Assembly (NCBI RefSeq): GCF_000262465.1
Contig: NZ_CM001489.1
Location: forward strand, 2,875,735-2,939,734
Source: Frankia sp. QA3
GTDB lineage: Bacteria; Actinomycetota; Actinomycetes; Frankiales; Frankiaceae
Direction of reading: 5' to 3'
DNA: 64,000 bases
How positions within the stretch are numbered: position 1 is the stretch's first letter; every line of letters begins with the position of its first letter. A program made the translations under genes and the position numbers. A model generated the notes under the pieces. The model was not told where the DNA came from. It saw nothing but the letters and a program-made list of their open reading frames with translations, and made no database searches. This document shows, in pieces, positions 1 to 64,000 of the stretch.

Positions 1-1
1 G

Positions 2-775
2 GTCGCCCGGGCGCGGGGAATACCCACCCTGCTCGTCGAGGCGGGGGAGCGGACCATGGCACGCGCGGTGAGCCCGGCGGTCTCCGGCTTCCTGACCGCC
101 GGGCACCGCCGAGCCGGGGTGCGGATTCTGCTCGGGACCACAGTCCGCAGGCTGCTCGCCCGGCGCGGGCGGGTCGTCGGGGTGGAGACCGACGACGGCC
201 GGCGCCACCCCGCGGACCTCGTCCTGGTGGCGGTCGGTGCCGTGCCGAACGTCGGGCTCGCGGCCGGTGCCGGACTCCCCACGGCGGACGGAATCCTGGT
301 GGACGCCTGCCTGCGCACGCCCGACCCGCGGGTGTTCGCCGTCGGCGACTGCGCGCGTTACCCGAGCCCGGCCGTCGGATCGCCCGTGCGGCTCGAATCG
401 GTGCAGAACGCCGCCGACCACGGCCGCTGCGTCGCCGAGACACTGCTGCGCGGGCAACCCACGCCGTACCGCGCCGTGCCCTGGTTCTGGAGCGATCAGG
501 GCGAGCTGCGGCTCCAGATCGCCGGCGTCCCGACCGGGGCGGAACGCGCTGTGCTGCGAGGTGATCCTGACGCCGGCGCCTTCTCCGTGTTCTCCTTCGT
601 CGCCGGACGGCTGGTCGCGGTCGAGTCGGTGAACCGGCCGGCGGACCACCTGGCCGCGCGCCGACTGCTCGCCGACGGCCGGCCGTTGACCCCCGAGCAG
701 GCGGCGGACCCGAGCTTCGACCTCAGGTCCCATTCCCGGAGCAGGCCCGAGCCCGGCCCGCCCGCCGTCTCGTGA
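2..775 (+). CDS. Ferredoxin reductase (FAD-dependent), C-terminal part
   Basis: The reading frame is open from base 2, so the gene starts before the window and its N-terminal FAD-binding fold is missing. What remains matches the BphA4/CamA type of ferredoxin-NAD(P)H reductase: the end of the NAD-binding domain, the second FAD motif (VFAVGDCARYP, where the Asp contacts FAD ribityl), and the C-terminal reductase domain with its typical ESVQNAADHGR and PWFWSDQ motifs. Such enzymes pass electrons from NAD(P)H to a ferredoxin that serves a cytochrome P450 or Rieske oxygenase; the partner is not in this window. It converges on hpaD with a 58-bp gap. Family assignment is firm; substrate system unknown. 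Confidence 0.88.
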   Translation, partial: VARARGIPTLLVEAGERTMARAVSPAVSGFLTAGHRRAGVRILLGTTVRRLLARRGRVVGVETDDGRRHPADLVLVAVGAVPNVGLAAGAGLPTADGILVDACLRTPDPRVFAVGDCARYPSPAVGSPVRLESVQNAADHGRCVAETLLRGQPTPYRAVPWFWSDQGELRLQIAGVPTGAERAVLRGDPDAGAFSVFSFVAGRLVAVESVNRPADHLAARRLLADGRPLTPEQAADPSFDLRSHSRSRPEPGPPAVS

Positions 776-833
776 TCACAGGTGGTTGCTCGCGCGGGCT
801 GAGGGACGGGTACGTGCTCATCGGCTTGCGGGG

Positions 834-1865
834 TCAGCTTCCCGGGTGCGCGGATTCGGGCGTGCTGAGGCCGAACCCGTCGGCCCCCACGGTGACCGCG
901 ACCTCGTCGCAGGCCACGTCGCGGACCGGGCACGGCCTGCCGTCGAGGTCCAGCACGGTGGTCGCCTCCGTGTACCAGGACTCGATCACCGCGTTCCCCC
1001 AGAAGTCGCGCCGGCGCGGGTCGTGCACGTTCCACCGCAGCGTCTCGTGGTCCGGATCACCGGTGTAGTAGTCGCTGGAGTACACCTCGAGCCGGTGCCC
1101 GTCCGGATCGCGCAGGTAGACGTAGAAGGCGTTCGAGACACCGTGACGCCCGGGCCCGCGCTCGACGTGGGCCTCCTCCTGCAGCGAACCGAGGATGTCG
1201 CAGATCCGCAGCACCTGGTGCGACTCGTGCGCGAAGAACCCCAGATGGTGCAGCCGGGGGCCGGCACCGCCGGTGAAGGCCACGTCGTGCACCGTCTGCT
1301 TGCGGTACATCCAGGCGGCATAGAGGGCGTGCTCGTCCTCGATCGTCTCCGAGCAGCCGAAGCCGAGCGAGGTGTAGTGCTCGTAGGCGGCCGGGATGTC
1401 CGGCACCACGATGTTGACGTGGTCGAGCCGGGCGATCTCCGCCCCCCGGCGCCGGTCGTACCGTTGCACGAGTCGCTCGGCGCGGTCGATCTCGTGGAAG
1501 AACTCGACGGTGAAACCGAGCGGGTCCTGCACCCGCACGGCCGCACCCACCCCGAGCGTGCTGCCCGCGGGAAGCCGCCGGGTGGGGCAGCCCAGCTCGC
1601 CGAAGTACGCCTCCGCCCTGGCGAGGTCGGCCGGGGTCCGCACCCGGAACGCGAAGTACGAAGCGGCTGGCTCCGCCCCGGCCCGCAGCACCAGGTTGTG
1701 ATGGGTCAGCTCGTCGTACCCCCGGAGGTAGAGGGCGTCCGGCTCGTCGGCCTGCACGACCATCCCGAGCAGCTCCGACCAGAACCAGCGAGCCCGGTCC
1801 AGATCGGTGACGACCAGCTCGGCGTAGGCGGAACGGACGACGTCGGGAGGCTCGGGAAGCGTCAC
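834..1865 (-). CDS. hpaD: Homoprotocatechuate 2,3-dioxygenase
   Basis: Extradiol ring-cleavage dioxygenase of the vicinal oxygen chelate family, opening 3,4-dihydroxyphenylacetate next to its hydroxyls. The 343-residue protein closely resembles the Brevibacterium Fe/Mn homoprotocatechuate dioxygenase from memory. The metal triad is visible as His near residue 150 (LDHVNIV), His near 208 (LHHLGFF) and Glu near 258 (GHRLEVYSSDYY), followed by the typical YYTGDPDHE, RRDFWGN and SWYTEA segments. The GTG start at 1865 is chosen because AAGGAG lies 7 bases upstream and the protein then begins at the usual point; the frame stays open further upstream without family sequence. It is last in the minus-strand catabolic cluster, after hpaE. 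Confidence 0.93.
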   Translation of the reverse strand: MTLPEPPDVVRSAYAELVVTDLDRARWFWSELLGMVVQADEPDALYLRGYDELTHHNLVLRAGAEPAASYFAFRVRTPADLARAEAYFGELGCPTRRLPAGSTLGVGAAVRVQDPLGFTVEFFHEIDRAERLVQRYDRRRGAEIARLDHVNIVVPDIPAAYEHYTSLGFGCSETIEDEHALYAAWMYRKQTVHDVAFTGGAGPRLHHLGFFAHESHQVLRICDILGSLQEEAHVERGPGRHGVSNAFYVYLRDPDGHRLEVYSSDYYTGDPDHETLRWNVHDPRRRDFWGNAVIESWYTEATTVLDLDGRPCPVRDVACDEVAVTVGADGFGLSTPESAHPGS

Positions 1866-1933
1866 GTTCGGGCTCCTTACCAGCGTCGCGGGCGGGCGCC
1901 CCGGCCAGCGGACCGCGGGCCCCGGGATGTCGG

Positions 1934-3475
1934 TCAGAGGGCGGGATCCGCCTGCGGCGGCACGCCGAAACGGGTCGGTCGCGCGTCGGAGAGCGCGACG
2001 TGCACGACCCGGCTGGTGGTGTAGAAGTCGATGCTGTGCTCGCCGCCCTCGTGGCCGAGGCCGCTCGCCTTGATGCCGCCGAACGGCGTACGCAGGTCGC
2101 GCACGTTGTGCGAGTTCAGCCAGACCATCCCGGCCTCGACCGCGTGGGCGACGCGGTGCCCGCGTTCGAGATCCGACGTCCAGACGTAGGCGGCCAGCCC
2201 ATAGGAGCTGTCGTTGGCGAGCGCGACAGCCTCCGCCTCGTCGCGGAACCGTGACACCGCGACCACCGGGCCGAAGATCTCCTCCTGGAAGATCCTCATC
2301 GAGGCCCGGACGTCCGCGAAGACCGTCGCCGCCAGATAGTTGCCCTCGCGCAGGTGCTCGGGCCGGGTTCCCCCCGCGACGAGTCTGGCCCCCTCCGCAC
2401 ATCCGACCTCGACATAGTCCAGGACCCGTCGGTAGTGCTCCGGGTGCACCAGCGCGCCGAGCTGGGTGGCCGGGTCCGACGGCGGGCCCACCCGCACGTG
2501 GCGGGCCCGCTCTGCGAGCCGGGCGACGAACTCGTCGTACAGGTCGTCCTCGACCAGGATGCGCGAGCCGGCGGTGCAGCGTTCGCCGTTGAGTGAGAAC
2601 ACCCCGAACACGGCCGCGTCGAGGGTTCGTTCGAGGTCCGCGTCCGCGAAGACGACCACGGGCGACTTCCCGCCCAGCTCCATCGACAGCGCCTTGAGGT
2701 GGGGCGCCGCGTTACCCATGATGGTCTTCCCGGTCGCGCTCTCCCCCGTGAACGAGATGACGGGCACCTGCGGATGGCGCACGAGCGCGTCGCCGGCCTG
2801 CTCGCCGATGCCGTGCACGATGTTGAACACGCCGTCGGGCACTCCGGCCTCGGTCATCAGCTCGGGTAGCAGGCTCGCCGACAGCGGGGTCCACTCGGCC
2901 GGCTTCAGCACGACGGTGCAGCCCGCCGCCAGCGCCGGCGCGAGCTTCCAGGACTCGAGCATGAAGGGCGTGTTCCACGGGGTGACGAGCCCGGCGACCC
3001 CCACCGGCCTGCGCAGCACGTAGTTCAGCTGGGACGTGCCGACGCCGAAGGCGCTCTCGTGCAGAGCGACGACCACGTCGGCGAAGAACCGGAAGTTCTC
3101 GGCCGCACGGTGCGCCTGCCCCCGCGCCTGGGTGATTGGCAGACCGGAGTCGAAGGATTCGAACTGCGCGATCCGCTCGTCGCTGGCTTCGATGGCGTCC
3201 GCGATCCGGTTCAGGATCCGTGCCCGTTCCCGCGGCCGCATGCCCGGCCACGGCCCGCCGGTGAACGCGGCCAGGGCCGCGCGCACCGCGCGGTCCACAT
3301 CCGCCGCCGAGCCGGCGGCGACCGTGGCGTACGGGGTGTTGCTCACCGGGTCCGCGACGTCGAACGTCGCGCCGTCGACGCTGCCGACATGCTGCCCGCC
3401 GATGTAGTGGAGCACGCTGCTGGGGAGGTCCGCGGGCACGGCCGGAGCCGGCGTCCCGGTGATCATGGTGGCCAT
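1934..3475 (-). CDS. hpaE: 5-carboxymethyl-2-hydroxymuconate semialdehyde dehydrogenase
   Basis: NAD-dependent aldehyde dehydrogenase of 513 residues that oxidises the ring-cleavage product of HpaD. The catalytic Cys is near residue 299 (NGERCTAGSR), the general-base Glu near 264 (MELGGKSP), and the cofactor segment PWNTPFMLESWK is present. HpaE-type features include the N-terminal YIGGQHV and the late LNSHNVRDLRTPFGG segment. The start shown gives a normal N terminus, but no strong ribosome site is visible before it. It lies 68 bp upstream of hpaD and 86 bp downstream of the aldolase, so it is probably in the same transcript. The substrate is inferred from these neighbours; the ALDH family itself is certain. 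Confidence 0.9.
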   Translation of the reverse strand: MATMITGTPAPAVPADLPSSVLHYIGGQHVGSVDGATFDVADPVSNTPYATVAAGSAADVDRAVRAALAAFTGGPWPGMRPRERARILNRIADAIEASDERIAQFESFDSGLPITQARGQAHRAAENFRFFADVVVALHESAFGVGTSQLNYVLRRPVGVAGLVTPWNTPFMLESWKLAPALAAGCTVVLKPAEWTPLSASLLPELMTEAGVPDGVFNIVHGIGEQAGDALVRHPQVPVISFTGESATGKTIMGNAAPHLKALSMELGGKSPVVVFADADLERTLDAAVFGVFSLNGERCTAGSRILVEDDLYDEFVARLAERARHVRVGPPSDPATQLGALVHPEHYRRVLDYVEVGCAEGARLVAGGTRPEHLREGNYLAATVFADVRASMRIFQEEIFGPVVAVSRFRDEAEAVALANDSSYGLAAYVWTSDLERGHRVAHAVEAGMVWLNSHNVRDLRTPFGGIKASGLGHEGGEHSIDFYTTSRVVHVALSDARPTRFGVPPQADPAL

Positions 3476-3561
3476 CGCAGGTCAGTCCAATCAGTCGGGT
3501 CGGGGAATCGACACGAATACCCCGGGCGTCCTCGGCCGAGCCCACCTCGGGCCGGGGCGTG

Positions 3562-4497
3562 TCAGGCGGGCAGCGGCTCGCCGAGCTCGGCGAGCTCGGT
3601 GCCCTCGGCGAGCAGGCTCTCGACGCGGGCCGCGCCGGCCGACGTGAGCGGCACCAGCGGCGGGCGAACATGGTCGGACGTCAGCAGGCCGTACCGGGCC
3701 AGCACCCATTTCGCGGGCGCCGGGTTGGTCTCGACGAACAGCGTGTCGACCAGGGGATGCAGGCCGTAATGCAGGTCGAGCGCAAGCTCCGTCTCCCCCG
3801 CCGTCCAGTGCTCGTACATCCGCGCCACCGCCCGCGGCGCGAGATTCGTCACCGCGCTGACGAAACCGGTGCCGCCGAGCGCGAGCAGCGGCAGGCACAG
3901 CAGCTCGATGCCGGACCAGACGAGGAAGTCCCGCCCGCACGCCCGGATCACGCGCGAGAAGTGCTCGAAGTCCTTCGTGGTCTCCTTGATGCCCACGATG
4001 TTGTCGAAGTCGCGGCGCAGCCTGGCCACGGTCTCGGGCGCGGCGTCGACGGCCGTGCGCGACGGCACGTTGTAGACGACGATCGGCAGGTCCGGGAACT
4101 CGCGGGCCACTGCCTCGTACCACGCGTACAGGCCCTCCTGGGTCGGCCTCGCGTAGTACGGGGTGATGACCAGCACGGCGTCGGCGCCGAGTCGTTCGGC
4201 GGCGGCCGTGAGCTCGAGGGTCTCCGAGAGCTTGGCCGAGCCGGTGCCGGGCACGAACGGCACCCGGTCACTGACCTCTCCGGCCACCGCCGCCATCGCG
4301 GCCACCCGTTCCTGCACCGTCTGCGCACTGGGCTCACCGGTCGACCCGCCGAGCGAGATGCCGTGCGAACCGGCCGCCAGCTGCCAGCGAACGAGTCCGA
4401 CGAGCGCGTCGAGGTCCAGCGCGCCGTCAGCGGTGAACGGTGTGACCAACGGAGCGATCGAGCCTCGGATCGACTGCGGTTGCCCACGGAACTTCAC
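3562..4497 (-). CDS. DHDPS-family aldolase of the homoprotocatechuate cluster
   Basis: A 311-residue class I aldolase of the dihydrodipicolinate synthase/N-acetylneuraminate lyase family. The Schiff-base Lys is near residue 168 (GIKETTKDF), the pyruvate-binding GGSTGE loop near residue 50, and the catalytic Tyr in VVYNVPSRT. Its position between hpaE and the GntR gene suggests it cleaves the 2,4-dihydroxyhept-2-enedioate-type intermediate to pyruvate or an aldehyde, replacing the HpcH-type HpaI of enterobacteria; this is inference, since lysine-pathway DapA has the same fold. The GTG start overlaps the GntR stop as GTGA, so translation is coupled. Sequence upstream of this GTG in the same frame lacks family similarity. 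Confidence 0.85.
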   Translation of the reverse strand: MKFRGQPQSIRGSIAPLVTPFTADGALDLDALVGLVRWQLAAGSHGISLGGSTGEPSAQTVQERVAAMAAVAGEVSDRVPFVPGTGSAKLSETLELTAAAERLGADAVLVITPYYARPTQEGLYAWYEAVAREFPDLPIVVYNVPSRTAVDAAPETVARLRRDFDNIVGIKETTKDFEHFSRVIRACGRDFLVWSGIELLCLPLLALGGTGFVSAVTNLAPRAVARMYEHWTAGETELALDLHYGLHPLVDTLFVETNPAPAKWVLARYGLLTSDHVRPPLVPLTSAGAARVESLLAEGTELAELGEPLPA

Positions 4498-5210
4498 GAC
4501 GCCGTACCGCCGGCCGAGAACGCGCCGCCCGACTCCGCCGCGCCGGCGGCCGTGGCGTCCTGGAAGGCGCGCAACGTCGCCAGTTTGTGTTCCCGGGCGA
4601 CCCGTTCGATCTCGCCCGCGGACGCGCCCGCCTCGATCAGGCGGACGAGGTGCTCGTGCTCGAGTACGGACCTGGTGGCGCGGCCAGGCACGATGCCGAA
4701 CGTGGTGCGGCGGATCACGTCGAGGCGGGACCACTCCCGTTCGACGAGTGATCGAAGCTGCGGGTTCGGGCACCGCCGGCAGAGCACCTCATGGAACTCG
4801 CGGTTGAGGCGGGTGAAGCCGACCGGGTCGAACTGGGCGAGGCTTTCGCGCATCTGGTTGTTGAGCTCGCGCGCCCGTTCCAGGTCGGCCGGGCTGAGCA
4901 CCGGCGCGGCCATGGCGGTCGCGGCACCCTCCAACAGCCCCAGCACCTGCATCGTGAAGACGTACTGGTCGCTGTCCACCGTGGCGACCGTGGCTCCCAC
5001 GTTGCGCTGGAACGTCACGTAGCCTTCAGCCTCGAGGCGCCGCACGGCCTCGCGCACCGGAACCGGCGAGACCGACAGCTCTCGCGCGAGCTGGTCGAAC
5101 ACCAGCCGGTGGCCCGGCCCGTACTGGCCGCCCTCGATCCGGGCTTTGATCGTCTCGTAGGCGTTGTCCGCCTTCGAACCGCCGCGGCGCATGTCCACCG
5201 GCTCCACCAT
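4494..5210 (-). CDS. GntR-family regulator (FadR/FCD type)
   Basis: A 238-residue regulator with an N-terminal winged helix (about residues 10-75; LARELSVSPVPVREAVRRLE is the recognition region) and a C-terminal all-helical FCD ligand domain (about 90-220) containing the expected metal-site pattern of RLNREFHEVL and EHEHLV. Regulators of this type usually respond to an organic acid of the pathway they control. The ATG start at 5210 has AGGAG five bases upstream. It is embedded in the catabolic operon and overlaps the aldolase start by 4 bp, so it is probably co-transcribed and acts as a local, possibly autoregulating, repressor. The ligand cannot be read from the sequence. Confidence 0.9.
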   Translation of the reverse strand: MVEPVDMRRGGSKADNAYETIKARIEGGQYGPGHRLVFDQLARELSVSPVPVREAVRRLEAEGYVTFQRNVGATVATVDSDQYVFTMQVLGLLEGAATAMAAPVLSPADLERARELNNQMRESLAQFDPVGFTRLNREFHEVLCRRCPNPQLRSLVEREWSRLDVIRRTTFGIVPGRATRSVLEHEHLVRLIEAGASAGEIERVAREHKLATLRAFQDATAAGAAESGGAFSAGGTAS

Positions 5211-5283
5211 CACGTCTCCTCGAAATCTGTGCCAGCACCGGGAGGACCGTCCACGACGTTCTTCGCTCTGCACACTGTCGGCT

Positions 5284-6810
5284 CTACGGCCTGTCGGCCG
5301 CGTCAGCATTCTCCGCATCGGCGCACCACCTCTCGTAGGCCGCCCGCCAGTTCGGGCCGATCGGGTACAGCCCGGCAACCGATTCGCCCACGGCCACCCG
5401 CTCGGCGATGAACCGCTCCTGACGCTCCTGCTCGGCCGCGTCGGCCGCGACCTCGGCGGCCAACGCCGGCGGCACGACGACGACGCCGTCCGCGTCGCCC
5501 AGGATCACGTCGCCCGGCTCGACCAGCGCCCCCGCGCAGGCGACGGCCACGTCGCGTTCCCAGGGGATGTGCCGGCGGCCGAGAACGGCCGGGTGCGCCG
5601 CCGCGGCGAACACCGGCAGCCGCATGTCCGCGATCACCGCGCTGTCGCGCACAGCGCCGTCGGTGACGATGCCGGCGGCTCCTCGGCGTTCGGCACGCAA
5701 CGCGAGGATGTCTCCCATGGTGCCGGCCTCGGCCACACCCCTGGCCTCGATCACCAGTACCTCCCCGGGGCCGATCTCCTCGACCGCGAGCTTCTGCGCG
5801 TTCATCCCGCCCGCCCGGGCGTCGAAGAGGTCCTCGCGCAGGGGCAGGAAGCGCAGCGTCCGGGCGACTCCGACCAGCCGCGGCTGCGCGCTCGCCGGGC
5901 GCAGCCCGTCCAGTGTGGTCCCGTGCAGCCCCCGCCGGCGCAGCTGGGAGCTCACGGTCGCCGTGGAGACGTGACGCAGCTGTTCGAGCACCTCCTCGCC
6001 GACACGGGCCAGGGTCGGTCCGCCGGCGGCGTCCGCGCGGGACGCGGCGTCGGTGCGGGGCATGGCCCCGATCGGGTCAAGGTCGACGCTCGCCTCGACG
6101 ACGACGCTGCGCAGCCGGCCGGTCGAGAGCCCGCCCGCCGGGCCCGCGACCGCCGAGACCTCGACCTCCACGACGTCGCCGGGCTCGATCACCGAGGAGC
6201 CTGCCGGAGTCCCGGTGAGGATGACGTCGCCCGGCTCGAGGGTCATCAACCGGGACAGGTCGGCCACCAGCAGGTCGAACCCGAACAGCAGCTCCGCGGT
6301 GGTCGCGTCCTGCACGAGCTCGTTGTTGACCCAGGTACGCAGCCGCAGCTGGGCAGGATCCACCAGGCGGGCATCGAGCAGCCGCGGCCCGATCGGGGTG
6401 AACTCGTCGGCGCCCTTCGAGCGCACGTTCGCGCCGCGGTCGGCATACCGGAGGTCGTACACGCCGAAGTCGTTGGCCGCGGTGAGCGCCCGCACGCAGG
6501 ACCACGCCAGCTCCCGCGGGACGTTGCGGACCCGTTCACCGACGACCAGGGCGATCTCGCCCTCGAAGGCCAGCAGCTCGCAGCCGCGCGGGCGGGTCAC
6601 CGCCGACCCAGCCTCCGACAATGACGAGGGTGGCTTCAGGAAGTAGGACGGGAACTCGGGAGTCCGCCCGCGCTCCCGGGCTCGGCTGGAGTAGTTCAGG
6701 TGCACGGCCACCACCTTGGAAGGCGACCGGCCAAGACACTGGACCACGCTAGACTGGACCACGCTCGAAGGAACCGCCTCGGCGTCAGCCCGCCCGTCCC
6801 GCACCGTCAT
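5284..6810 (-). CDS. FAH-family hydrolase/isomerase fused to RraA-like aldolase/decarboxylase
   Basis: A 508-residue two-domain enzyme. Residues about 55-275 form a fumarylacetoacetate hydrolase domain, with the metal-site Glu pair in FEGEIALVVG, the KGADEFTPIGP segment and the LTGTP..GDVVEVEV ending. Residues about 300-490 form an RraA-like domain with the RGAAGIVTDGAVRDSA substrate/metal motif and GDADGVVVVP, as in 4-hydroxy-4-methyl-2-oxoglutarate aldolases and oxaloacetate decarboxylases. E. coli HpcE joins two FAH domains for isomerisation and decarboxylation; here the second is RraA-like, which suggests a different solution to the decarboxylation or aldol step. The ATG start at 6810 has GAGAGAGG just upstream. 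It is first in the cluster, with its own likely promoter. Confidence 0.85.
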   Translation of the reverse strand: MTVRDGRADAEAVPSSVVQSSVVQCLGRSPSKVVAVHLNYSSRARERGRTPEFPSYFLKPPSSLSEAGSAVTRPRGCELLAFEGEIALVVGERVRNVPRELAWSCVRALTAANDFGVYDLRYADRGANVRSKGADEFTPIGPRLLDARLVDPAQLRLRTWVNNELVQDATTAELLFGFDLLVADLSRLMTLEPGDVILTGTPAGSSVIEPGDVVEVEVSAVAGPAGGLSTGRLRSVVVEASVDLDPIGAMPRTDAASRADAAGGPTLARVGEEVLEQLRHVSTATVSSQLRRRGLHGTTLDGLRPASAQPRLVGVARTLRFLPLREDLFDARAGGMNAQKLAVEEIGPGEVLVIEARGVAEAGTMGDILALRAERRGAAGIVTDGAVRDSAVIADMRLPVFAAAAHPAVLGRRHIPWERDVAVACAGALVEPGDVILGDADGVVVVPPALAAEVAADAAEQERQERFIAERVAVGESVAGLYPIGPNWRAAYERWCADAENADAADRP

Positions 6811-6834
6811 CACCTCTCTCCCGAGTGCCAAGCA

Positions 6835-6847
6835 TATACGATTCCAT
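6835..6847 (-). promoter_or_regulatory. Shared promoter box before the FAH-RraA gene
   Basis: On the minus strand this reads ATGGAATCGTATA, 25 bases before the FAH-RraA start codon. The same 13 bases occur at 9328-9340 before the acyl-CoA dehydrogenase gene. TATATG at its 3' side could be the -10 hexamer. It is likely a regulator site or a shared promoter core for this catabolic region; which regulator binds is not known. Confidence 0.5.
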
Positions 6848-6902
6848 ATCGGACCTTCGGTACCCTCGTCGGCGCGGTGTGGCGTGTGCCGTGCTGGGCG
6901 GC

Positions 6903-8393
6903 TCAGAACGGGAACGGCGTCGCCTTGTTCCGCGAGGTCACCCACTGCCACTTGCTGAACGAGTCCCAGTTGGCGACGCTGCCGAAGCTGACGCCGTTGC
7001 CGGAGGCGCCGAGGCCGCCGAAGGGAGCGTGCGGGTCGTCGTTCACGGTCTGGTCGTTGATGTGGACCATGCCGGCCCGGATCCGCCGCCCGATCTCCAA
7101 CGCGCGTTCCGGGTCAGCCGACTGGATCGCGGCCGCCAGGCCGTGCTCTCCGAGGTTGGCCAGCGCGACAGCCTCGTCGGCGTCGCGGAAGGTGATGACG
7201 GGCGCCACCGGGCCGAACACCTCCTCCTGGTAGACCGGCATCGCGCTGCCCACGTCGGAGACCACCGTCGCGGGGAAGAACGGTCCGTCCCGGTGACCGC
7301 CGATCCGCAGCGCCGCGCCGGCCGCCACGCTGTCGTCGACGATCTGCTGGACGCGCGCGATCTGCTTCTCGCTGATCAGCGGACCCAGTGCCACCTTGCC
7401 GGTGTCCGGGTTGCCGGCCAGCAGCCGCCCGGCCCGTTCGGTGAGCGCGTCCAGGTAGTCGGCGGCGATGCTCTCGTGCACGATGTGCCGCCCGGCTGCC
7501 ATGCAGATCTGCCCCTGGTGCAGGAAGGACCCCCACGCGCCGGCGGAGGAGGCCGCCTCGACGTCGGCGTCGGCGAGCACGATCAGCGCGTTGTTGCCGC
7601 CGAGCTCGAGTGCCACCCGCTTGAGCAGACGGCCCGCGGCCGCCCCGACGGCACGGCCCGCCGCGGTGGAGCCGGTAAAGGAGATCATGTGGACGTTCGG
7701 GTCGGCGACCAGCGCCTGGCCTACGTCCACGCCGCCGGTGAAGGCGTGCAGGACGCCGGCCGGCAGGCCGGCCTCCTCCAGCACCCGCGCCACCAGCACG
7801 CCGCCGACCAGCGGGGTGTTCGGGTCCGACTTGAGCACGACGGCGTTGCCCAGGGCCAGGGCCGGCGCCACCGACCGCAGCGCCAGGGTCAGCGGGAAGT
7901 TCCAGGGCGCGATCACGCCGACGACCCCGACCGGGATACGCCGCGCCAGGCTGTGGCGCCCGGGCTGGGCCGAGGGAAGGGTGAGCCCGTCGGGCTGCGA
8001 GGTGAGGGCGGCCGCCTCCAGCAGCTCCCCCGCGCTGGCCTGCAGTTCGACGTCAGCCTTGGCGGCGACGCCTCCCGTCTCGCGCACGATCCACCTGGCC
8101 AGCTCCTCGTGGTGACGCTGGAGCAGGCCCGCGGCGCGACGGAGCACCGCGGCCCGCTCCGTGAACGCGGTGGCCGCCCAGTCCGGCTGGGCGCGGACCG
8201 CGGACGCCGCCGCGCGCGCGACGGTTGCCGGGTCGGCGCTCCCCGCCACTCCGAGCACCGCGCCGGTCGCCGGCTCCGTCACATCGATGGTCACCGGCGC
8301 ATCGACCCACTCGCCGAGATAGATGCGGCCCTTCCAGCGGTCCTCGGCGAGCAGTGGCGTCACGTGCGCTCGCTCGACAGCCTCGATGCTCAT
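6903..8393 (-). CDS. Aldehyde dehydrogenase (benzaldehyde/vanillin dehydrogenase type)
   Basis: A 496-residue NAD(P)-dependent aldehyde dehydrogenase. The catalytic Cys is near residue 297 (GQICMAAGR), the Glu near 263 (ALELGGNN), and the APWNFPLTLALRS and SFTGSTAAGR cofactor segments are intact. The GQICMAAGRH and C-terminal HAPFGGLGASGNG segments resemble enzymes that oxidise aromatic aldehydes such as benzaldehyde or vanillin, so an arylaldehyde feeding the homoprotocatechuate cluster is a reasonable guess. Its ATG shares one base with the stop of the upstream MaoC gene, so the two are coupled. A 92-bp gap with the shared box separates it from the FAH-RraA gene. Confidence 0.88.
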   Translation of the reverse strand: MSIEAVERAHVTPLLAEDRWKGRIYLGEWVDAPVTIDVTEPATGAVLGVAGSADPATVARAAASAVRAQPDWAATAFTERAAVLRRAAGLLQRHHEELARWIVRETGGVAAKADVELQASAGELLEAAALTSQPDGLTLPSAQPGRHSLARRIPVGVVGVIAPWNFPLTLALRSVAPALALGNAVVLKSDPNTPLVGGVLVARVLEEAGLPAGVLHAFTGGVDVGQALVADPNVHMISFTGSTAAGRAVGAAAGRLLKRVALELGGNNALIVLADADVEAASSAGAWGSFLHQGQICMAAGRHIVHESIAADYLDALTERAGRLLAGNPDTGKVALGPLISEKQIARVQQIVDDSVAAGAALRIGGHRDGPFFPATVVSDVGSAMPVYQEEVFGPVAPVITFRDADEAVALANLGEHGLAAAIQSADPERALEIGRRIRAGMVHINDQTVNDDPHAPFGGLGASGNGVSFGSVANWDSFSKWQWVTSRNKATPFPF

Positions 8394-9271
8394 CACGCCG
8401 AGACCTCGACGAATCCGTTCTTGAGGGCTACCGCCCCGCCGTCGACGACCGATTCGAAGGCATAGCCCGCGGTGCCGCCCGCGTCGCCGGCGGCCCACAA
8501 CCGCGTGGTCAGGGTCTGGCTTGGCTGCACGATCCGGCTGAAGCGCACCGCCAGACGCCGGAGCCGGGTCGGGTCGTCGTCGCAGGTGTGCCGGATCAGG
8601 CCCCGAGTGGCGAACGCCAGGGTGCACAGGCCGTGGTTGATGATTCCCGGCAGGCCAGCCCGCCGGGCGAACTCGTCGTCGGTGTGGATCGGCATGAAGT
8701 CCCCAGAGGCCTGTGCGTACCTGGGGGGAGTGTCCGGATCGAAGGTCCGCTCGAAAACGGCGAGCGGCGGGGCGTCGAGGGTGCCCGGCGGCACGAAGCG
8801 CGCGGGCGCGCCCCCACCGACCGGCCGCGAGGTCCGCGCCTTACGCATGATCACGGTGACGAACTGCTCCACCACGAGCTCACCCGCCCTGGTTCGCGTC
8901 TCGCCCCGGACCGTGATCGTGACGCCGGCCCCGACCGGTCGGAAGCCAACACCGATCGCCCGGGAGACCAGCGTCATCCCCGGCTCGATCGGACGGTGGA
9001 ACCGAAAATCCTGCTCACCGTGCAGCCCGCCCAGCCGGACCTCGTCGTCGGGGATGATCCGCTGCGCGATCGGGTCACAGACCTGCATGGCCGGCACCGC
9101 AGCGAACACCGGCGGAGCGAGGTCACCGCGGACGTGCACCGGCAGGTCGTCGTTGGTCGCCGACGCGTACTGGACCAGCCGCTCCCGCTCGACGACGAAC
9201 TCCTTCTCCTCGCCCCACCGGCCGACCGGCTCGGCGTTGAAGTCGGGCGGCGTGGTCGTCACAGCGGCCAT
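8393..9271 (-). CDS. MaoC-like enoyl-CoA hydratase (double hot-dog)
   Basis: A 292-residue protein with two hot-dog folds. The C-terminal half carries the hydratase motif around YAQASGDFMPIHTDDEF with the catalytic Asp and His, followed by GLPGIINHGLCTLAF. The N-terminal half lacks it and is the degenerate partner domain, as in eukaryotic-type hydratase 2. It should hydrate an enoyl-CoA. With the divergent acyl-CoA dehydrogenase this gives two steps of a side-chain beta-oxidation, and with the next gene an aldehyde oxidation. The ATG at 9271 has AGGAG six bases upstream; the frame extends further but without family sequence. Confidence 0.88.
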   Translation of the reverse strand: MAAVTTTPPDFNAEPVGRWGEEKEFVVERERLVQYASATNDDLPVHVRGDLAPPVFAAVPAMQVCDPIAQRIIPDDEVRLGGLHGEQDFRFHRPIEPGMTLVSRAIGVGFRPVGAGVTITVRGETRTRAGELVVEQFVTVIMRKARTSRPVGGGAPARFVPPGTLDAPPLAVFERTFDPDTPPRYAQASGDFMPIHTDDEFARRAGLPGIINHGLCTLAFATRGLIRHTCDDDPTRLRRLAVRFSRIVQPSQTLTTRLWAAGDAGGTAGYAFESVVDGGAVALKNGFVEVSA

Positions 9272-9313
9272 GTACATCTCCTCAAGAGCGATCCGAGTGG
9301 GCGTCCTCGCATC

Positions 9314-9355
9314 CTGACACATCATCAATGGAATCGTATAGCATTTTGGATTCCA
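9314..9355 (+). promoter_or_regulatory. Promoter and operator of the acyl-CoA dehydrogenase gene
   Basis: A -35-like CTGACA (9314-9319), a 17-base spacer and a -10-like TATAGC (9337-9342) precede the acyl-CoA dehydrogenase gene. The box ATGGAATCGTATA (9328-9340) overlaps the spacer and -10, and TGGAAT (9329-9334) forms an inverted repeat with ATTCCA (9350-9355), 15 bases apart. The same box lies at 6835-6847. The nearby IclR or GntR protein is a likely binder. Confidence 0.55.
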
Positions 9356-9399
9356 GGGACGACATCACCTCGGTCACAGGAAGAACTCGGAGAGTGACT

Positions 9400-10575
9400 A
9401 TGAGTGTTGCAACCCGGCGGGTCCTGCTCCTTGACGAGGAGCAGGACGAGTTCCGGTCATCGGTAAAGGCGTTCGCCCGACCTTTCACCGAGACGTATCT
9501 ACCGCTTGCGCACAGCGACCAGTTTCCCTGGGAGGAGAACCGTGCGCTGGGCCGGCAGGGGCTGCTGGGGCTGGGAGTTTCTGAACGCTTCGGCGGCCAG
9601 GGTGCGACCGGTGGCGTCGACCGGGTCTCCGTCGGCGTGGCCGTGGAGGAGCTGGCCTACGCCAACTTCTACCTGAGCATGCTGGTCTTCCCCAGCGTCA
9701 TGAACGGCCGTCTGCTCGAGGCGCACCTGGCGCCCGAACTGGCCGAGCACTGGCTACCCAGGCTGGTGCGCGGTGAACTCACGGCGAGTTTCGCGTTGAC
9801 CGAGCCCGCCGCGGGGTCGGACGTGGCGAACCTCGCCACCCGGGCACGGCGGGTAGCTGGCGGGTGGCGCATCAGCGGGGAGAAGACCTCCATCACCTCC
9901 GCCCCGCACGCGTCCGCATTCATCACGATGGCTGTCACGGACCCCGAGCGGGGCGCCGGTGGCATCACCGCCTTTTTCGTCCCGCGCGACAGCCACGGTC
10001 TGAGCTTCCAGACCTTCCAGGACGCGGGCTGGCGACCGCTGGGCCGCGGCGCCATCGGCTACCAGGACGTGTTCGTCCCCGACAACCAGGTGCTCGGCCC
10101 GGTCGGCGGCGCGTTCCGCACCGTCATGCGCGGCTTCGACTTCGGCCGGGCGCTGATCGGCCTCACCGTCGTCGGTGCCGCCCGCCGCGCGCTCGACATG
10201 ACGGTGGAGCACGTCCGGGAGCGATACGCCTTCGGCGGCCCCATCGCAGGCCAGCAGGGTGTGTCGTTCCCCGTCGCCGAGCACGCCACCCGGCTCGAGG
10301 CGGCCACCTGGCTGTCCTACCGGGCGCTCGCGCTCGGCGACGCCGATCTGCCGCACACCAAGGAGGCCGCCATGGTCAAGTGGTGGGCTCCCGAGGTCGC
10401 GATCGACACCGTCCGCGACTGCGTCGTCCTCAACGGCCACGGTGCCTTCACCGAAGAGCTCCCCTTCCAGGCGCTGCTACGCGACGTGTCCGCCTTCCAG
10501 CTCGCCGACGGCACCGCGCAGATCCAGAAGACGGTCATCGCGCGTCAGCTCATCGGCCGCCGGTACACCGGTTGA
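9400..10575 (+). CDS. Acyl-CoA dehydrogenase with Asp in the catalytic-base motif
   Basis: A 391-residue flavoprotein with the acyl-CoA dehydrogenase domains in order: N-terminal helices, beta domain with the FAD/substrate segment FALTEPAAGSDV, and C-terminal helices. In medium-chain enzymes the catalytic Glu sits in YEGT; the matching segment here reads LADGTAQIQ, so Asp replaces Glu. This may mark a cyclic or aryl substrate rather than a fatty acyl chain (inference). The ATG at 9400 has GGAGAG five bases upstream. It is divergent from the MaoC/ALDH genes and shares their control region, so it probably works with them. Confidence 0.88.
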   Translation: MSVATRRVLLLDEEQDEFRSSVKAFARPFTETYLPLAHSDQFPWEENRALGRQGLLGLGVSERFGGQGATGGVDRVSVGVAVEELAYANFYLSMLVFPSVMNGRLLEAHLAPELAEHWLPRLVRGELTASFALTEPAAGSDVANLATRARRVAGGWRISGEKTSITSAPHASAFITMAVTDPERGAGGITAFFVPRDSHGLSFQTFQDAGWRPLGRGAIGYQDVFVPDNQVLGPVGGAFRTVMRGFDFGRALIGLTVVGAARRALDMTVEHVRERYAFGGPIAGQQGVSFPVAEHATRLEAATWLSYRALALGDADLPHTKEAAMVKWWAPEVAIDTVRDCVVLNGHGAFTEELPFQALLRDVSAFQLADGTAQIQKTVIARQLIGRRYTG

Positions 10576-10629
10576 CCGACCACCGCTGGAGACGGCGCCG
10601 CCAGACGTCCGCGGCGATCCGTGTCGCCA

Positions 10630-11451
10630 TCACGGCCAGACGTCGCGGACGGCCGCGGTCACGGTGCCGCCCTCGCTGTTCAGCGCGCGGGAGACCGCGT
10701 TGGCACTCGACCGCACCAGCGGCGCCAGCGCGTGCGGCGAGGCTGACCCGTGTCGCACGACGATCCCCACCGCCGCGGCCACGATGCCGCCCGCAGCCCT
10801 GACCGGGGCGGCCACCGAAAGCGCGTCGCTGGTCACCTGCCGGTCGGAGACGGAGAACCCGTTGGCACGCACGTCGGCCAGAACTCGCTGCAGTCTCACC
10901 GGATCGGTGAGGGTGTACTCGGTGAACCGCGGGACACGGCCGTAGACGATCGTGCGCTGTACCTCGGTCGGGGCGTGGGCCAGCAGGACGAGTCCCACGC
11001 CGGTCGCGGTGAGGGCGAACCGACCGCCCGCTCTGGACAGCACCGGTACCGCCCCGGTCCCGGCGATCCGCTCCACGAACACCACCTGGCTGCCTTCGCG
11101 GATCGCGAGCTGCACGGTCTCCCGGGTCACCTGGGAGAGATCTTCCAGGATCGGAAGGGCCAGCTCGCGCAGTCCCTGAGTACGGGGCGCGAGCATCGCG
11201 GTCTCCCACAGGCGCAGTCCTATGCGGTAACGGCCTGTGCTGTCCCGTTCGAGCGCCCCCCAGGCGACCAGCTCCTTGACAATGCGGAACGAGGTGGACA
11301 GCGGCAGGCCCGAGTACCGGGCCAGATCGGTCAGGTTCATCTCGGGACGGCGCTCGGTGAACGCGGCGAGAACCTGTAACGCGCGAGTGACGACAGAGCG
11401 GCTGGCCGCGTCACCCGCGTGGTCGATGCCGTCCTGCAGCGTGCGCTCCAC
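10630..11451 (-). CDS. IclR-family transcriptional regulator
   Basis: A 273-residue regulator with an N-terminal winged helix (about residues 20-75; LTDLARYSGLPLSTSFRIVKEL) and a C-terminal IclR effector domain (about 90-265) with the usual TATGVGLVLLAHAP and SVAAPVRAAGGIVAAAVGI segments. IclR proteins commonly control aromatic-acid catabolism, which fits its position next to this cluster, converging on the acyl-CoA dehydrogenase gene with a 54-bp gap. The GTG start at 11451 has GGAGG five bases upstream. The box ATGGAATCGTATA and its TGGAAT/ATTCCA inverted repeat are candidate targets. Confidence 0.92.
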   Translation of the reverse strand: MERTLQDGIDHAGDAASRSVVTRALQVLAAFTERRPEMNLTDLARYSGLPLSTSFRIVKELVAWGALERDSTGRYRIGLRLWETAMLAPRTQGLRELALPILEDLSQVTRETVQLAIREGSQVVFVERIAGTGAVPVLSRAGGRFALTATGVGLVLLAHAPTEVQRTIVYGRVPRFTEYTLTDPVRLQRVLADVRANGFSVSDRQVTSDALSVAAPVRAAGGIVAAAVGIVVRHGSASPHALAPLVRSSANAVSRALNSEGGTVTAAVRDVWP

Positions 11452-11935
11452 GGCGACCTCCGAGACGGAAACGAGCGTGTCCGGCGGTCGTACCGCCCTG
11501 ATGCCGGCCGGTGACCTCCAGGCACCGGCCGGGGCGCGCGGCGACCGGCGCTCCCGCGAGAACGGTCCGCCGGCAGACGACGATGGCGCCGCCGCCGGGC
11601 GATGCCGTCCTGCGGCCCGTCCGGACGACCCGGCCCTGGCTAACGATTAACCCGGCCCTGACCAACGACTAACAAAATCCTACATAACCTTGCCGATCAC
11701 AACCCCGCATCGTAGGACGGGCGAGACAGGCGGTCCGTGCCGTCGTCGGGCTCGGGCTCGGGCTGGGCTCGGTGCACCAGGATCCTGGTTACTACGTTCC
11801 CGCGCCTGGCTGGCTACATTGCGCGGCTCCACCCGAGACATGTAACATGGGGTAGTTAATGTGCCACTTTTTGTCCGTGTGCACCATGTCGTCACCAGCC
11901 ATGATCAACGGAGGACGCAGGTCGGACTCCGCTGA
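11452..11935. other. Intergenic region, 484 bp
   Basis: No convincing gene or RNA. The right half is less G+C-rich (around 11810-11870) and should hold the divergent promoters of the IclR gene and the large GGDEF gene; I cannot pick hexamers with confidence. Confidence 0.5.
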
Positions 11936-14900
11936 GTGACAATCTCGGCCCACAGAGACGACCATGGCGCAGAGACAGGAGCAACGTCGGAGCCTCGAGG
12001 ACCTGACCAGACGCCGACCGCGCAGGTCGGCTCGGTGCCTCGGATCCAGCATCTACTACGAAGAGCAACAGATCTGCCGCGTAAGGCGGTGTCCAGGGGC
12101 ATCAAGGCACCACGGCAGGGGCTGGCGTCGGGGCGCCAACGCCGCAACGTCCTGCTGCCGTTGGTGACCGGCCTGGTCGCGGTGCTGTTGCTCGCCGCGG
12201 CAGCGCTGGCAGTGGGTTCGTGTCAACTCGGCAGGGCCGAACAGCGACGGCTCGATGACCGCGCTGACCTCGTCGAGAGCACCGCGTCGAACCGGTCGCT
12301 GGCCAACGACCCCCACTACTTCGCCGGGCTGGTGGACCAGGCGGGGTTCTCGTCCGACGACCCGGCGCGCAACCAGCGGCTGTTGCAGATCTTCGAAGCC
12401 GGAGCCAGTGGCAACACCGCCGCCGTGGTGGCGCTGCTCAGGCCGGACGGCACCGCGGCGGCCACCCTGCCAGCCGGCGAGTCGGTCCCCGTGGCCGACC
12501 TCGGGGCAGCATGGCCCGCGGCGCTGGCCGGCCGGCCTGGCTGGACCGACGTGTTCTCCTTCGAGGGACGGCCGCTGCGCGCCGAGCTGGCTCCGGTCGG
12601 CGGATCCGCCCCTTGGGCTGTGCTGGTGCTGATCACCCCCGACGTCGCCGAGCAGCGGTTCAACGAGCAGATAGGTTCTCTCGGTGGCACGACCGGCGGG
12701 CTGTCCGACGTCGACAGCAGGGGTGTGACGGTAGCGTCCTGGGATCCCGACCTCGTCGGGCGGCGCGTCGTCGATCCGGCGCGACTCGACGACGTGCCCG
12801 CCGGCCAGCTCCAGTGGTGGACGGCCGCGATGCCGGCCGGCGCGGTGGAGACGATCTCTGTCGTCCAGCCGCGGACCGGCTACGCCACGGTCTATCAGGA
12901 ACCCGCCGGCCAGCTCTACGCGGACCTGCGGGCACGGCAGTCGAGCCGCGACCGGGCCCTGCTCGCCGTTCTGAGCGCGTCGGTCGCCGTCCTCGTCCTG
13001 TTCGCGGTCGCGCGCGAGGTGACGGCCCGGCGCTCGCGCGCTCGCCTACACGACCTGCTCAGCAACGCGCACGACGTCATCATCCTGGTCCGGGACGGCG
13101 ACACCGTCGCCTTCATGAGCCCGTCGGCCGACCGACTCCTGGGACAGTCCTCCGGTGACTGGCTCGGGCGGCGACTGGTCGATCTGGTGCACGAAGACGA
13201 CCGCGGCATGGTCAGCGAACTCGTCGCCGAGCTGGTCGACGGGCTGTTCGGCGAGTCCGGCACAGCGCGTACCCGCAATGTCCGGCTGCGCACGGCCGAC
13301 GGCGGTTCCCGGTGGTTCGACCTCGAGGCCAGCGACCAGCGAGGCGACCCGGACCTGTTCGGTGTCCTCGTCACGTGCCACGAGGTCGGCGAGCGCAAGT
13401 CACTCGAGGACAGGCTGTCCCACCAGGCCCGGCACGACGCGCTCACCGGCCTGTGCAACCGTGTCACCTTCGTGAACCAGCTGGCTGCCGCGATCACAGC
13501 GGCCAACGAGACCGGCACGAGCTGCGCCGTGCTGTTCGTCGACCTCGACCGGTTCAAGCACGTCAACGACACTCGCGGGCACGATGCCGGTGACGCCCTG
13601 TTGAAAATCGTCGCGAGGCGGATTGGGAGCGCCCTGCGCCCTGGAGAGGTGGCCGCCCGGTTCGGCGGCGACGAGTTCGGCGTGCTGTTGCGCGCGGACG
13701 CGCAGACCGCGCTGGCCGTGGCCCGCCGGGTCGCCGACACCGTCCGGCTTCCGATCGACCTCGGCGACGCCACCGTCCAGGTCGATGCCAGCATCGGCGT
13801 CGCGCTGCCCGAGCCGGGGCAGACGGATGCGGACCAGGTGCTGCGTGCGGCCGACATCGCGATGTACAAGGCGAAGCGGCAAGGTCAGGGACCGCGGGTG
13901 GTGCTGTCCGACGACGTCGCGCGGCCGGTGGCGCCCGCCGCCGTCAGCCCGCGGCCGCCGCCCGGGGACGCGATCGCGACCGACGAAGGCAGAAGGGCGA
14001 CGCCGGTGAAGGCGACGGCGCGCCGATCAACGACGGCGGGCGCGGCGCCCGGCCGCCGGCCGCGGTGGAAGACCCGCGCTCGCCGGCTGGCCCCGCTCCT
14101 GATGGCAGGTGTCGTACTGCTGGCGGTCGTCGCGGTAGGGCTGTGGCAGGAGGTCGCCACCCGTGACTCCACTCGCAGTCAGCGGCTCGTCCAGAACCAG
14201 TCGGTCGCGACCGCCCTCGCCGGCAACGCGTCCTATGTCCTCGATCCGGCGCGGCTGGAGGAAAAGGTGAACGACAACGACTGGTCGTTCGACGACCCCT
14301 CGGCGGACGCCAGAATCCTGTCGAGAATCAGAACCTCGGTGTACGGCGGGCCGGGCTCCGAGCTGTACGTCACCACACTCGACGGACGGGTTCTTGCCGC
14401 CGATCCGGGAAAGGAGCCGTTGACGATCAGCCCGGACAGTCTGGACTGGCGCCTGGCGGCCAGCGGAAACGGACGGTGGGCCGCACCGGTGACGGTCGGG
14501 GGCACCCAGCACGTCTACGGCCTCACCCCGATCAGGCGGGACGGCACAACGGTCGCCGTGCTCGTGATCGCCCGGCCGACCAACAAAGGTCCCCTCATCA
14601 ACGTCCTGCGGTCGTTGCGGCCGCTCGGGCAGGTCAGTTACGTGTTCGCCAGTGGCGTGGCGACGTTCTCCTCCGACGTCGCGCGGTCGGGCGAGCTACT
14701 CGCCGCGCCGGAAGCGCTCGCGGCGGTCCCGGCCGGCCAGGCCGCGCGGGTCACCGCGGGCGTCGAGCGGGACCTGGTGAGTTTCGCCGCGCCCGTCGCG
14801 AGTCTGCCTGGATACTTCGTGCTCTACCAACAGCCAGCGGCGGTTGTGTACCAGGGCCTGGGTGCACCGGTCGCGGTCACCGTGGGCCTGTTCGGCGTGG

Positions 14901-15943
14901 CGGCCGCCACGCTGGTGGGCGTGGCCGTCGCGAACGACCGCCGGCAGCGGGCGGTACGCCGCGAGGCGAGCGAGTTCGCCGCCCTGCTGCGCAACGCCCA
15001 TGACTTCGTCCTGGTCGTCGACGACCAGGACGAGGTCACGTTCGTCAGCTCCGCCGTCAGCGGTCTGCTCGGCCACCAGCCGGACGACTGGCTCGGCCGG
15101 GCTGTCACCGACCTCGCCCACCGCGAGGACGCCGCCGCCCTGCGCACGTTCCTGCACGCCGCCCCGCGGGTGCCACCTCGGCAGTTGCGCGACCTCAGGC
15201 TTCCGACCGCCGAGGGCGGCTACCGGTGGTTCGACGTGATCGCCTCCGACTTCGCGGCCGATGCGGCGCTGTCAGGAACCCTGCTGACCTGCCACGACAT
15301 CGTCGAACGCAAAACCCTCGAGGAGGAACTGGCCAGCCAGGCGAGCCGTGACCCGCTGACCGGCCTGCCCAACCGCTCGGCATTCCGCAGCCGGCTCGCG
15401 GAGGTCGCCTCCAGCCGCAGGGACGAGAGGGGTGAAGATGGCGAACGGGACGACACAAGCGACACGCAGCCGGAGAAGCGACGGTTCGCGGTACTCTTTA
15501 TCGATCTCGACCACTTCAAGCCCGTAAACGACACCTACGGTCACGACGTCGGCGACCAGGTGCTGACGATCGTCGCGATGCGACTCGGCGCGGCCGTGCG
15601 CGTGGACGACAGCGTCGCCAGACTCGGCGGTGACGAGTTCGCCGTCATCGTTCCCCACGGCGACGAGGCATACCTCGCCGATCTCGCCGATCGCATCCTG
15701 CACTCGGTTCGCCAGCCCATCAACTGCCGTGGGACAGACATCACGATCAGCGCGACGATCGGCGGCGCCTTGTCGGCCGTGGACGTCGAAGATCCCACCA
15801 CTGCGGTCCGTGCGGCGGACCGCGCCATGTACGAGGCGAAACGGCGTGGACGCAACCGCACGGTGGTGGCCACCGCCAGCACGGCGGGACGCCTACCAGA
15901 GGCCCGGCCGTCCTCGGTCAGACGGCGCGGGCAAGCTCGGTGA
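11936..15943 (+). CDS. Duplicated membrane PAS-GGDEF diguanylate cyclase
   Basis: A 1335-residue protein built as two copies of one unit: membrane helix, extracytoplasmic sensor, membrane helix, PAS domain, GGDEF domain. Helices lie near residues 72-95, 339-360, 713-735 and 975-1000. Both cyclase sites are intact (RFGGDEF near 576; RLGGDEF near 1231), so both halves should make cyclic di-GMP from GTP. The inhibitory site RxxD five residues upstream is RVDD in the second copy but RPGE in the first, so product feedback may differ. The second GGDEF holds a charged insert of about 25 residues. The GTG start lacks a clear ribosome site; a start up to about 33 codons later is possible. Confidence 0.88.
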   Translation: MTISAHRDDHGAETGATSEPRGPDQTPTAQVGSVPRIQHLLRRATDLPRKAVSRGIKAPRQGLASGRQRRNVLLPLVTGLVAVLLLAAAALAVGSCQLGRAEQRRLDDRADLVESTASNRSLANDPHYFAGLVDQAGFSSDDPARNQRLLQIFEAGASGNTAAVVALLRPDGTAAATLPAGESVPVADLGAAWPAALAGRPGWTDVFSFEGRPLRAELAPVGGSAPWAVLVLITPDVAEQRFNEQIGSLGGTTGGLSDVDSRGVTVASWDPDLVGRRVVDPARLDDVPAGQLQWWTAAMPAGAVETISVVQPRTGYATVYQEPAGQLYADLRARQSSRDRALLAVLSASVAVLVLFAVAREVTARRSRARLHDLLSNAHDVIILVRDGDTVAFMSPSADRLLGQSSGDWLGRRLVDLVHEDDRGMVSELVAELVDGLFGESGTARTRNVRLRTADGGSRWFDLEASDQRGDPDLFGVLVTCHEVGERKSLEDRLSHQARHDALTGLCNRVTFVNQLAAAITAANETGTSCAVLFVDLDRFKHVNDTRGHDAGDALLKIVARRIGSALRPGEVAARFGGDEFGVLLRADAQTALAVARRVADTVRLPIDLGDATVQVDASIGVALPEPGQTDADQVLRAADIAMYKAKRQGQGPRVVLSDDVARPVAPAAVSPRPPPGDAIATDEGRRATPVKATARRSTTAGAAPGRRPRWKTRARRLAPLLMAGVVLLAVVAVGLWQEVATRDSTRSQRLVQNQSVATALAGNASYVLDPARLEEKVNDNDWSFDDPSADARILSRIRTSVYGGPGSELYVTTLDGRVLAADPGKEPLTISPDSLDWRLAASGNGRWAAPVTVGGTQHVYGLTPIRRDGTTVAVLVIARPTNKGPLINVLRSLRPLGQVSYVFASGVATFSSDVARSGELLAAPEALAAVPAGQAARVTAGVERDLVSFAAPVASLPGYFVLYQQPAAVVYQGLGAPVAVTVGLFGVAAATLVGVAVANDRRQRAVRREASEFAALLRNAHDFVLVVDDQDEVTFVSSAVSGLLGHQPDDWLGRAVTDLAHREDAAALRTFLHAAPRVPPRQLRDLRLPTAEGGYRWFDVIASDFAADAALSGTLLTCHDIVERKTLEEELASQASRDPLTGLPNRSAFRSRLAEVASSRRDERGEDGERDDTSDTQPEKRRFAVLFIDLDHFKPVNDTYGHDVGDQVLTIVAMRLGAAVRVDDSVARLGGDEFAVIVPHGDEAYLADLADRILHSVRQPINCRGTDITISATIGGALSAVDVEDPTTAVRAADRAMYEAKRRGRNRTVVATASTAGRLPEARPSSVRRRGQAR

Positions 15944-16032
15944 ACGCGGCTGCCTGTGCGGTGCCAGAAGTCGGCTTGGACCTGTGACCTGGGCTGACGC
16001 GGCGGAGCGGGCTGCCGGCATGATGCCCAGCT

Positions 16033-16362
16033 ATGTCCATCCGCCTGCTCTATCCGATCTTCGTTCGGGTGTGCGGCTGGCTGGTCCTCTTCGGTCGTTC
16101 GTCGGCGTCGAAGGACATCGAGTTGCCCGTGTTGCGGCATGAGGTCGCGGTGCTGCGCCGTACCCGGCCCAAGCCGCGGTTGGACTGGGCGGACCGCGCG
16201 GTGCTCGCCGCACTGATCAGGGTTCTCCCCAAGACGCTGCGAGTGCACCGGCTGGTCACCCCTGGCACCGTCCTACGGTGGCACCGCCGTCTGCTCACAC
16301 GAAAATGGACCCTTCCGCAGCGGACGGGCCGGCCACCGGTCCGCAAGGAGATCGCGACCCTC
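16033..16362 (+). pseudogene. Transposase/integrase N-terminal fragment (rve type)
   Basis: About 110 codons match the start of a common actinobacterial integrase-core transposase (segments LRHEVAVLRRT, RLDWADRAVLAALIR, VTPGTVLRWHRRLLTRKW). The family sequence then stops inside the helix after RKEIATL and unrelated DNA follows, so the catalytic DDE core is missing. It lies just after the large GGDEF gene and marks the left edge of the IS-rich stretch. Confidence 0.75.
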
Positions 16363-16444
16363 ATGGGACAGCAAGCGACTGAAGTTAACCCGATCCTGTT
16401 CACACCTGGGCTCTTTGGGATAATGACCCCGGGGAGGAGTACAG

Positions 16445-16504
16445 GTGCCGAGATCAAAACCGCCGTGCACGGAGGAGTTTCGCCAGCAGATGGTGGATCT
16501 GTAG
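16445..16504 (+). pseudogene. IS3-family orfA, first 20 codons
   Basis: GTG at 16445, with AGGAG upstream, starts a 19-residue reading (KPPCTEEFRQQMVDL) that matches the N terminus of IS3-family OrfA and then ends at TAG. A matching OrfA tail (AFFAQRHQ, stop at 18490-18492) stands just before orfB at 18489. The orfA gene therefore seems split by nearly 2 kb of other IS DNA. Confidence 0.6.
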
Positions 16505-16616
16505 ATGTGCCCAAGCCGTGAAGTTCTGGGCGCGGTCTCGGCTAACGCCCGCAACGAAGGCTTCGCCCAGCTGCCAATTGACAGTGCGTGCCTACCATTC
16601 GAGCTCATTGTAGGCG

Positions 16617-17400
16617 CTTCCTGAAGACTGACCCCCTGCGGTGCTCCGAAAGTTGACCCCCCTGCTTGCGTAGGGAGGTGCTGAAGGTGGAGGACTGGGC
16701 GGAGATCCGTAGGTTGCATCGGGCCGAAGAGGTTCCGATCAAGGAGATCGCCCGGCGGTTGGGGGTCGCGCGGAACACGGTGCGCCGCGCGTTGGCGTCG
16801 GACGCGCCACCGAAGTACGTCCGGGCCCCGAAGGGGTCGGTCGTTGATCCGTTCGAGCCGGCGATCCGGGCGTTGCTGACCGAGTGGCCGCGGATGCCGG
16901 CGCCGGTGGTCGCGGCGCGGATCGGCTGGCCGTACTCGCTGTCGCCGCTCAAGCGCCGGCTGGCGGTGATCCGCCCGGAGTACGTCGGGATCGATCTGGT
17001 GGACCGGGTCGTCTACGAGCCCGGGCAGGTCGCGCAGTGCGACCTGTGGTTCCCCCCGACCCCGGTGCCGGTCGCGGTCGGGAAGGAACGGGTGGCTCCG
17101 GTGCTGGTGATGGCGTTGGGGTTCTCCCGGTTCCTGACCGCGACGATGATCCCGTCCCGGCAGGCCGGGGACATCCTCGCCGGGATGTGGCTGCTGATCG
17201 GCGAGGTCGGCCGGGTGACCCGGACACTGGTCTGGGATAGGGAGGCCGCGATCGGCGGGGGTGGCCGCCCTACCGCGCCGGCGGCGGCGTTCGCGGGCAC
17301 GCTGGCGACCAGGATCCGGCTCGCACCACCGCGGGATCCGGAGTTCAAGGGGCTGGTCGAGCGGGTGAACGGCTACCTGGAGACCTCGTTCCTGCCGGCC
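16617..17400 (+). pseudogene. IS21-family istA, 3' truncated
   Basis: From about 16666 the reading frame encodes an IS21 IstA transposase: N-terminal helix-turn-helix (EIARRLGVARNTVRRAL), then the start of the DDE core (GQVAQCDLWFPP with its first Asp) through LVERVNGYLETSFLP. There it breaks off at 17400, where the 58-bp inverted repeat begins. The downstream istB ATPase gene is absent. Repeated sequence of the kind found at IS21 ends (AAGACTGACCCCC and AAAGTTGACCCCC) lies at 16622-16660, so the left end of the element is probably preserved. Confidence 0.75.
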
Positions 17401-17458
17401 GCGGGCGTGTCATTCCATCCGTGTAAGCCGGAGGTAGACCATGATCGATGTACCTTAG
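17401..17458 (+). repeat. 58-bp perfect inverted repeat, left arm
   Basis: Identical, as reverse complement, to 18410-18467. The IS5-family element lies exactly between the arms and shares their last base. The arms begin GCGGGCGTGTCATTCC. Their origin is not recognised; they continue neither istA nor orfA in a sensible way. Confidence 0.9.
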
Positions 17459-18410
17459 CAGCTGTTTTGGATCTTGATGTCTGTGTGCTCTGCGTGGTCG
17501 CTTGGGCTGAGTTCAGTGTGTTCGGGCTGTCGGGTCTGGACGGTGAGGTCATGCCTCGTTCTGATCCGTATCCGTCCGATCTGTCCGATGCGGAATGGGT
17601 GTTGGTGGAGCCGTTGCTGCCGCCGGTGTCGAAGGATGGCCGGAAGGAAGCACATCCCCGCCGGGAGATCGTGAACGCGATTCTGTATGTGACACACACG
17701 GGATGTACGTGGCGTTCGCTGCCGAGGGATCTGCCGCCGTGGGAGACGGTCTACGGGTTCTTTGCCCGCTGGCACGACAAAGGCGTCATCGCCCGGGTTC
17801 ACGACGCGTTACGGGACCTCTCCCGTGAGCTTGAGGGCAGAGACCGGCAGCCCACAGCCGGGGTGATCGACTCGCAGTCGGTGAAGGGTGCGCAGACCGT
17901 CGACGCGTCCACCCGGGGCTACGACGCGGGCAAGAAAGTCAACGGCCGCAAGCGGTTCATCATCACGGACACGCTGGACTCCTGCTGAGCGTCCTCGTCC
18001 TGCCCGCCAGCGTCCAGGACCGCGACGGCGGAAAAAGGATCATGGTTGATCATTATTTCGATCACTGGCACTGTCGTCATCTGTTCGCGGACGGCGGCTT
18101 CGCCGGCCGGTTCGTCGACTGGGCGGGCGAGGTCATGAGAACCACCGTCGAGATCGTCCGGAAAAACCCCGGGCAACGCGACTTCGAGGCCCTCCCGAAA
18201 CGCTGGGTCGTGGAACGAACCTTCGCGTGGATCACCGCGCACCGTCGCCTCGCCCGCGACTACGAAAGAAAACCCTCGATCTCCGAGACATTCATCCGAC
18301 TCGCCATGATACGAACCATGGCCAGGCGCATTCCCCGCCAACTCGCAGCCAGCGCGCCGACCTCACCATCCACCACGAAGAGTAACCAGATCAAGATCTA
18401 AAACACCCTC
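17458..18410 (+). mobile_element. IS5-family insertion sequence (IS427-like)
   Basis: A 953-bp element with imperfect terminal inverted repeats (left GCAGCTGTTTTGGATCTTGA; right end read inward GAGGGTGTTTTAGATCTTGA). It is flanked by TTA on the left and TAA on the right, consistent with a TA target duplication. It carries one transposase gene in two frames. Confidence 0.75.
17551..18401 (+). pseudogene. IS5-family transposase, frameshifted
   Basis: The first part (ATG at 17551 to TGA at 17986-17988) encodes the N-terminal domain (SDLSDAEWVLVEPLLPP) and the first catalytic Asp region (VIDSQSVKGAQTVD). The second part, one frame back (to 18401), carries the remaining catalytic region (HLFADGGFAGRFVDW; RWVVERTFAWITAHRRLARDYER). 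A single missing base near 17973 (CTGGACTCC where CTGGGACTCC is expected) explains the break. Some IS427-group elements use programmed -1 frameshifting between two ORFs, but I see no slippery heptamer here, so a mutation is more likely. The frame is open upstream into the istA fragment, which is accidental. Confidence 0.75.
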
Positions 18411-18467
18411 TAAGGTACATCGATCATGGTCTACCTCCGGCTTACACGGATGGAATGACACGCCCGC
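18410..18467 (-). repeat. 58-bp perfect inverted repeat, right arm
   Basis: Exact reverse complement of 17401-17458. It runs directly into the tail of the IS3 orfA gene. Confidence 0.9.
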
Positions 18468-18488
18468 CTTCTTCGCGCAACGCCATCA

Positions 18489-19394
18489 GTGACCGACAAG
18501 TATCAGCTGATCACCGCGGAGAAGGACTGCTACCCGGTGCGGAACATGTGCCGATGGCTTGCGGTGTCCGCGTCCGGTTTCTACGACTGGATCCGCCGGT
18601 CCTCCTCGACGAGCACGCGGCGGCGCGCCACGTTGGAAACCCGGGTTCGGGCACTGTTCGCCGCCTCGCGGCAGACGTACGGCGCCCGGCGGATCGCCGC
18701 TGCCCTACGCGCCTCGGGGACGCCGGCGTCGGTGCGCCTGGTCCGCCGGGTCATGCGCCAGGCCGGGCTGCGGGCCTGCCAGCCCAGGGCCTGCCAGCCC
18801 AGGGCCTACCGGCGCACGACCATCCCCGGCCAGGCCCCCGCGCCCACCGACCGAGTCCGTCGCGACTTCACCGCCACCCGACCAGGAACCAAACTCGTCG
18901 GAGACATCACCTATATTCGCACCGGCAAAGGATGGCTTTATCTGGCCACCGTCATCGACTGCTACTCGAGGAAAGTCGTCGGTTGGTCGATGGCAGATCA
19001 CATGCGCACCGAACTGATCGTCGATGCGTTCACGATGGCCGCCACCCGAACCCGCATTCAGGAAGGCGCGACGTTTCACTCCGACCGCGGCTCGCAATAC
19101 CTGTCCGACGCCTACCAGCGAGTCCTGCGACACCACCAGGTGCACCCGTCAGCCGGAGCGACCGGTGTCTGCTGGGACAACAGTCTCGCTGAATCATTCT
19201 TCGGAACCCTCAAGAACGAACTCGTTCACCGCGAAAACTATCCAACCCGCCGAACCGCCCGCACCGCGATCACCGAGTACATCGAGGTCTTCTACAACCG
19301 GCAGCGACTCCACTCCACCCTCGGCTACCAGAACCCCGACCACGTCGAAAACCTCTACCGCACAAACACCGCAACCATTGCAGGCGCCGCATAA
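18489..19394 (+). CDS. IS3-family transposase OrfB
   Basis: A 301-residue integrase-core transposase with an N-terminal HTH_21 region (GARRIAAALRASG) and a full DDE triad: Asp in GDITYI, Asp in FHSDRGSQY, Glu in NSLAESFFGTLKNEL. The GTG start overlaps the TGA of an OrfA tail, the usual arrangement for -1 frameshift fusion. OrfA is broken far upstream (16445-16504), so the element should not move by itself. A 15-bp tandem duplication around 18774-18803 repeats RACQP. The right end of the element is probably near 19438 (GGTGTCCGGGAAACGGGGCTC). Confidence 0.85.
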   Translation: MTDKYQLITAEKDCYPVRNMCRWLAVSASGFYDWIRRSSSTSTRRRATLETRVRALFAASRQTYGARRIAAALRASGTPASVRLVRRVMRQAGLRACQPRACQPRAYRRTTIPGQAPAPTDRVRRDFTATRPGTKLVGDITYIRTGKGWLYLATVIDCYSRKVVGWSMADHMRTELIVDAFTMAATRTRIQEGATFHSDRGSQYLSDAYQRVLRHHQVHPSAGATGVCWDNSLAESFFGTLKNELVHRENYPTRRTARTAITEYIEVFYNRQRLHSTLGYQNPDHVENLYRTNTATIAGAA

Positions 19395-19439
19395 GCCAGA
19401 TAGGATCCCGCTACACAGGTGTCCGGGAAACGGGGCTCA

Positions 19440-19640
19440 CCTCAGTTCGACATGGCGGCGCTGGAGGACGTGTCGTTCCGCGGCGCGACGCTGCGGGACG
19501 TGTCCTTCCGGGGCACCAGCCGGAAGTACCGCAATGCCATTCGCACCGTGAACTTCGACGGGGCACGCATCGACAAGCTGACCTACGCCGGCCTCAAGGG
19601 ACTCGGCGTGAACGTGGACAACGCGCAGGTTGCGTGTACA
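19440..19640 (+). pseudogene. Pentapeptide-repeat protein, C-terminal fragment
   Basis: About 65 codons encode pentapeptide repeats (LEDVSFRGATLRDVSFRGT) and a short tail (VNFDGARIDKLTYAGLKGLG) typical of the end of such a protein. The upstream part is cut off by the right end of the IS3 element, and the frame runs on past the normal stop. No start codon with a ribosome site is visible. Confidence 0.6.
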
Positions 19641-19694
19641 GGGACGCGCACGCAGCCACCCCGCACACCACTCGACCTGACACAGGAGACAGCC

Positions 19695-19763
19695 ATGACA
19701 GCCAAGCGCCCCGCATGGACCGGCATGGTGCCGGTCGACGACACGATGCGGAAGGCGACGTAG
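19695..19763 (+). pseudogene. Alpha/beta hydrolase, N-terminal stub
   Basis: ATG at 19695 with AGGAG seven bases upstream starts a peptide (KRPAWTGMVPVDDT) that matches the N terminus of a family of actinobacterial alpha/beta-fold hydrolases. It stops after 22 codons where ISL3-type DNA begins. The start signals are intact, so the gene was cut by an insertion or deletion. Confidence 0.5.
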
Positions 19764-19764
19764 C

Positions 19765-20584
19765 GGGCGCGCCGCTGCTGGGTTGACGACGGTGCGCAGG
19801 CCGTGGGCGGTCCGGTAGAGGAGTTCCGTCAGGCGGTTGAGCGCTTCGGCGGCTGCGTTGGACAGGCCGTGGAGGAGCGCGTTGATGATCTCGACGCTGG
19901 AGAGAGCGCGAGCAGGTCGAGCAGCAGGTTCTTCGCGCGCCAGGCAGCGCCGAGCGCGAAGCCTGCGTCACCGCCGACGTCGGCCAGCGTGGTGAGGATC
20001 TTCTTCCGGGCCTCGGGCGAGAGCGTGGCTGGGCCGCGTACCAGCAGCCGCTTGATCTGGTACCCGGGGTCGCCGGCCCGGCCGCGCCGGCCGCGCAGCT
20101 GCTGGGTGACCCGGCGACGGACGTCGCCGACGGCCCTGTTCGCCAGCTGGGCGACGTGGAACGGGTCGGCCGCCAGCAGCGCGTCCGGGAAAGCGGCGCG
20201 GGCCGCGGACTTGTAGACGGTCGACAGGTCGAGGGTGACGGCCCTGACCCTGGCCCGCCAGGCGGCCGGCTGGTCGGCCAGCCAGGCGGCGACGGGTCCG
20301 GCGGCGCGGCCCTCGACGACGCCGAGCAGGCCGTAGCCGCCGTCGGAGTCGATCAGCACGGTCTGCCAGCGGTCGGCGTCCTCCACCTAGCGGCCGGTGG
20401 CCGGGTCGCGGTGCCAGCGAGGAGCACCGCGACGCTGGTCGTCGAGGCCCAGCACCGACACGTCGGGCAGCGGCCCGCCCGCCGAGCGGCGCGCCCTCAC
20501 CTCCAGCGCGGCCTCCGCCTCGCCAGGCGGCTCCTCGCCAGGCGGTTCCTCGCCCGCCGAGCCTGCCGCGCCCCGCCCGATCAC
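19765..20584 (-). pseudogene. ISL3-family transposase remnant
   Basis: Minus-strand family sequence runs from LGLDDQRRGAPRW (near 20430) through VYKSAARAAFPDALLAADPF to NALLHGLSNAAAEALNR (near 19850) and NQQRRARY. It is broken by an in-frame TAG at 20387-20389, where Trp is expected before VEDADRW, and by a frameshift near 19907. The N-terminal zinc-finger part is missing. It is non-functional and unrelated in detail to the intact ISL3 copy at 29642-31174. Confidence 0.75.
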
Positions 20585-20590
20585 AGTCAG

Positions 20591-20850
20591 TCAGCCGGCG
20601 AGCACGACACCCGGCCAACTGCGAAGAGCCATCTTTACGGGAGAGGGGTGGATGTCGATGATTCGGCCGCCAGGCCTGATCAATGTGCGCCACCTCGGTC
20701 GGGAGTGTCCCGGCCGCATCCAGAACAACGTCGAACCTGCGTTCAAGTGGGGTTGGATCGAAGTCGAAGTCAACGACCGAGTCAACGCCGAGCGCCCTCC
20801 GAGTAGCGTCGTCCGGATCCGGGACAGCCCGACGCGGGATTGGCGACAGA
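20591..20850 (-). pseudogene. Zinc-type alcohol/quinone oxidoreductase remnant
   Basis: Two minus-strand frames carry consecutive pieces of a medium-chain dehydrogenase: RALGVDSVVDFDFDP..LERRFDVVLDAAGTLP, then after a frameshift near 20695 LIRPGGRIIDIHPSP. These correspond to the end of the NAD(P)-binding domain. Both ends of the gene are missing. Confidence 0.6.
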
Positions 20851-20859
20851 ACCCAGCGT

Positions 20860-21663
20860 CTACGCCACCATTGTGGCCAGTTGCCCCACCGACGCTTCGA
20901 GTTGGGCAGCGGAGACAAGCGGCAGACGCGGTACCTTTGCCGGGTGGGTGACCGCCGCCCAGTCGTAGGTGTGGGTCACCTCGGTGCGGCCGTCGTCGGT
21001 CGGGGTGAGCGTCCAGGTAAAGCGGTGACCGCCCGCGCGCTGACTCGGTCGGCCGGGCGCCCAGCCGATGACCCGGTTCTCGGTGAAGGTCACGACGTGG
21101 TTCTCGATCCGGTAGTCACCCTGCTCGTCGTTGTGCATCGCCAGGACGAAGGTGTCGCCGACGGCGCCGATCGGGTCGAGGGTCTCGGCGCGGCGCAGGA
21201 AGCCGGTGGCGTCGAGCTCGGGGTGGCGGCGGGGGTCGCGGAGCACCGCGAAGATCCGGTCGGCCGGGGCGTCCAGCACCCAGGAGACGGTGGTGTGGGT
21301 CGGGCCGTTCATGGTGACCGGGTCGGGGTAGAACCGGGCCCATGCGATCCGTCCGTCGCGGGTGGTGAGCACCACTGGGCCGCGCAGCACGACCGTCGCG
21401 CCGGTCGGGGCGGTGCCCCGCATCTCCCACTCCGACCACAGTTCATCGCCGTTCTGGGCGTGGCGCAGGATCTCGGCCTGCAGGTCCGGCAGCCCGGCCA
21501 GGATCTTCCTCCAGTTCGCGGCGACATGGTCGGAGCCGATAAACCCCTCATGCGGCTTCAGCGGCCGCTCGGCCACGTAGTCGTCCGTGAAGCAGCCAGC
21601 GATCCGCTCCGGGACGTGGGAATTGATCGCCACGCGCAACGCTTCCAGGGCCTCGGGGACCAT
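20860..21663 (-). CDS. SnoaL-like domain fused to SRPBCC (polyketide cyclase-like) domain
   Basis: A 267-residue protein of two small-ligand-binding folds. Residues about 1-120 look like a SnoaL/NTF2-like domain (INSHVPERIAGCFTDDYVAE; FIGSDHVAANWRKILAGLPDL), and about 125-262 like a START/SRPBCC domain (TTVSWVLDAPADRIFAVLRDPRRHPELDA..). Such domains bind or cyclise hydrophobic metabolites; no catalytic residue can be assigned safely. The ATG has GAGGAG eight bases upstream. It is divergent from the XRE-ATPase gene with a 120-bp shared promoter region, which suggests control by that protein. Confidence 0.75.
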   Translation of the reverse strand: MVPEALEALRVAINSHVPERIAGCFTDDYVAERPLKPHEGFIGSDHVAANWRKILAGLPDLQAEILRHAQNGDELWSEWEMRGTAPTGATVVLRGPVVLTTRDGRIAWARFYPDPVTMNGPTHTTVSWVLDAPADRIFAVLRDPRRHPELDATGFLRRAETLDPIGAVGDTFVLAMHNDEQGDYRIENHVVTFTENRVIGWAPGRPSQRAGGHRFTWTLTPTDDGRTEVTHTYDWAAVTHPAKVPRLPLVSAAQLEASVGQLATMVA

Positions 21664-21783
21664 GCCTTCGACTCCTCACTCGCCGGTTCGTCCTGTCGCT
21701 GTCCATCGTGATCATCGGGGTGCGGCTCGACAACCGGACAACGCCCGGACACCGCCCCTACAGCGGCGGACATAATCGAGATC

Positions 21784-23988
21784 GTGAATGATCCGTCGGG
21801 ACCGGCGCGGAAGGCGCGCAGCTTCGCGGCCGTGCTGCGTGAACTGCGGGAGGCCAGGTCGCTGACCCAGCAGGAGCTGGCCGCCGCCGCGGGCCTGTCC
21901 GTCGATGCGGTCAGCGCGCTGGAACGCGGGCGGCGGACCCAGCCCCAGCCGCACACCGTGCGGTCGCTGGCCTCGGCGCTGCAGCTCCGCGACGCCGAGG
22001 CCACGGCGCTGCTGTCGACGCTGGGACGGGCGGGGAACGGGGCCCTCGAGATGCCGTCCCGCACGTTGACGTCCCACCCTCCGCCTCCGCCGGCTATCCC
22101 GGTGGTCGGGCGGGACGACGAGGTCGCCGAGATCGTCGCCGCTCTGCGTTCCGCGCCGGGCCGGCTGGTGACGCTCACCGGCCCAGGCGGGGTCGGCAAG
22201 ACCACCGTCGCGCTGTTGGCGGCGCAGACGGTGGTCGCCGACCACCCGGGCGGGGCATTCTTCGCCGACCTCACCGACGTCACCGACCCCGACGACGTCC
22301 TCGCCGTCGTCGCCCTCGCGGCGGGAACCCACGCCGACACCGTGACCGGCCTCGGCGTGCACCTTGCCGGGGCGGCGGTCCTGCTCGTTCTGGACAACCT
22401 GGAGCGTGTGGCCGCCTGCGCTCCGCAGTTGGTCGAGCTGCTGTCGGCCTGTCCCGGCGCGGTGGTCCTGGCCACCAGCCGCGTTCCGCTGCGGGTGCGT
22501 CGGGAACGCGAGATCCGCATCGCCCCGCTGGACCCGGCGGCGGCCGGGCGGCTCTTCAGCGAGCGGCTGACCGCCGCCGGCGCACGATCGCCGACGACAG
22601 GCGGGCAGGACGACGATCCCGTCGCGCAGCTGTGTCGGCGGGCCGACGGGCTACCACTGGCCATCGAACTTCTGGCCGCCGCAGCCGCGCGACTCGGCCC
22701 CCAGGCACTGCTGGACCGGGTCGATCAGTCGGCGGAGCTGCCTGTGGCCGGCCCCCGGGACCTGCCGGCGCGGCAACGCACCATGGCGGCCACCATCGAG
22801 TGGAGCTGCCGGATACTCGGCCCCGCGGCTCGCCGGCTGTTCCCGCGGCTCGCCATCGTCCCGGGCAGCTTCTCCCTAAATACCGTCGACGCGATCGCTG
22901 CGCCGGACACGGCGGATGCGGTGGGCGCGCTCGCCGAGTTGATCGAGCACTCGCTGGTCGCCCGCAGCGACGCCGGACAGGTCGCGCGGTTCCGGCTGCT
23001 GGAACCGGTACGCCGGTACGCGCTCGAGACGCTCGAACCGACCGAGCGGGAGCAGGTCCAGCGGAGCGTCAGCCAGTGGGCCCTGCGTACGGCGCGCGAA
23101 CTCGGTGCACGGATCCGGGGCCGCGGCGACATGACGGCGGTGGAGCAGGTCGAGGTCGATCGCGGCGTGCTGCGGCTCGGGTACGACCAGCTCGTCGACG
23201 CCCGCCGTCACGACGACGCCGCCGAGTTGCTGTGGTCGGTGTGGTTGCCGATGTGGATGAACGGGCATACCCGCGAAGGCTTCGCCTGGACCGAACGCCT
23301 GCGTGAGGGCGACCTGAGCGAGCGAGGCCAGGCCCGCTGGTTGGTGGCGCGTGCCGGGTTCAACCGCGTCGCCGCGAACCTGTTCGCCACCGCGGAGCGG
23401 GCGATGCGGCTGGCCGAACAGGTCGACGACGCCTCCCTCGCCGCGGAGGCGGCGATCTTCGCGTCGGCGGCGGCGCTGCGCCTGGGGGACTTCGACGGTT
23501 CAGGGGCTCTGCTGGCTCAGGCCGAGGCGCACGTCACGCAGCGGCTCGATGTTGGGAACGACGTGTGGGCGGCCGTGCACGTGCCCATCGGACGGGGGGA
23601 CGGCGCGCTGCTGCGCGGCGACCGGTCCGCGGCGATGCGGCATTGGCGGTCGGCCGCAGCCACGGCGCAGGAGGTGGACAGCGGGTTCTCGGTGGCCGCG
23701 GTCCTCGCGGAGTGCGCGCAGGCCGCCCGCAGCGAAGGACGTCTGGACGACGCGGCCGTAATGCTCGCCGCCGCCGACGAGCTGGGCCTCCAGCGGCACG
23801 GGCACCGGCGTCGGGCGCACCTGGCGGGCGTGGCCGCTGCCGTGGCGGCCGAACTCGGTGACGTGGCCTCGGCGCAGTGGTGGGAGGGCGTGGCGGGACC
23901 GGACGCAGGTCCGTTGGACACCGATGAGCTCCGCGAGCAGTTCCGGGAGCTGGTCCGGCGCGCCGACACCGTCTCCGGGCAGGACTGA
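21784..23988 (+). CDS. XRE-type regulator with STAND ATPase and helical repeats
   Basis: A 734-residue signal-transduction ATPase. Residues about 15-75 are an XRE helix-turn-helix (LTQQELAAAAGLSVDAVSALERG). Residues about 110-390 are a NB-ARC-like ATPase with Walker A GPGGVGKTT, Walker B VLLVLDNLE and the GLPLAIELLAA motif. From about 420 on there are TPR-like helical repeats rich in Ala. Such proteins act as ATP-dependent, ligand-gated transcription activators. The GTG start follows a divergent 120-bp spacer shared with the SnoaL/SRPBCC gene, its most likely target. The ligand is unknown. Confidence 0.87.
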   Translation: MNDPSGPARKARSFAAVLRELREARSLTQQELAAAAGLSVDAVSALERGRRTQPQPHTVRSLASALQLRDAEATALLSTLGRAGNGALEMPSRTLTSHPPPPPAIPVVGRDDEVAEIVAALRSAPGRLVTLTGPGGVGKTTVALLAAQTVVADHPGGAFFADLTDVTDPDDVLAVVALAAGTHADTVTGLGVHLAGAAVLLVLDNLERVAACAPQLVELLSACPGAVVLATSRVPLRVRREREIRIAPLDPAAAGRLFSERLTAAGARSPTTGGQDDDPVAQLCRRADGLPLAIELLAAAAARLGPQALLDRVDQSAELPVAGPRDLPARQRTMAATIEWSCRILGPAARRLFPRLAIVPGSFSLNTVDAIAAPDTADAVGALAELIEHSLVARSDAGQVARFRLLEPVRRYALETLEPTEREQVQRSVSQWALRTARELGARIRGRGDMTAVEQVEVDRGVLRLGYDQLVDARRHDDAAELLWSVWLPMWMNGHTREGFAWTERLREGDLSERGQARWLVARAGFNRVAANLFATAERAMRLAEQVDDASLAAEAAIFASAAALRLGDFDGSGALLAQAEAHVTQRLDVGNDVWAAVHVPIGRGDGALLRGDRSAAMRHWRSAAATAQEVDSGFSVAAVLAECAQAARSEGRLDDAAVMLAAADELGLQRHGHRRRAHLAGVAAAVAAELGDVASAQWWEGVAGPDAGPLDTDELREQFRELVRRADTVSGQD

Positions 23989-24118
23989 GCTCGACCGTCC
24001 GTACCGGCGGCGTCCGGTCGGTGTCAGGTGGTCTCTCGCGAGCGGGGTGGCGAGACTCGAGGTCATCGGGTCGGCCGCCCCGCAGGCCGACCTCCGTCGA
24101 TCCCGAGGACGTCCTCCA

Positions 24119-24810
24119 ATGACAGCCGCACCCCTCGTGCTCGCCGCAACCCCGCTCACCGGTCATGTCCAGCCGGTCCTGAACCTCGCCCGCCACCTCG
24201 TCGCCACCGGACGGCGAGTCACAGTCGTCAGCGGCAGCCGGTTCCGGCCGCAGGCCGAGGCGGTGGGAGCGGCGTTCGTCCCGCTGTCCGGACCGGCCGA
24301 CTTCGATGACCGCCGTCTCGGTGCGCTGCAGCCGTGGCTGCACGAGCTGGCGCCGGGCCCGGCATTCCTGGAGGCCATGTTCGGCTGGTTCACCGCCATG
24401 GCGCCCGCGCAAAACGCCGTGCTGCAACAGGTCCTGGCGCAGCAGCCGGACGCCGCCGTCCTCCACGAGGCCGCCTTCTACGGGGACGCGGCCGCAGTTG
24501 CTGGGAGCGCCCGGGATCCGGCCGCGGCGCACTGTCGGGGCCTCGGGGTGTTTCCCCTGACCCTCAGCGGCGCTGAGCTGACCATGATGGGTCCCCTCCT
24601 CCGCGCGACGGGCTCGACGTGCGGGGAGCGGCTGCGGCGTTCAACGCCGAACTCGCCGCGCAGCTGGCCAGCGCCACCGCGCGCACCCAGGAGGTCATGG
24701 CGGGGCTGGGCGCAACGGCTGCGATGCCGGTCATCAGCGACGCACAGATCCTGCTGCCCGACGTGTTCGCCCAGCTAACCGTGCCGTCCTTCGAGTACCC
24801 GCGGTCGACG
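24119..24810 (+). pseudogene. Macrolide-type glycosyltransferase, broken
   Basis: ATG at 24119 opens a GT1-family glycosyltransferase (TPLTGHVQPVLNLARHLVATG, then the acceptor domain LHEAAFYGDAA). The frame shifts near 24600: the family sequence resumes as VISDAQILLPDVFAQLTVPSFEYPRS in another frame, and ends near 24810 where transposase sequence begins. The nucleotide-sugar domain is missing, so it cannot be active. Confidence 0.7.
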
Positions 24811-25287
24811 CCCCGCCGACGCTGCGGCTGGTCGGACGAGTACGGCCGTTGGCAGACCGTGTATGGGCTGTTCCGCCGCTGGCAGCGTGCCGGTGTGTGG
24901 GCCGGGATCCTCACGGCCCTGCGGGCACGCGCGGACGCGGCGGGACTGATCACCTGGGAGGTGTCGGTGGACTCGACGGTGTGCCGGGCCCACCAGCACG
25001 CCGCCGGGGCCCGCCGTGACGGCGAGGAGCAGAAGGAGCCACCGGGCGGAGTGTCGGCGGAACCAGACGATCATGCCCTGGGTCGGTCACGGGGTGGCCT
25101 GACCAGCAAGCTTCATCTGGCGGTCGAGCAGGGACAGAAACCGATGTCGCTGGTCGTCACGGCCGGGCAGCGTGGGCAACAGTCCGCAGTTCACCGTGGT
25201 GCTCGACGCGATTCGGGTGCCACGGCCGGGTCCTGGCCGGCCTCGGACCCGGCCGCTACGGGTGCGGGCGGACAAGGCCTACTCGTC
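24811..25287 (+). pseudogene. IS5-family transposase remnant
   Basis: Middle part of an IS5-type transposase: GRWQTVYGLFRRWQRAGVW, EVSVDSTVCRAHQHAAGARRD with its catalytic Asp, LTSKLHLAVEQGQKP, then after a frameshift near 25172 FTVVLDAIRVPRPGPGRPR and VRADKAYSS. It is cut at both ends, by the glycosyltransferase fragment on the left and by the direct repeat at 25288 on the right. Confidence 0.75.
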
Positions 25288-25373
25288 CCTCAGCTATGAT
25301 CATGAGACGCGCATCGTGTCCGCCGAGGCCTCACCAAGACCATCGGTGGGCCTAGTGGCCGTGTCCGAGGGGG
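25288..25373 (+). repeat. 86-bp direct repeat, distal copy (candidate att site)
   Basis: 85 of 86 bases match 31904-31989 in the same orientation. The copy ends with the last 12 bases of the tRNA-Leu(GAG) 3' end (TGTCCGAGGGGG on this strand) and begins with the last codons of a serine recombinase gene (LSYDHETRIVSAEASPRP). It fits the far end of an element integrated at the tRNA, or a remnant of a second element. Confidence 0.7.
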
Positions 25374-26251
25374 ACTCGACCACTACGCCCACGCCCTTCA
25401 CCAGCGCACCCGCTTTCTCGCTCTTCGGCCAGCAGGGGACCAGTGACCGCAGGCGAGGAGGAACATCGTGCGAGCATCACTCGATGACCGGCGACGAACT
25501 CGTATTTCCTTATCGTGATCCATACCGTGCCATGCGGCTAGGTCAACATGATTGACTATCTTGAACCACCCGGACGGTCGGGCCGCTCAGATCGTCCGAC
25601 TGGCCAGCGGGCGGATGGCAGAGGCTCACGAGGGACTTCCATGCCGAGGGTCCAGCCCCTCATGGTGCTTGACCACTTCCACACTGCTCAGACGCCTAAC
25701 CGGAGGCGCCGGACAGGGAGGGAAACGCCTCGCACCGTGCTGGCGCACCGAAAACAAGCAGGCCGTCGGTGGAGAATCCCACCCGCTGGCCCGGATCGAT
25801 GGCATCGACATGGTGCTCTCCCCCACCGATGACGGCCCCGGCCGCGTCAACAGGCAACGCTGGCGTAGACCTGATGCACCGGCTGCTGATATCCGCTGAC
25901 TCGCTCACCGAGGACCCGACTGCCGATCCCGTCCCCTGCTGGACATGCACTCCCACAGTGGTGAACTTGGACTCCGGATGATCGTCCTTCTGCGCCAGAT
26001 CCGCCAACGGGCTCACGGTCGCGACCACCGGGCGACCTGCGACCCGGCCGGAACCTCAATGGACGTCCCCACCGCCATGCTGCTGCCGACCCGCACGACG
26101 ACTGCCCACTAACCACCGAGGCCTGGTTATACAAGGAGAACGACGCGGTAAGACCGGTGACGAGATCGGTGTTGTTACTGACCATCGTGACCGCCCAGAC
26201 TCGGTGCGGTGCCCGTGTTGCCTGCGCGCGAGCGCTGGTTGAATCGCCGTA
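25374..26251. other. Region without a recognisable gene, about 880 bp
   Basis: Short open frames occur on both strands but none shows family sequence, a good ribosome site or sustained codon bias. Base composition is lower in G+C than the surrounding genes. Probably decayed DNA inside the tRNA-linked island. Confidence 0.5.
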
Positions 26252-27160
26252 ATGGACAGCGTCGAGCTACTTGATCGTCTGGGTCGGTTGCGTCGAGCCC
26301 AGGTGGGTGCGGTCCGCGTTCCTCACAAACCATTGCTGTTGTTGTGGCTGTTGGGCCGGCTGGCCGCGACGGGGAGCAGCGCCGTGAGCTACGCCGACGC
26401 CGAGGAGCCGGTCGGCCGGCTGATCAACCAGTTCGGTCCTCCGGCACAACGCGCGACGGCGCGGCAACGGGCAGCGATGCCGTTCGTGCACCTGGAACGC
26501 GAACTGTGGGATCTCCGCGACGCCATCGGTGGGCTGCTCGGCCCTGAACTGCCGGAGCGACGCCGGCTGCTGCTCGATCTCAGCGCAACCGGCCGGCTTC
26601 ACGAGCACGTCGAGCGGCTGCTCGCCGATCCGGCCACGCTCGCCGCCGCAGCCAGGCTGCTGCTCGACCGCCACTTCACCTCCGCCCTGGCACCGGTCAT
26701 CTGCGACGCCGTCGGCCTCGACGTGGCTATGCCGGTGGAGGGCTCCCGCCTGGCGGTGGTGAGCCGGCGGCGGCGGAGCGCCGCGTTCACCGAACAGGTG
26801 CTGCGGGTCTACGCCTACTCCTGCGCCGCCTGCGGCTTCGATGGCCGGATCGGACCAATCCCCGTTGGCGTGGAGGCCGCACACGTGCGCTGGCACAGCC
26901 AACACGGCCCCGACGACGTCAGCAACGGGCTGGCGCTGTGCTCGTTGCACCACACACTGCTCGACCTCGGCGTCCTCGGCCTCACCCCCGACCGCCGGCT
27001 CAAGGTGTCCGAGCTCTACATCGCCCAGGCGCCAGCCGGCCGGGCGGTCTACGACCTCGCCGGACGCCCGCTCGCCTCACCCCGCCCCGGCGAACCCCTT
27101 GTGGACGTCGAGCACATCACCTGGCATGACCGCCAGGTCTTCCGCAGCGACGCGGCCTGA
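26252..27160 (+). CDS. Phosphorothioate-DNA-dependent HNH restriction endonuclease
   Basis: A 302-residue protein of the ScoMcrA-like family that cuts phosphorothioate-modified DNA. The N-terminal part (about 1-170; LDRLGRLRRAQVGAVRVPHKPLLLLWLLGR, split here for length) is the sulfur-binding-domain type that reads the modified backbone. The C-terminal HNH nuclease has Cys191 and Cys194, the metal/catalytic His near 211 (EAAHVRWH), Asn near 225 (SNGLALC), Cys230 and His near 233-234 (SLHH). No dnd modification genes are near, as expected for a stand-alone type IV restriction enzyme that excludes foreign modified DNA. ATG start; only a weak ribosome site is visible. It lies in the tRNA-Leu island. 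Confidence 0.85.
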   Translation: MDSVELLDRLGRLRRAQVGAVRVPHKPLLLLWLLGRLAATGSSAVSYADAEEPVGRLINQFGPPAQRATARQRAAMPFVHLERELWDLRDAIGGLLGPELPERRRLLLDLSATGRLHEHVERLLADPATLAAAARLLLDRHFTSALAPVICDAVGLDVAMPVEGSRLAVVSRRRRSAAFTEQVLRVYAYSCAACGFDGRIGPIPVGVEAAHVRWHSQHGPDDVSNGLALCSLHHTLLDLGVLGLTPDRRLKVSELYIAQAPAGRAVYDLAGRPLASPRPGEPLVDVEHITWHDRQVFRSDAA

Positions 27161-27313
27161 AGGACTGGGCCGTGCCGCTGTTGGACCGCCCGAAATGGCG
27201 ATATTGCCTTGAAGCCCCACCCGGCTGGTACGTCTCGTCGGACGCGCGCAAAGGGAACATCGCCCGGAGTCAGTAGGCCGTGAGTGTCCGATGCTAGGGC
27301 TTGTGGATGCCGA

Positions 27314-28537
27314 TCAGGTGGGGTTTGCGGAGGGTGGGCCGCCGTTCCAGTCCAGGCAGAGCACGGTGGCGTCGTCGGTGAGATGGCCGCCGGTGACGCG
27401 CAGGAGGGCGCGGGTCAGTTGTTGGACGAGTTCGCGGGGGTGCAGGTCGCCGGCTTCGGCCAGATCGGCGGCGATGTTGTCGGCGGCGGCGGTGTTGCGG
27501 TCCAGGACGCCGTCGGTGAGGAACACCAGACGGTCGCCGGCCTCGAGCGGGATCTGCTGGACCCGGTAGGTGGTGTCAGCGAACATCCCGAAGGGCGGGT
27601 CGGGGGCGAGCGGCAGGGCTTCGACACGCCCGGCGCGTACCCGTAGCGGGAGTGGATGCCCGGCGTTGATGATGTGTGCGGTGGCGGTGTTCAGGTCGAT
27701 GCGGGCGAGTTGGCCGGTGACGAACTGGTCGGGGCGTGCCCGGGTGAACAGGGCCTGGTTGGCGGCCTGGGCCTGGGCGGCCAGCCCGGCTCCGGCGCGG
27801 CGGGTGTTGCGCAGGCATCCGACCAGCAGGGTGGCGAGCAGGGCGGCGTCGACTTCGTGGCCCATGGCGTCGGTCATCGACAGGTGCAAGGTAGTGCGGT
27901 CCAGGGAGTAGTCGAAGGTGTCGCCGCCGACCTCGCCGGCCGGTTCGACCCAGCCGGCCAGGGTGAACTGCCCAGCGTCGCAGGTGAAGGCGTCGGGCAG
28001 CAGCCGGTGCTGGATTTCGGCGGCCAGCGACAGCGGCACCGAACGCTGTCCCCAGGCGAACAGGTCGGTGAACCGCCGGTTGGCCACCAGCACGAACGCG
28101 AACGCCTTCGCCGCGGCCGCCAGGTAGCGCTCCGTCTGCCCGTCCGGCGGCTCCGGCAACGCCAGCTCGACGACGCCGATCGCCTCCCCCCGGTTGGTCA
28201 CCGGGGCTATCGCCCGCACCGGGCCGGCGTGTGGGTCGCCGTCGATGACGACCTGCTGACTACGCAGCGCGGTCTCGTAGGGGGTGCCGGCCAGCGCCAG
28301 CCGCTGCGCGATCTCCTGGCCGTGCACCCGGCTGTCCGCGGCGAGGTCGCCGGCGTGGGTGGTGAGGCGGACGAGCGCGTTACCGCTGAAATCGGCGATC
28401 AACAGCCGCACCTCGGTCGCGCCGACCGCCTTGGCCAACTCGACGGTCAGCACGTCGACGGCGTCCACCGGCGCCGCCGACTCGGCCGCGGCCAGCAGGT
28501 CACCCAGGTCCGTCCGGTGGCCCTCCCGCCAGGGCAC
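27314..28537 (-). CDS. GAF-SpoIIE (PP2C-type) serine phosphatase
   Basis: A 407-residue protein with an N-terminal GAF-like sensor (about 20-165) and a C-terminal SpoIIE/RsbU phosphatase domain (about 185-400). The metal-binding Asp residues are in GGDTFDYS, MTDAMGHEVDA and FLTDGVLD, and GHPLPL is the conserved glycine-rich turn. Such enzymes dephosphorylate anti-anti-sigma factors to release alternative sigma factors under stress. The GTG start lies two bases after the stop of the hsp20 remnant, so they may be read together; that suggests a link to heat or envelope stress. No clear ribosome site of its own. Confidence 0.85.
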   Translation of the reverse strand: MPWREGHRTDLGDLLAAAESAAPVDAVDVLTVELAKAVGATEVRLLIADFSGNALVRLTTHAGDLAADSRVHGQEIAQRLALAGTPYETALRSQQVVIDGDPHAGPVRAIAPVTNRGEAIGVVELALPEPPDGQTERYLAAAAKAFAFVLVANRRFTDLFAWGQRSVPLSLAAEIQHRLLPDAFTCDAGQFTLAGWVEPAGEVGGDTFDYSLDRTTLHLSMTDAMGHEVDAALLATLLVGCLRNTRRAGAGLAAQAQAANQALFTRARPDQFVTGQLARIDLNTATAHIINAGHPLPLRVRAGRVEALPLAPDPPFGMFADTTYRVQQIPLEAGDRLVFLTDGVLDRNTAAADNIAADLAEAGDLHPRELVQQLTRALLRVTGGHLTDDATVLCLDWNGGPPSANPT

Positions 28538-28538
28538 T

Positions 28539-28757
28539 TCAGCTCACCCCGCCGGGACGGCGCGCCTTACCGGTCGTCGCCTCGCCTGACAAGCCAGGCC
28601 AGCCTCGATCGATGGAGTCGCTGCCCGCACCGGCCCGCTGCTCGTCCTGGCCGTGGCGCTGGCGCGGAACAGGGCGCGCGCCGCCGAGGCCGGGCCGGCC
28701 GAGCAGGTGCTGGGTGAGCCGTTCGGCCTCGCGGAACGGATCGGTACGCACCAGCAT
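28539..28757 (-). pseudogene. Hsp20 small heat-shock protein, N-terminal remnant
   Basis: ATG at 28757 opens MLVRTDPFREAERLTQHLLG, the typical N terminus of actinobacterial Hsp20. After about 23 codons the family sequence ends: the alpha-crystallin domain is missing and the remaining frame to 28539 is unrelated. The gene lies divergently opposite hspR, the usual arrangement, so this is a truncated hsp20 whose body has been deleted. Confidence 0.6.
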
Positions 28758-28902
28758 CGCCTCCACCGCCGTCTCGCCCTGATGCTCCCCTTGAGGCCGC
28801 CGTCCCCACCACCGAGATGTGTGGTGGGCACTTGAGATTCTGTATAGCACAGCCCATATAAGTGTGCAAACGTGGAGAGCCACACCACCAACGGAGGTAG
28901 GC

Positions 28903-29199
28903 GTGGAAGAAGGTCCGGAGGCCGGCCGCGGTGTATACAGCATCTCGGTAGCGGCCGAGTTGGTCGGGATGGGCGTGCAGACGCTGCGGCTCTACGAGGC
29001 CCGCGGGCTCCTGCGTCCCGCGCGCACCGCCGGTGGCACCCGCCGCTACAGCCCCGACGACATTGACCGGCTACGCCGCATCACGGACCTCCTCGACGCC
29101 GGGCTCAACCTCGCCGGCATCGCGATGGTGCTCGACCTCCAGGATCAGCAACGGCAGCTGCGGGACGACGAACGGCGGCTCCGAGACGACAACAGCTGA
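28903..29199 (+). CDS. hspR: HspR-like MerR-family heat-shock repressor, probably frameshifted at its end
   Basis: A 98-residue MerR-type regulator with the DNA-binding domain at about residues 8-75 (SVAAELVGMGVQTLRLYEARGL; GTRRYSPDDIDRLRRI) as in HspR, which represses chaperone genes through inverted repeats. The GTG at 28903 has GGAGG five bases upstream. The frame ends at TGA 29197-29199, but a shifted frame continues with fitting coiled-coil sequence (DQRRLRAEHHRFSTHQQQ) to 29330, so the native C terminus may be lost by a frameshift near 29190. A CTTGAG half-site lies near 28830; a full HAIR box is not visible. It faces the hsp20 remnant. Confidence 0.72.
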   Translation: MEEGPEAGRGVYSISVAAELVGMGVQTLRLYEARGLLRPARTAGGTRRYSPDDIDRLRRITDLLDAGLNLAGIAMVLDLQDQQRQLRDDERRLRDDNS

Positions 29200-29601
29200 A
29201 GCACGACCAGCGCCGGCTACGGGCCGAACACCATCGGTTCAGCACCCACCAGCAACAGCCGACCCCTGACACGACAAAGACCGCGCCACTCGACGAACCT
29301 GGTCGGCGCGCAGACGACACCGACGTGTAGATCAGGGCCGACAGCGGCCCCCGGATCTCCCACCTCACTATCCTGATCGGCAACGGGACGCTCGGGTGTT
29401 CGCTGGTTCGACCCTTTCCCTATGCCGTCGAGGCAGAATCTCGTCAAAAGTATAGGTTCTCGTCAAACTTGTCCCGCAGCTGTGCCGCGGCCTGGGCATT
29501 CGTGCCTTTCTCGGTGATCTGTCCCAGCGAGATTCTCACCGATCTGTCCGTTCCCTCAGCTCGGGAGGGCGGGTCGCGCCGCCACGCGGGACTGTAAGAA
29601 C

Positions 29602-31275
29602 AACGGCTCTGTCGCACTTTGGGTGGTGACGGAGCGTGATGTCAACCGAGCAGGATCCGGTGGCGGAGGAGCGGGAAGCCTGCGCGTCCGTACATCTGCC
29701 GCTTGATCAGTTTGGTTTTGGTGTTGACGCCTTCGGTACCGCCGTTGTGGTAGTCGCAGGTCAGGGCGGCGTTCACGGCGTCGCGGTCCAGCTCGAGCCC
29801 GCGGGTGAACGCGTGCAGGTGGGGCAGGTCCTCGGCCCGGGCCTCGGCGATCCAGACGGTCAGCCGTTCGGCATTGTCGTCGGCGGGGGTGAGCAGCGCG
29901 GCGAACGAGCGCACCAGGCCGGCGAGGGCGGTGATCTCCGGGCAGGCGGCGGTGAGCGTGTCGAGCAGCTCCCGTTGACGGTCAGTGAGCCGGTCGGGGG
30001 CGGTGAGCAGGTAGCGGGTGAGTCGTCGTGGTGAGATCGCCGGACGGTCGGCTTCGACCCGGCCCTGGCTGATGTAGCGGTAGAGCAGGTTGAGGCTGCC
30101 GGTGTAGCCGAGCTGTGTGATCTCGTCGAACAGGCGCAGAACGGGAACGGCCGGGTCCTGTTCGCGTCGCTGGCGCAGGTGGTCGCGGTAGGGGTCGACG
30201 AGGGTGGAGCGGTACTGCGGCGCACGGATGAGGCGTTCGGGTTCGCTGATCCGGGCGTAGCGTTTGACGGTGTTCAGCGCGAGGCCGAGGCGGCGGGAGC
30301 ACTCGAGCAGGCCGACGCCGTGGTCGAGCAGGTCGTGGACCTGCGCCCAGCGTTCACGGGTGGTCGCGGCCCGGGGGCCCTCGCTCGGTGGCGGGCCGGC
30401 TTTGGCCCAGCAGGCGCTGTGCGCGGCGATCTCTTTCAAGACGGCTTCGGCCAGGTTGTGCCAGAGGTGCCAGCGGTCGCCGACCTGCAACGCGTGGGGT
30501 AGCGCGCGGCGGACGGCTTCGGCGTAGGCCCCGGAGCCGTCGCGGCAGACGACCTCGACGCCCGGGTGGGCCCGCAGCCACGCCTCGAGGCTGCCGGCCA
30601 GGCGGTCGGGTAGGACGTCGATCCGCTGGCGGGTCTCGGCGTCGATGAGCACGGTGGCGTACCGCTGGCCTCGGCGCAGGGCGAAGTCGTCGACGCCGAG
30701 CACGCGGGGCACCCGCGGAGCGGGCAGCGGCAGCCGGAGCAGCGCGCGCAGGGCGGAGTGCCGGGAGACCAGCACGCGCAGCGCGGACAGCACGCGTGCG
30801 CCCGCGCGGCCGGCTAACTCCCGCACCACCACGCCGACCTGGCGCGCAAGGCGGGACGTGCGGCGCTGGTAGCGGTCGAGGACACCGGGCAGCTGCTCGC
30901 GGAACGTCTGCCGGCAGCCCCGAGTCGGGCACACCAGGCGGCGCACCCGCACCACCACGACCACCCGGCGCTCGTCGACAGGCAGGTCGACCACCGTCCG
31001 CAGGTGGTAGCCGTGCACCCGCGACGTCTCGACACCACAGCCAGGACAGGTCGCCGGCGCGTCCGGCGTCCGCGTCCGCACCCGGATCAGCTCACCATCG
31101 TCGATCACCTCCTCCACGACCAGCGGCGACAGCCCCGAAAACGCCACCTTCACCAGACAATCCGCACCGCACATGACACATCGTGTCGACTCACATGCGG
31201 CAGACCACCGATCCGCGGGAACGAGACTCCGCAGAGACCACGCTCCGTCACCACCGAAAGTGCGACAGAGCCGTT
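29602..31275 (-). mobile_element. ISL3-family insertion sequence
   Basis: A 1674-bp element with near-perfect terminal inverted repeats of at least 34 bp (AACGGCTCTGTCGCACTTT at each end; one mismatch further in). It contains one intact transposase gene. No 8-bp target duplication is visible next to the ends, so one flank may have been rearranged. It interrupts the serine recombinase gene at 31276. Confidence 0.85.
29642..31174 (-). CDS. ISL3-family transposase
   Basis: A 510-residue ISL3-type transposase that looks complete. The N-terminal zinc finger is visible (CPGCGVETSRVHGY; CPTRGCRQTF), followed by a helix-turn-helix region and the DDE_Tnp_ISL3 core with its Asp residues in VLGVDDFALRRGQRY and VVCRDGSGAYAEAV. 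The C-terminal segment GGTEGVNTKTKLIKRQMYGRAGF, shortened here in sense to its EGVN..K pattern, carries the last acidic residue. It is bounded by matched inverted repeats, so the element may still be mobile. Confidence 0.9.
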   Translation of the reverse strand: MCGADCLVKVAFSGLSPLVVEEVIDDGELIRVRTRTPDAPATCPGCGVETSRVHGYHLRTVVDLPVDERRVVVVVRVRRLVCPTRGCRQTFREQLPGVLDRYQRRTSRLARQVGVVVRELAGRAGARVLSALRVLVSRHSALRALLRLPLPAPRVPRVLGVDDFALRRGQRYATVLIDAETRQRIDVLPDRLAGSLEAWLRAHPGVEVVCRDGSGAYAEAVRRALPHALQVGDRWHLWHNLAEAVLKEIAAHSACWAKAGPPPSEGPRAATTRERWAQVHDLLDHGVGLLECSRRLGLALNTVKRYARISEPERLIRAPQYRSTLVDPYRDHLRQRREQDPAVPVLRLFDEITQLGYTGSLNLLYRYISQGRVEADRPAISPRRLTRYLLTAPDRLTDRQRELLDTLTAACPEITALAGLVRSFAALLTPADDNAERLTVWIAEARAEDLPHLHAFTRGLELDRDAVNAALTCDYHNGGTEGVNTKTKLIKRQMYGRAGFPLLRHRILLG

Positions 31276-32036
31276 ATCTTGACACTCCCCATCGAGGCCC
31301 CAGCTCCGACCGGCCCCAGACCCGGACACCGCACCCCTACGCCCTGCGCAGCCTGCTGGTCCACCTCCAGTGCGGCCGACGCATGCAGGGCACCTGGAAC
31401 CACGGACATGCCCACTACCGCTGCCGCTACCCGCAGGAATACGCCATCGCCAACCTGATCGACCACCCGCTGTCCGTCTACCTGCGCGAGGACGCGATCC
31501 TGCCCGACCTCGACGCCTGGCTGGCCACAGCCTTCGCCCCCCACCACCTCGAAGCCACCCTGGATGCCCTGGCGACCCAGCAGCCCACGCAGACGTCAGC
31601 CGCCACCGACCCGAACCGCAGAAAGATCGCCGCCTGCGACCGCAAGCTCGCCCAGCACCGCGCTGCCCTGGAAGCCGGCGCCGACTCCGTCCTCGTCACC
31701 GGCTGGATCAACGAAACCCAGGCCGAACGCGCCGAGGCAGTAGCCGCCCTCGCACGGACAGGCGACCGGAAACAGACCGCGCCGCCCCGCCTCACCCGCC
31801 AAGAGATCAAGAACATCGTCGAAGCCCTCGGCGGGATCGCCACCGTCCTTCGCACAGCAGACCCCACCGACAAGGCGGAGATCTACCAGCAACTGGGACT
31901 GCGCCTCAGCTATGACCATGAGACGCGCATCGTGTCCGCCGAGGCCTCACCAAGACCATCGGTGGGCCTAGTGGCCGTGTCCGAGGGGGGACTTGAACCC
32001 CCACGCCCGATAAAGGGCACTAGCACCTCAAGCTAG
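31276..32036 (+). pseudogene. Serine recombinase, C-terminal part
   Basis: The frame encodes the C-terminal half of a large serine recombinase: a zinc-ribbon segment (LQCGRRMQG..HYRCRYP) and a long helical region (LEATLDALATQQ to KAEIYQQLGL). The catalytic resolvase domain is absent because the ISL3 element joins at 31275/31276. The frame runs into the tRNA-Leu gene on the other strand (SEGGLEPPRP is antisense tRNA), as seen for integrases whose attachment site lies at the gene end. It is the probable integrase of the island, now inactive. Confidence 0.75.
31904..31989 (+). repeat. 86-bp direct repeat, tRNA-proximal copy
   Basis: Matches 25288-25373 with one substitution. It covers the end of the recombinase frame and the last 12 bases of the tRNA-Leu gene (31978-31989). 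Confidence 0.7.
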
Positions 32037-32062
32037 CGCGTCTGCCATTCCGCCACCCGGAC
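31978..32062 (-). tRNA. tRNA-Leu (GAG)
   Basis: Minus-strand class II tRNA of 85 bases. Acceptor arms GTCCGGG and CTCGGAC pair with one G-T. The anticodon stem CTAGC/GCTAG encloses loop TTGAGGT, giving anticodon GAG (codon CUC/CUU). A long variable arm (TGCCCTTTATCGGGCG) and a T-arm with GTTCAAGTC are present. The discriminator base is A and CCA is not encoded. Confidence 0.95.
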
Positions 32063-32150
32063 AGGTGGTCGCGGGGTGTCTCACCCGCGCACGTCTGCGA
32101 TGTTACACGCTCAGAGTGGGTGCCTGTCGCTACCCCCGACCACCGGAAGA

Positions 32151-32798
32151 TCAAGGCCGTGGGGGCGCAGAACACCGCGGCCGAAGGGCCCTCGGTCCCG
32201 TCCCTCCGATCTCCCGCCCGCCGGCGGCTCGGCGCGGGGACGGAACCAGGCGCCGGGTCGCGACACCACTGACGGCTCCGATCGCGACGCTGCCGGCGAT
32301 GTCGGTCGGCCAGTGGCGGACGGCCGCGACGCGGGCGAGCCCGATGGCGGCGGCCGCGCTCGCGAGAGTGGCGGCGAGCAGCGGGTGGCGCAGCTCATCG
32401 GTGACGGCAATGGTGAACGCGACGGCCGTGACGGTGTGGCCGGACGGGAACGAGGCGCTGCGGGGAGGGTCGCCGGACGGGGGACGACCGGCGGAGTCCG
32501 ACGTCTGGGGACGGCGCCGGTCGACCAGGCTCTTGAGTACTCCGTTGCCCGCCCCCGCCGCAACGACGGCCGTCAGGCCTCGCGCGGCGGCTCGACGTTC
32601 ACCGAGCAGCAGCAGGACCGCGGTCGCGGCCAGCCACGGCTTCTGGCGGTTACTCAGGGAGCTGATCACTACCGGAGCGCGCCTACCCGTGACGGCGACC
32701 ACGGCGCGCAGTATGCCGCGGTCGACCAGGAGCGGAATGCCCTCGGGCGGGGTCCTCGTGGAGGTGACTGGCACGTTGGGCTCGTCCTCTCGGCGCAT
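32151..32798 (-). CDS. PAP2-family membrane phosphatase
   Basis: A phosphatidic-acid-phosphatase-type membrane enzyme of 215 residues. All three signature motifs are visible: KSLVDRRRP, SFPSGHT and RVAAVRHWPTDIAGS, with the catalytic His and Asp residues. Several hydrophobic segments surround them. Likely substrates are lipid phosphates such as phosphatidic acid or undecaprenyl or isoprenoid diphosphates. The ATG at 32798 (MRREDEPNVP) is preferred; the frame is open for 44 more codons upstream. The neighbouring hopanoid gene makes an isoprenoid link tempting but unproven. Confidence 0.82.
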   Translation of the reverse strand: MRREDEPNVPVTSTRTPPEGIPLLVDRGILRAVVAVTGRRAPVVISSLSNRQKPWLAATAVLLLLGERRAAARGLTAVVAAGAGNGVLKSLVDRRRPQTSDSAGRPPSGDPPRSASFPSGHTVTAVAFTIAVTDELRHPLLAATLASAAAAIGLARVAAVRHWPTDIAGSVAIGAVSGVATRRLVPSPRRAAGGREIGGTGPRALRPRCSAPPRP

Positions 32799-33075
32799 GC
32801 ACGGGTGAGCGTTGCGGGCAGGCGCGCGTGGAGCGCCTGGACCGCGTCGAGGCCCGGCCGCGGCGCCCACCTCCTGTCCGATCCGATCCGATTTGGACTT
32901 CAGCCGCGAAATACCCAGGTCAGGATGCATGACGGCCTACCCGACCTGATGGCCGATACGCCTCACGACCGGCTCGCCGAGCCAGGGCCCCCGCGTTCCG
33001 CAGTACGTCGCAGCGCCGAGAGGGTGTCACCGGGTGGCATCTGACACATGGACGCAGTAGGCACCCTTTGCCATG

Positions 33076-33090
33076 TGGCAGTTCGTGCCA
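33076..33090. promoter_or_regulatory. Inverted repeat, likely TetR operator
   Basis: TGGCA-GTTCG-TGCCA, with AT-rich flanks (ATG and TAT) extending the symmetry. It lies about 45 bp before the chosen start of the TetR gene, where an autoregulatory operator is expected. TGTCA/TGACA at 33024-33045 may be a second site. Confidence 0.5.
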
Positions 33091-33131
33091 TATGTTTCGA
33101 GATGTCAGTTTGGTGGCGGCGAGGTCGGTGG

Positions 33132-33782
33132 GTGGTTCGCGGGGTGTCCGAGAAGCAGGCGGAGAGCTTGCGGGAACGCAAGAAGCGCCGCACGCGACAG
33201 TCGATCATCGACGTGGCTCATGCCCTCTTCCACGCCAACGGCTACGACACGACCACGGTCGAGGCGATCGCGGCCGGCGCCGAGGTGTCCGTCCGCACCT
33301 TCTTCCGCTACTTCGCGAACAAGGAAGAGGTGGCGCTCGCGCCGCTGGACGAGATGGGCGAGCTCACCCTGACGGCCCTGCGCCGGCGCCCCGCCGACGA
33401 GCCGCCGCTCACCGCCCTGCGCGCCGCGGTCCTCGACGCCTGGACGATCATGTCCCCGGACGGCGAGTCGCTGCGGCATTACACCGATCATCTGCTGCCG
33501 ATCGGCAACGCCTCGACGCTCGCCGGGGCGGTGCAGAACCGGATTGTCGCCTTGGGTGACCGGTTCGCGCTGGAGTTCGTCGAGGGCGATGATCCCGACG
33601 GCCCGCAGCCGCGCACGGACCTCGACGCCTCGCTGGCCGCCTTCACGTTCCTCGCTGCCGTGCAGGTCGCCGTGCGCGCCTGGTGCGCCTCGGACAGCAC
33701 CGATCCCGCGGACCTCGTCGCCACCGCCCTGATCTGCCTGGACAGCCTCGCCATCGAAAGGAACCCCGCACACCGTGCCTGA
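33132..33782 (+). CDS. TetR-family regulator upstream of shc
   Basis: A 216-residue TetR repressor. The N-terminal helix-turn-helix is clear (RQSIIDVAHALFHANGYDTTTVEAIAAGAEVSVRTFFRYFANKE, about residues 20-62), followed by a helical ligand domain. The GTG at 33132 has GCGAGG seven bases upstream; earlier in-frame ATG codons at 33048 and 33102 are possible but would run through the inverted repeat at 33076-33090. Its end overlaps the start of shc by 8 bp, so the two are co-translated, and it may control hopanoid synthesis and itself. Confidence 0.85.
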   Translation: MVRGVSEKQAESLRERKKRRTRQSIIDVAHALFHANGYDTTTVEAIAAGAEVSVRTFFRYFANKEEVALAPLDEMGELTLTALRRRPADEPPLTALRAAVLDAWTIMSPDGESLRHYTDHLLPIGNASTLAGAVQNRIVALGDRFALEFVEGDDPDGPQPRTDLDASLAAFTFLAAVQVAVRAWCASDSTDPADLVATALICLDSLAIERNPAHRA

Positions 33783-35934
33783 CCTCGAGCTTTGCGATGT
33801 CGACCGCGCGGATGGCACCCACCACGCCCCGGACCCCGGGCGCACGGACACCCTGCCCCAGGGCGCGCCCGCCGGGGAACCCGCGCCTGCGTCCGAGCCC
33901 ACGCCTGCGTCCACGCCCGAGAACGGGCTGCGGGAGACGGTTCGGCGGGCCGCCGAGCATCTGCTCTCCCTACAGGACCCCAGCGGATGGTGGAAGTTCG
34001 ACCTGGAGACCAATCCGACGATGGACGCCGAGGACCTCCTCCTGCGGGAGTACCTCGGCATCCGTACCGCCGCGCAGACCGAGGCCACCGCGAAGCACAT
34101 TCGCTCCCGGCGCCTCGACGACGGTTCCTGGCCGACCTATTTCGGCGGTCCCGGGGAGCTGTCCACCACGGTCGAGTGCTACATCGCCCTGCGGCTCGCC
34201 GGTGACCCCGTCGACGGCGAGCTGCTGCGGCGCAGCGCCGCGTGGATCCGCGAGCGCGGTGGCATCCCGGCGACCAGGGTGTTCACCCGGATCTGGTTGG
34301 CGCTGTTCGGTTGGTGGCGCTGGGAGGAGCTGCCGGTCCTGCCGCCCGAGATCATGTTCCTTCCCCCCCGGGCGCCGCTGAGCATCTACTCGTTCGCCTC
34401 CTGGGCCCGCCAGACCATCGTCCCCCTGACGATCGTCTCGGCGGCGCGCCCCCAGCGGCCGGCGCCGTTCGACCTGGACGAGCTGCGCGCCGGTGAGGTC
34501 CCCGACGCCCCCGGCAGCGGCCCTCGGGGACTGCACGGCGCGATCCGGCTCCTGGGACGCGACCGGCCGAGCGCGCCGAAGACCTTCTTCCGGGGGCTCG
34601 ACGCGGCGCTGCACCGCTACCACCGGCACCCGATCGGGCCGCTGCGCCGGCATGCCCTGCGCACCGCGGAACGCTGGATCATCGCCCGGCAGGAGGCGGA
34701 CGGCTGCTTCGGCGGGATCCAACCGCCCGCCGTCTACTCGATCATCGCGCTGCGCCTGCTCGGCTACGACCTAGACCATCCGGTCCTCGCCGCCGCGCTG
34801 CGCTCGCTCGATGCCTACACGCTGCACCGCGACGACGGCTCACGCATGGTCGAGGCCTCCCAGTCACCGATCTGGGACACGGCGCTGGCCGTCCTCGCTC
34901 TGGCCGACGCCGGGGTCGACGCCGACCTCGACGTGCCGCCCCCGCTGCCCACCCAGCGTGGCGCGACCGGCGCTGCCGCGCAGGCCGCGACGGTTCCGAC
35001 GGCGCTGGGACGCGCCGCCGACTGGCTGCTCGGCCAGGAGATCCAGCACCGCAGGGGCGACTGGGCCGTCGCCCACCCGACGGTCGCGCCGGGCGGATGG
35101 GCCTTCGAGTTCGACAACGACACCTACCCCGACACCGATGACACCGCCGAGGTCGTCCTGGCGCTGCACCGGCTGAACCGGCTGCATCGGCTGCGCCACC
35201 CGGCGGACGAGGCGGTCAAAGCCTCCCTCGAACGGTCGACTACCTGGCTATTCGCCCTGCAGTCCCGCGACGGCGGGTGGGGGGCCTACGACTCCGACAA
35301 CGACAGCGCCCTCGTCTACCAGATTCCGTTCGCGGACTTCGGCGCCCTCACCGACCCGTCGTCCGCCGACGTCACCGCGCACGTCGTCGAACTGCTCTGC
35401 GAGACGGGACGGATCCGCGACCCGCGCACCCTGCGCGGCGTCGACTGGCTGCTGCGCAACCAGGAGGCCGACGGATCCTGGTACGGCCGGTGGGGCGTCA
35501 ACTACGTCTACGGCACCGGCTCGGTCCTGCCCGCCCTGCAGGCGGCGGGACTCCCGCCGACCCACCCGGCCCTGCGCGCGGGCGCGCAGTGGCTGCTGTC
35601 GCGGCAGAACCCCGACGGCGGCTGGGGCGAGGACATCCGCTCCTACACCGACCCGGCCTGGTCCGGCCGTGGGATCTCCACGCCCTCGCAGACGGCCTGG
35701 GCGATGCTCGGCCTGCTCGCCGCCGACCACGAGGACTGCCACGCCGACGCCCTCGCCGGCGCCGCCCGCTGGCTCACCGAGCAGCAGCGGCCGGACGGCG
35801 GCTGGGACGAGCAGATGTTCACCGGCACCGGCTTCCCGGGCTTCTTCTACCTCAACTACCACGGCTACCGGCTGGTGTGGCCCGTCATGGCTCTCGGCCG
35901 CTACCTGCACAGCCGGCAGCATCCGTCCGGCTGA
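33775..35934 (+). CDS. shc: Squalene-hopene cyclase
   Basis: Membrane-associated triterpene cyclase converting squalene to hopene or hopanol, the core of bacterial hopanoids. The 719-residue protein has the catalytic motif DTDDTA near residue 453, several QW repeats (QSRDGGWGAYDSD, QNPDGGWGED, QQRPDGGWDEQ) and the typical ends GWWKFDLETNPTMDAEDLL and GTGFPGFFYLNYHGYRLVWP. It is longer than the usual 630-680 residues because of a Pro/Ala-rich N-terminal leader of about 45 residues. The GTG start lies within the end of the TetR gene. No squalene synthase genes are near, so precursor supply is encoded elsewhere. Confidence 0.97.
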   Translation: MPDLELCDVDRADGTHHAPDPGRTDTLPQGAPAGEPAPASEPTPASTPENGLRETVRRAAEHLLSLQDPSGWWKFDLETNPTMDAEDLLLREYLGIRTAAQTEATAKHIRSRRLDDGSWPTYFGGPGELSTTVECYIALRLAGDPVDGELLRRSAAWIRERGGIPATRVFTRIWLALFGWWRWEELPVLPPEIMFLPPRAPLSIYSFASWARQTIVPLTIVSAARPQRPAPFDLDELRAGEVPDAPGSGPRGLHGAIRLLGRDRPSAPKTFFRGLDAALHRYHRHPIGPLRRHALRTAERWIIARQEADGCFGGIQPPAVYSIIALRLLGYDLDHPVLAAALRSLDAYTLHRDDGSRMVEASQSPIWDTALAVLALADAGVDADLDVPPPLPTQRGATGAAAQAATVPTALGRAADWLLGQEIQHRRGDWAVAHPTVAPGGWAFEFDNDTYPDTDDTAEVVLALHRLNRLHRLRHPADEAVKASLERSTTWLFALQSRDGGWGAYDSDNDSALVYQIPFADFGALTDPSSADVTAHVVELLCETGRIRDPRTLRGVDWLLRNQEADGSWYGRWGVNYVYGTGSVLPALQAAGLPPTHPALRAGAQWLLSRQNPDGGWGEDIRSYTDPAWSGRGISTPSQTAWAMLGLLAADHEDCHADALAGAARWLTEQQRPDGGWDEQMFTGTGFPGFFYLNYHGYRLVWPVMALGRYLHSRQHPSG

Positions 35935-36063
35935 ACCGGATCGCCGGGCGGCCGTCTCCGCACACCCTGCGCAATCATCACTGAATGTATACGCCTGCTT
36001 ACGGCCAGATGCTCCGGGTACGACGAAACCCGACAGCAGTTGCTGGTAGGCGGGTGAACAGTC

Positions 36064-37788
36064 ATGCCCCAGGAGGCGGAGCCGGATCTCATCGAGATTC
36101 TGGACATCGCGGTCGTCGAGGCGACCGTGCGGGATCACCGCATCCGCCGGGCCAACACGGCCGCCTGCGCCCTGTTCGGCCGCCCCGAGGCGGAGGTCGT
36201 CGGCCTGGACTGGGAGAAGATCACCGCCCCGGAGGACCATGCCCGCCTGCACGCGCAGATCCGCTTCCGCCAGGCCAGCGGCCGACGCCGGGAACGGATG
36301 ATGGTCCGTCTGCTGCAGCCGGACGGCGACCTGCGGCACGCCCTGGCCACCATCGTGCTGCGCGCCGATCCTGACGGCGAGGAGTACTTCGTCGTCCATC
36401 TCCAGGACGTGTCCGAGGAGATCGCCGCCCAGGACCGGCTGCGGCTCATCGTGGAGAACACGCCGGTGTCGATGTTCCTGGTCGACCGCAACGGGCGGGT
36501 CCTCGTCAGCGAGGGGACCGCCAGTCCGGAGGCCGCCGCCGGGCTGCTGGAGGCGCGGGCGTCGTCGATCTTCACGGCGTTCGCCTACCTGCCCCAGGCG
36601 ACGTCGCTCATGCGGCAGGCGCTCGACGGGCAGCGCGTCCACCAGGTCATCGAGGCGTTCGGCCGCCGCCTCGACGTGCATCTCGTGCCCATCCCGGGGC
36701 CCGGGGGCCGGGTGGCCTCCGTCGCCTCCGTGGCCAGCGACGTCACCGACCTGCACCTCGCGCTGGCCAGCCTGCGGGCCCGGTCCGCCGAGCAGGCGGT
36801 CGTCGCCGAGTTGGGCCGGCGCGCTCTGGAGGCGCGGGACCCGGCCGAGCTGTGGGAGCGGGCGGTGCGGGCATTGGCCGACCATCTTGGTGCCGACCTG
36901 GTGGAGGCTCACGGTCTGGACGCGAACGGGGAGCGGGCCGGCCTGCTCGCCCGCGAGGATCGACGCGGACCGCAGGAGCCTGACCGCCCCAGGACACGGA
37001 AGGATCCGACGCGGTCCCCCACCGCCTGCGTGACCGTGCCGATCGGACACCTCGGCAGGCCGCTGGCGGTGATCGAGCTGTGCCGGGCGCCGCTCGCCGA
37101 CGAGGAGCGCCAGTTCGTCCACTCGGTCGCCGCGGTGTTGGGTTCGGCGGCCCTGCGATTCCAGATGGAAAGCGAGATCCGTCACCGGTCGCTGCACGAC
37201 GGGCTCACCGGCCTGCCGAACCGCACCGCGCTGCTCGACCGCCTCAGCCGGGCGCTGCGCCGAGCCGACCACGACCACCGGCAGGTCGGAGTGCTGTTCG
37301 TCGACCTCGACGGCTTCAAGGCGATCAACGACGCCCTCGGCCACCAGGCCGGCGACGACCTGCTCCGGACCACCGCCACCCGGCTCTCACACGCCGTGCG
37401 GCCCGGTGACGTCGCGGGACGCCTCGCCGGCGACGAGTTCGCCGTCCTGTGCGAGAACGTCGACGGCACCGCCGACCTCGAGGCGATCGCCGACCGGGTG
37501 GTGACCGCTCTCGCGGTACCGGTCCGGCTGCTCGGCCGTCCCGTCACCCTGACCGGGAGCGTCGGACTGGCCCTGTCAAACCCGGACCTCTCCGACGCCG
37601 AGACCCTCCTGAACGCCGCCGACATCGCCATGTACACCGCCAAGCGCGACGGTCCCGGCCGGCGCCTGGCCTACGACACCACGATGCGCACCCGCCTGGC
37701 CGGCCAGTTCACCGACCCCGACGGCCGGTACCGCGCCGGCGTGGCTCCGCGCGGATCGCCCGGCTGCGGCAGACCTTGTCCGCGATGA
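36064..37788 (+). CDS. PAS-PAS-GAF-GGDEF diguanylate cyclase
   Basis: A 574-residue cytoplasmic signalling protein. Two PAS-like domains (about 10-125 and 125-240), a GAF-like region (about 250-370) and a C-terminal GGDEF domain (about 380-545) are visible. The active-site loop reads RLAGDEF near residue 454, so Ala replaces the first Gly; enzymes with AGDEF are often active. The inhibitory RxxD is RPGD. There are no membrane helices, unlike the larger cyclase at 11936-15943. It follows shc after 129 bp on the same strand but has its own likely promoter region. ATG start with CAGG upstream is weakly supported. Confidence 0.85.
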   Translation: MPQEAEPDLIEILDIAVVEATVRDHRIRRANTAACALFGRPEAEVVGLDWEKITAPEDHARLHAQIRFRQASGRRRERMMVRLLQPDGDLRHALATIVLRADPDGEEYFVVHLQDVSEEIAAQDRLRLIVENTPVSMFLVDRNGRVLVSEGTASPEAAAGLLEARASSIFTAFAYLPQATSLMRQALDGQRVHQVIEAFGRRLDVHLVPIPGPGGRVASVASVASDVTDLHLALASLRARSAEQAVVAELGRRALEARDPAELWERAVRALADHLGADLVEAHGLDANGERAGLLAREDRRGPQEPDRPRTRKDPTRSPTACVTVPIGHLGRPLAVIELCRAPLADEERQFVHSVAAVLGSAALRFQMESEIRHRSLHDGLTGLPNRTALLDRLSRALRRADHDHRQVGVLFVDLDGFKAINDALGHQAGDDLLRTTATRLSHAVRPGDVAGRLAGDEFAVLCENVDGTADLEAIADRVVTALAVPVRLLGRPVTLTGSVGLALSNPDLSDAETLLNAADIAMYTAKRDGPGRRLAYDTTMRTRLAGQFTDPDGRYRAGVAPRGSPGCGRPCPR

Positions 37789-37809
37789 CCCCTTGCCGGC
37801 CGCCGACCG

Positions 37810-37851
37810 CCCAACGCCGAACACCCAACGCCGAACACCCAACGCCGAACG
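37810..37851 (+). repeat. 14-bp tandem repeat, three copies
   Basis: The unit CCCAACGCCGAACA occurs three times head to tail (last base of the third copy differs). It lies between the diguanylate cyclase gene and the phosphoesterase remnant. Too short and without spacers, so not a CRISPR array. Confidence 0.85.
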
Positions 37852-37981
37852 CCGACCGCGCAGGGCGCTGGCCGCTCTCGAAGTGCTGGAGACGGCGCAG
37901 CGCCCATGGCGCTTTCCGCAGGCCGCGACGGTCGCCCGGAGCCCTGGTCGCTTCGTGGACCGCGATCGCGGGGAGCGCGGA

Positions 37982-38238
37982 TCAGAAGTTGACGCGCGCC
38001 CAGCTGAAGACGTCCGGGGCCGACGGGTCGATGCTGAGCTTGAGAGATGCGCGACGAGAGACACGGCCGGATCGGCGTTGATCTTGGCGATGTTCGCCGG
38101 GAAAGCGGCGATCTTGTCCGGGTCGTGAGGGAGGTCACCGATGACGGCGATCGTGGACGGGGCGTTCCCGGTGCCGGTCGGGGGCTTCGCGCTCGCCGCC
38201 ATCGACGTCGTCGCGGTCAGGACGCCCGCCGCGACCAT
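37982..38238 (-). pseudogene. Secreted metallophosphoesterase with large internal deletion
   Basis: ATG at 38238 starts a short export signal-like segment and the beginning of a calcineurin-type phosphoesterase (IAVIGDLPHDPDKIAAFPANIAKINADPAVSLVAHL). Directly after this, in a shifted frame, comes what looks like the C-terminal end of the same protein (LKLSIDPSAPDVFSWARVNF, stop at 37982-37984). The central catalytic body is missing, so an internal deletion of several hundred base pairs is inferred. Confidence 0.6.
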
Positions 38239-38585
38239 GGTGGGAACGATCCTTCAGTACCGAAACGGTTCGGCTTCTTCTTGGAAAAGGGCTGTGTAGG
38301 TCGCGCTTCGGGGTCGAGCCATCTCGAACCAATGGACCCGCTGTCCTTCTGCCGAGCCTCGGCAAGCTATCGGGCCAGCCGGAACGTATACAGAATGACG
38401 GGTGAACGTCTCCGCACGGCCAGCGCAACGCGGTACGCACCCACTCGGAAAACCCCGTGGTCCCGACACCGCCGTCGGCCGCGGGTTCGGCGGCGGTCAC
38501 AGATTGTGCGATGCCCGTCAGGATAGATGACGACCGGCGTCGGGGCTGGCGTCCAGCAGCGGCCCCGCGAAGGTGGAGTGCCGGG
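38239..38585. other. Intergenic region, about 350 bp
   Basis: No recognisable gene. It should contain the promoter of the phosphoesterase remnant; no other structure seen. Confidence 0.45.
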
Positions 38586-39149
38586 TCAGGTGACGAGCAG
38601 GCCGCCGTCGACGAACAGGTCGTGCGCGTTGACGCCGGTATTGCGGAGCAGAGATTCCGTGGCGTCGACGACTTCGGCCACCGTGACGAGTCGTCCGATG
38701 GGAGTGCGGAGCACGTGCGGGTGATGAGGTGTGTCACGCCATTTCGGACTGTCGCCGACCACGCCCGGATGGACAGCGTTGACGCGGTGCGGCGCGATCT
38801 CGACGGCGAGGGTCTTGACGAGGCCGCTGATTCCGCCGTTAGAAGCTGTCACGAACGTGGAGCCAGGATAGGGGCGTTCCTTCTCGCGGAGGCTGTTCGC
38901 GCCCTGCTCGACGCCGGTGATAACGAGGTCGTCGACGCCGGGGACGTCGGCAAGGTCGGCGGCGATGGCGTCCGGCTGGGACAGGTCCACGGACAGTCCA
39001 CGTGCTGTGGGGCCGATCCGGCGGGCAACGGCGTCCGCACGCGCCTGGTCGCGGCTCGTGACGATGACCTCATCGACCCGGTCGGCCAGGCGTACGGCGA
39101 TGGCCTGCCCCAGTCCGCCGCTTCCACCGATGATCACGGAGGTGGTCAT
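38586..39149 (-). CDS. Short-chain dehydrogenase with probable internal deletion
   Basis: A 187-residue Rossmann protein: N-terminal cofactor motif GGSGGLGQAIA, the NNAG-position segment DDLVITGVEQGANSLRE, and a C-terminal part (VNAVHPGVVGDSPKW; LFVDGGLLVT). Family members are about 45 residues longer between GANSLRE and ERPYPGST, where helix 4 and the following strand lie. At the catalytic helix it reads TASNGGISGLVK, lacking the usual Tyr of YxxxK. The frame is intact, so it could be translated, but activity is doubtful. The ATG at 39149 has GGAGG eight bases upstream. Same-strand neighbours are the HD-domain protein and an alcohol dehydrogenase. Confidence 0.72.
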   Translation of the reverse strand: MTTSVIIGGSGGLGQAIAVRLADRVDEVIVTSRDQARADAVARRIGPTARGLSVDLSQPDAIAADLADVPGVDDLVITGVEQGANSLREKERPYPGSTFVTASNGGISGLVKTLAVEIAPHRVNAVHPGVVGDSPKWRDTPHHPHVLRTPIGRLVTVAEVVDATESLLRNTGVNAHDLFVDGGLLVT

Positions 39150-39179
39150 CGTCTTGCCCTCCAACGGAGAAATCACCCG

Positions 39180-39827
39180 CTACTCGGGCCACGGGGAGTC
39201 GAGGATGGTGTCGACGAAGTCGCGGCGGCGGAAGCCGGGCAGGTAGTGCGCGAGGACATCCGCCTTGACGTTGCCGAAGGTGGTGTCCGGTCTGGGCGCG
39301 ATGCCGTCGGTGAAGGCCCGCAGGATGCGGCGTTTGAAGTCCGGCCGGGGGTGCAGCTCGGTGATCGCGTCCCGATCGGCGTCGCTGACGTCGTGGTAGC
39401 CGATCCCGAGCACGTCGTATTCCACCCCGGCGGTGAGCAGGGCGATCTCGGGCTCCATGAACTCCGGGATGCCTGGGGTGGTGTGCAGGGCGATGGCCGT
39501 CCACACCCGTCGGATGCTGTCCTCGGGCATCCCGTGCCCGTGCAGGAAGCGGCGTGCCTCGTCGGCGCTGTCCACCTCGAAACGCCGGCCGCTGCGGCGG
39601 AACCGCTCGTTGAGGCCGAGATCATGGAACATCGCCGCGACGTAGAGCAGCTCGGGGTCGAAGCTCAGCCCACGATGGCGGCCCTGCAGGCCGGCGAAGC
39701 AGTAGACCCGCCGCGAGTGGTGGTAGATCAGGTCGTCGGTCGCGTCGCGTACCAGTTCGGTGGCCTGCGCGGCCAGGCTCGTGTCCGGTACCGGGACGCC
39801 GGCGAGCGACACCGTGCTGCTGGTCAT
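39180..39827 (-). CDS. HD-domain hydrolase (cyanamide hydratase-like)
   Basis: A 215-residue HD-superfamily protein. The metal-binding residues are visible as His in HHSRRVYCFAG, the HD pair in AAMFHDLGL, and a later His in ALHTTPG. The overall pattern resembles the cyanamide hydratase/DUF-type HD proteins that hydrolyse or hydrate small molecules, rather than nucleotide phosphohydrolases. ATG start. It sits 30 bp upstream of the SDR gene and 154 bp downstream of the alcohol dehydrogenase on the same strand, so a three-gene transcript is likely. Substrate unknown. Confidence 0.82.
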   Translation of the reverse strand: MTSSTVSLAGVPVPDTSLAAQATELVRDATDDLIYHHSRRVYCFAGLQGRHRGLSFDPELLYVAAMFHDLGLNERFRRSGRRFEVDSADEARRFLHGHGMPEDSIRRVWTAIALHTTPGIPEFMEPEIALLTAGVEYDVLGIGYHDVSDADRDAITELHPRPDFKRRILRAFTDGIAPRPDTTFGNVKADVLAHYLPGFRRRDFVDTILDSPWPE

Positions 39828-39981
39828 GATGACTCCCTACGTCAGCAGCTGATCCGTCGTCGGCCGGCCACGACGACACACGCCGATGGACGTACCCAGT
39901 GCCACGACCGGGGGAACGGCCGGGGGCATGGTCGACGACCGCCGGGGCGTGAGCGGCGTCGACCTCTCCCACACTGCCGGG

Positions 39982-41037
39982 TCAGGACGTCGCGTCCGCC
40001 ATGACGATGACGGCACGGCCGAAGATCTTGCCGGCTTCGAGGTCGTCGAAGGCCTGCAGGCCGTCGTCGAAGCTGTAACGGTGCAGGTCGGCGGTGATCC
40101 GGCCGGTCCGGGCCAGCGCCACCAGGTCGTGGAGATCCTGGTGGGTCCCGCTGTAGGGGCGGGTGAGCGACGCGCCCCACGGCAGTGAGACCGACGTCTG
40201 GGAGGTCTCGAACGAGAAGACCCCGTCGCTGAGCCCGGGTACGCGGATGGCGCCGTAGGGCGCGACGATGGCGCCCGACAGCGCGAGGGTCTGATTGTTG
40301 CCGACCAGATCCAGGACGACGTCGGCACCGTAGCCATCGGTGACCGCCAGGACCTTCGCGGCGACCTCTGGATCGTCGGAGCGAAGAGCGTGGTCGACCT
40401 TTTCCCGGACGGCGGCGAGTGAGGCGTCCCTGATGTCCAGGGCGATGATCTGCGCCCCGCTGAGTTCCCGGAGGAGCTCGACCGCGAACTGCCCGAGGCC
40501 GCCGATCCCGATGACCACGGCCGTGGAACCCGGCCGGAGCAGGTCCCGGGTGGCGTTGATGGAGTGGTAAGGCACAAGGCCCGCATCGGCGAGCACGGCC
40601 GCGAAGGCGGGGTCGAGCCCGTCGGCCGGGACCAGGGCGGAAGCATTCACGGCAACGTAGTCGGCCATTCCACCGTTCACGGAGACCCCGGGCGTCGGGG
40701 CGGGATGAAGCCGGTTCCCGGTGTTGCGGCAGGCGTTCTCCTGGCCGGCGACACACAGCCGGCACACACCACAGGACCATACCGGGTGCACGATCACCTG
40801 GGAGCCCGGGGAAAAATACGGGACGTCGCCGGCGATGTCGACGATCTCGCCGGCGATCTCGTGACCCAGGATCGTCCCGTCGGGAATCATCTGTTCAGCC
40901 GAGCTGCGGATGTGGATGTCGGTCTGACACACACCGGCAGCCGTGACCTTGACGAGGGCCTGGCCAGCACCGATGGTGGGCTTCGAGACCTCCGTCCGGC
41001 GGACGTCCCGCACCCCTGCGAACTGTATAGCGCGCAC
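39982..41037 (-). CDS. Zinc-dependent alcohol dehydrogenase
   Basis: A 351-residue medium-chain dehydrogenase. Catalytic zinc ligands are Cys near 37 (GVCQTD), the GHEIAGE His-Glu pair near 59-60 and a later acidic residue; the structural zinc site is the four-Cys cluster CGVCRLCVAGQENAC. The NAD(P) motif is GIGGLGQFA. It oxidises an alcohol or reduces an aldehyde; substrate not predictable. The GTG at 41037 follows AGGGAG at good spacing. It appears to head a minus-strand transcript with the HD and SDR genes. Confidence 0.9.
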   Translation of the reverse strand: MRAIQFAGVRDVRRTEVSKPTIGAGQALVKVTAAGVCQTDIHIRSSAEQMIPDGTILGHEIAGEIVDIAGDVPYFSPGSQVIVHPVWSCGVCRLCVAGQENACRNTGNRLHPAPTPGVSVNGGMADYVAVNASALVPADGLDPAFAAVLADAGLVPYHSINATRDLLRPGSTAVVIGIGGLGQFAVELLRELSGAQIIALDIRDASLAAVREKVDHALRSDDPEVAAKVLAVTDGYGADVVLDLVGNNQTLALSGAIVAPYGAIRVPGLSDGVFSFETSQTSVSLPWGASLTRPYSGTHQDLHDLVALARTGRITADLHRYSFDDGLQAFDDLEAGKIFGRAVIVMADATS

Positions 41038-41488
41038 GTAATTCTCCCTGATATATTTCTGCCGCTCTTTCGGACCGGTCGCACGAACGCCGGGAAAACG
41101 AGCCGATACATTGATTCTGGGCAGTCAGGACGACTGTACCGCTTTCGCCGCGTCGTCCGCGACCGGGAGGCGGACGTTCGAGCGGCTCGGTTTTAGTCAC
41201 AGGGGAGATCGCGCATGTGACGACGCGAGGGCTGACTCGTCATCGCCGGTCGGGCCTCAGCGTGTCGAGCACGGAACCGTGCCACGCGTCCGAGCGCCGA
41301 CCCGACCCGACCCGACGATCATGGTGTTCCGCGGAGCCGTGCCTTGCCGCCCGGCACGACCTCAACTCCGACGATCATGGTGTGTCCCCACCGCCACGCC
41401 TCGACGATTCGGATCAGTGGGCAGGTGCCCACCAGGCAGTCCTGCCGGGCCCCGCCGAGAGCAGGAGGAGGGGACCAGGCCGACCGGG

Positions 41489-41600
41489 GTGGCCCTGCGC
41501 GACGTGCGCGAGCAGCTGTTCGACGCCGCCGAGCCCGCCGCAGGCCGAGGCCGTCCACAAGGTCGTGACCACGGTCATCGCCGGTGCCGCGCGTCATTCG
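41489..41600 (+). pseudogene. Possible TetR-family remnant
   Basis: GTG at 41489, preceded by a GGAGGAGG stretch, opens VALRDVREQLFDAAE, the kind of first helix seen in TetR repressors. The helix-turn-helix does not follow; a shifted frame gives AVHKVVTTVIAGA, which could be the last helix. It looks like a TetR gene with most of its body deleted. Weak evidence. Confidence 0.3.
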
Positions 41601-41667
41601 ATCGATGACGAATCCCGATCGGTGCGATCGCGGATAGGCGTTGGACAGCACAACAATTTCCCATCAT

Positions 41668-41685
41668 CCTGACAAACATGTCAGG
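41668..41685. promoter_or_regulatory. 18-bp inverted repeat
   Basis: CCTGACA-AACA-TGTCAGG, two perfect 7-base arms. It looks like an operator for a TetR or GntR-type dimer. It lies just beyond the TetR-like remnant and about 730 bp before the LLM/ABC operon; its target is unclear. Confidence 0.45.
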
Positions 41686-42410
41686 GAATCTGGGTGGGAA
41701 CGCGGGCGGGCTGGTTCCAGTGCGTGCCCGCCGCCCGGCGCGCATGACCGCCCCGCCGCGGATGCTGACCCGCCGGCGATTCGTCGATTTCGGAATCCTC
41801 GCCTCCGCCTGCTGTCGCCCACGCTGAGTGATCCGCCTTTCACACCCGCCGGTCCCGCCGCCCATCGGTCCCGCCAGCCCGCGGTACCGCCGCTCCTTGC
41901 CGGTCCCGGCCTGCACACCCACCGCGCCTTCGATGACACCGTCTCCCCGTACCCGGACGGTGCCTGACCCTGTACCAGGCGTCGGAGCTCGCCGGACGGA
42001 CCTCTGCGGCACCGCCCTGACCGGGCGAGCGGACTGATCCACGGCAGACCCGACTCCGTGGCGGACCGGTCCCGGCGCTCCCTCGGGCGCGACGCCGCGG
42101 CGAAGGCGGGGCCCGGCGGGCGGCGTACGCCGACCTCGGGCCCGGTCGCTCCGACAGCACAGCATCGAGATCCCGCACGGGAAAGCCTCCCGCGGGCCGA
42201 CGACGGCCGGCCGCCCACGTGGCCCGCCGCGGCATGACCCCACCGCCACGACGACCCGCGACGCCACCCCGGACGGGCCGTCCCGACCCGTGTGCCCCGA
42301 AGCGACCACCAGGACGAACCACCAGGACGAACCACGACAACGACCCCCGGGGACGGCCGCGCCCCGGCACCGGCCCGACCGCGTACGACAGCTTCGAAAG
42401 GACTGGCGCC

Positions 42411-43610
42411 ATGACCAACCCCACCGCGATCCCCGAGACCGCGTCCCCGCAGGTCGAGTTCATCAGCCTGTCGCACCTCAACCCGTCGACCGAGCTCAAC
42501 CCGCTGCCGAGCCGCGGCATCGACCTGCCGTACTTCAAGAAGTACGTGCGCGCCCTCGAGGAGTCCGGCTACGACTACACGCTGCTGCCCTACGGCTCCA
42601 ACAGCGCCGACTCCTTCGTCCTCGCCTCGGCCGTCGGCCAGCTCACCGAGCGCCTGCGCCCCATCGTCGCGCTGCGGCCGAACACCACGTTCCCGCTGGT
42701 GGCGGCGCAGAAGCTCGCGACCCTCGACCAGCTCACCGAGGGCCGCGCCGTCGTCCACCTCATCTCCGGGGGCAACGACGCCGAGCAGGCCCGCCAGGGC
42801 GACTACCTGCCCAAGGACCGCCGCTACGCGCGCACGTCGGAGTTCATCGACCTGCTGCGCCGCGCCTGGACCGAGACCAGCCCGTTCAGCCACGAGGGCG
42901 AGTTCTACAAGTTCGACGAGTTCGGCCCCGGCTTCGCGCCGTACGGCAGCACCATCCCGATCTCGATCGGCGGGCAGTCCGACGCCGCGTTCGCCGTCGG
43001 CGGCGCCAAGGCGGACATCTTCAGCTTCTGGGGCGAGCCGCTGGCCGACCTGCGTGCCGAGATCGACCGGGTCAACGGCATCGCCGCCGCGGCCGGCCGG
43101 ACCGACCGCCCGCGCATCTGGGTGACCTTCCGCCCGATCATCGCCCGGACGGACGAGCTGGCCTGGCGCAAGGCGTTCGACTACGCCGCCCGGATCGAGC
43201 AGACCTTCAACGCCGGCCCGGCTCGCGCCTTCCTCAAGGGCGCCCCGCAGAACGTCGGCTCGCAGCGCGCCCTCGCGTTCGCCGCGAAGTCCGAGGTCTA
43301 CGACCGCGCGCTGTGGACCCGCACCGCGGCCGCGACCGGCGGCCTGGGCGCGTCGACCGCGCTGGTGGGCAGCCCGGAGACGGTCGCCGCCGCGATCCTC
43401 GACTACGTCGACCAGGGCGCGAGCCTGGTGTCGATCCGCGGCTACGACACCCTCGCCGACGCCGTCGACTACGGCCGCCACGTCCTGCCGCTGGTCCGCC
43501 AGGAGATCGCGCACCGGGCGGCCACCGGGCAGCGCGGCACCCTTCAGGACGCCCACCCCGGCGCCCTCGCCCCCGGCTTCGACGCCGCCGCGCTCGCCGG
43601 CGTCCGCTGA
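42411..43610 (+). CDS. LLM-class flavin-dependent monooxygenase (SsuD-like)
   Basis: A 399-residue luciferase-like protein closest in pattern to FMNH2-dependent alkanesulfonate monooxygenases: STFV-type core around SGGNDAEQARQGDYLPKDRR, SIGGQSDAAFAVGG, and the FSFWGEPLADLRAEI segment, all SsuD-like. Such enzymes cleave C-S bonds of sulfonates or sulfones or oxidise related substrates. The ATG at 42411 has AAAGGA upstream. It is first in a plus-strand operon with two ABC exporter subunits and a second LLM enzyme. No importer or FMN reductase is present, so ordinary sulfonate uptake is not the obvious role. Substrate uncertain. Confidence 0.87.
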   Translation: MTNPTAIPETASPQVEFISLSHLNPSTELNPLPSRGIDLPYFKKYVRALEESGYDYTLLPYGSNSADSFVLASAVGQLTERLRPIVALRPNTTFPLVAAQKLATLDQLTEGRAVVHLISGGNDAEQARQGDYLPKDRRYARTSEFIDLLRRAWTETSPFSHEGEFYKFDEFGPGFAPYGSTIPISIGGQSDAAFAVGGAKADIFSFWGEPLADLRAEIDRVNGIAAAAGRTDRPRIWVTFRPIIARTDELAWRKAFDYAARIEQTFNAGPARAFLKGAPQNVGSQRALAFAAKSEVYDRALWTRTAAATGGLGASTALVGSPETVAAAILDYVDQGASLVSIRGYDTLADAVDYGRHVLPLVRQEIAHRAATGQRGTLQDAHPGALAPGFDAAALAGVR

Positions 43611-43638
43611 CGGCGAGGGCGACATTCACGCCGAGACC

Positions 43639-45456
43639 ATGGTGAAACGGAGACACGACGGGCGGGAGCGGGTCCGCGGCGGGGACGGGACCTTCTGGGC
43701 GGGACTGCGCACGATGCTCGACGGCTCGATCGCCCATCCGGGGGCGGCCCTGGTCGGCGCCGTCGCCGGCGTCGTCAACGGGGTCACCATGGTCCTCGGC
43801 GCCGCCGCGATCGGGTGGGCCACCGATCATCTGATCGTCCCGGCCCTCGCCGGCGGCGACGTCGGGCGGGCCACCTGGTGGCTGGCCGCGGGCGCGATCC
43901 TCGGCGTCTCCACGCTGCGGTGGACGACAATCATCGCCCGGGGCATCGCGACCGGCCACGTCCAGTACGGCTCACAGGCCCGCGTCCGCCGCGCCGTCGT
44001 CCGCCGCTACCTCGAGCTGGACCTGGCCTGGCACCGTCGGCACGCGCCCGGCCGGCTGCTGTCGACCGCCGTGTCCGACGTGGACGCCCTGTGGTTCCCG
44101 ATGGTCTTCTGGTTCTTCGCGTTCGGCATGGTCGTCATGCTCGCCGTCGCGCTTGTCCAGATGTTCGGGCACGATCCGGCCCTCGGGCTCGTCGGGGTCG
44201 CCCTCGTCGGCTCGGTTCTGGGCCTGAACCTTCTCTATCAGCGTCTGCTCGCCGCCCGCGCGCGGGCCGTGCAGGACAGCCGCGGTGAGTTCGCCGCCCT
44301 CGCCCTGGAGAGCATCGAGGGCGCGCAGGTCGTGCGCACGCTGGGTCTCGCCGACCGCGAACGCGCCCGCGTCGGGGCCGCCGCGGATCGGCTGCGGCGC
44401 GCCACCACCTCGATGGGCGACGTCAGCTCGGTGTTCGACCCGGTCCTGGAGCAGTTGCCGAGCGTCGCGATCCTCGCCGTCCTCGCCGTCGGGGCGCGCC
44501 GGGTCGACAGCGGCGAGCTCAGCGTCGGCGTCCTCGTCGAGGTCGTCTACCTGCTGCTCACCATCTCCATCCCGCTCAGCGTCATCAGCCGCTTCCTCGC
44601 CATGCTGCCGATCTCGGCGGCCGGCCGGTCGCGGATCGCCGCCGTCCTCGACTCCGACGAGACCACCGCCTACGGCACGCGCACCCTGGCCGGCGCGGGC
44701 GCCCTGGGGCTGCGGGCGCGCGGCGTCGGGCACATCCAGGGCGGGCGGCACCTGCTCGCCGACGTCGAGCTGTCGGTGCGACCCGGCGAGATCGTCGCCC
44801 TGGTGGGTGCGACCGGCTCGGGCAAGTCCACCCTGATCGACCTGCTCGCCCGCCAGGTCGACCCCGCCGACGGGGTCGTCGAGATCGGCGGCGTGCGCGC
44901 CCGCGACCTCGCCCGCGGGGAGATTCCCGCGCACCTCGCCGTCGTGTCGCAGTCCCCCTGGATGGCCGGCGGCAGCATCCGCGCGAACCTTCGCCTCGAC
45001 GGCCACCCGCGCGAGCGGCGCCCCTACACCGACGCCGAACTCTGGCAGGCGCTGGCCGCCGCCGGCGCCGACACCGTGGTACGCGACCTGCCGGACGGAC
45101 TGGACACGCGGGTCGGCGAGCGCGGCACGCGGCTGTCCGGCGGGCAGCGCCAGCGGCTGTGCCTGGCACGCGCCCTGCTGCGCGCGCCCCGCGCCATCCT
45201 GCTCGACGACGCCACCTCCGCCCTCGACCCGGCCGTCGAGCGCGACGTGCTCGCCGCCGTGGCAGGCCTGCGCGGGCGCACCACCGTGCTCATCGTGGGC
45301 GGCCGCCCCAGCTCGGTCCTGATCGCCGACCGGGTCGCGTTCCTGCGCGCGGGCCGGCTCGTCGCCGTGGGAACCCACGCCGAGCTGCTCGACGCCGAAC
45401 CCGACTACCGGCGGATCCTCCAGGCGTACGGAACGGCGGACACCGCCCATGGCTGA
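43639..45456 (+). CDS. ABC exporter subunit with degenerate ATP site
   Basis: A 605-residue half-transporter: six-helix membrane domain (about 25-330) then an ATPase domain (about 350-590). Walker A is GATGSGKST, Q-loop VSQSPW, signature LSGGQRQ. Walker B ends LLDDATSALD, with Asp in place of the catalytic Glu, and the switch His is missing (IVGGRPSS). This is the subunit with the non-hydrolysing ATP site of a heterodimeric exporter. The next gene, overlapping by 8 bp, supplies the other half. It lies 28 bp after the first LLM gene. Cargo unknown. Confidence 0.92.
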   Translation: MVKRRHDGRERVRGGDGTFWAGLRTMLDGSIAHPGAALVGAVAGVVNGVTMVLGAAAIGWATDHLIVPALAGGDVGRATWWLAAGAILGVSTLRWTTIIARGIATGHVQYGSQARVRRAVVRRYLELDLAWHRRHAPGRLLSTAVSDVDALWFPMVFWFFAFGMVVMLAVALVQMFGHDPALGLVGVALVGSVLGLNLLYQRLLAARARAVQDSRGEFAALALESIEGAQVVRTLGLADRERARVGAAADRLRRATTSMGDVSSVFDPVLEQLPSVAILAVLAVGARRVDSGELSVGVLVEVVYLLLTISIPLSVISRFLAMLPISAAGRSRIAAVLDSDETTAYGTRTLAGAGALGLRARGVGHIQGGRHLLADVELSVRPGEIVALVGATGSGKSTLIDLLARQVDPADGVVEIGGVRARDLARGEIPAHLAVVSQSPWMAGGSIRANLRLDGHPRERRPYTDAELWQALAAAGADTVVRDLPDGLDTRVGERGTRLSGGQRQRLCLARALLRAPRAILLDDATSALDPAVERDVLAAVAGLRGRTTVLIVGGRPSSVLIADRVAFLRAGRLVAVGTHAELLDAEPDYRRILQAYGTADTAHG

Positions 45457-47431
45457 CCACGGCCGCCCTGACCGGGGCCGGGCCAACCAGGGCCGCGCCG
45501 ACGGGGGCGGCGCCGACGGGGGCCTGGCCGAGCTGAGCTCCGTCGGGGTGCGTGAGCTCGGCCGGCTGATCCGCGCGACGACCCCGGCGCTGACCGCCGG
45601 CCTGCCGCTGACCGTCCTGCTGGCGTTCGTCGCGGGCGGCGGACGCATCGTGACCCCGCTGACCGTCCAGTACGCCCTGGACCACGGCCTGCTCGACTCC
45701 GATGGCGGCGGCGCCGCGGACGTCGTCGGGCGCGCCGTGCTCGTCGGCGCCGCGGCCACCGTCGCCGCCGTGCTCGCCTCGTGCTGGCTCAACCGGCGGG
45801 TCTACCGCCGCACGGAGGCCGCCCTCACCGAGCTGCGCACGCAGGGCATCACCCGCATCCACGAGATCGCCCCCGAGACGTTCGCGGGACTGGCCGGCGC
45901 CGACCTCGTCACCCGCCTCACCAGCGACATCGAGGCGGTCACGACCTTCGTGCAGAACGGCGGCGTCGCGCTGCTCGTCAACATCACCCAGATGATCATC
46001 GCCGGCGTCCTGGTCGCGACCTACTCCTGGCAGCTCGCGCTGCCGGTGCTGGTCCTGTCGGCGCTGCTGTTCGTCGTCATGCGCCGCCTGCAGGCGGTCG
46101 TCGCCCGCCGCTACGCCGCCGTGCGCGGGAGCGTGTCGGTGCTGCAGTCCACCGTCGGCGAGGCCGTCACCGGCATCGCCGTGATCCGCTCCACCGGCAC
46201 CGAAACCCGGACCCGTGCCGCCGTCGACGACGCCGTGGCGGGCACGGCGTCGGCTCAGCGCCACACCCTCGTGCCCCTGCACGTCAACACCGCCCTCGGC
46301 GAGGTCGCCATCTCGGCGATGACCGCGTTCGTGGTCGTCGCCGGAACCCGCTGGTCGACCGCGCACACCCGGTGGGAACCGGCGCTGCATCTGTCCGCCG
46401 GCGAGCTGGTCGCGATGCTCCTGCTCGTCAGCGTCTTCGTCCGACCCCTGCAGGCCCTCGTGCAGACGCTCGGGGAGATCCAGAACGCCGTGGTGGGCTG
46501 GCGGCGCGCGCTGGAGATCCTCGCGACGCCGTCGGGCGTGGTCACCGGCGCCGACGCGCGCGAGCTGCCCGCCGGGCCGATCGGGGTCGAGCTGGCCGAC
46601 GTCGCCGCCGCGTACGGGGCGGGCCCGCCGGTCGTGGAGCACCTGACCGTCGCCATCGCCCCCGGCGAGCACGTCGCCGTGGTCGGCGAGACCGGCTCCG
46701 GCAAGAGCACGTTCGCCAAGCTGCTGACTCGCCAGATCCCGGCGAGCCGCGGCCGCGTCCTGCTCGGCGGCGTCCCGGTCGGCCGGGTGTCGGAGGCGTC
46801 GTTCCAGCGTCGCGTCGCCATCGTCCCGCAGGACCCGTTCCTGTTCGACGCCACGATCGCCGAGAACATCGGCGTCGGGCTGCGCGGCGACCCAGACCTG
46901 TTCAACGACTCCGACGGGCTCGGCGACTCCGACGGGCTCGGCGACTCCGACGGGCTCGGCGACTCCGACGTGCTCGGCGAGATCGTCTCCTCGCTCGGCC
47001 TGCGCCCGTGGCTCGACACGCTGCCGGACGGCCTCGACACCCGCGTCGGGGTGCGGGGGGAGCGGCTGTCGGCCGGCGAGCGCCAGCTCGTCGCCCTCGC
47101 CCGCACCGCGCTGGTCGATCCCGACCTGCTCGTGCTCGACGAGGCGACCAGCGGCATCGATCCCGCGACCGACGTCCGGGTCCAGCGCGCGCTCGCCGCG
47201 CTCACGGTGGGGCGCACCACCGTCTCGATCGCCCACCGCATGGTGACGGCCGAGCACGCCGACCGCGTCCTCGTCCTCGACCACGGGCGCCTGGTCCAGA
47301 GCGGACGCCACAGCGACCTCGTCCGGGTCCCCGGCCGTTACGCCGAGCTGCACGCCGCCTGGGTCGAGCACACATCCTCCGGCGACGAGCCCCGCAGGAC
47401 CCTCCACCGTCAGAAGGAGAGCACCCCATGA
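45449..47431 (+). CDS. ABC exporter subunit with canonical ATP site
   Basis: A 660-residue half-transporter partner: Gly-rich N-terminal tail (GRADGGGADGG), membrane domain (about 45-345) and ATPase domain (about 380-630). Walker A is GETGSGKST, Q-loop VPQDPFLF, Walker B LLVLDEATSGID with catalytic Glu, switch His in SIAHRM. Its signature is LSAGERQ, a departure from LSGGQ, as expected in the half that completes the degenerate site of its partner. An 18-bp tandem repeat (46907-46978) adds GDSDGL units in the helical subdomain, between the IAENIGVGL segment and the conserved LPDGLDTRVG. It overlaps both neighbours. Confidence 0.92.
   Translation: MADHGRPDRGRANQGRADGGGADGGLAELSSVGVRELGRLIRATTPALTAGLPLTVLLAFVAGGGRIVTPLTVQYALDHGLLDSDGGGAADVVGRAVLVGAAATVAAVLASCWLNRRVYRRTEAALTELRTQGITRIHEIAPETFAGLAGADLVTRLTSDIEAVTTFVQNGGVALLVNITQMIIAGVLVATYSWQLALPVLVLSALLFVVMRRLQAVVARRYAAVRGSVSVLQSTVGEAVTGIAVIRSTGTETRTRAAVDDAVAGTASAQRHTLVPLHVNTALGEVAISAMTAFVVVAGTRWSTAHTRWEPALHLSAGELVAMLLLVSVFVRPLQALVQTLGEIQNAVVGWRRALEILATPSGVVTGADARELPAGPIGVELADVAAAYGAGPPVVEHLTVAIAPGEHVAVVGETGSGKSTFAKLLTRQIPASRGRVLLGGVPVGRVSEASFQRRVAIVPQDPFLFDATIAENIGVGLRGDPDLFNDSDGLGDSDGLGDSDGLGDSDVLGEIVSSLGLRPWLDTLPDGLDTRVGVRGERLSAGERQLVALARTALVDPDLLVLDEATSGIDPATDVRVQRALAALTVGRTTVSIAHRMVTAEHADRVLVLDHGRLVQSGRHSDLVRVPGRYAELHAAWVEHTSSGDEPRRTLHRQKESTP
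46907..46978 (+). repeat. Coding tandem repeat, 4 x 18 bp
   Basis: The unit GACTCCGACGGGCTCGGC occurs four times in a row inside the second exporter gene; the fourth copy has one change (T for G). It encodes DSDGLG repeats and keeps frame, so copy-number changes would alter loop length without breaking the protein. Confidence 0.95.
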
Positions 47432-48519
47432 CAGCCCCCGCGACCGTCACCGCCGCCGTCGACCCGGCGGACACACCCACGCCGCGCCGGCTCCGGCTCG
47501 GCTTCAACGCGCGGATCGCCTTCCCGACCGGGCAGGCCGGCGCCGCGCTGCGCGACGGCATCGAGCTGTTCCGCGTCGCCGAGCAGCTCGGCTACGACGC
47601 CGGCTGGGTCTACCAGCGCCACTTCGACAACTACCTCGCCTCCCCGCTGGTGTTCCACGCGGCCGTCGCGCAGCACACCGAGCGCATCGGCCTCGGCACC
47701 GCCATCATCGGCGTGCGCTACGAGGACCCCGTACTGCTGGCCGAGGCCGCCGGCACGGCCGACCTGCTCAGCGCGGGACGGCTGCAGCTCGGCCTCGGGA
47801 CCGGCCAGGGCGGCTTCGACGCCGTCTTCGGCCAGGAGCCGAACGACGGGCGGGCGCAGTCCCAGGACCGGCTCGCGGCGTTCCTGCGCGCCGTGCGCGG
47901 CGAGCGGGTCGGCGAGATCATCGACCCCGACGGGCTGCTCCCCGCGGGCACCGAGCTGTTCGTCCGCCCGACGAGCCCCACGCTGCCCGAGCGGGTCTGG
48001 TACGGCGGTGGCTCGGTCGCCTCCGCCGAGCGGGTCGGCCGCCAGGGGCTGCGGCTGCTGCTGAGCACCATCCTCAGCGGGCAGATCGACGACTACGGCG
48101 CGGAGCTCGCCCGCGCCATCGAGGCCTACCGCGGCGCCCACCCCGGCACGTCGCCGTCGCGGGTCGCCGTCGCGCGCTCGGTGCTGCCCGCCACCTCGCC
48201 GCAGCTCGCCCGCGTCTACGCGGCCTACGACGCCGAGCGGCGCACCCAGGGGCCCGCCGCCTCCCGTCCGGCGGGGGCGCTGACGCCCGTCGCCGCGCCC
48301 ATCTCCCGGTTCACGATGAGCCCCGTGCACCACGGCGACCCCGCCGCCGTCGTCGACGAGCTGCTCGCGGATCCGAGCGTCCCACTGGCCGACGAACTCA
48401 TCGCGTTCCTGCCGCCCGCGTTCGGGCTGCGGGAGAACCTGCGGCTGCTCGAGGACCTCGCCGAGACCGTCGCCCCCCACCTCGGCTGGACCCCGGCCCC
48501 CCACGCCACCGCCGGTTGA
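47428..48519 (+). CDS. LLM-class flavin-dependent oxidoreductase
   Basis: A 363-residue luciferase-like protein of a different subgroup from the first one: RLGFNARIAF start, AEQLGYDAGWVYQRHFDNYLASPL, ERIGLGTAIIGVRYEDP, LQLGLGTGQGGFDAVFG. It should use reduced FMN or F420. The ATG overlaps the stop of the second exporter gene as ATGA, so it is translationally coupled. The pairing of two LLM enzymes with a heterodimeric exporter suggests that an oxidised product or toxic substrate is pumped out. Ends before a likely terminator, facing the LuxR gene. Confidence 0.85.
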   Translation: MTAPATVTAAVDPADTPTPRRLRLGFNARIAFPTGQAGAALRDGIELFRVAEQLGYDAGWVYQRHFDNYLASPLVFHAAVAQHTERIGLGTAIIGVRYEDPVLLAEAAGTADLLSAGRLQLGLGTGQGGFDAVFGQEPNDGRAQSQDRLAAFLRAVRGERVGEIIDPDGLLPAGTELFVRPTSPTLPERVWYGGGSVASAERVGRQGLRLLLSTILSGQIDDYGAELARAIEAYRGAHPGTSPSRVAVARSVLPATSPQLARVYAAYDAERRTQGPAASRPAGALTPVAAPISRFTMSPVHHGDPAAVVDELLADPSVPLADELIAFLPPAFGLRENLRLLEDLAETVAPHLGWTPAPHATAG

Positions 48520-48540
48520 TCCCGCCCGACCACGCCCACC

Positions 48541-48557
48541 GGCCCCGTCTGGGGGCC
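48541..48557. terminator. Possible bidirectional terminator
   Basis: Stem GGCCCC/GGGGCC with a 5-base loop, between the convergent LLM and LuxR genes. There is no T-run, as is common at high G+C. Confidence 0.35.
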
Positions 48558-48573
48558 TGTGGCGCGGGGTGTG

Positions 48574-49338
48574 TCAGGGCGTGATGATCCCCAGATGCGC
48601 GGCTTTGGCGACGGCGCTCGTGACGTTCACCGTGCCGAGCTTCACGTTGCACGCCGCCAGTTCCCTTTTGATGATCGTCCGACTTACCCGCAGGGATCGG
48701 GCGACCGCCTCCTGCGTCTGACCGGTCCCGAGCCGGCGGAGAATGTCCACCTGCCGCTCGGTGAGCCCGTCGCCACCATGATGCGCCAGCCTCCTGTGCG
48801 CGCTCACCAGCAGCGGCTGCAGCGCGGCGGCGACGGCCCGGTCCCGCTCGCTGAAGTCGGTCCCCGCCTCCCTGTTGATCGCGTACGCGTCCGCGCGCTG
48901 GACGCCGACGTCGGGGAACAGGGGGATCGTGAGCTGATGGACCGCGTCGATCGGCACGAAGATCTCCTGGTAGGCGGGGCTTTCCCGCCATCGAACCGGA
49001 GTCACGTGGTCACTGACCATCGTCGGCAGGAAGTCCGCCGCAGTGTCGAAGTAGTAGCAGGCGGTGGGATGCAGGTGGAGATACGCGCTCACCCGCTCGT
49101 TCAGATCGTCGATCGAAGGCTCCTCCGGCCAGTACCGGACAATGGAGCGGAACCCGGGTAGCGCAATCTCGTTGAGACCGACGAGATTTCCTCCGATCAG
49201 CCTCCCGAGCGCTTCCATGATGGTTTGGCGTAGCTGCCGGACAGTCGTGACGTCGTTCAGCTGGTGAGCAAGATCCATGATTTTTCGGAGATCGGCTCTG
49301 GTCAGCTCGGCCCTGGTGGTTGCATGGACGTCGTTCAT
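48574..49338 (-). CDS. LuxR-family regulator with GAF-like sensor
   Basis: A 254-residue regulator. The N-terminal part (about 15-165) resembles a GAF-type sensor (DVTTVRQLRQTIMEALGRLIGG; FDTAADFLPTMVSDHV), and the C-terminal helix-turn-helix is LuxR-like (LTERQVDILRRLGTGQTQEAVARSLRVSR, about 185-250). The ATG at 49338 has GGGAG nine bases upstream; the frame is open for 22 more codons. It is convergent with the LLM/ABC operon and could control it, though it does not share a promoter with it. Ligand unknown. Confidence 0.83.
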   Translation of the reverse strand: MNDVHATTRAELTRADLRKIMDLAHQLNDVTTVRQLRQTIMEALGRLIGGNLVGLNEIALPGFRSIVRYWPEEPSIDDLNERVSAYLHLHPTACYYFDTAADFLPTMVSDHVTPVRWRESPAYQEIFVPIDAVHQLTIPLFPDVGVQRADAYAINREAGTDFSERDRAVAAALQPLLVSAHRRLAHHGGDGLTERQVDILRRLGTGQTQEAVARSLRVSRTIIKRELAACNVKLGTVNVTSAVAKAAHLGIITP

Positions 49339-49676
49339 GGTGAAGGTGCTCCCCCGAGGGTTCCCAAAAGGACACTTGCGGTCGTGCTCGCAGGTCTTGA
49401 CCATGGTGGCATGCCCGCCATCCCGACCCTCCTGGATGACTGCGACGCGACAGGCGGGGCAACTGGGTAGAACTCCTACTTGACATCGAGTGCCGGCTCA
49501 CGAAAGCGGCGGCCGGCGCCGACCTTGACCGAGATCCGGCCACGTCGCCGCCGCGCAGGCGGGCTGGATTCGCGACGGCGCGCGCCGGGGGGCGTGCCGT
49601 CACACGGCGACCCTCCGGCGGCCGACCCGGCGATGTCAGCAGAAAGACCGCGCGGAACGAGCGAAAGCGAGGAGAG
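49339..49676. other. Divergent intergenic region, 338 bp
   Basis: No gene recognised. Should contain promoters for the LuxR gene (leftward) and the small secreted protein (rightward). Confidence 0.5.
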
Positions 49677-50180
49677 ATGACCGTTGGCATCGGCGCACGG
49701 GGGATCCGGAGAGTGCTCTACCCCGTGGGACTGCTGGCTGCGATCGTCGCAGCCGTCCTGGCGGGGGCCGGACCGTCGATGGCCGCCCAGAGCAGCGACA
49801 CGCGCCTGACCTTCTACAGCGGCTACAACGGCTACGGGAACATCGTGTGCTCGATTTACCTGTCGCCTTCCACCACCCTGCAGGATGTCAATTTCAAGAC
49901 CGACCCGTATGGCTGCGAGAACGACGACACGAAGTCCGTCCGCTTCGTCAGCAGCGCCGTCGACTACCGGGGTGTGCAGCTCACCGTCTTCAACGACTCG
50001 TCCTGCCGCACCACCTCCGACTACGCGGTGACCCGGATTCAGCCGCTCAACAGATCGGCGCGGGTGAACAGTTTCGAGCAGAACTTCGTCGCCGGCTCGA
50101 TAACCCACACCTATCACTACCGGAGCGGCGATCTCGACGGCAAGGTCTCCTGCATCAGATTCCAGCGGCTGCCGGTCTGA
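49677..50180 (+). CDS. Small secreted protein of unknown family
   Basis: A 167-residue protein with a clear Sec signal peptide: basic start (GIRRVLYP), hydrophobic core (GLLAAIVAAVLAGAG) and likely cleavage after PSMA-A near residue 36. The mature part is about 130 residues, rich in Tyr, Ser, Thr and Asn, with four Cys (IVCSIY, YGCEND, SSCRTT, VSCIRF), which could form two disulfides. The segment LTFYSGYNGYGNIVCSIY hints at a beta-rich fold such as a beta/gamma-crystallin-like or inhibitor-type domain, but this is a guess. GAGGAG lies very close to the ATG. Followed by a strong palindrome. Confidence 0.7.
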   Translation: MTVGIGARGIRRVLYPVGLLAAIVAAVLAGAGPSMAAQSSDTRLTFYSGYNGYGNIVCSIYLSPSTTLQDVNFKTDPYGCENDDTKSVRFVSSAVDYRGVQLTVFNDSSCRTTSDYAVTRIQPLNRSARVNSFEQNFVAGSITHTYHYRSGDLDGKVSCIRFQRLPV

Positions 50181-50197
50181 TCCGGTTCTGAAGGCAT

Positions 50198-50235
50198 GAC
50201 GCGGGCCGGCCGGGAGCTCCCGGCCGGCCCGCGTC
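50198..50235. terminator. 38-bp perfect palindrome, likely terminator
   Basis: GACGCGGGCCGGCCGGGAG and its exact complement meet at GAGCTC without a loop. It lies 17 bp after the secreted-protein stop and 27 bp before the methyltransferase start. A very stable hairpin without a T-run. Confidence 0.6.
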
Positions 50236-50262
50236 CACCGTGGTCGCCCTAGGCTCAGCTGC

Positions 50263-51060
50263 GTGACCAGCTCAGACCGCGAACGGCTGCGAGCCACCTT
50301 CACCGAGGACGCCGAGCTCTACGACCGGGCGCGGCCGGGATATCCACCCCGGATGTTCGACGATCTCGCCGCGATGGTCGGGCTCGGAGCGGGGTGCCGC
50401 GTGCTGGAGATCGGCTGCGGAACCGGCCAGGCCACGGTGCCGCTCGCGCGGCGCGGATGCCGGATCGTGGCGGTGGAGCTGGGCCCGGAGATGGCCGCGG
50501 TGGCCCGCCGCAATCTCGCCGGTCACCGGGACGTGCAGGTCCTCAACGCCGTGTTCGAGGACTGGCCGCTGCCGCCGGAGCCGTTCGACGTGGTGTTCGC
50601 CGCGACCGCGTTCCACTGGATCGACCCGGCCGTGCGGGTCGAGAAGTCGGCGGCGGCGCTGCGTCCCGGTGGTGCCCTGGCCACCATCGCGACCCACCAT
50701 GTCGCCGGTGGCACCGAGCGCTTCTTCGCCGACGTTCAGGGCTGCTATGAGCGATTCGACCCGCAGACCCCGCCGAATCTGCGGCTGCAGCCCGCCGACG
50801 AGATCGCCGAGGACAGCGAGGAAATCGCTTGGTCCAGCCGCTTCGACGAGGCGACCTTCTTCCGGTACGAGTGGGAGTTGCCCTACACGAGCGCCGAGTA
50901 CCTCGACGTCCTGCGCACCTACTCCGGACACCGCGCCCTGGCGCCCCCCGCCCGACACGGTCTTCTCCGCTGCATCGAGAACCTGATCGAACACAACTAC
51001 GGGGGCGCCATCACCAAGCGCTACCTCACCGAGCTGCGCGTGGCGTGCCGCAGGAAGTGA
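50263..51060 (+). CDS. Class I SAM-dependent methyltransferase
   Basis: A 265-residue methyltransferase of the Methyltransf_11 type. The SAM-binding motif I is VLEIGCGTGQ near residue 48, the acidic ribose ligand follows in VAVELGPEM, and the motif IV region is FDVVFAATAFHWID. The C-terminal part (YTSAEYLDVLRTYSGHRAL) is typical of a group annotated only as small-molecule methyltransferases. GTG start, no strong ribosome site. Preceded by a strong palindrome, so probably transcribed separately from the secreted protein. Substrate unknown. Confidence 0.87.
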   Translation: MTSSDRERLRATFTEDAELYDRARPGYPPRMFDDLAAMVGLGAGCRVLEIGCGTGQATVPLARRGCRIVAVELGPEMAAVARRNLAGHRDVQVLNAVFEDWPLPPEPFDVVFAATAFHWIDPAVRVEKSAAALRPGGALATIATHHVAGGTERFFADVQGCYERFDPQTPPNLRLQPADEIAEDSEEIAWSSRFDEATFFRYEWELPYTSAEYLDVLRTYSGHRALAPPARHGLLRCIENLIEHNYGGAITKRYLTELRVACRRK

Positions 51061-51118
51061 GCCGCGCGGCGGCCGACCGGGCGCGGGGTCGGCCGCTGGG
51101 CGCAGGGTCGCTGGCTGC

Positions 51119-51523
51119 TCAGCCGAGGACGACGACGCGCCGCGGATGCAGCACGGCGGTGGTCCGCTCGGAGTCCAGCGCGCTGAACCGGGCGAAGTCG
51201 ACGTGGTAGCGGTCGGTGATGCGGGCGAGGACGGTCTTGTCCGGGTCGGGCACGAGCTCGACGTCGGCGCGGATCTCCAGGGTGCGTCCCGGGTTGGCGG
51301 GGTCGACCAGGAACAGGGTGGCCACCGGGTTCCGACGCAGGTTCACCAGCTTCCGCCGTGTGCTGATCATCGATACCTTGATCGTGGGTCCGTCGGGCAG
51401 GTACCAGACCGCGGTCGCCTGCGGCCGGCCGTCGAGGCCGATCGTGACGAAGACGGCGGTCAGCGGAGAGTCGAGCAGGTCGCGGTGGGAGGCCGGAAAC
51501 TCGGCCGTCTCGGGTGTGCTCAC
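51119..51523 (-). CDS. PPOX-class flavin/F420-binding protein
   Basis: A 134-residue split-barrel protein of the pyridoxamine 5'-phosphate oxidase-like class (LLDSPLTAVFVTIGLDGRPQATAVWYL; STRRKLVNLRRNPVATLFLVDP). This pattern is common among actinobacterial F420-dependent biliverdin or quinone reductases, so F420 or FMN is the likely cofactor. The GTG at 51523 (VSTPETAEF) gives the normal length; the frame is open for over 100 codons upstream with no family sequence. It is convergent with the methyltransferase gene. Confidence 0.8.
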   Translation of the reverse strand: MSTPETAEFPASHRDLLDSPLTAVFVTIGLDGRPQATAVWYLPDGPTIKVSMISTRRKLVNLRRNPVATLFLVDPANPGRTLEIRADVELVPDPDKTVLARITDRYHVDFARFSALDSERTTAVLHPRRVVVLG

Positions 51524-51901
51524 CCCTGTATGCCTACCCGCTCGGCCCGCCATGCGTGAGGCCGGGGCCCGGCCGACGAGGTCGGGACGCGGCCCAGCGC
51601 GGGGGTTGCCGTCCCACCGTCCGTCGGCGCACGGTGCCGGCACGCGGTCACATCGGCCGGCACGCGACCGCCGAGCGAGGTAATGCCGAATGCAGGCGTG
51701 GTCCGCGGCGAAGTTTAATCGGCATAGGTCTGCCGCATGCACCCACAGCGGATTGTCTCGCCGGTCGGCGGCCCACGTCGAATCCGGCGGCACGACCTGC
51801 GACGCCACGGGAAAACGGGATTTGCCAGGCCTCCGCGGCCCCACTAAACTGGCGTCAAAGCCCGAATAGCGGGCGTCCGGACCAGGAATGAGGTGACCTT
51901 G
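51524..51901. other. Divergent intergenic region, 378 bp
   Basis: No gene recognised. The right end, around 51885-51925, is less G+C-rich and probably holds the start signals of the Lsr2-like gene. Confidence 0.45.
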
Positions 51902-52444
51902 ATGGCGCGCGAGGTTATATCACTTGTAAATGTGTGGTGCGACAACGCCGGCCGCCATGCCAAGGACAGGACAGCGGCGACGCAGACCGCGGCTCTGGCG
52001 TATGACGGACGGCTCGTTCGGCTGGATCTGTGCGACGAATGCCGCGACGAGGTGGCGTCCGTACTCGGCGAGTACGCGGAATACGGTGAGACGGTCGACG
52101 TCGCCCGCAACGCCAGGATCGACACGGCGTGGACGGCGGTGGAGCAGAACGACGCGATCACGACGCCCGAGGTCCGGGGCGAGGCGAGCCGTCCGGCGCC
52201 CGCCCGGGCCAAGGTCCGTCGCCCCCACCAGAGCACCTCCGTCAGCGAGGTCCGCGCGTGGCTGCGGGACCACGCCGACGAGCACGGGCTGACCGTGCCG
52301 GAGCGGGGGCCGCGGCTGTCGAGCGAGCTCAAGGCCGCCTACGACCGGGGGCACGGCTGGGACGAGGTCGACGGGGCCTGGCGCCCGACGCCCACGGACG
52401 CCGGCGATGAACCCGTGGGCGCCGAGCACCCCGGCCGGGACTGA
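51902..52444 (+). CDS. Lsr2-like DNA-binding protein with cysteine-bearing N-domain
   Basis: A 180-residue protein related to the nucleoid protein Lsr2. The N-terminal 65 residues follow the Lsr2 dimerisation pattern (AALAYDGRLVRLDLCDE..LGEYAEYGETVD) but contain Cys13, Cys44 and Cys47, which suggest a metal site. A linker (about 70-115) is followed by an Lsr2-type DNA-binding domain (SEVRAWLRDHADEHG..ERGPRLSSELKAAYDRG), where RGPR replaces the RGR that grips AT-rich minor grooves. The ATG at 51902 has GAGG eight bases upstream. Role inferred: silencing or organisation of AT-rich or foreign DNA, perhaps redox- or metal-responsive. Confidence 0.68.
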   Translation: MAREVISLVNVWCDNAGRHAKDRTAATQTAALAYDGRLVRLDLCDECRDEVASVLGEYAEYGETVDVARNARIDTAWTAVEQNDAITTPEVRGEASRPAPARAKVRRPHQSTSVSEVRAWLRDHADEHGLTVPERGPRLSSELKAAYDRGHGWDEVDGAWRPTPTDAGDEPVGAEHPGRD

Positions 52445-52507
52445 CCGGCGGTGGTTTTCTCCGCCCAGTCCTTCCGCGGCGCCCCCTGATCCGCCGTGGG
52501 CCGGACG

Positions 52508-52864
52508 CTACGAGGCGGTGACGATGTCGGAACGCAGCGGGGAGAGAACCGCGGCGATCTCGCCGGCGGCTTCGGCCGGGACGCCGGCGCTGGCGAAGGC
52601 CGCGAGCAGATGGCCCACCACCCCGTCGAAGTGGGCGTCGGTGACTCCGAGGGTGGCGTGGACCTGGGCCATGTCCCCGCCCTGGTAGATCTCGGGACCG
52701 CCGAGCGCCGCGCCGATGAACTCCCGCTGGTTCGCCTTGAGGCTGGCCAGGTCCCGGCCCTCGAAAAACACTACGAGGTCCGGGTCGGCCAACACCCGGA
52801 CGTAGAACTCGTCGACCGCGGCCTTCACGGCCTTCGCGCCACCAATATTCTGGTAGATACTCAT
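52508..52864 (-). CDS. glbN: Truncated haemoglobin, group 1 (HbN)
   Basis: A 118-residue 2-on-2 haemoglobin. Start IYQNIGGAKAVKAAVDEFY with the distal Tyr at B10, the proximal haem His in AQVHATLGV and the glycine turns around YQGGDM fit the group 1 (trHbN) class, which detoxifies nitric oxide with oxygen. The ATG at 52864 gives the family length; 12 more codons upstream are open. It is convergent with the Lsr2-like gene. Frankia genomes are known to carry such a gene, which supports the proposed host group. Confidence 0.92.
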   Translation of the reverse strand: MSIYQNIGGAKAVKAAVDEFYVRVLADPDLVVFFEGRDLASLKANQREFIGAALGGPEIYQGGDMAQVHATLGVTDAHFDGVVGHLLAAFASAGVPAEAAGEIAAVLSPLRSDIVTAS

Positions 52865-53164
52865 CAGAGGTCTCGCTTTCGCACGAGTAGCCCGATCCAA
52901 GATCGGTGACCATGTTTTGCCGCATGGCTGCGCCGTTTACTATCCGATGGGTTCACTGAACCGCAGGAGAATCCTTCGACCCAAGGGCCGGATGGTCACG
53001 CGGCGAAGAAGGACGGCAGACCGAAACAGGCCGCCTGGCTCCTTCCGCCGGTTCGTCGGGAGACGCTTCGCCTGCTGGCCGGTGGCGACGGCCGGCGATC
53101 GACGGGCAGTCCGGGACGGGGGCGACCGCGAGTCACCTGGCCATCCCCCTCCCGCTCGGCCCGC
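52865..53164. other. Intergenic region, 300 bp
   Basis: No gene recognised; probably holds the haemoglobin promoter at its left end. Confidence 0.45.
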
Positions 53165-53476
53165 TCACCCCGCGAACAGGGAGCCGGCGTCGTAGACGAG
53201 TAGGCCGTCGTCACGGCGGCGCACGCCGGCGGTCGGGCGGTGCGGGTCGAGGCGGCCGTCATGGTGCAGGTGGGACACCCGGCCACCGCGGGCAAGCGTG
53301 ACGAAGTCGGCGATCATCCGGCGGTGGCAGCGCCACCATAGCGTCTCGGCGCACCTCACCGCCGTGCGGATCGTCGCCGCCTCGGCGAGCAGCTCATCGA
53401 CCGCCGCGACGAGCGTGCCATGGCCGACGGTGAGCAGGTTCGGCGCCGGCTCCACCCGCCTGGTGTACCCGCCCAC
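53165..53476 (-). pseudogene. DUF488-family protein with internal deletion
   Basis: The 103-residue frame begins like a DUF488 protein (NLLTVGHGTL) and ends like one (RTAVRCAETLWWRCHRRMIADF, then HLHHDGRLDPH). Full-length members have about 60-70 residues between these parts (the DVRxxPxSR region and the catalytic-looking core), and these are absent, joined in frame. Probably a deletion derivative without function. The start could also be a GTG at 53455. Confidence 0.62.
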
Positions 53477-53581
53477 GAAGGGTCCGCCGGACGTCGTGGT
53501 AGCGCATGATGACGTCGACGACCCGCCGGGTGCGAGCCGGGCACGGCGAAGGGTGTCGGGCGGGCCCGCCGAGGACGAGAG

Positions 53582-54460
53582 GTGCGGATGAGCATGATCG
53601 ACCAGACGTCGCCAGACGAGACTGCGGAACCGGGGGTCTTATCCCCCGTCGGTTTCGTCGGAGCCGGCTCCATGGGAGCGCCGATGGTCGAGCGCCTGCT
53701 CGCGGCCGGCGTGCCCGTGCACCTGTACGCCCGCCGGGCCGAGGTCCAGGCCAGGTTCGCCGAGCTGGGCGCGGTCATCGAGCCCTCGCTGGAGCGGGTG
53801 GCCGCCGCGGCGCCGGTGCTGATCGTGTGCCCCTTCTCCGCGGCCCAGCTCGCCGAGATCGCCGGCGGGCCGGACGGTCTGCTCGCCCACGCCACGCCCG
53901 GGTCCGTCGTCGTGCAGCACGCCACCGTGCCGACCGAGGCCATTCGCCAGCTCGCCGCGGACGCGGCGGCGCGTGACATCACCGTGCTCGACGCCCCGAT
54001 CAGCGGAACGTCCGCCGCCATCCTGGCCGGCCGGCTCACCGTGCTGATCGGCGGGGCCGCCGCGGCAGCCGACCGCGTCGAGCCGCTGCTGGCCGCCTAC
54101 GCCTCGACGATCGTGCGGACCGGCGAGGTCGGCTCCGCCACGACCGTCAAGCTGATCAACAATCTGACCTTCGCGGCGCACGTCCAGACCGCGGTCGCCG
54201 CCGTCCAGCTCGGCGAGAAGCTCGGCATCCAGGACAGGGACCTCCTCGCCGCCGTCACCGCCTGCAGCGCGGACAGCGTGGTCTTCCGTCATCTGCAGGC
54301 CATCGGGGGCGTCGAGGAGTTCCTCGCCGCGGCCGGTCCGTACCTGCGCAAGGACGTGGCCGCGGTCGAGGAGGTCGCCGCCGCGCTCGGCCTCGACACC
54401 GGCCTCCTCGGCGAGGTCGTGCAGTCCGGCCCCCTGCCGTTGACCGCCCAGCGGCGGTGA
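53582..54460 (+). CDS. Beta-hydroxyacid dehydrogenase (3-hydroxyisobutyrate dehydrogenase family)
   Basis: A 292-residue NAD(P)-dependent dehydrogenase. The cofactor motif is VGFVGAGSMGAPM near residue 23, the substrate-binding segment is DAPISGTSAAILAGRLTVL, and the catalytic Lys is in TVKLINNL near residue 198. Members oxidise 3-hydroxyisobutyrate, tartronate semialdehyde or related acids, or reduce imines; the exact substrate is not clear. The ATG used is the first of two close ones (53582 and 53588). It converges on the defence-like operon with a 32-bp gap. Confidence 0.88.
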   Translation: MRMSMIDQTSPDETAEPGVLSPVGFVGAGSMGAPMVERLLAAGVPVHLYARRAEVQARFAELGAVIEPSLERVAAAAPVLIVCPFSAAQLAEIAGGPDGLLAHATPGSVVVQHATVPTEAIRQLAADAAARDITVLDAPISGTSAAILAGRLTVLIGGAAAAADRVEPLLAAYASTIVRTGEVGSATTVKLINNLTFAAHVQTAVAAVQLGEKLGIQDRDLLAAVTACSADSVVFRHLQAIGGVEEFLAAAGPYLRKDVAAVEEVAAALGLDTGLLGEVVQSGPLPLTAQRR

Positions 54461-54492
54461 GCCGACGGGCCGACGGGCCGACGGGAGGGCCG

Positions 54493-55686
54493 TCAGGGGG
54501 CGGCGGACAGTAGGTCGAGGCGGCCGAGCAGGTGCAGGGCCTTCGTCCGCCGGGCGTGTTCGCGCAGGTCCTCGAGGCTCGGCGCGGCCACGTCCAGGGC
54601 GCGGGCGACGGGTTCGGCGCGGCGGCGCAGGTCGCCGACGGTGGTGACGTCGGATAGCTGGGTCATCCTCAGCGCCCGCTCGTGGACGGCGGTGCGGCGC
54701 GCCGCCGCATCGTCGCACCACAGCTGAGCGATGTGGTGGTCCCACAGTTCGAACGAGCCGAGCCGGGAGTATGCCAGCTTCCCCTCGCCGCCGAAGCTGC
54801 TCGCCGGCAGGACGATCCGCCACATGCCGGCGGAGGTCTGTCGCAGCGTTCCCGGGCCGTGGGGTGACCGGGCGAGCCAACCGGTCCAGATCTCCCGTGG
54901 GTCGCCCGCCTGCTCCGCTTCGATGAGCATCCTGGCCGAGTCGATCTCACGGCACACCTCGGCGAGAAACCCGTCGCGCTGCTCCGAGACGCCGCTGTAG
55001 GCGAGCAGCCCGTGCCCGGCCGTCTGGATGAGGTAGCACGGCAGGTAGCCCTCGCTGACTGCCAGCACCTGGATCTGGCCGAGCGCCGCCGGCACGTTGA
55101 ATTCGGCGCGGTCGGGACGGGCCGCGAGGGCGGTCACGGCGTCGGGGCGCAGCGGTGTCGCGTCGAACAGCGCGCGGAAGCGGGTCCGGCCGGGCGTGCG
55201 GTCCTCGGGCACCTTCGACGTCGGCAGGACGGTGAGGTTCCCGTCGTAGTAGGCCCGGGGAAGCGGCCGGCCGGTGAAGCGTTCGAACAGCAGGGTCTGG
55301 CGGCTTTCCTTCGGCACGTAGCGGACTCCGGCACGCCATGAGCTAAGGCCAAGCTCGGTCAGCGCCACCCGCCCCCCGCCGTCGCCGTCGCCGTCCTGGA
55401 TGGTGAGATGCCCGATCGTCGCCAGGAAGCCCAGGCAGCGGCGGACCAGCGCGGCGGACAGCGAGAAGAACCGGGCGAGGTCGTCGACGCTGTCGAGACG
55501 CCCCTCGGCGACGGCGCGGACCAGGAAGTGGTCGAGCACCTCGTAGGCCTGGGGGTCGTGCACGGACGCGCTGATCTCGGTCCGCCACAGCGGCCAGAGC
55601 ACCGGGAACAGCCGCAGCGGCCGTACACCGGGGATCGTCGCTGCATCCTCAATCGCACGTCGAGGCAGGTAGAGGACTGGTTTCAC
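54493..55686 (-). CDS. Helicase-operon protein with winged-helix-like N-domain, unknown family
   Basis: A 397-residue protein I cannot assign. An N-terminal region (about 40-110; DPQAYEVLDHFLVRAVAEGRLDSVDDLARFF, then SAALVRRCLGFLATIGHLTI) has the shape of a winged helix-turn-helix with its recognition helix and wing. Next comes a conserved-looking segment (WRAGVRYVPKESRQTLLFERFTGRPLPRAYY) and a mixed alpha/beta C-terminal half. No nuclease or ATPase motif is visible. The GTG start overlaps the helicase stop by 4 bp (GTGA). It is the last gene of the three-gene operon, perhaps its target-recognition or regulatory subunit. Confidence 0.75.
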   Translation of the reverse strand: MKPVLYLPRRAIEDAATIPGVRPLRLFPVLWPLWRTEISASVHDPQAYEVLDHFLVRAVAEGRLDSVDDLARFFSLSAALVRRCLGFLATIGHLTIQDGDGDGGGRVALTELGLSSWRAGVRYVPKESRQTLLFERFTGRPLPRAYYDGNLTVLPTSKVPEDRTPGRTRFRALFDATPLRPDAVTALAARPDRAEFNVPAALGQIQVLAVSEGYLPCYLIQTAGHGLLAYSGVSEQRDGFLAEVCREIDSARMLIEAEQAGDPREIWTGWLARSPHGPGTLRQTSAGMWRIVLPASSFGGEGKLAYSRLGSFELWDHHIAQLWCDDAAARRTAVHERALRMTQLSDVTTVGDLRRRAEPVARALDVAAPSLEDLREHARRTKALHLLGRLDLLSAAP

Positions 55687-58664
55687 GGCCCGCTCCGCAG
55701 CTGTCGCTCGAGGTCGATCGACGCCCGCAGGTCGCCGTCGCTTCGCAGGTAGTCGGTCAGGCCGCGGGCCATCTCGGCGAAGGCCTCGTCGCCGGCCGAG
55801 CGCAACGTCGCGGTGTCGCCGACCAGAACGAGCTGACGTTTCGCCCGGGTGATCGCCACGTTGAGCCGACGCAGCTCCTTGAGGAACCCGACGGCACCCC
55901 TCCCGTTGCTCCGGGTGAACCCGTAGACGATCAGTTCCCGTTCACCGCCCTGGAAGGAATCGACAGTGCCGACGTTCTCGGCCACCCGGGCTGGGTCGCC
56001 GAGCTCGCGGCCCAGGGCTGCCTCAATCCGTCTTGCCTGGGCCCGGTAGGGAACGATCACCGCCCAGTCCCGATACGTGCCGGCCAGCCGGGCGACGACG
56101 GCGGCGATCAGCTCCACCTCCAGCTCGTTGACATAACCGCGCTGCTGCCACGGTTCGGTCGCGTGCAGCGGCCGCTCGGCCCGCTCGGCCTCCGGCCGGT
56201 CCGAGGTGTCCACCATCGCGAACGGGCTGCGAAAGACGGGATCCCCGCCGCCGCCGGGATGCTCCGTGCGCAGCCGTCCCTGGTAGAAGGCCCGGGAAAC
56301 GAAGCGCGCCAGTTCTTCGGGCATGCGACGTTGCAGGGTCAGTTCGATCCGGTGGTCCTCGCCGATCCGGGGAAACAGGTGCTCGAAGCCGCTCGCCCGC
56401 AGCAGCTCACCGATCTCCTGGGCTTCGGCCGGCGGTAGCTCGTTGCCCTTCACCAGCTGCTCGGACCAGTGCCGGACGTCGTCGTCGAGAAACGGCGGCA
56501 GCTGGTAGTGGTCGCCGACGAGGACCGACCGGCGGGCCCGCACCATCGGCACCAGCAGGTTCGGCGTGGAGATCTGCCCGGCCTCGTCGATGATCGCGAG
56601 GTCGAACACGATATCGGTCAGCAGCTGGCTGCTGGCCGTCCCGACGCAGGTCGCGGCCACGACGTCCGCATAACGCACGAGCTCGTGGCGTAGCTCCGAC
56701 TCCGCGTCGCCGATCCGCGACCGCCATTCTGTCAACAGCGCACCACGACTGCGCAACGTCTCGACCGCCATCGTCGCCCACGTGTGGAAGCGGTCCCAAT
56801 CGGCCATCGCGTCGCCGTCCGGGCCTGGACCGCTGTCGGGCACGGGCAGCAACGGGCGCAGCGCGCTCGTGATGACTTGGGCGGCCTGGACGACGGCGCC
56901 CATCGCCTCGGCAGCGGCCGTCGCAAGCCGGTCGCGCTCCGCGATGAGCCCTTGGCAGTGCGGGTCGTTCGCCGCCACGGCAGCCGCCTGCGCACGCAGG
57001 TCGTCGACCGTCGCCGCCGCCCTTGCCAGCTCCGCCTGCGCCGCGGCCCGCCGGGCCAGGGTCGTCTCGAATCGGCGCCGTAGCCGGGTCAGCCGCCATC
57101 GCCGCCACCACTGCAGGGCGCCGGCGGTATCCGCGGCGGCCTCCCGCGCCGGAAGCTCGGCGTAGGCAGCGGCGAGCGACTCGTCCAACCGGACGCACGT
57201 CGCCTGCCGCCTGCCATGGTCGTCGTCGGCGTGGCGACGGGCGGTGACCAGCTCCGGGGAGAGCGCCTCGACGGCCAGGTCGAGGGACTCGCCGACCACC
57301 CGCGCCTGCGCCTGCGCCTCGGCGGCGGTCGAGCGTCGGTCGGCCAGATAGTCCAGCCACCGCTCGAGCGTGGGACGGTCACCTTCGAAGGCAGCCAGCC
57401 GATCGAGCAGGGCGGTGTCCGCGAGGATGTCCCGGCGGACGCCCTCGATCTGGCTGTCGACGGTGCGGGCGCGGGCGGCGCTGGTCATCGAGCTCTCGCT
57501 GCCGACCCGGACGACACCGACGTCCGACGGCAGGTTCTCCAGCACGTTGTCGACCGCCCGGTTCGTGTGCGACGAGACCAGAACCTTCTGGCCGCGTTCC
57601 ACGCAGGCCAGCACGATCTCGGTGATCGTCGTCGTCTTGCCGGTGCCGGGGGGTCCGAGGACGAGGAGCAGGTCGGGTACGGCCAGCGCGCGGGAGAACG
57701 CCGCGATCTGGTTGCCCTTCAGGGGGCCGCGCGGGCGCGCCACCGGATCCGGCTGGTAAGGAAGAACGACGCCGTCGACGAGGTTCGCCAGCAGTGCCGG
57801 GTTCGCCGCCTCGCCACGGGCGAGGGTGTCCGCCGCGGCCTGCTGGATCCGGTAGATCCGATCGCTGGGCAGTACCCGCAGTTCTCCCTGCGGTGGTATC
57901 CGGTTGAAGTCCACCGCCTGGTCGAACCGGACCACGACTTCGCGGCCGTTCACCCGCTCGACCCGGCCCCGCAGCTCGGGTTGGTCGGCGATGTGCACGA
58001 GCGCGGAGGCCGCCACCTCGCCCGGCCGGGCGAGGTGGAAGGCGTACACCCCGCGGCCGGAGAAACGCTGCTCCCGGGTCGCCTCGCGGCGCGCGTAGGG
58101 CAGCGGCGGGGCCGACTCCTGCTTGGCGACCTCGATATCCCGGCTGGCGTCGATGATCCGGCCGACCAGGTCGAGGTAACGCTGGTGGTGGGGCGCGACG
58201 GTCGATTCCGGCGGCTGCGGCTCGGCCAGCGCCGACAACGCCGCCCAAGCCTGGCTCAGCTCGACCCACTGGGTGGACCATCGTCGCTGCGAGTAGCGGT
58301 CGCCCCGTGGTAGGTCACGAAGATCGTGGAAGGCGTGCCAGCCGGCCGGGCAGTGCAGGAGCATCGCGGCGGTGGTCAACCGGTCCTCGTCCCGGAAGGT
58401 CCGCCGGCCGACGTGCCCCAGCCGGTATCCGTCCATCATCTTGGTCGGGTAGAGCGAGGCGACATGGCGGCGGGCGTAGACCACCAGCTTCCCGCGGGCC
58501 GGATCCCGCCGGTCTGGCTCGATCCGGGCAGGCAGCGCTCCGCGGCCGGACAGTTCGGCGAACTCGCCGATCAGCAGGTCGGGCCGACCGTCGAGCTGTT
58601 CGACGGCGCGCTGGGCGGGGATGACGGCGAGCGGCCCAGGCAGGGTGATTGGCTGGCTCGTCAT
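55683..58664 (-). CDS. SF1 helicase (Dna2/NAM7-type)
   Basis: A 993-residue superfamily 1 helicase of the AAA_11/AAA_12 type. Walker A is GPPGTGKTTT near residue 340, motif Ia VSSHTNRAVDN, motif II IIDEAGQ, motif III VGDHYQLPP, and motifs V-VI GTVDSFQGGERE and RLNVAITRAKRQL. An insert of about 200 helical residues (coiled-coil-like, Ala/Arg-rich) lies between motifs Ia and II. The N-terminal 300 residues are specific to this group and include an OB-like stretch (RVERVNGREVVVRFDQ). It should unwind or translocate on DNA or RNA. ATG at 58664 overlaps the upstream stop (ATGA); the frame is open much further but without family sequence. Confidence 0.9.
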   Translation of the reverse strand: MTSQPITLPGPLAVIPAQRAVEQLDGRPDLLIGEFAELSGRGALPARIEPDRRDPARGKLVVYARRHVASLYPTKMMDGYRLGHVGRRTFRDEDRLTTAAMLLHCPAGWHAFHDLRDLPRGDRYSQRRWSTQWVELSQAWAALSALAEPQPPESTVAPHHQRYLDLVGRIIDASRDIEVAKQESAPPLPYARREATREQRFSGRGVYAFHLARPGEVAASALVHIADQPELRGRVERVNGREVVVRFDQAVDFNRIPPQGELRVLPSDRIYRIQQAAADTLARGEAANPALLANLVDGVVLPYQPDPVARPRGPLKGNQIAAFSRALAVPDLLLVLGPPGTGKTTTITEIVLACVERGQKVLVSSHTNRAVDNVLENLPSDVGVVRVGSESSMTSAARARTVDSQIEGVRRDILADTALLDRLAAFEGDRPTLERWLDYLADRRSTAAEAQAQARVVGESLDLAVEALSPELVTARRHADDDHGRRQATCVRLDESLAAAYAELPAREAAADTAGALQWWRRWRLTRLRRRFETTLARRAAAQAELARAAATVDDLRAQAAAVAANDPHCQGLIAERDRLATAAAEAMGAVVQAAQVITSALRPLLPVPDSGPGPDGDAMADWDRFHTWATMAVETLRSRGALLTEWRSRIGDAESELRHELVRYADVVAATCVGTASSQLLTDIVFDLAIIDEAGQISTPNLLVPMVRARRSVLVGDHYQLPPFLDDDVRHWSEQLVKGNELPPAEAQEIGELLRASGFEHLFPRIGEDHRIELTLQRRMPEELARFVSRAFYQGRLRTEHPGGGGDPVFRSPFAMVDTSDRPEAERAERPLHATEPWQQRGYVNELEVELIAAVVARLAGTYRDWAVIVPYRAQARRIEAALGRELGDPARVAENVGTVDSFQGGERELIVYGFTRSNGRGAVGFLKELRRLNVAITRAKRQLVLVGDTATLRSAGDEAFAEMARGLTDYLRSDGDLRASIDLERQLRSGP

Positions 58665-60241
58665 GGCTGTCCGCCCAGCGAGAGCTGCCGGCGGGCGGCC
58701 CGCAGGCCGGCACCGAGCGCCCCGATGACGGGCCGGCGCGCCGGGTCGGGGTCCAAGGCCACCGCCAGCAGCTCGTCGAGCTGGGCCGGATAGCCGGGCA
58801 GCATTCCCTCCAGTCCCGGCTGCGGCGGGGGTGGCAAGGTGCCAGCAGATGCCGGGCTGGGTGGGCGCCCGCCGAGTGCGTCCAGGACGAGCGCGGCGAC
58901 CTGGTAGACGTCGGTGCCTGGTCCGGGGCGACCACGCCGTGGCTCGCCGCCCTGGTGACGCCGCTGCTCGGGTGCGGAGAAGGGACCGCCCTCGCCGGCA
59001 AGCTCGGTCATCCCGGCCAGCCCCAGGTCGCAGGGAACCACCGCGGCCCGAGCCCGGCCCGGGCTGGTGAGCACGATGTTGTCCGGGCTCAACGACCGGT
59101 GCGCGTGCCCGTGCCGGTGCAGGGCTCCCAACGTCCGGCACAGATCCGCGGCCGCGGCGAACACGGCCGCCGTGGCCAGCCGATCCGGATGGCCACGAGA
59201 CGGGGCGCGGTCATGGCGCTGACCGAGCGGGCCGTGCTCACCGCGCCTCCCGCGCTGACCGCCGAGCGCGTCTGTCTGCCCGCCGTGGACGTCCCGCCAC
59301 GTCCGTCCGGCCGGCGCCGACATCACCAGCAGAGCCTGGCCGGCGCGCTCGGGTTCGTCACCGTCGGCACTGTCGAGGCCGTGGCGGACCAGCAGGCGGG
59401 GCAGGCCGGCCGCGCCGGCAAGCTCGACGAGCAGATCCGCCTGTGTTCGCAGCCCGGCCCACCGATTCCGGGCATCGGGCGTCGCGCGGCTGATCTGGAG
59501 CTGGCGCAGGCGGACCACCCGCGCCCGCGGCTCCAGCTCACGCGCGGCGGCGTCGCGCAGCACCCACGATCGGTCCGGGCCGACGCTCTCCACGATCGGG
59601 TCGTGCAGCAGATAGTGGGTGTTACCGGCCCTCAGCTCCGCCCCGCCGCGCCAGGTGCCGGCATCTGGGTCGGCGAGGTCGAGGACGTCGTCGTCGGGCC
59701 GGATGCGCAAACGCGCCAGGGAGGGGCGCGTCGGCGTCTCGGCATACGGGTCGTAATAGGCCCGCCTGATGCCCGCGGTTTCCGGCTGCATCAGCAGGTT
59801 GCGCAGCGGGGTCTCGTCACACAGGACGATGTCGACGCCGGTCAGGTGCTGCTGCTTGACTTTCCATCGTTCCCAGCTCTGACCCGTCGGGCCGTCCAGG
59901 CTCACCGGGACGCACAGCGTCCACTTCTCGATCCGGTAACCGTTCTCCGCCGCCGCTTGACAGGCACGGGTAAACGACTTCCTGACATTACTCATCTGGC
60001 CGGGGCCGACGCCGTCGATGAAGTACTTCACCTGCCAGATCTGCACCCGGCCGGTCAGATCGCCGACGAACACATCGATGCCCCAGTCGCCCGGGGCCGC
60101 TTGGACGACATGGGCTGGCCCGTACAGCGTGTCCACGAGCGACGCGACCATCTGCTCGAACTCATGCCGGCCCCCCTCGGCATAGGCACGGACGCGATGC
60201 ACCTGAAAATTGATAGGTGGTACCCCGGCCGGATCATTCAT
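58661..60241 (-). CDS. Mrr-like nuclease fused to a pseudokinase
   Basis: A 526-residue two-part protein. Residues about 20-180 look like an Mrr-type PD-(D/E)xK nuclease: Glu29 (HEFEQMV), Asp56 (GDWGIDVF) and Gln70-Val-Lys72 (IWQVKYF) are in the right order. Residues about 200-510 have a protein-kinase fold: catalytic loop HRSLSPDN near 381, DLG near 405 and APE near 424. The catalytic Asp of HRD is Ser and the ATP-binding Lys strand reads VVRLRQL, so it is probably a pseudokinase or ATP sensor. It heads the operon with the helicase and resembles PglW-type nuclease-kinase fusions in general layout. Role inferred: sensing and cutting invading DNA. Confidence 0.78.
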   Translation of the reverse strand: MNDPAGVPPINFQVHRVRAYAEGGRHEFEQMVASLVDTLYGPAHVVQAAPGDWGIDVFVGDLTGRVQIWQVKYFIDGVGPGQMSNVRKSFTRACQAAAENGYRIEKWTLCVPVSLDGPTGQSWERWKVKQQHLTGVDIVLCDETPLRNLLMQPETAGIRRAYYDPYAETPTRPSLARLRIRPDDDVLDLADPDAGTWRGGAELRAGNTHYLLHDPIVESVGPDRSWVLRDAAARELEPRARVVRLRQLQISRATPDARNRWAGLRTQADLLVELAGAAGLPRLLVRHGLDSADGDEPERAGQALLVMSAPAGRTWRDVHGGQTDALGGQRGRRGEHGPLGQRHDRAPSRGHPDRLATAAVFAAAADLCRTLGALHRHGHAHRSLSPDNIVLTSPGRARAAVVPCDLGLAGMTELAGEGGPFSAPEQRRHQGGEPRRGRPGPGTDVYQVAALVLDALGGRPPSPASAGTLPPPPQPGLEGMLPGYPAQLDELLAVALDPDPARRPVIGALGAGLRAARRQLSLGGQP

Positions 60242-60474
60242 TCACTGCGCCCCCGCTGGTTCGCCAACCCCTGGAGCCGGTTGATCGCAGGACCGACCAA
60301 CGACCACCGGTGAGCATATAGCACTTACTTTACGTTAGTTCACAGCCTTCCCTGACTTCGGCCCGTCAACGAAATCGCCTGGTCCGAGCGTTCCGCGCCA
60401 GCTCGGAACGACGACACTGCTGCCAGTCCCGCGTGTGGGGAATGCGGGGTGTGCCGGCGGTGGTTGGCGCCGTC

Positions 60475-61173
60475 ATGGCGACTCTCGGACTGATCGGCAG
60501 TGGCAACATCGGTGGGACGCTGGCGCGCCTGGCCATCCCGGCCGGGTACGACGTGGTCCTGAGCAACTCGCGCGGCCCGGACACGCTGCGGGACCTCGTG
60601 GCCGAGCTCGGGCCGCGTGCCCGCGCCGCCACCGCCACGCAGGCCGCGGCGGCCGGCGACGTCGTGGTCGTGACCGTGCCGCTGCGGGCCTACCGGGACG
60701 TTCCCGTCGAGCCGCTCGCCGGCAAGGTGGTCATCGACACGAACAACTACTACCCGGACCGGGACGGCACCATCGCCGCGTTGGACGACGAGTCCACCAC
60801 CACCAGCGAACTGCTCGCCGAGCACCTGCCGACCTCGAAGGTGGTCAAGGCGTTCAACAACATCTACTACCGGCATCTGCAGTCGCTCGCCCGGCCCGCC
60901 GGTGCGCCCGACCGCTCGGCGCTGCCGATCGCCGGCGACGACGCGGACGCCAGGGCGACGGCCGCGGCCTTCCTCGACGCGCTCGGATACGACGCCGTCG
61001 ACGCCGGCCCGCTGGCCGAGGGATGGCGCTTCCAGCGTGATACCCCGGTCTACGTCACCCCCTACTTCGGGCCCGACGGCGGCGTGCACGGCGACGGCGG
61101 CCAGGTGGACGCGGCCGCCGTGCGGGCCGCGCTGGCCGCCGCCCGCCGCTACGCGGACATCGCCCGCGGCTGA
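60475..61173 (+). CDS. F420-dependent NADP oxidoreductase family protein
   Basis: A 232-residue dinucleotide-binding protein with motif LGLIGSGNIGGTLARLA at the start, VVLSNSRGPDTL, VVVTVPLRAYRDV and VIDTNNYYPDRDG, as in NADPH:F420 oxidoreductase-like proteins. Some members reduce F420; others act on unrelated substrates, so the name reflects the family only. The ATG at 60475 starts exactly at the Rossmann fold; earlier starts are possible but add unlikely sequence. It is divergent from the defence-like operon with a gap of about 230 bp that includes an A+T-rich stretch (60310-60345) fit for promoters. Confidence 0.82.
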   Translation: MATLGLIGSGNIGGTLARLAIPAGYDVVLSNSRGPDTLRDLVAELGPRARAATATQAAAAGDVVVVTVPLRAYRDVPVEPLAGKVVIDTNNYYPDRDGTIAALDDESTTTSELLAEHLPTSKVVKAFNNIYYRHLQSLARPAGAPDRSALPIAGDDADARATAAAFLDALGYDAVDAGPLAEGWRFQRDTPVYVTPYFGPDGGVHGDGGQVDAAAVRAALAAARRYADIARG

Positions 61174-61174
61174 G

Positions 61175-61195
61175 CCCGGCACCCGCCGCGCCGGG
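61175..61195. terminator. Hairpin between convergent genes
   Basis: CCCGGC-N9-GCCGGG directly after the reductase stop and before the end of the leftward gene at 61200. Likely a shared terminator. Confidence 0.4.
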
Positions 61196-61199
61196 TGGC

Positions 61200-62234
61200 T
61201 CAGCGCGGGTGGAACGTCACCGTGACGGGACGGGCGCCGCGGGGGTCGTCCGTCCGGCGGGCGAGGTCGCGGTCGAAGACCCGGCCGACGGAGTTGCCGG
61301 CCAGATCCTCCAGGACGGGATCGACGACGAGCCGGTGCGGCCCGCACGCCCAGCCCTGTCGCGGGGCCAGCCGCCACGACCGCTCCTCGGCGCCGACGTC
61401 CGCGACGCCGTCGACGGGCCGGCCCTCGGGCCCGACGACGCGCAGGCAGCGGGCGACCAGGCCGTGGTCGAGCGGCCGGCCGAACCCGACCTGAAGCGGT
61501 TCGGCGGTGCCGACATGCGGGACGCGCAGGGTCCAGGTGTGCGGGTCGACGTGGCGGCGCTCGTCGCCGGCGACCTGGTAGCGCCGCTCGGCCCCGGCCC
61601 GCAGCCGGCGGCCGCGGGCGTCGCGGAACCCGTCGTCGACCACCAGCCGGAACGGTGCGCCGGACCGCAGGGGGTAGCCGGCCTCGCGGTGCGGGGCGAG
61701 ACCCCGCTTGATCCGCGCCGGGTCGAGCAGGACGGTGAGCCGGCGCCGGGCGGCGTCCCACAGCTCCTGTTCGGTCGCCAGCAGCGCCCCGGCCAGGACA
61801 TCGCCGGCGTCGTCGACGAGCCGCACGTGGCCCGCCGCGTAGCCCTCGCTCATCGGTGCGCTGAACCAGACGTAGCTGCGCAGCAGGTTGCGTGGCACGG
61901 TCGCCGCGCTCGGGTGGATCGCGAGGACTTCAGTGGTGGCCGCCTCGTCGGCGCCGGCGCGGGTCAGCTCGGCCACGGCGGCACCGTCGACGGTGACGAC
62001 GTACGCGGTGCCGTCGAGAAAGGGAAAGCGTGGCACGAAGCAGGTGTCGGGGCCGTCGCGCAGCAGCCGCCCGGCCGTCGGCGGGGCGGTGCCGAGCGCC
62101 ACGGCGCTGACCGGGTGGATCCGCACCCGCGCAGCCAGCTCCAGCCCAGCCAGTTCCGCCAGCCCCGCCAGCCGGATGCAGTCCGCCCCGCCGTGCCGCG
62201 ACCACGACACGGCGACCCCGCTGCGGTCGACCAC
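61200..62234 (-). CDS. Uncharacterised protein, beta-rich
   Basis: A 344-residue protein of no family I recognise. Hydrophilic, with many short beta-like stretches; the second half (SGAPFRLVVDDGFRDARGRRLRAG; LAPRQGWACGPHRLVVDPVLEDLAGN) has the look of bacterial Ig-like domains of the SbsA/Big_5 kind, where RLVVDP.LEDLAGN is typical. There is no signal peptide. The GTG at 62234 is chosen because AGGAGG lies six bases upstream; a GTG at 62273 is also in frame. It follows the beta-propeller gene by 67 bp, so the two are probably one transcript. Confidence 0.65.
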   Translation of the reverse strand: MVDRSGVAVSWSRHGGADCIRLAGLAELAGLELAARVRIHPVSAVALGTAPPTAGRLLRDGPDTCFVPRFPFLDGTAYVVTVDGAAVAELTRAGADEAATTEVLAIHPSAATVPRNLLRSYVWFSAPMSEGYAAGHVRLVDDAGDVLAGALLATEQELWDAARRRLTVLLDPARIKRGLAPHREAGYPLRSGAPFRLVVDDGFRDARGRRLRAGAERRYQVAGDERRHVDPHTWTLRVPHVGTAEPLQVGFGRPLDHGLVARCLRVVGPEGRPVDGVADVGAEERSWRLAPRQGWACGPHRLVVDPVLEDLAGNSVGRVFDRDLARRTDDPRGARPVTVTFHPR

Positions 62235-62301
62235 GTCCGCCCTCCTACAGCCGCCCGCCGTCAGCCCGTCCACAGCTCACTCGATCTACCGCCGGCCCGG
62301 C

Positions 62302-63405
62302 CTACAGGGAGGCGGACTTCAACGAGCGCAGGTGCCGCCGCCCGTCGGGGTCGGTCTGCAGGGCCAGCACGTGCTCGCCGTCGAGGTTCGCAAGCCTGGT
62401 GATGCCGTGGAGGTCCGCGGTCTCCCGCGGCACCCCGACCGGCTCGGTGGGCTCGGTCAGCGGGGCCTGGGCGTCGATGTCGCGGCGCGCGATCTTGATC
62501 AGACCATGCGAGGTGTTCGCGACGAGCAGGTACTCCTCGCCGCCCTGGACGAAGGAGACCATGTCCAGCGGCTGGTTCATCGCGCCGAGCTCGGCGACGG
62601 TGCGCCCGACCACCTTGGTGCCCGGGGCCAGCTCGGCCAGCGGGAAGTGCACGACCGGCGTGCAGGTGTAGCTCGCCAGGATGGCGCGACCGCCGTCGAA
62701 GGGCACGAACGTGCGGATCGGCGCCGCCGTCTCCCACTTGCCGTGCGAGACGTGGTAGATCTCCAGGTTGTTGCCCGCCGCGTCGGCGGCGTCGGTGAAC
62801 GGGAACGGGATCCGCCGCAGCTTGGAGGAGAACTCCTCGTTGGACAGCCCGGCGACCAGCAGCGCCCCGTCCACGTACGCGAGGTCGGTGACCGTCGAGG
62901 TGCGGATCGGGCGGCGCAGGATGCGGATCGTGCGGGAGCCGACCGTGATCTCCTCCCCCTCGTCGCCGAGGGGCAGGACGACGTCGACGCGCTCGTCGTC
63001 GGGGGCCGGAGCGTCGGCGATCGCCACCGACGCGACCGGGACGTCGGTGAGCGGCACCTCGCTGATCGAGGCGTCCGCCCGGTCGATGCGCACCAGCACC
63101 GCCTGGGCGCTCTCGCCGTGGCCGCGCTGGACCGACAGGTAGATGTTGCCCGAGTCGGGGTGGACGGCGAGGTCGCGGATGGCGACGTCGGCCGCGTCCG
63201 CGCCCAGCAGTGAGCCGACCCGCGCGTCGACGTCGGCCAGCTCGAACGGCCCCGACCCGGCCGTGCGGCCCGGGTCGGAGACGTCGACCGCGAAGACGGT
63301 CGCCGTGGCGTTGTCGGCGAGGAACAGGATCCCCGCCGGGCCGAAGGTGATCGGGCCCGCCGAGCCGAGCTCCGCCCGGCCGACCCGCAGTCCGTACTCG
63401 GTCAC
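62302..63405 (-). CDS. Beta-propeller-like protein of unknown function
   Basis: A 367-residue protein with repeated units of the form GxLxVAxxxxxxVxxxD: GPAGILFLADNATATVFAVD, HPDSGNIYLSVQ, VDGALLVAGLS, GGEEYLLVANTSHGLIKI, each about 50-60 residues apart, which suggests a six- or seven-blade propeller. No signal peptide is evident, so it is probably cytoplasmic. No catalytic residues can be named. The GTG start has GGAG seven bases upstream. It appears to be co-transcribed with the following uncharacterised gene. Confidence 0.68.
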   Translation of the reverse strand: MTEYGLRVGRAELGSAGPITFGPAGILFLADNATATVFAVDVSDPGRTAGSGPFELADVDARVGSLLGADAADVAIRDLAVHPDSGNIYLSVQRGHGESAQAVLVRIDRADASISEVPLTDVPVASVAIADAPAPDDERVDVVLPLGDEGEEITVGSRTIRILRRPIRTSTVTDLAYVDGALLVAGLSNEEFSSKLRRIPFPFTDAADAAGNNLEIYHVSHGKWETAAPIRTFVPFDGGRAILASYTCTPVVHFPLAELAPGTKVVGRTVAELGAMNQPLDMVSFVQGGEEYLLVANTSHGLIKIARRDIDAQAPLTEPTEPVGVPRETADLHGITRLANLDGEHVLALQTDPDGRRHLRSLKSASL

Positions 63406-63523
63406 GTTGATCTCCTCGATCTCCTCGGTGGGAACAAGACTCCGCCGCGACCTTCACAACATTGTTCACCGGCGAACTGTTCCATTGGCGCGTCCCCCGC
63501 GAGCCCATCCACGAACGTCCAGC

Positions 63524-63567
63524 GGGTCTCGGGCGGGTCTCGGGCGGGTCTCGGGCGGGTGTCGGGC
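63524..63567 (+). repeat. 11-bp tandem repeat, four copies
   Basis: The unit GGGTCTCGGGC occurs four times head to tail (one base differs in the fourth). It lies just downstream of the esterase gene stop, in the gap before the beta-propeller gene's promoter. Confidence 0.9.
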
Positions 63568-63572
63568 GGCGG

Positions 63573-64000
63573 TCAGGTGGCGGACAGCAGGCGCCGAAGC
63601 CAGTTCAGCCGGGCGGCGGCGGCCTCCTGGGAGATCCGTGCCTGCGGCGCGAACAGGGTGAAGCCGTGGAAGCCGCCGGGCCAGACGTGCAGCTCCGTCT
63701 GGACGCCGGCCCGCAGCAGGCGGGTGGCGTAGTCGATGTCCTCGTCGCGGAACGTCTCGGCGGAGCCGACGTCGACGAACGCCGGCGGCAGGCCGGTCAG
63801 GTCGCCGGCCCGCGCCGGCGCCGCGTAGGGGGAGACGTCCGGCCCGCCGACGCCGGCGCCGAGCAGGGCCGCCCAGCCGGTCCGGTTCGACGTGCCGTCC
63901 CAGACCCCGAGGCCGGCCATCTGCGCGGTGGACGGCGAGCCGCCGCGGTCGTCGAGCATCGGGCACATCAGCAGCTGGCCGGCCAGCGCCGGGCCGCCGC
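63573..64000 (-). CDS. Alpha/beta hydrolase (hormone-sensitive-lipase-like esterase), C-terminal part
   Basis: The frame runs off the right edge of the window, so the N terminus with the nucleophile elbow is missing. The visible 142 residues carry the late catalytic residues: Asp in PPAFVDVGSAETFRDED and His in WPGGFHGF, as in HSL-family carboxylesterases. The segment LLMCPMLDDRGGSPS is the usual strand after the nucleophile. Substrate not predictable. Confidence 0.88.
   Translation of the reverse strand, partial: GGPALAGQLLMCPMLDDRGGSPSTAQMAGLGVWDGTSNRTGWAALLGAGVGGPDVSPYAAPARAGDLTGLPPAFVDVGSAETFRDEDIDYATRLLRAGVQTELHVWPGGFHGFTLFAPQARISQEAAAARLNWLRRLLSAT

What the first reader, a model, noticed from the sequence alone, without database searches (positions are those of the whole stretch)
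54493..60241. Three-gene Mrr/pseudokinase - SF1 helicase - winged-helix operon, a candidate new defence system
Seen: three genes on one strand, each overlapping the next by exactly 4 bp (ATGA, GTGA), encode a PD-(D/E)xK Mrr-like nuclease fused to a kinase fold, a 993-residue Dna2/NAM7-type helicase and a 397-residue protein of unknown family. Known: nuclease-kinase fusions (PglW) and large helicases occur in BREX and related phage defence. No BREX, DISARM or restriction-modification partner (PglZ, methyltransferase) is present here, so the set does not match a named system that I know. Inference: a stand-alone nucleic-acid defence or stress module.
Basis: partly seen in the sequence, partly recalled or inferred. 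Interest (0 to 1): 0.85.

Follow-up and report, generated by a model that had tools for sequence, protein, structure and literature searches.

The report
Mokosh-related module with swappable effectors
Three tightly packed bacterial genes look like a relative of the Mokosh phage-defence system in which a dead kinase carries an interchangeable toxic domain (here a DNA-cutting enzyme), so it is probably an immune module of a variant that has not been named.

Summary
The three genes and both 4-bp overlaps are real. The set is not wholly unnamed: the helicase matches the helicase half of Mokosh MkoA (2.1e-111), the kinase fold matches MkoA's kinase part, and gene 3 matches the N-terminus of MkoB (4.9e-14). 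It is not a standard Mokosh: MkoA is split, gene 3 lacks the MkoB PLD region, and the kinase has lost its beta-3 Lys and HRD Asp in 28 of 28 members. That loss is not unique: of 9 fused MkoA compared, 6 keep both residues and 3 do not. I found 30 loci with a nearly full-length gene 3; the helicase lies directly upstream in 30 of 30. In the 29 with gene 1 visible its N-terminus is exchangeable: PD-(D/E)xK nuclease 16, nucleoside phosphorylase 5, HNH 3, TIR 1, BTAD 2 (one as a separate gene), unassigned or bare 2. TIR is nested among nucleases in the helicase tree. Two relatives lack the whole cassette at a collinear site. Best reading: a Mokosh-derived, probably abortive, immune module with swappable effectors on a pseudokinase. 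No activity was tested.

The parts
58661..60241 (-). Gene 1: PD-(D/E)xK (LmuA/Mrr-like) nuclease fused to pseudokinase, 526 aa
59732..60241 (-). Nuclease (effector) domain, about residues 1-170; E29, D56 and Q70-x-K72 positions kept in 12 of 12 aligned members and, as motifs, in the 4 further nuclease loci
   Evidence: LmuA 1.6e-37, residues 6-170; that these residues are catalytic is inference from the fold class
58664..59689 (-). Pseudokinase domain: beta-3 Lys to Arg, HRD Asp to Ser, DFG Asp kept (as DLG)
55683..58664 (-). Gene 2: SF1 (IGHMBP2/COG1112-type) helicase, 993 aa, matches the helicase half of MkoA; GPPGTGKTT and DEAG present in the translation
54493..55686 (-). Gene 3: MkoB-N-like protein with its own C-terminal region, 397 aa; no HxKx4D (PLD) motif
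55189..55602 (-). Part of gene 3 (residues 29-166) homologous to the N-terminus of Mokosh MkoB
   Evidence: 4.9e-14; 96.9%, E 1.6e-10
58661..58664 (-). ATGA stop/start overlap of genes 1 and 2
55683..55686 (-). GTGA stop/start overlap of genes 2 and 3
54479..61196 (.). Approximate stretch absent from two close relatives (G038, G162) whose flanks are collinear; it holds the operon and the NADP-binding gene 60433-61173

Best explanation
The operon is a three-gene immune module descended from, or sharing an ancestor with, Mokosh type I. Shown by sequence: it keeps a Mokosh-type SF1 helicase and the N-terminus of MkoB, has the kinase on a separate polypeptide and without its catalytic residues, lacks the MkoB PLD region, and carries in front of the pseudokinase an effector domain that is exchanged between loci (PD-(D/E)xK, TIR, nucleoside phosphorylase, HNH). 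Inferred: helicase and gene-3 protein sense phage or plasmid nucleic acid; the pseudokinase is the scaffold or switch that couples the sensor to the effector, perhaps still binding nucleotide or metal through the kept DFG Asp; on detection the effector (in the window a DNase) is released or clustered and destroys phage and/or host DNA, or NAD+ or nucleotides in other members, giving abortive protection.
For: PADLOC matches to MkoA/MkoB; profile-profile match of gene 3 to MkoB-N; helicase directly upstream in 30 of 30 loci and gene 1 in 29 of 29 where the contig reaches. Effectors by Pfam/PADLOC: TIR_2 6.8e-31; PNP_UDP_1 2.7e-26 to 6.2e-34 in four loci scanned; HNH effector models 1.2e-17 to 1.6e-20 in three; LmuA 5.6e-43 to 1.7e-47 in three further nuclease loci scanned. 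PADLOC names several of the matched models 'Effector' or SAVED_HNH/SAVED_TIR, which are CBASS parts (recall). Helicase tree of 27 members and 5 fused MkoA: members on one side of a 100/100 branch; TIR sister to the window's nuclease subclade (100/99) and inside the nuclease group (90/90); the nuclease label needs 2 changes. Pseudokinase: Lys lost 28/28, HRD Asp lost 28/28, DFG Asp kept 28/28. No PLD profile hit in 3192 + 1463 ORFs of the loci and part of the window. Accessory distribution: 12 of 35 genomes of the family (13 of 35 with a profile), and a site without the cassette in two relatives.
Against: No phage assay exists for any member that I know of. The 8 neighbouring window ORFs scanned are ordinary or unassigned, not defence genes. 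Kinase decay is not a mark of this clade alone: three fused MkoA that match the PADLOC model best (L118-L120, 1.2e-249 or better) also lack the HRD Asp, so the 'active in Mokosh, dead here' contrast holds for only 6 of 9 MkoA compared. Their MkoB proteins also lack a strict HxKx4D motif, two of the three still matching my PLD profile. Separate kinase genes occur in other Mokosh relatives too (L111, L115, L116). Two members have a BTAD domain (fused or adjacent), a regulator part rather than a known toxin, and two have no assigned N-terminal domain (L161, L162). Eight further genomes hold only fragments of gene 3. No structure could be predicted. The sensing step is inference only.
Confidence: 0.68

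Rival explanations
1. An ordinary, diverged Mokosh type I that merely has its kinase and helicase on separate genes and works like Mokosh (said in PMC11291487 to degrade viral transcripts).
For: All three proteins are homologous to Mokosh parts. The review PMC10952713 (passage) lists a nuclease-related NERD domain as well as a PLD-like domain for type I, so a second nuclease in the system has precedent. Some fused MkoA also have a degenerate kinase.
Against: Gene 3 aligns to MkoB over the N-terminus only and the loci hold no PLD profile hit; the effector is exchanged among unrelated folds; separate clade in the helicase tree (100/100).
Confidence: 0.17
2. A physiological stress or nucleic-acid quality module of actinobacteria, not an anti-phage system.
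For: No defence genes among the 8 neighbours scanned; two members carry a BTAD regulator domain; no plasmid match to gene 3 at E 1e-5 and no relative among viral contigs with the patterns used.
Against: Patchy distribution, a site lacking the cassette in close relatives, two diverged copies in one genome, and effectors of kinds known from CBASS, Avs and Lamassu that swap at one position.
Confidence: 0.1
3. A BREX/PglW-like fragment: nuclease-kinase fusion with a large helicase left from a BREX locus.
For: Weak PglW matches of the kinase part in some members.
Against: PglW is never the best match in those tables; the helicase and gene 3 match Mokosh models; none of 8 neighbouring ORFs scanned is PglZ.
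Confidence: 0.03

Closest known systems
Mokosh type I (MkoA + MkoB)
   Same: SF1 helicase, kinase-fold domain, MkoB N-terminus, helicase gene directly before the MkoB-like gene; some fused MkoA also have a degenerate kinase
   Different: Kinase on a separate gene, dead in 28/28; gene 3 without the PLD region and with a C-terminal region of its own; exchangeable effector in front of the kinase
Lamassu (LmuA nuclease)
   Same: Nuclease domain matches the LmuA model at 1.6e-37
   Different: No SMC-like partner match in the three proteins; the nuclease sits on a pseudokinase beside a helicase
CBASS, Avs and other systems with exchangeable effectors
   Same: Same effector kinds: TIR, nucleoside phosphorylase, HNH, PD-(D/E)xK
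   Different: No cyclase, SAVED or STAND match reported for the three proteins beyond generic P-loop hits; the shared core is helicase + pseudokinase + MkoB-N-like protein
NTP-dependent conflict systems of multicellular bacteria (Kaur et al. 2020, PMC7159879, passages read)
   Same: Actinobacterial, variable effectors, and kinase domains with disrupted catalytic residues thought to act non-enzymatically
   Different: The systems in the passages read are vWA-MoxR or GTPase centred; no Mokosh-type layout appears in them
Hachiman (HamAB)
   Same: A sensor helicase that restrains a nuclease effector (start of abstract seen in the listing) is the mechanistic model used here
   Different: Two proteins; no kinase or MkoB-like part is named in the abstract seen

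Membership tests
Mokosh type I | SF1 helicase matching MkoA | tested here: met
   PDLC03920, 2.1e-111 (profile 529-1098 of 1112)
Mokosh type I | Kinase fused to the helicase in one MkoA protein | tested here: not met
   separate genes in all 29 loci, the window included, where gene 1 is visible; fused in L037, L112, L113, L117, L121, L122 and L118-L120
Mokosh type I | Kinase with intact catalytic residues (perhaps not defining) | tested here: not met
   Lys and HRD Asp lost in 28/28 members; kept in 6 fused MkoA and one separate Azospirillum kinase, but lost in 3 further fused MkoA, L118-L120
Mokosh type I | MkoB N-terminal part | tested here: met
Mokosh type I | PLD-like nuclease region in MkoB | tested here: not met
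   no HxKx4D in 15 of 15 plus 10 of 10 further gene-3 proteins (the slice of L160 was cut out of frame and is not counted); no PLD profile hit among 3192 ORFs of 18 loci and part of the window or 1463 ORFs of 11 more loci. Of 9 comparison MkoB, 5 have the strict motif; L113 and L118-L120 do not, though L118 and L120 match the PLD profile
Mokosh type I | Protection against phage | not testable with these tools
   no experiment possible
Mokosh type II (MkoC) | Helicase and PLD in a single protein | tested here: not met
   the MkoC match of gene 2 is 4.6e-34 with its best stretch in the helicase part (profile 827-953 of 1136); no PLD match in genes 1-3
BREX | PglZ and methyltransferase partners | tested here: not met
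   8 neighbouring window ORFs scanned with Pfam: none is PglZ; one (50263-51060) is a Methyltransf_25/11-type protein, not a DNA methylase by those models. ORFs farther away were not scanned
Lamassu | LmuB SMC-like protein beside LmuA | tested here: not met
   no SMC match in the three proteins; none among the 8 neighbours scanned

The most novel reading that the evidence does not exclude
A distinct actinobacterial immune system in which a kinase fold has become a dedicated non-enzymatic adaptor that plugs interchangeable killing domains (DNase, HNH nuclease, NADase-type TIR, nucleoside phosphorylase) into a Mokosh-type helicase sensor, the PLD region of MkoB having been lost when the effector moved to the kinase.
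Probability: 0.45. Interest if true: 0.82.

Novelty: new variant of a known kind. Interest (0 to 1): 0.7.

Why it matters
The mechanism of Mokosh is little described in the papers I could read. Finding the same helicase and MkoB-like core with four known effector kinds in place of its own nuclease argues that the core is a sensor able to drive different effectors, and points to the kinase fold as the coupling part. Together with the degenerate kinases in some fused MkoA, it suggests that phosphorylation may not be what the kinase fold does in these systems at all. Both ideas can be tested at once by swapping or mutating effector and kinase residues in a laboratory host.

Tried and rejected
BREX/PglW remnant: rejected because helicase and gene 3 match Mokosh and no BREX partner is among the neighbours scanned. 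Degenerate PLD hidden in the gene-3 C-terminus: by eye a 'GSF' near the end resembles the PLD tail, but profile comparison aligned only 132 N-terminal columns and no HKD motif exists. Mobile-element boundaries: the longest exact repeat between 300-base stretches at the two ends is 10 bases, and no integrase is among the 8 neighbours scanned. Gene 3 on plasmids or in viral contigs: none. Phylum sample: outside the own genome only 3 of 396 genomes matched, with short fragments at 3e-4 to 7e-4, judged chance or unrelated winged helices. The MkoB family search rings in 124 of 246 genomes, in large part through its PLD half in other proteins, so it is no measure of Mokosh. The genome-contig scan with the helicase gave one distant relative, not used. 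My first claim that standard Mokosh kinases are intact was corrected (6 of 9 MkoA).

Rows dropped: G785 (L056, contig ends in the helicase) from effector counts; G072 and G1123 (helicase in two frames) and G785 from the tree, in which L111, L113, L115 and L118-L120 were not included either; G331 (gene 1 in two frames) and G785 from the kinase counts; G142's gene 3, in two pieces, from the alignments; G331, G072, G785 and G1123 from the overlap count. Loci with only gene-3 fragments (G016, G276, G767, G1095, G1147, G1173, G1243, G1247; G1095 not fetched) are not in the 30.
Full report
OBSERVATION. In relatives the packing is also tight: a 4-bp overlap between genes 1 and 2 in 8 of 26 loci examined and between genes 2 and 3 in 20 of 26, most of the others with a possible start within about 16 bp of the preceding stop.

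WHAT THE PROTEINS ARE. Gene 1 matches the LmuA nuclease model over residues 6-170 (1.6e-37) and kinase-bearing models over about 353-521 (best 2.5e-9; MkoA 6.5e-8), Pfam Pkinase only at 0.028. Gene 2 is an IGHMBP2/NAM7/DNA2-type helicase whose best PADLOC model is MkoA (2.1e-111, helicase half only). Gene 3 has no Pfam or NCBIfam match, but residues 29-166 match the N-terminus of MkoB (4.9e-14). A profile of 15 gene-3 proteins aligned to a profile of 6 MkoB proteins over 132 N-terminal columns only (96.9%, 1.6e-10).

CONSERVATION OF THE SET. Gene 3 was found in 15 of 393 genomes of the class with a single-protein query, 12 of 35 of the family (13 of 35 with a profile), 4 of 396 of the phylum sample with a profile (own genome plus 3 weak fragments), 12 of 297 of a second family, 18 of 279 of a third and 1 of 22 of a fourth (weak; it is the standard Mokosh L037). 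These samples overlap and the counts include weak or partial matches. Counting only full-length or nearly full-length gene 3 (one of them, G142, in two pieces), I have 30 loci: the window, a second copy in the same genome (3689016-3693235, helicase 47% identical), 12 further loci of the class sample, 5 further of the second family and 11 of the third. The helicase lies directly upstream in 30 of 30 (in two frames in G072 and G1123, cut by the contig end in G785), and gene 1 upstream of that in 29 of 29 where the contig reaches. Eight other genomes hold fragments of gene 3; in the seven of these that were fetched no full partner set was recognised.

EXCHANGEABLE EFFECTORS. The kinase part of gene 1 is shared, the N-terminal part is not. 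Of 29: LmuA-like nuclease 16 (the window and 11 loci, 4; LmuA model scanned in four of them, the window included: 1.6e-37 to 1.7e-47); nucleoside phosphorylase 5 (four scanned: PNP_UDP_1 2.7e-26 to 6.2e-34; the fifth, L059, is nearly identical to L058); HNH 3 (PADLOC SAVED_HNH model 1.2e-17 to 1.6e-20; best Pfam HNH-type model 7.3e-5, 1.1e-4 and 1.2e-6); TIR 1 (TIR_2 6.8e-31); BTAD fused 1 and BTAD as a separate gene directly upstream 1; unassigned N-terminus 1 (L162) and short N-terminus without domain 1 (L161). The nuclease keeps the E, GxD and QxK positions in 12 of 12 aligned members and the same motifs in the other 4. In a helicase tree of 27 members and 5 fused MkoA, the members lie on one side of a 100/100 branch; the TIR locus is sister of the window's nuclease subclade (100/99) within the nuclease group (90/90), so the nuclease label needs 2 changes; HNH, phosphorylase, BTAD and the two unassigned loci form the other half (91/93). 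In an earlier tree with 17 members a plasmid locus of Azospirillum lipoferum (L111) was their nearest neighbour, on long branches that may mislead.

PSEUDOKINASE. In 28 aligned members the beta-3 Lys is replaced (27 Arg, 1 His), the HRD Asp is replaced in 28 of 28 (Ala 18, Arg 4, Leu 2, Ser, Cys, His, Met), the catalytic-loop Asn is kept only in the window's protein, and the DFG Asp is kept in 28 of 28. Seven comparison kinases (six fused MkoA and one separate kinase of the Azospirillum locus) have all four. Checking further, three more fused MkoA (L118-L120), which match the PADLOC MkoA model best of those scanned (1.2e-249 or better), lack the HRD Asp and the DFG motif, and the large kinase of L111 lacks the HRD Asp, while the separate kinases of L115 and L116 keep it. 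So kinase decay has happened elsewhere among Mokosh relatives; what marks this clade is that it is complete in all 28 members aligned, with the DFG Asp retained, and that the pseudokinase carries the effector. A non-enzymatic role is inference.

LOSS OF PLD. None of 15 and none of 10 further gene-3 proteins has HxKx4D; of 9 comparison MkoB, 5 have it, while L113 and L118-L120 do not in strict form, two of the latter still matching a PLD profile that I built from four MkoB. That profile found nothing among 3192 ORFs of 18 loci plus part of the window or among 1463 ORFs of the 11 later loci. So where the kinase gene carries an effector, the MkoB effector region is missing.

GENOMIC SETTING. Of 8 neighbouring window ORFs scanned, five have Pfam matches to ordinary families (methyltransferase, PNPOx, two NAD(P)-binding enzymes, a weak Lsr2 match) and three have none. 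In two relatives (G038, G162) the flanks align at 85-94% identity with only 54 and 17 bp between the positions that correspond to window 54472/54478 and 61197/61198, so about 6.7 kb holding the operon and one NADP-binding gene is absent there. A third relative (G242) has parts of both flanks and that NADP-binding gene but not the operon, with other DNA between; the fourth stretch fetched (G207) ends too soon to tell. No repeat above 10 bases was found between the two ends. This is the pattern of an accessory cassette.

MECHANISM. Shown: homology, co-occurrence, effector exchange, loss of kinase residues, absence of the PLD region. Inferred: helicase plus gene 3 sense foreign nucleic acid; the pseudokinase couples sensing to the effector; action is abortive. 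The nearest mechanistic model is Hachiman, where a helicase restrains a nuclease (start of abstract in the listing). A precedent for inactive kinases in actinobacterial conflict systems is in PMC7159879 (passages).

LITERATURE. Searches for Mokosh alone and with TIR, kinase, helicase and effector, for MkoA/MkoB, for phosphorylase/TIR/helicase terms, for pseudokinase with helicase and phage defence, for COG1112, for Frankia, for Lamassu/LmuA terms, and for Mokosh with type III found no paper whose listing or passages describe this arrangement. PMC10952713, PMC11291487, PMC7159879, PMC12839542 (its only matching passage is in the reference list) and PMC12988326 were seen as passages only. The original Mokosh paper (Millman et al. 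2022) was not among the listings; what I say of Mokosh beyond these passages and the PADLOC models is recall. Preprints and newer DefenseFinder models could not be checked.

Noticed in passing
L115 3592-10083 and L116 1929-8258 (genomes G123, G073): Another Mokosh-related three-gene layout: separate kinase that keeps the catalytic Asp (YQD), helicase, and an MkoB-N-like protein (2.7e-15 in L115) whose C-terminus carries an RNNATH sequence resembling the HEPN RNase motif (by eye, in L115), so PLD may be replaced by HEPN there.
   Followed up: partly
L118 6066-13144, L119 from 4918, L120 4308-11347 (genomes G174, G243, G231): Loci that match PADLOC MkoA at 1.2e-249 or better, and MkoB strongly, have a fused kinase without the HRD Asp: a second, perhaps independent, decay of the Mokosh kinase.
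   Followed up: partly
L111 2247-10699 (Azospirillum lipoferum 4B plasmid AZO_p1, unannotated in the collection): Five genes in a row: large kinase-like protein without HRD Asp, small kinase with intact HRD, Mokosh-type helicase, MkoB-N-like 419 aa protein (9.2e-8), CorA-like protein (3.8e-7).
   Followed up: partly
L113 (Aminobacter sp. plasmid pANY103d) 4592-10237: A Mokosh pair (MkoB without HxKx4D) followed directly by a PP2C phosphatase gene, suggesting reversible phosphorylation in some Mokosh systems.
   Followed up: no
L112 8017-9786 and L122 7654-9438: MkoB with a C-terminal S1 RNA-binding-like tail after the PLD domain (annotated so in L112; similar in the alignment for L122).
   Followed up: no
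L038 (own genome 5101986-5102192): A short ORF matching only the first 75 residues of the helicase (54%): perhaps the remnant of a third copy in the same genome.
   Followed up: no
window about 48520-50254: A second stretch without counterpart in relatives G038 and G162 between collinear flanks, close to the operon.
   Followed up: no
L159 8617-9972 and L160 7625-9964: A BTAD regulator domain stands as a separate gene before the pseudokinase in one locus and is fused to it in its sister locus.
   Followed up: partly
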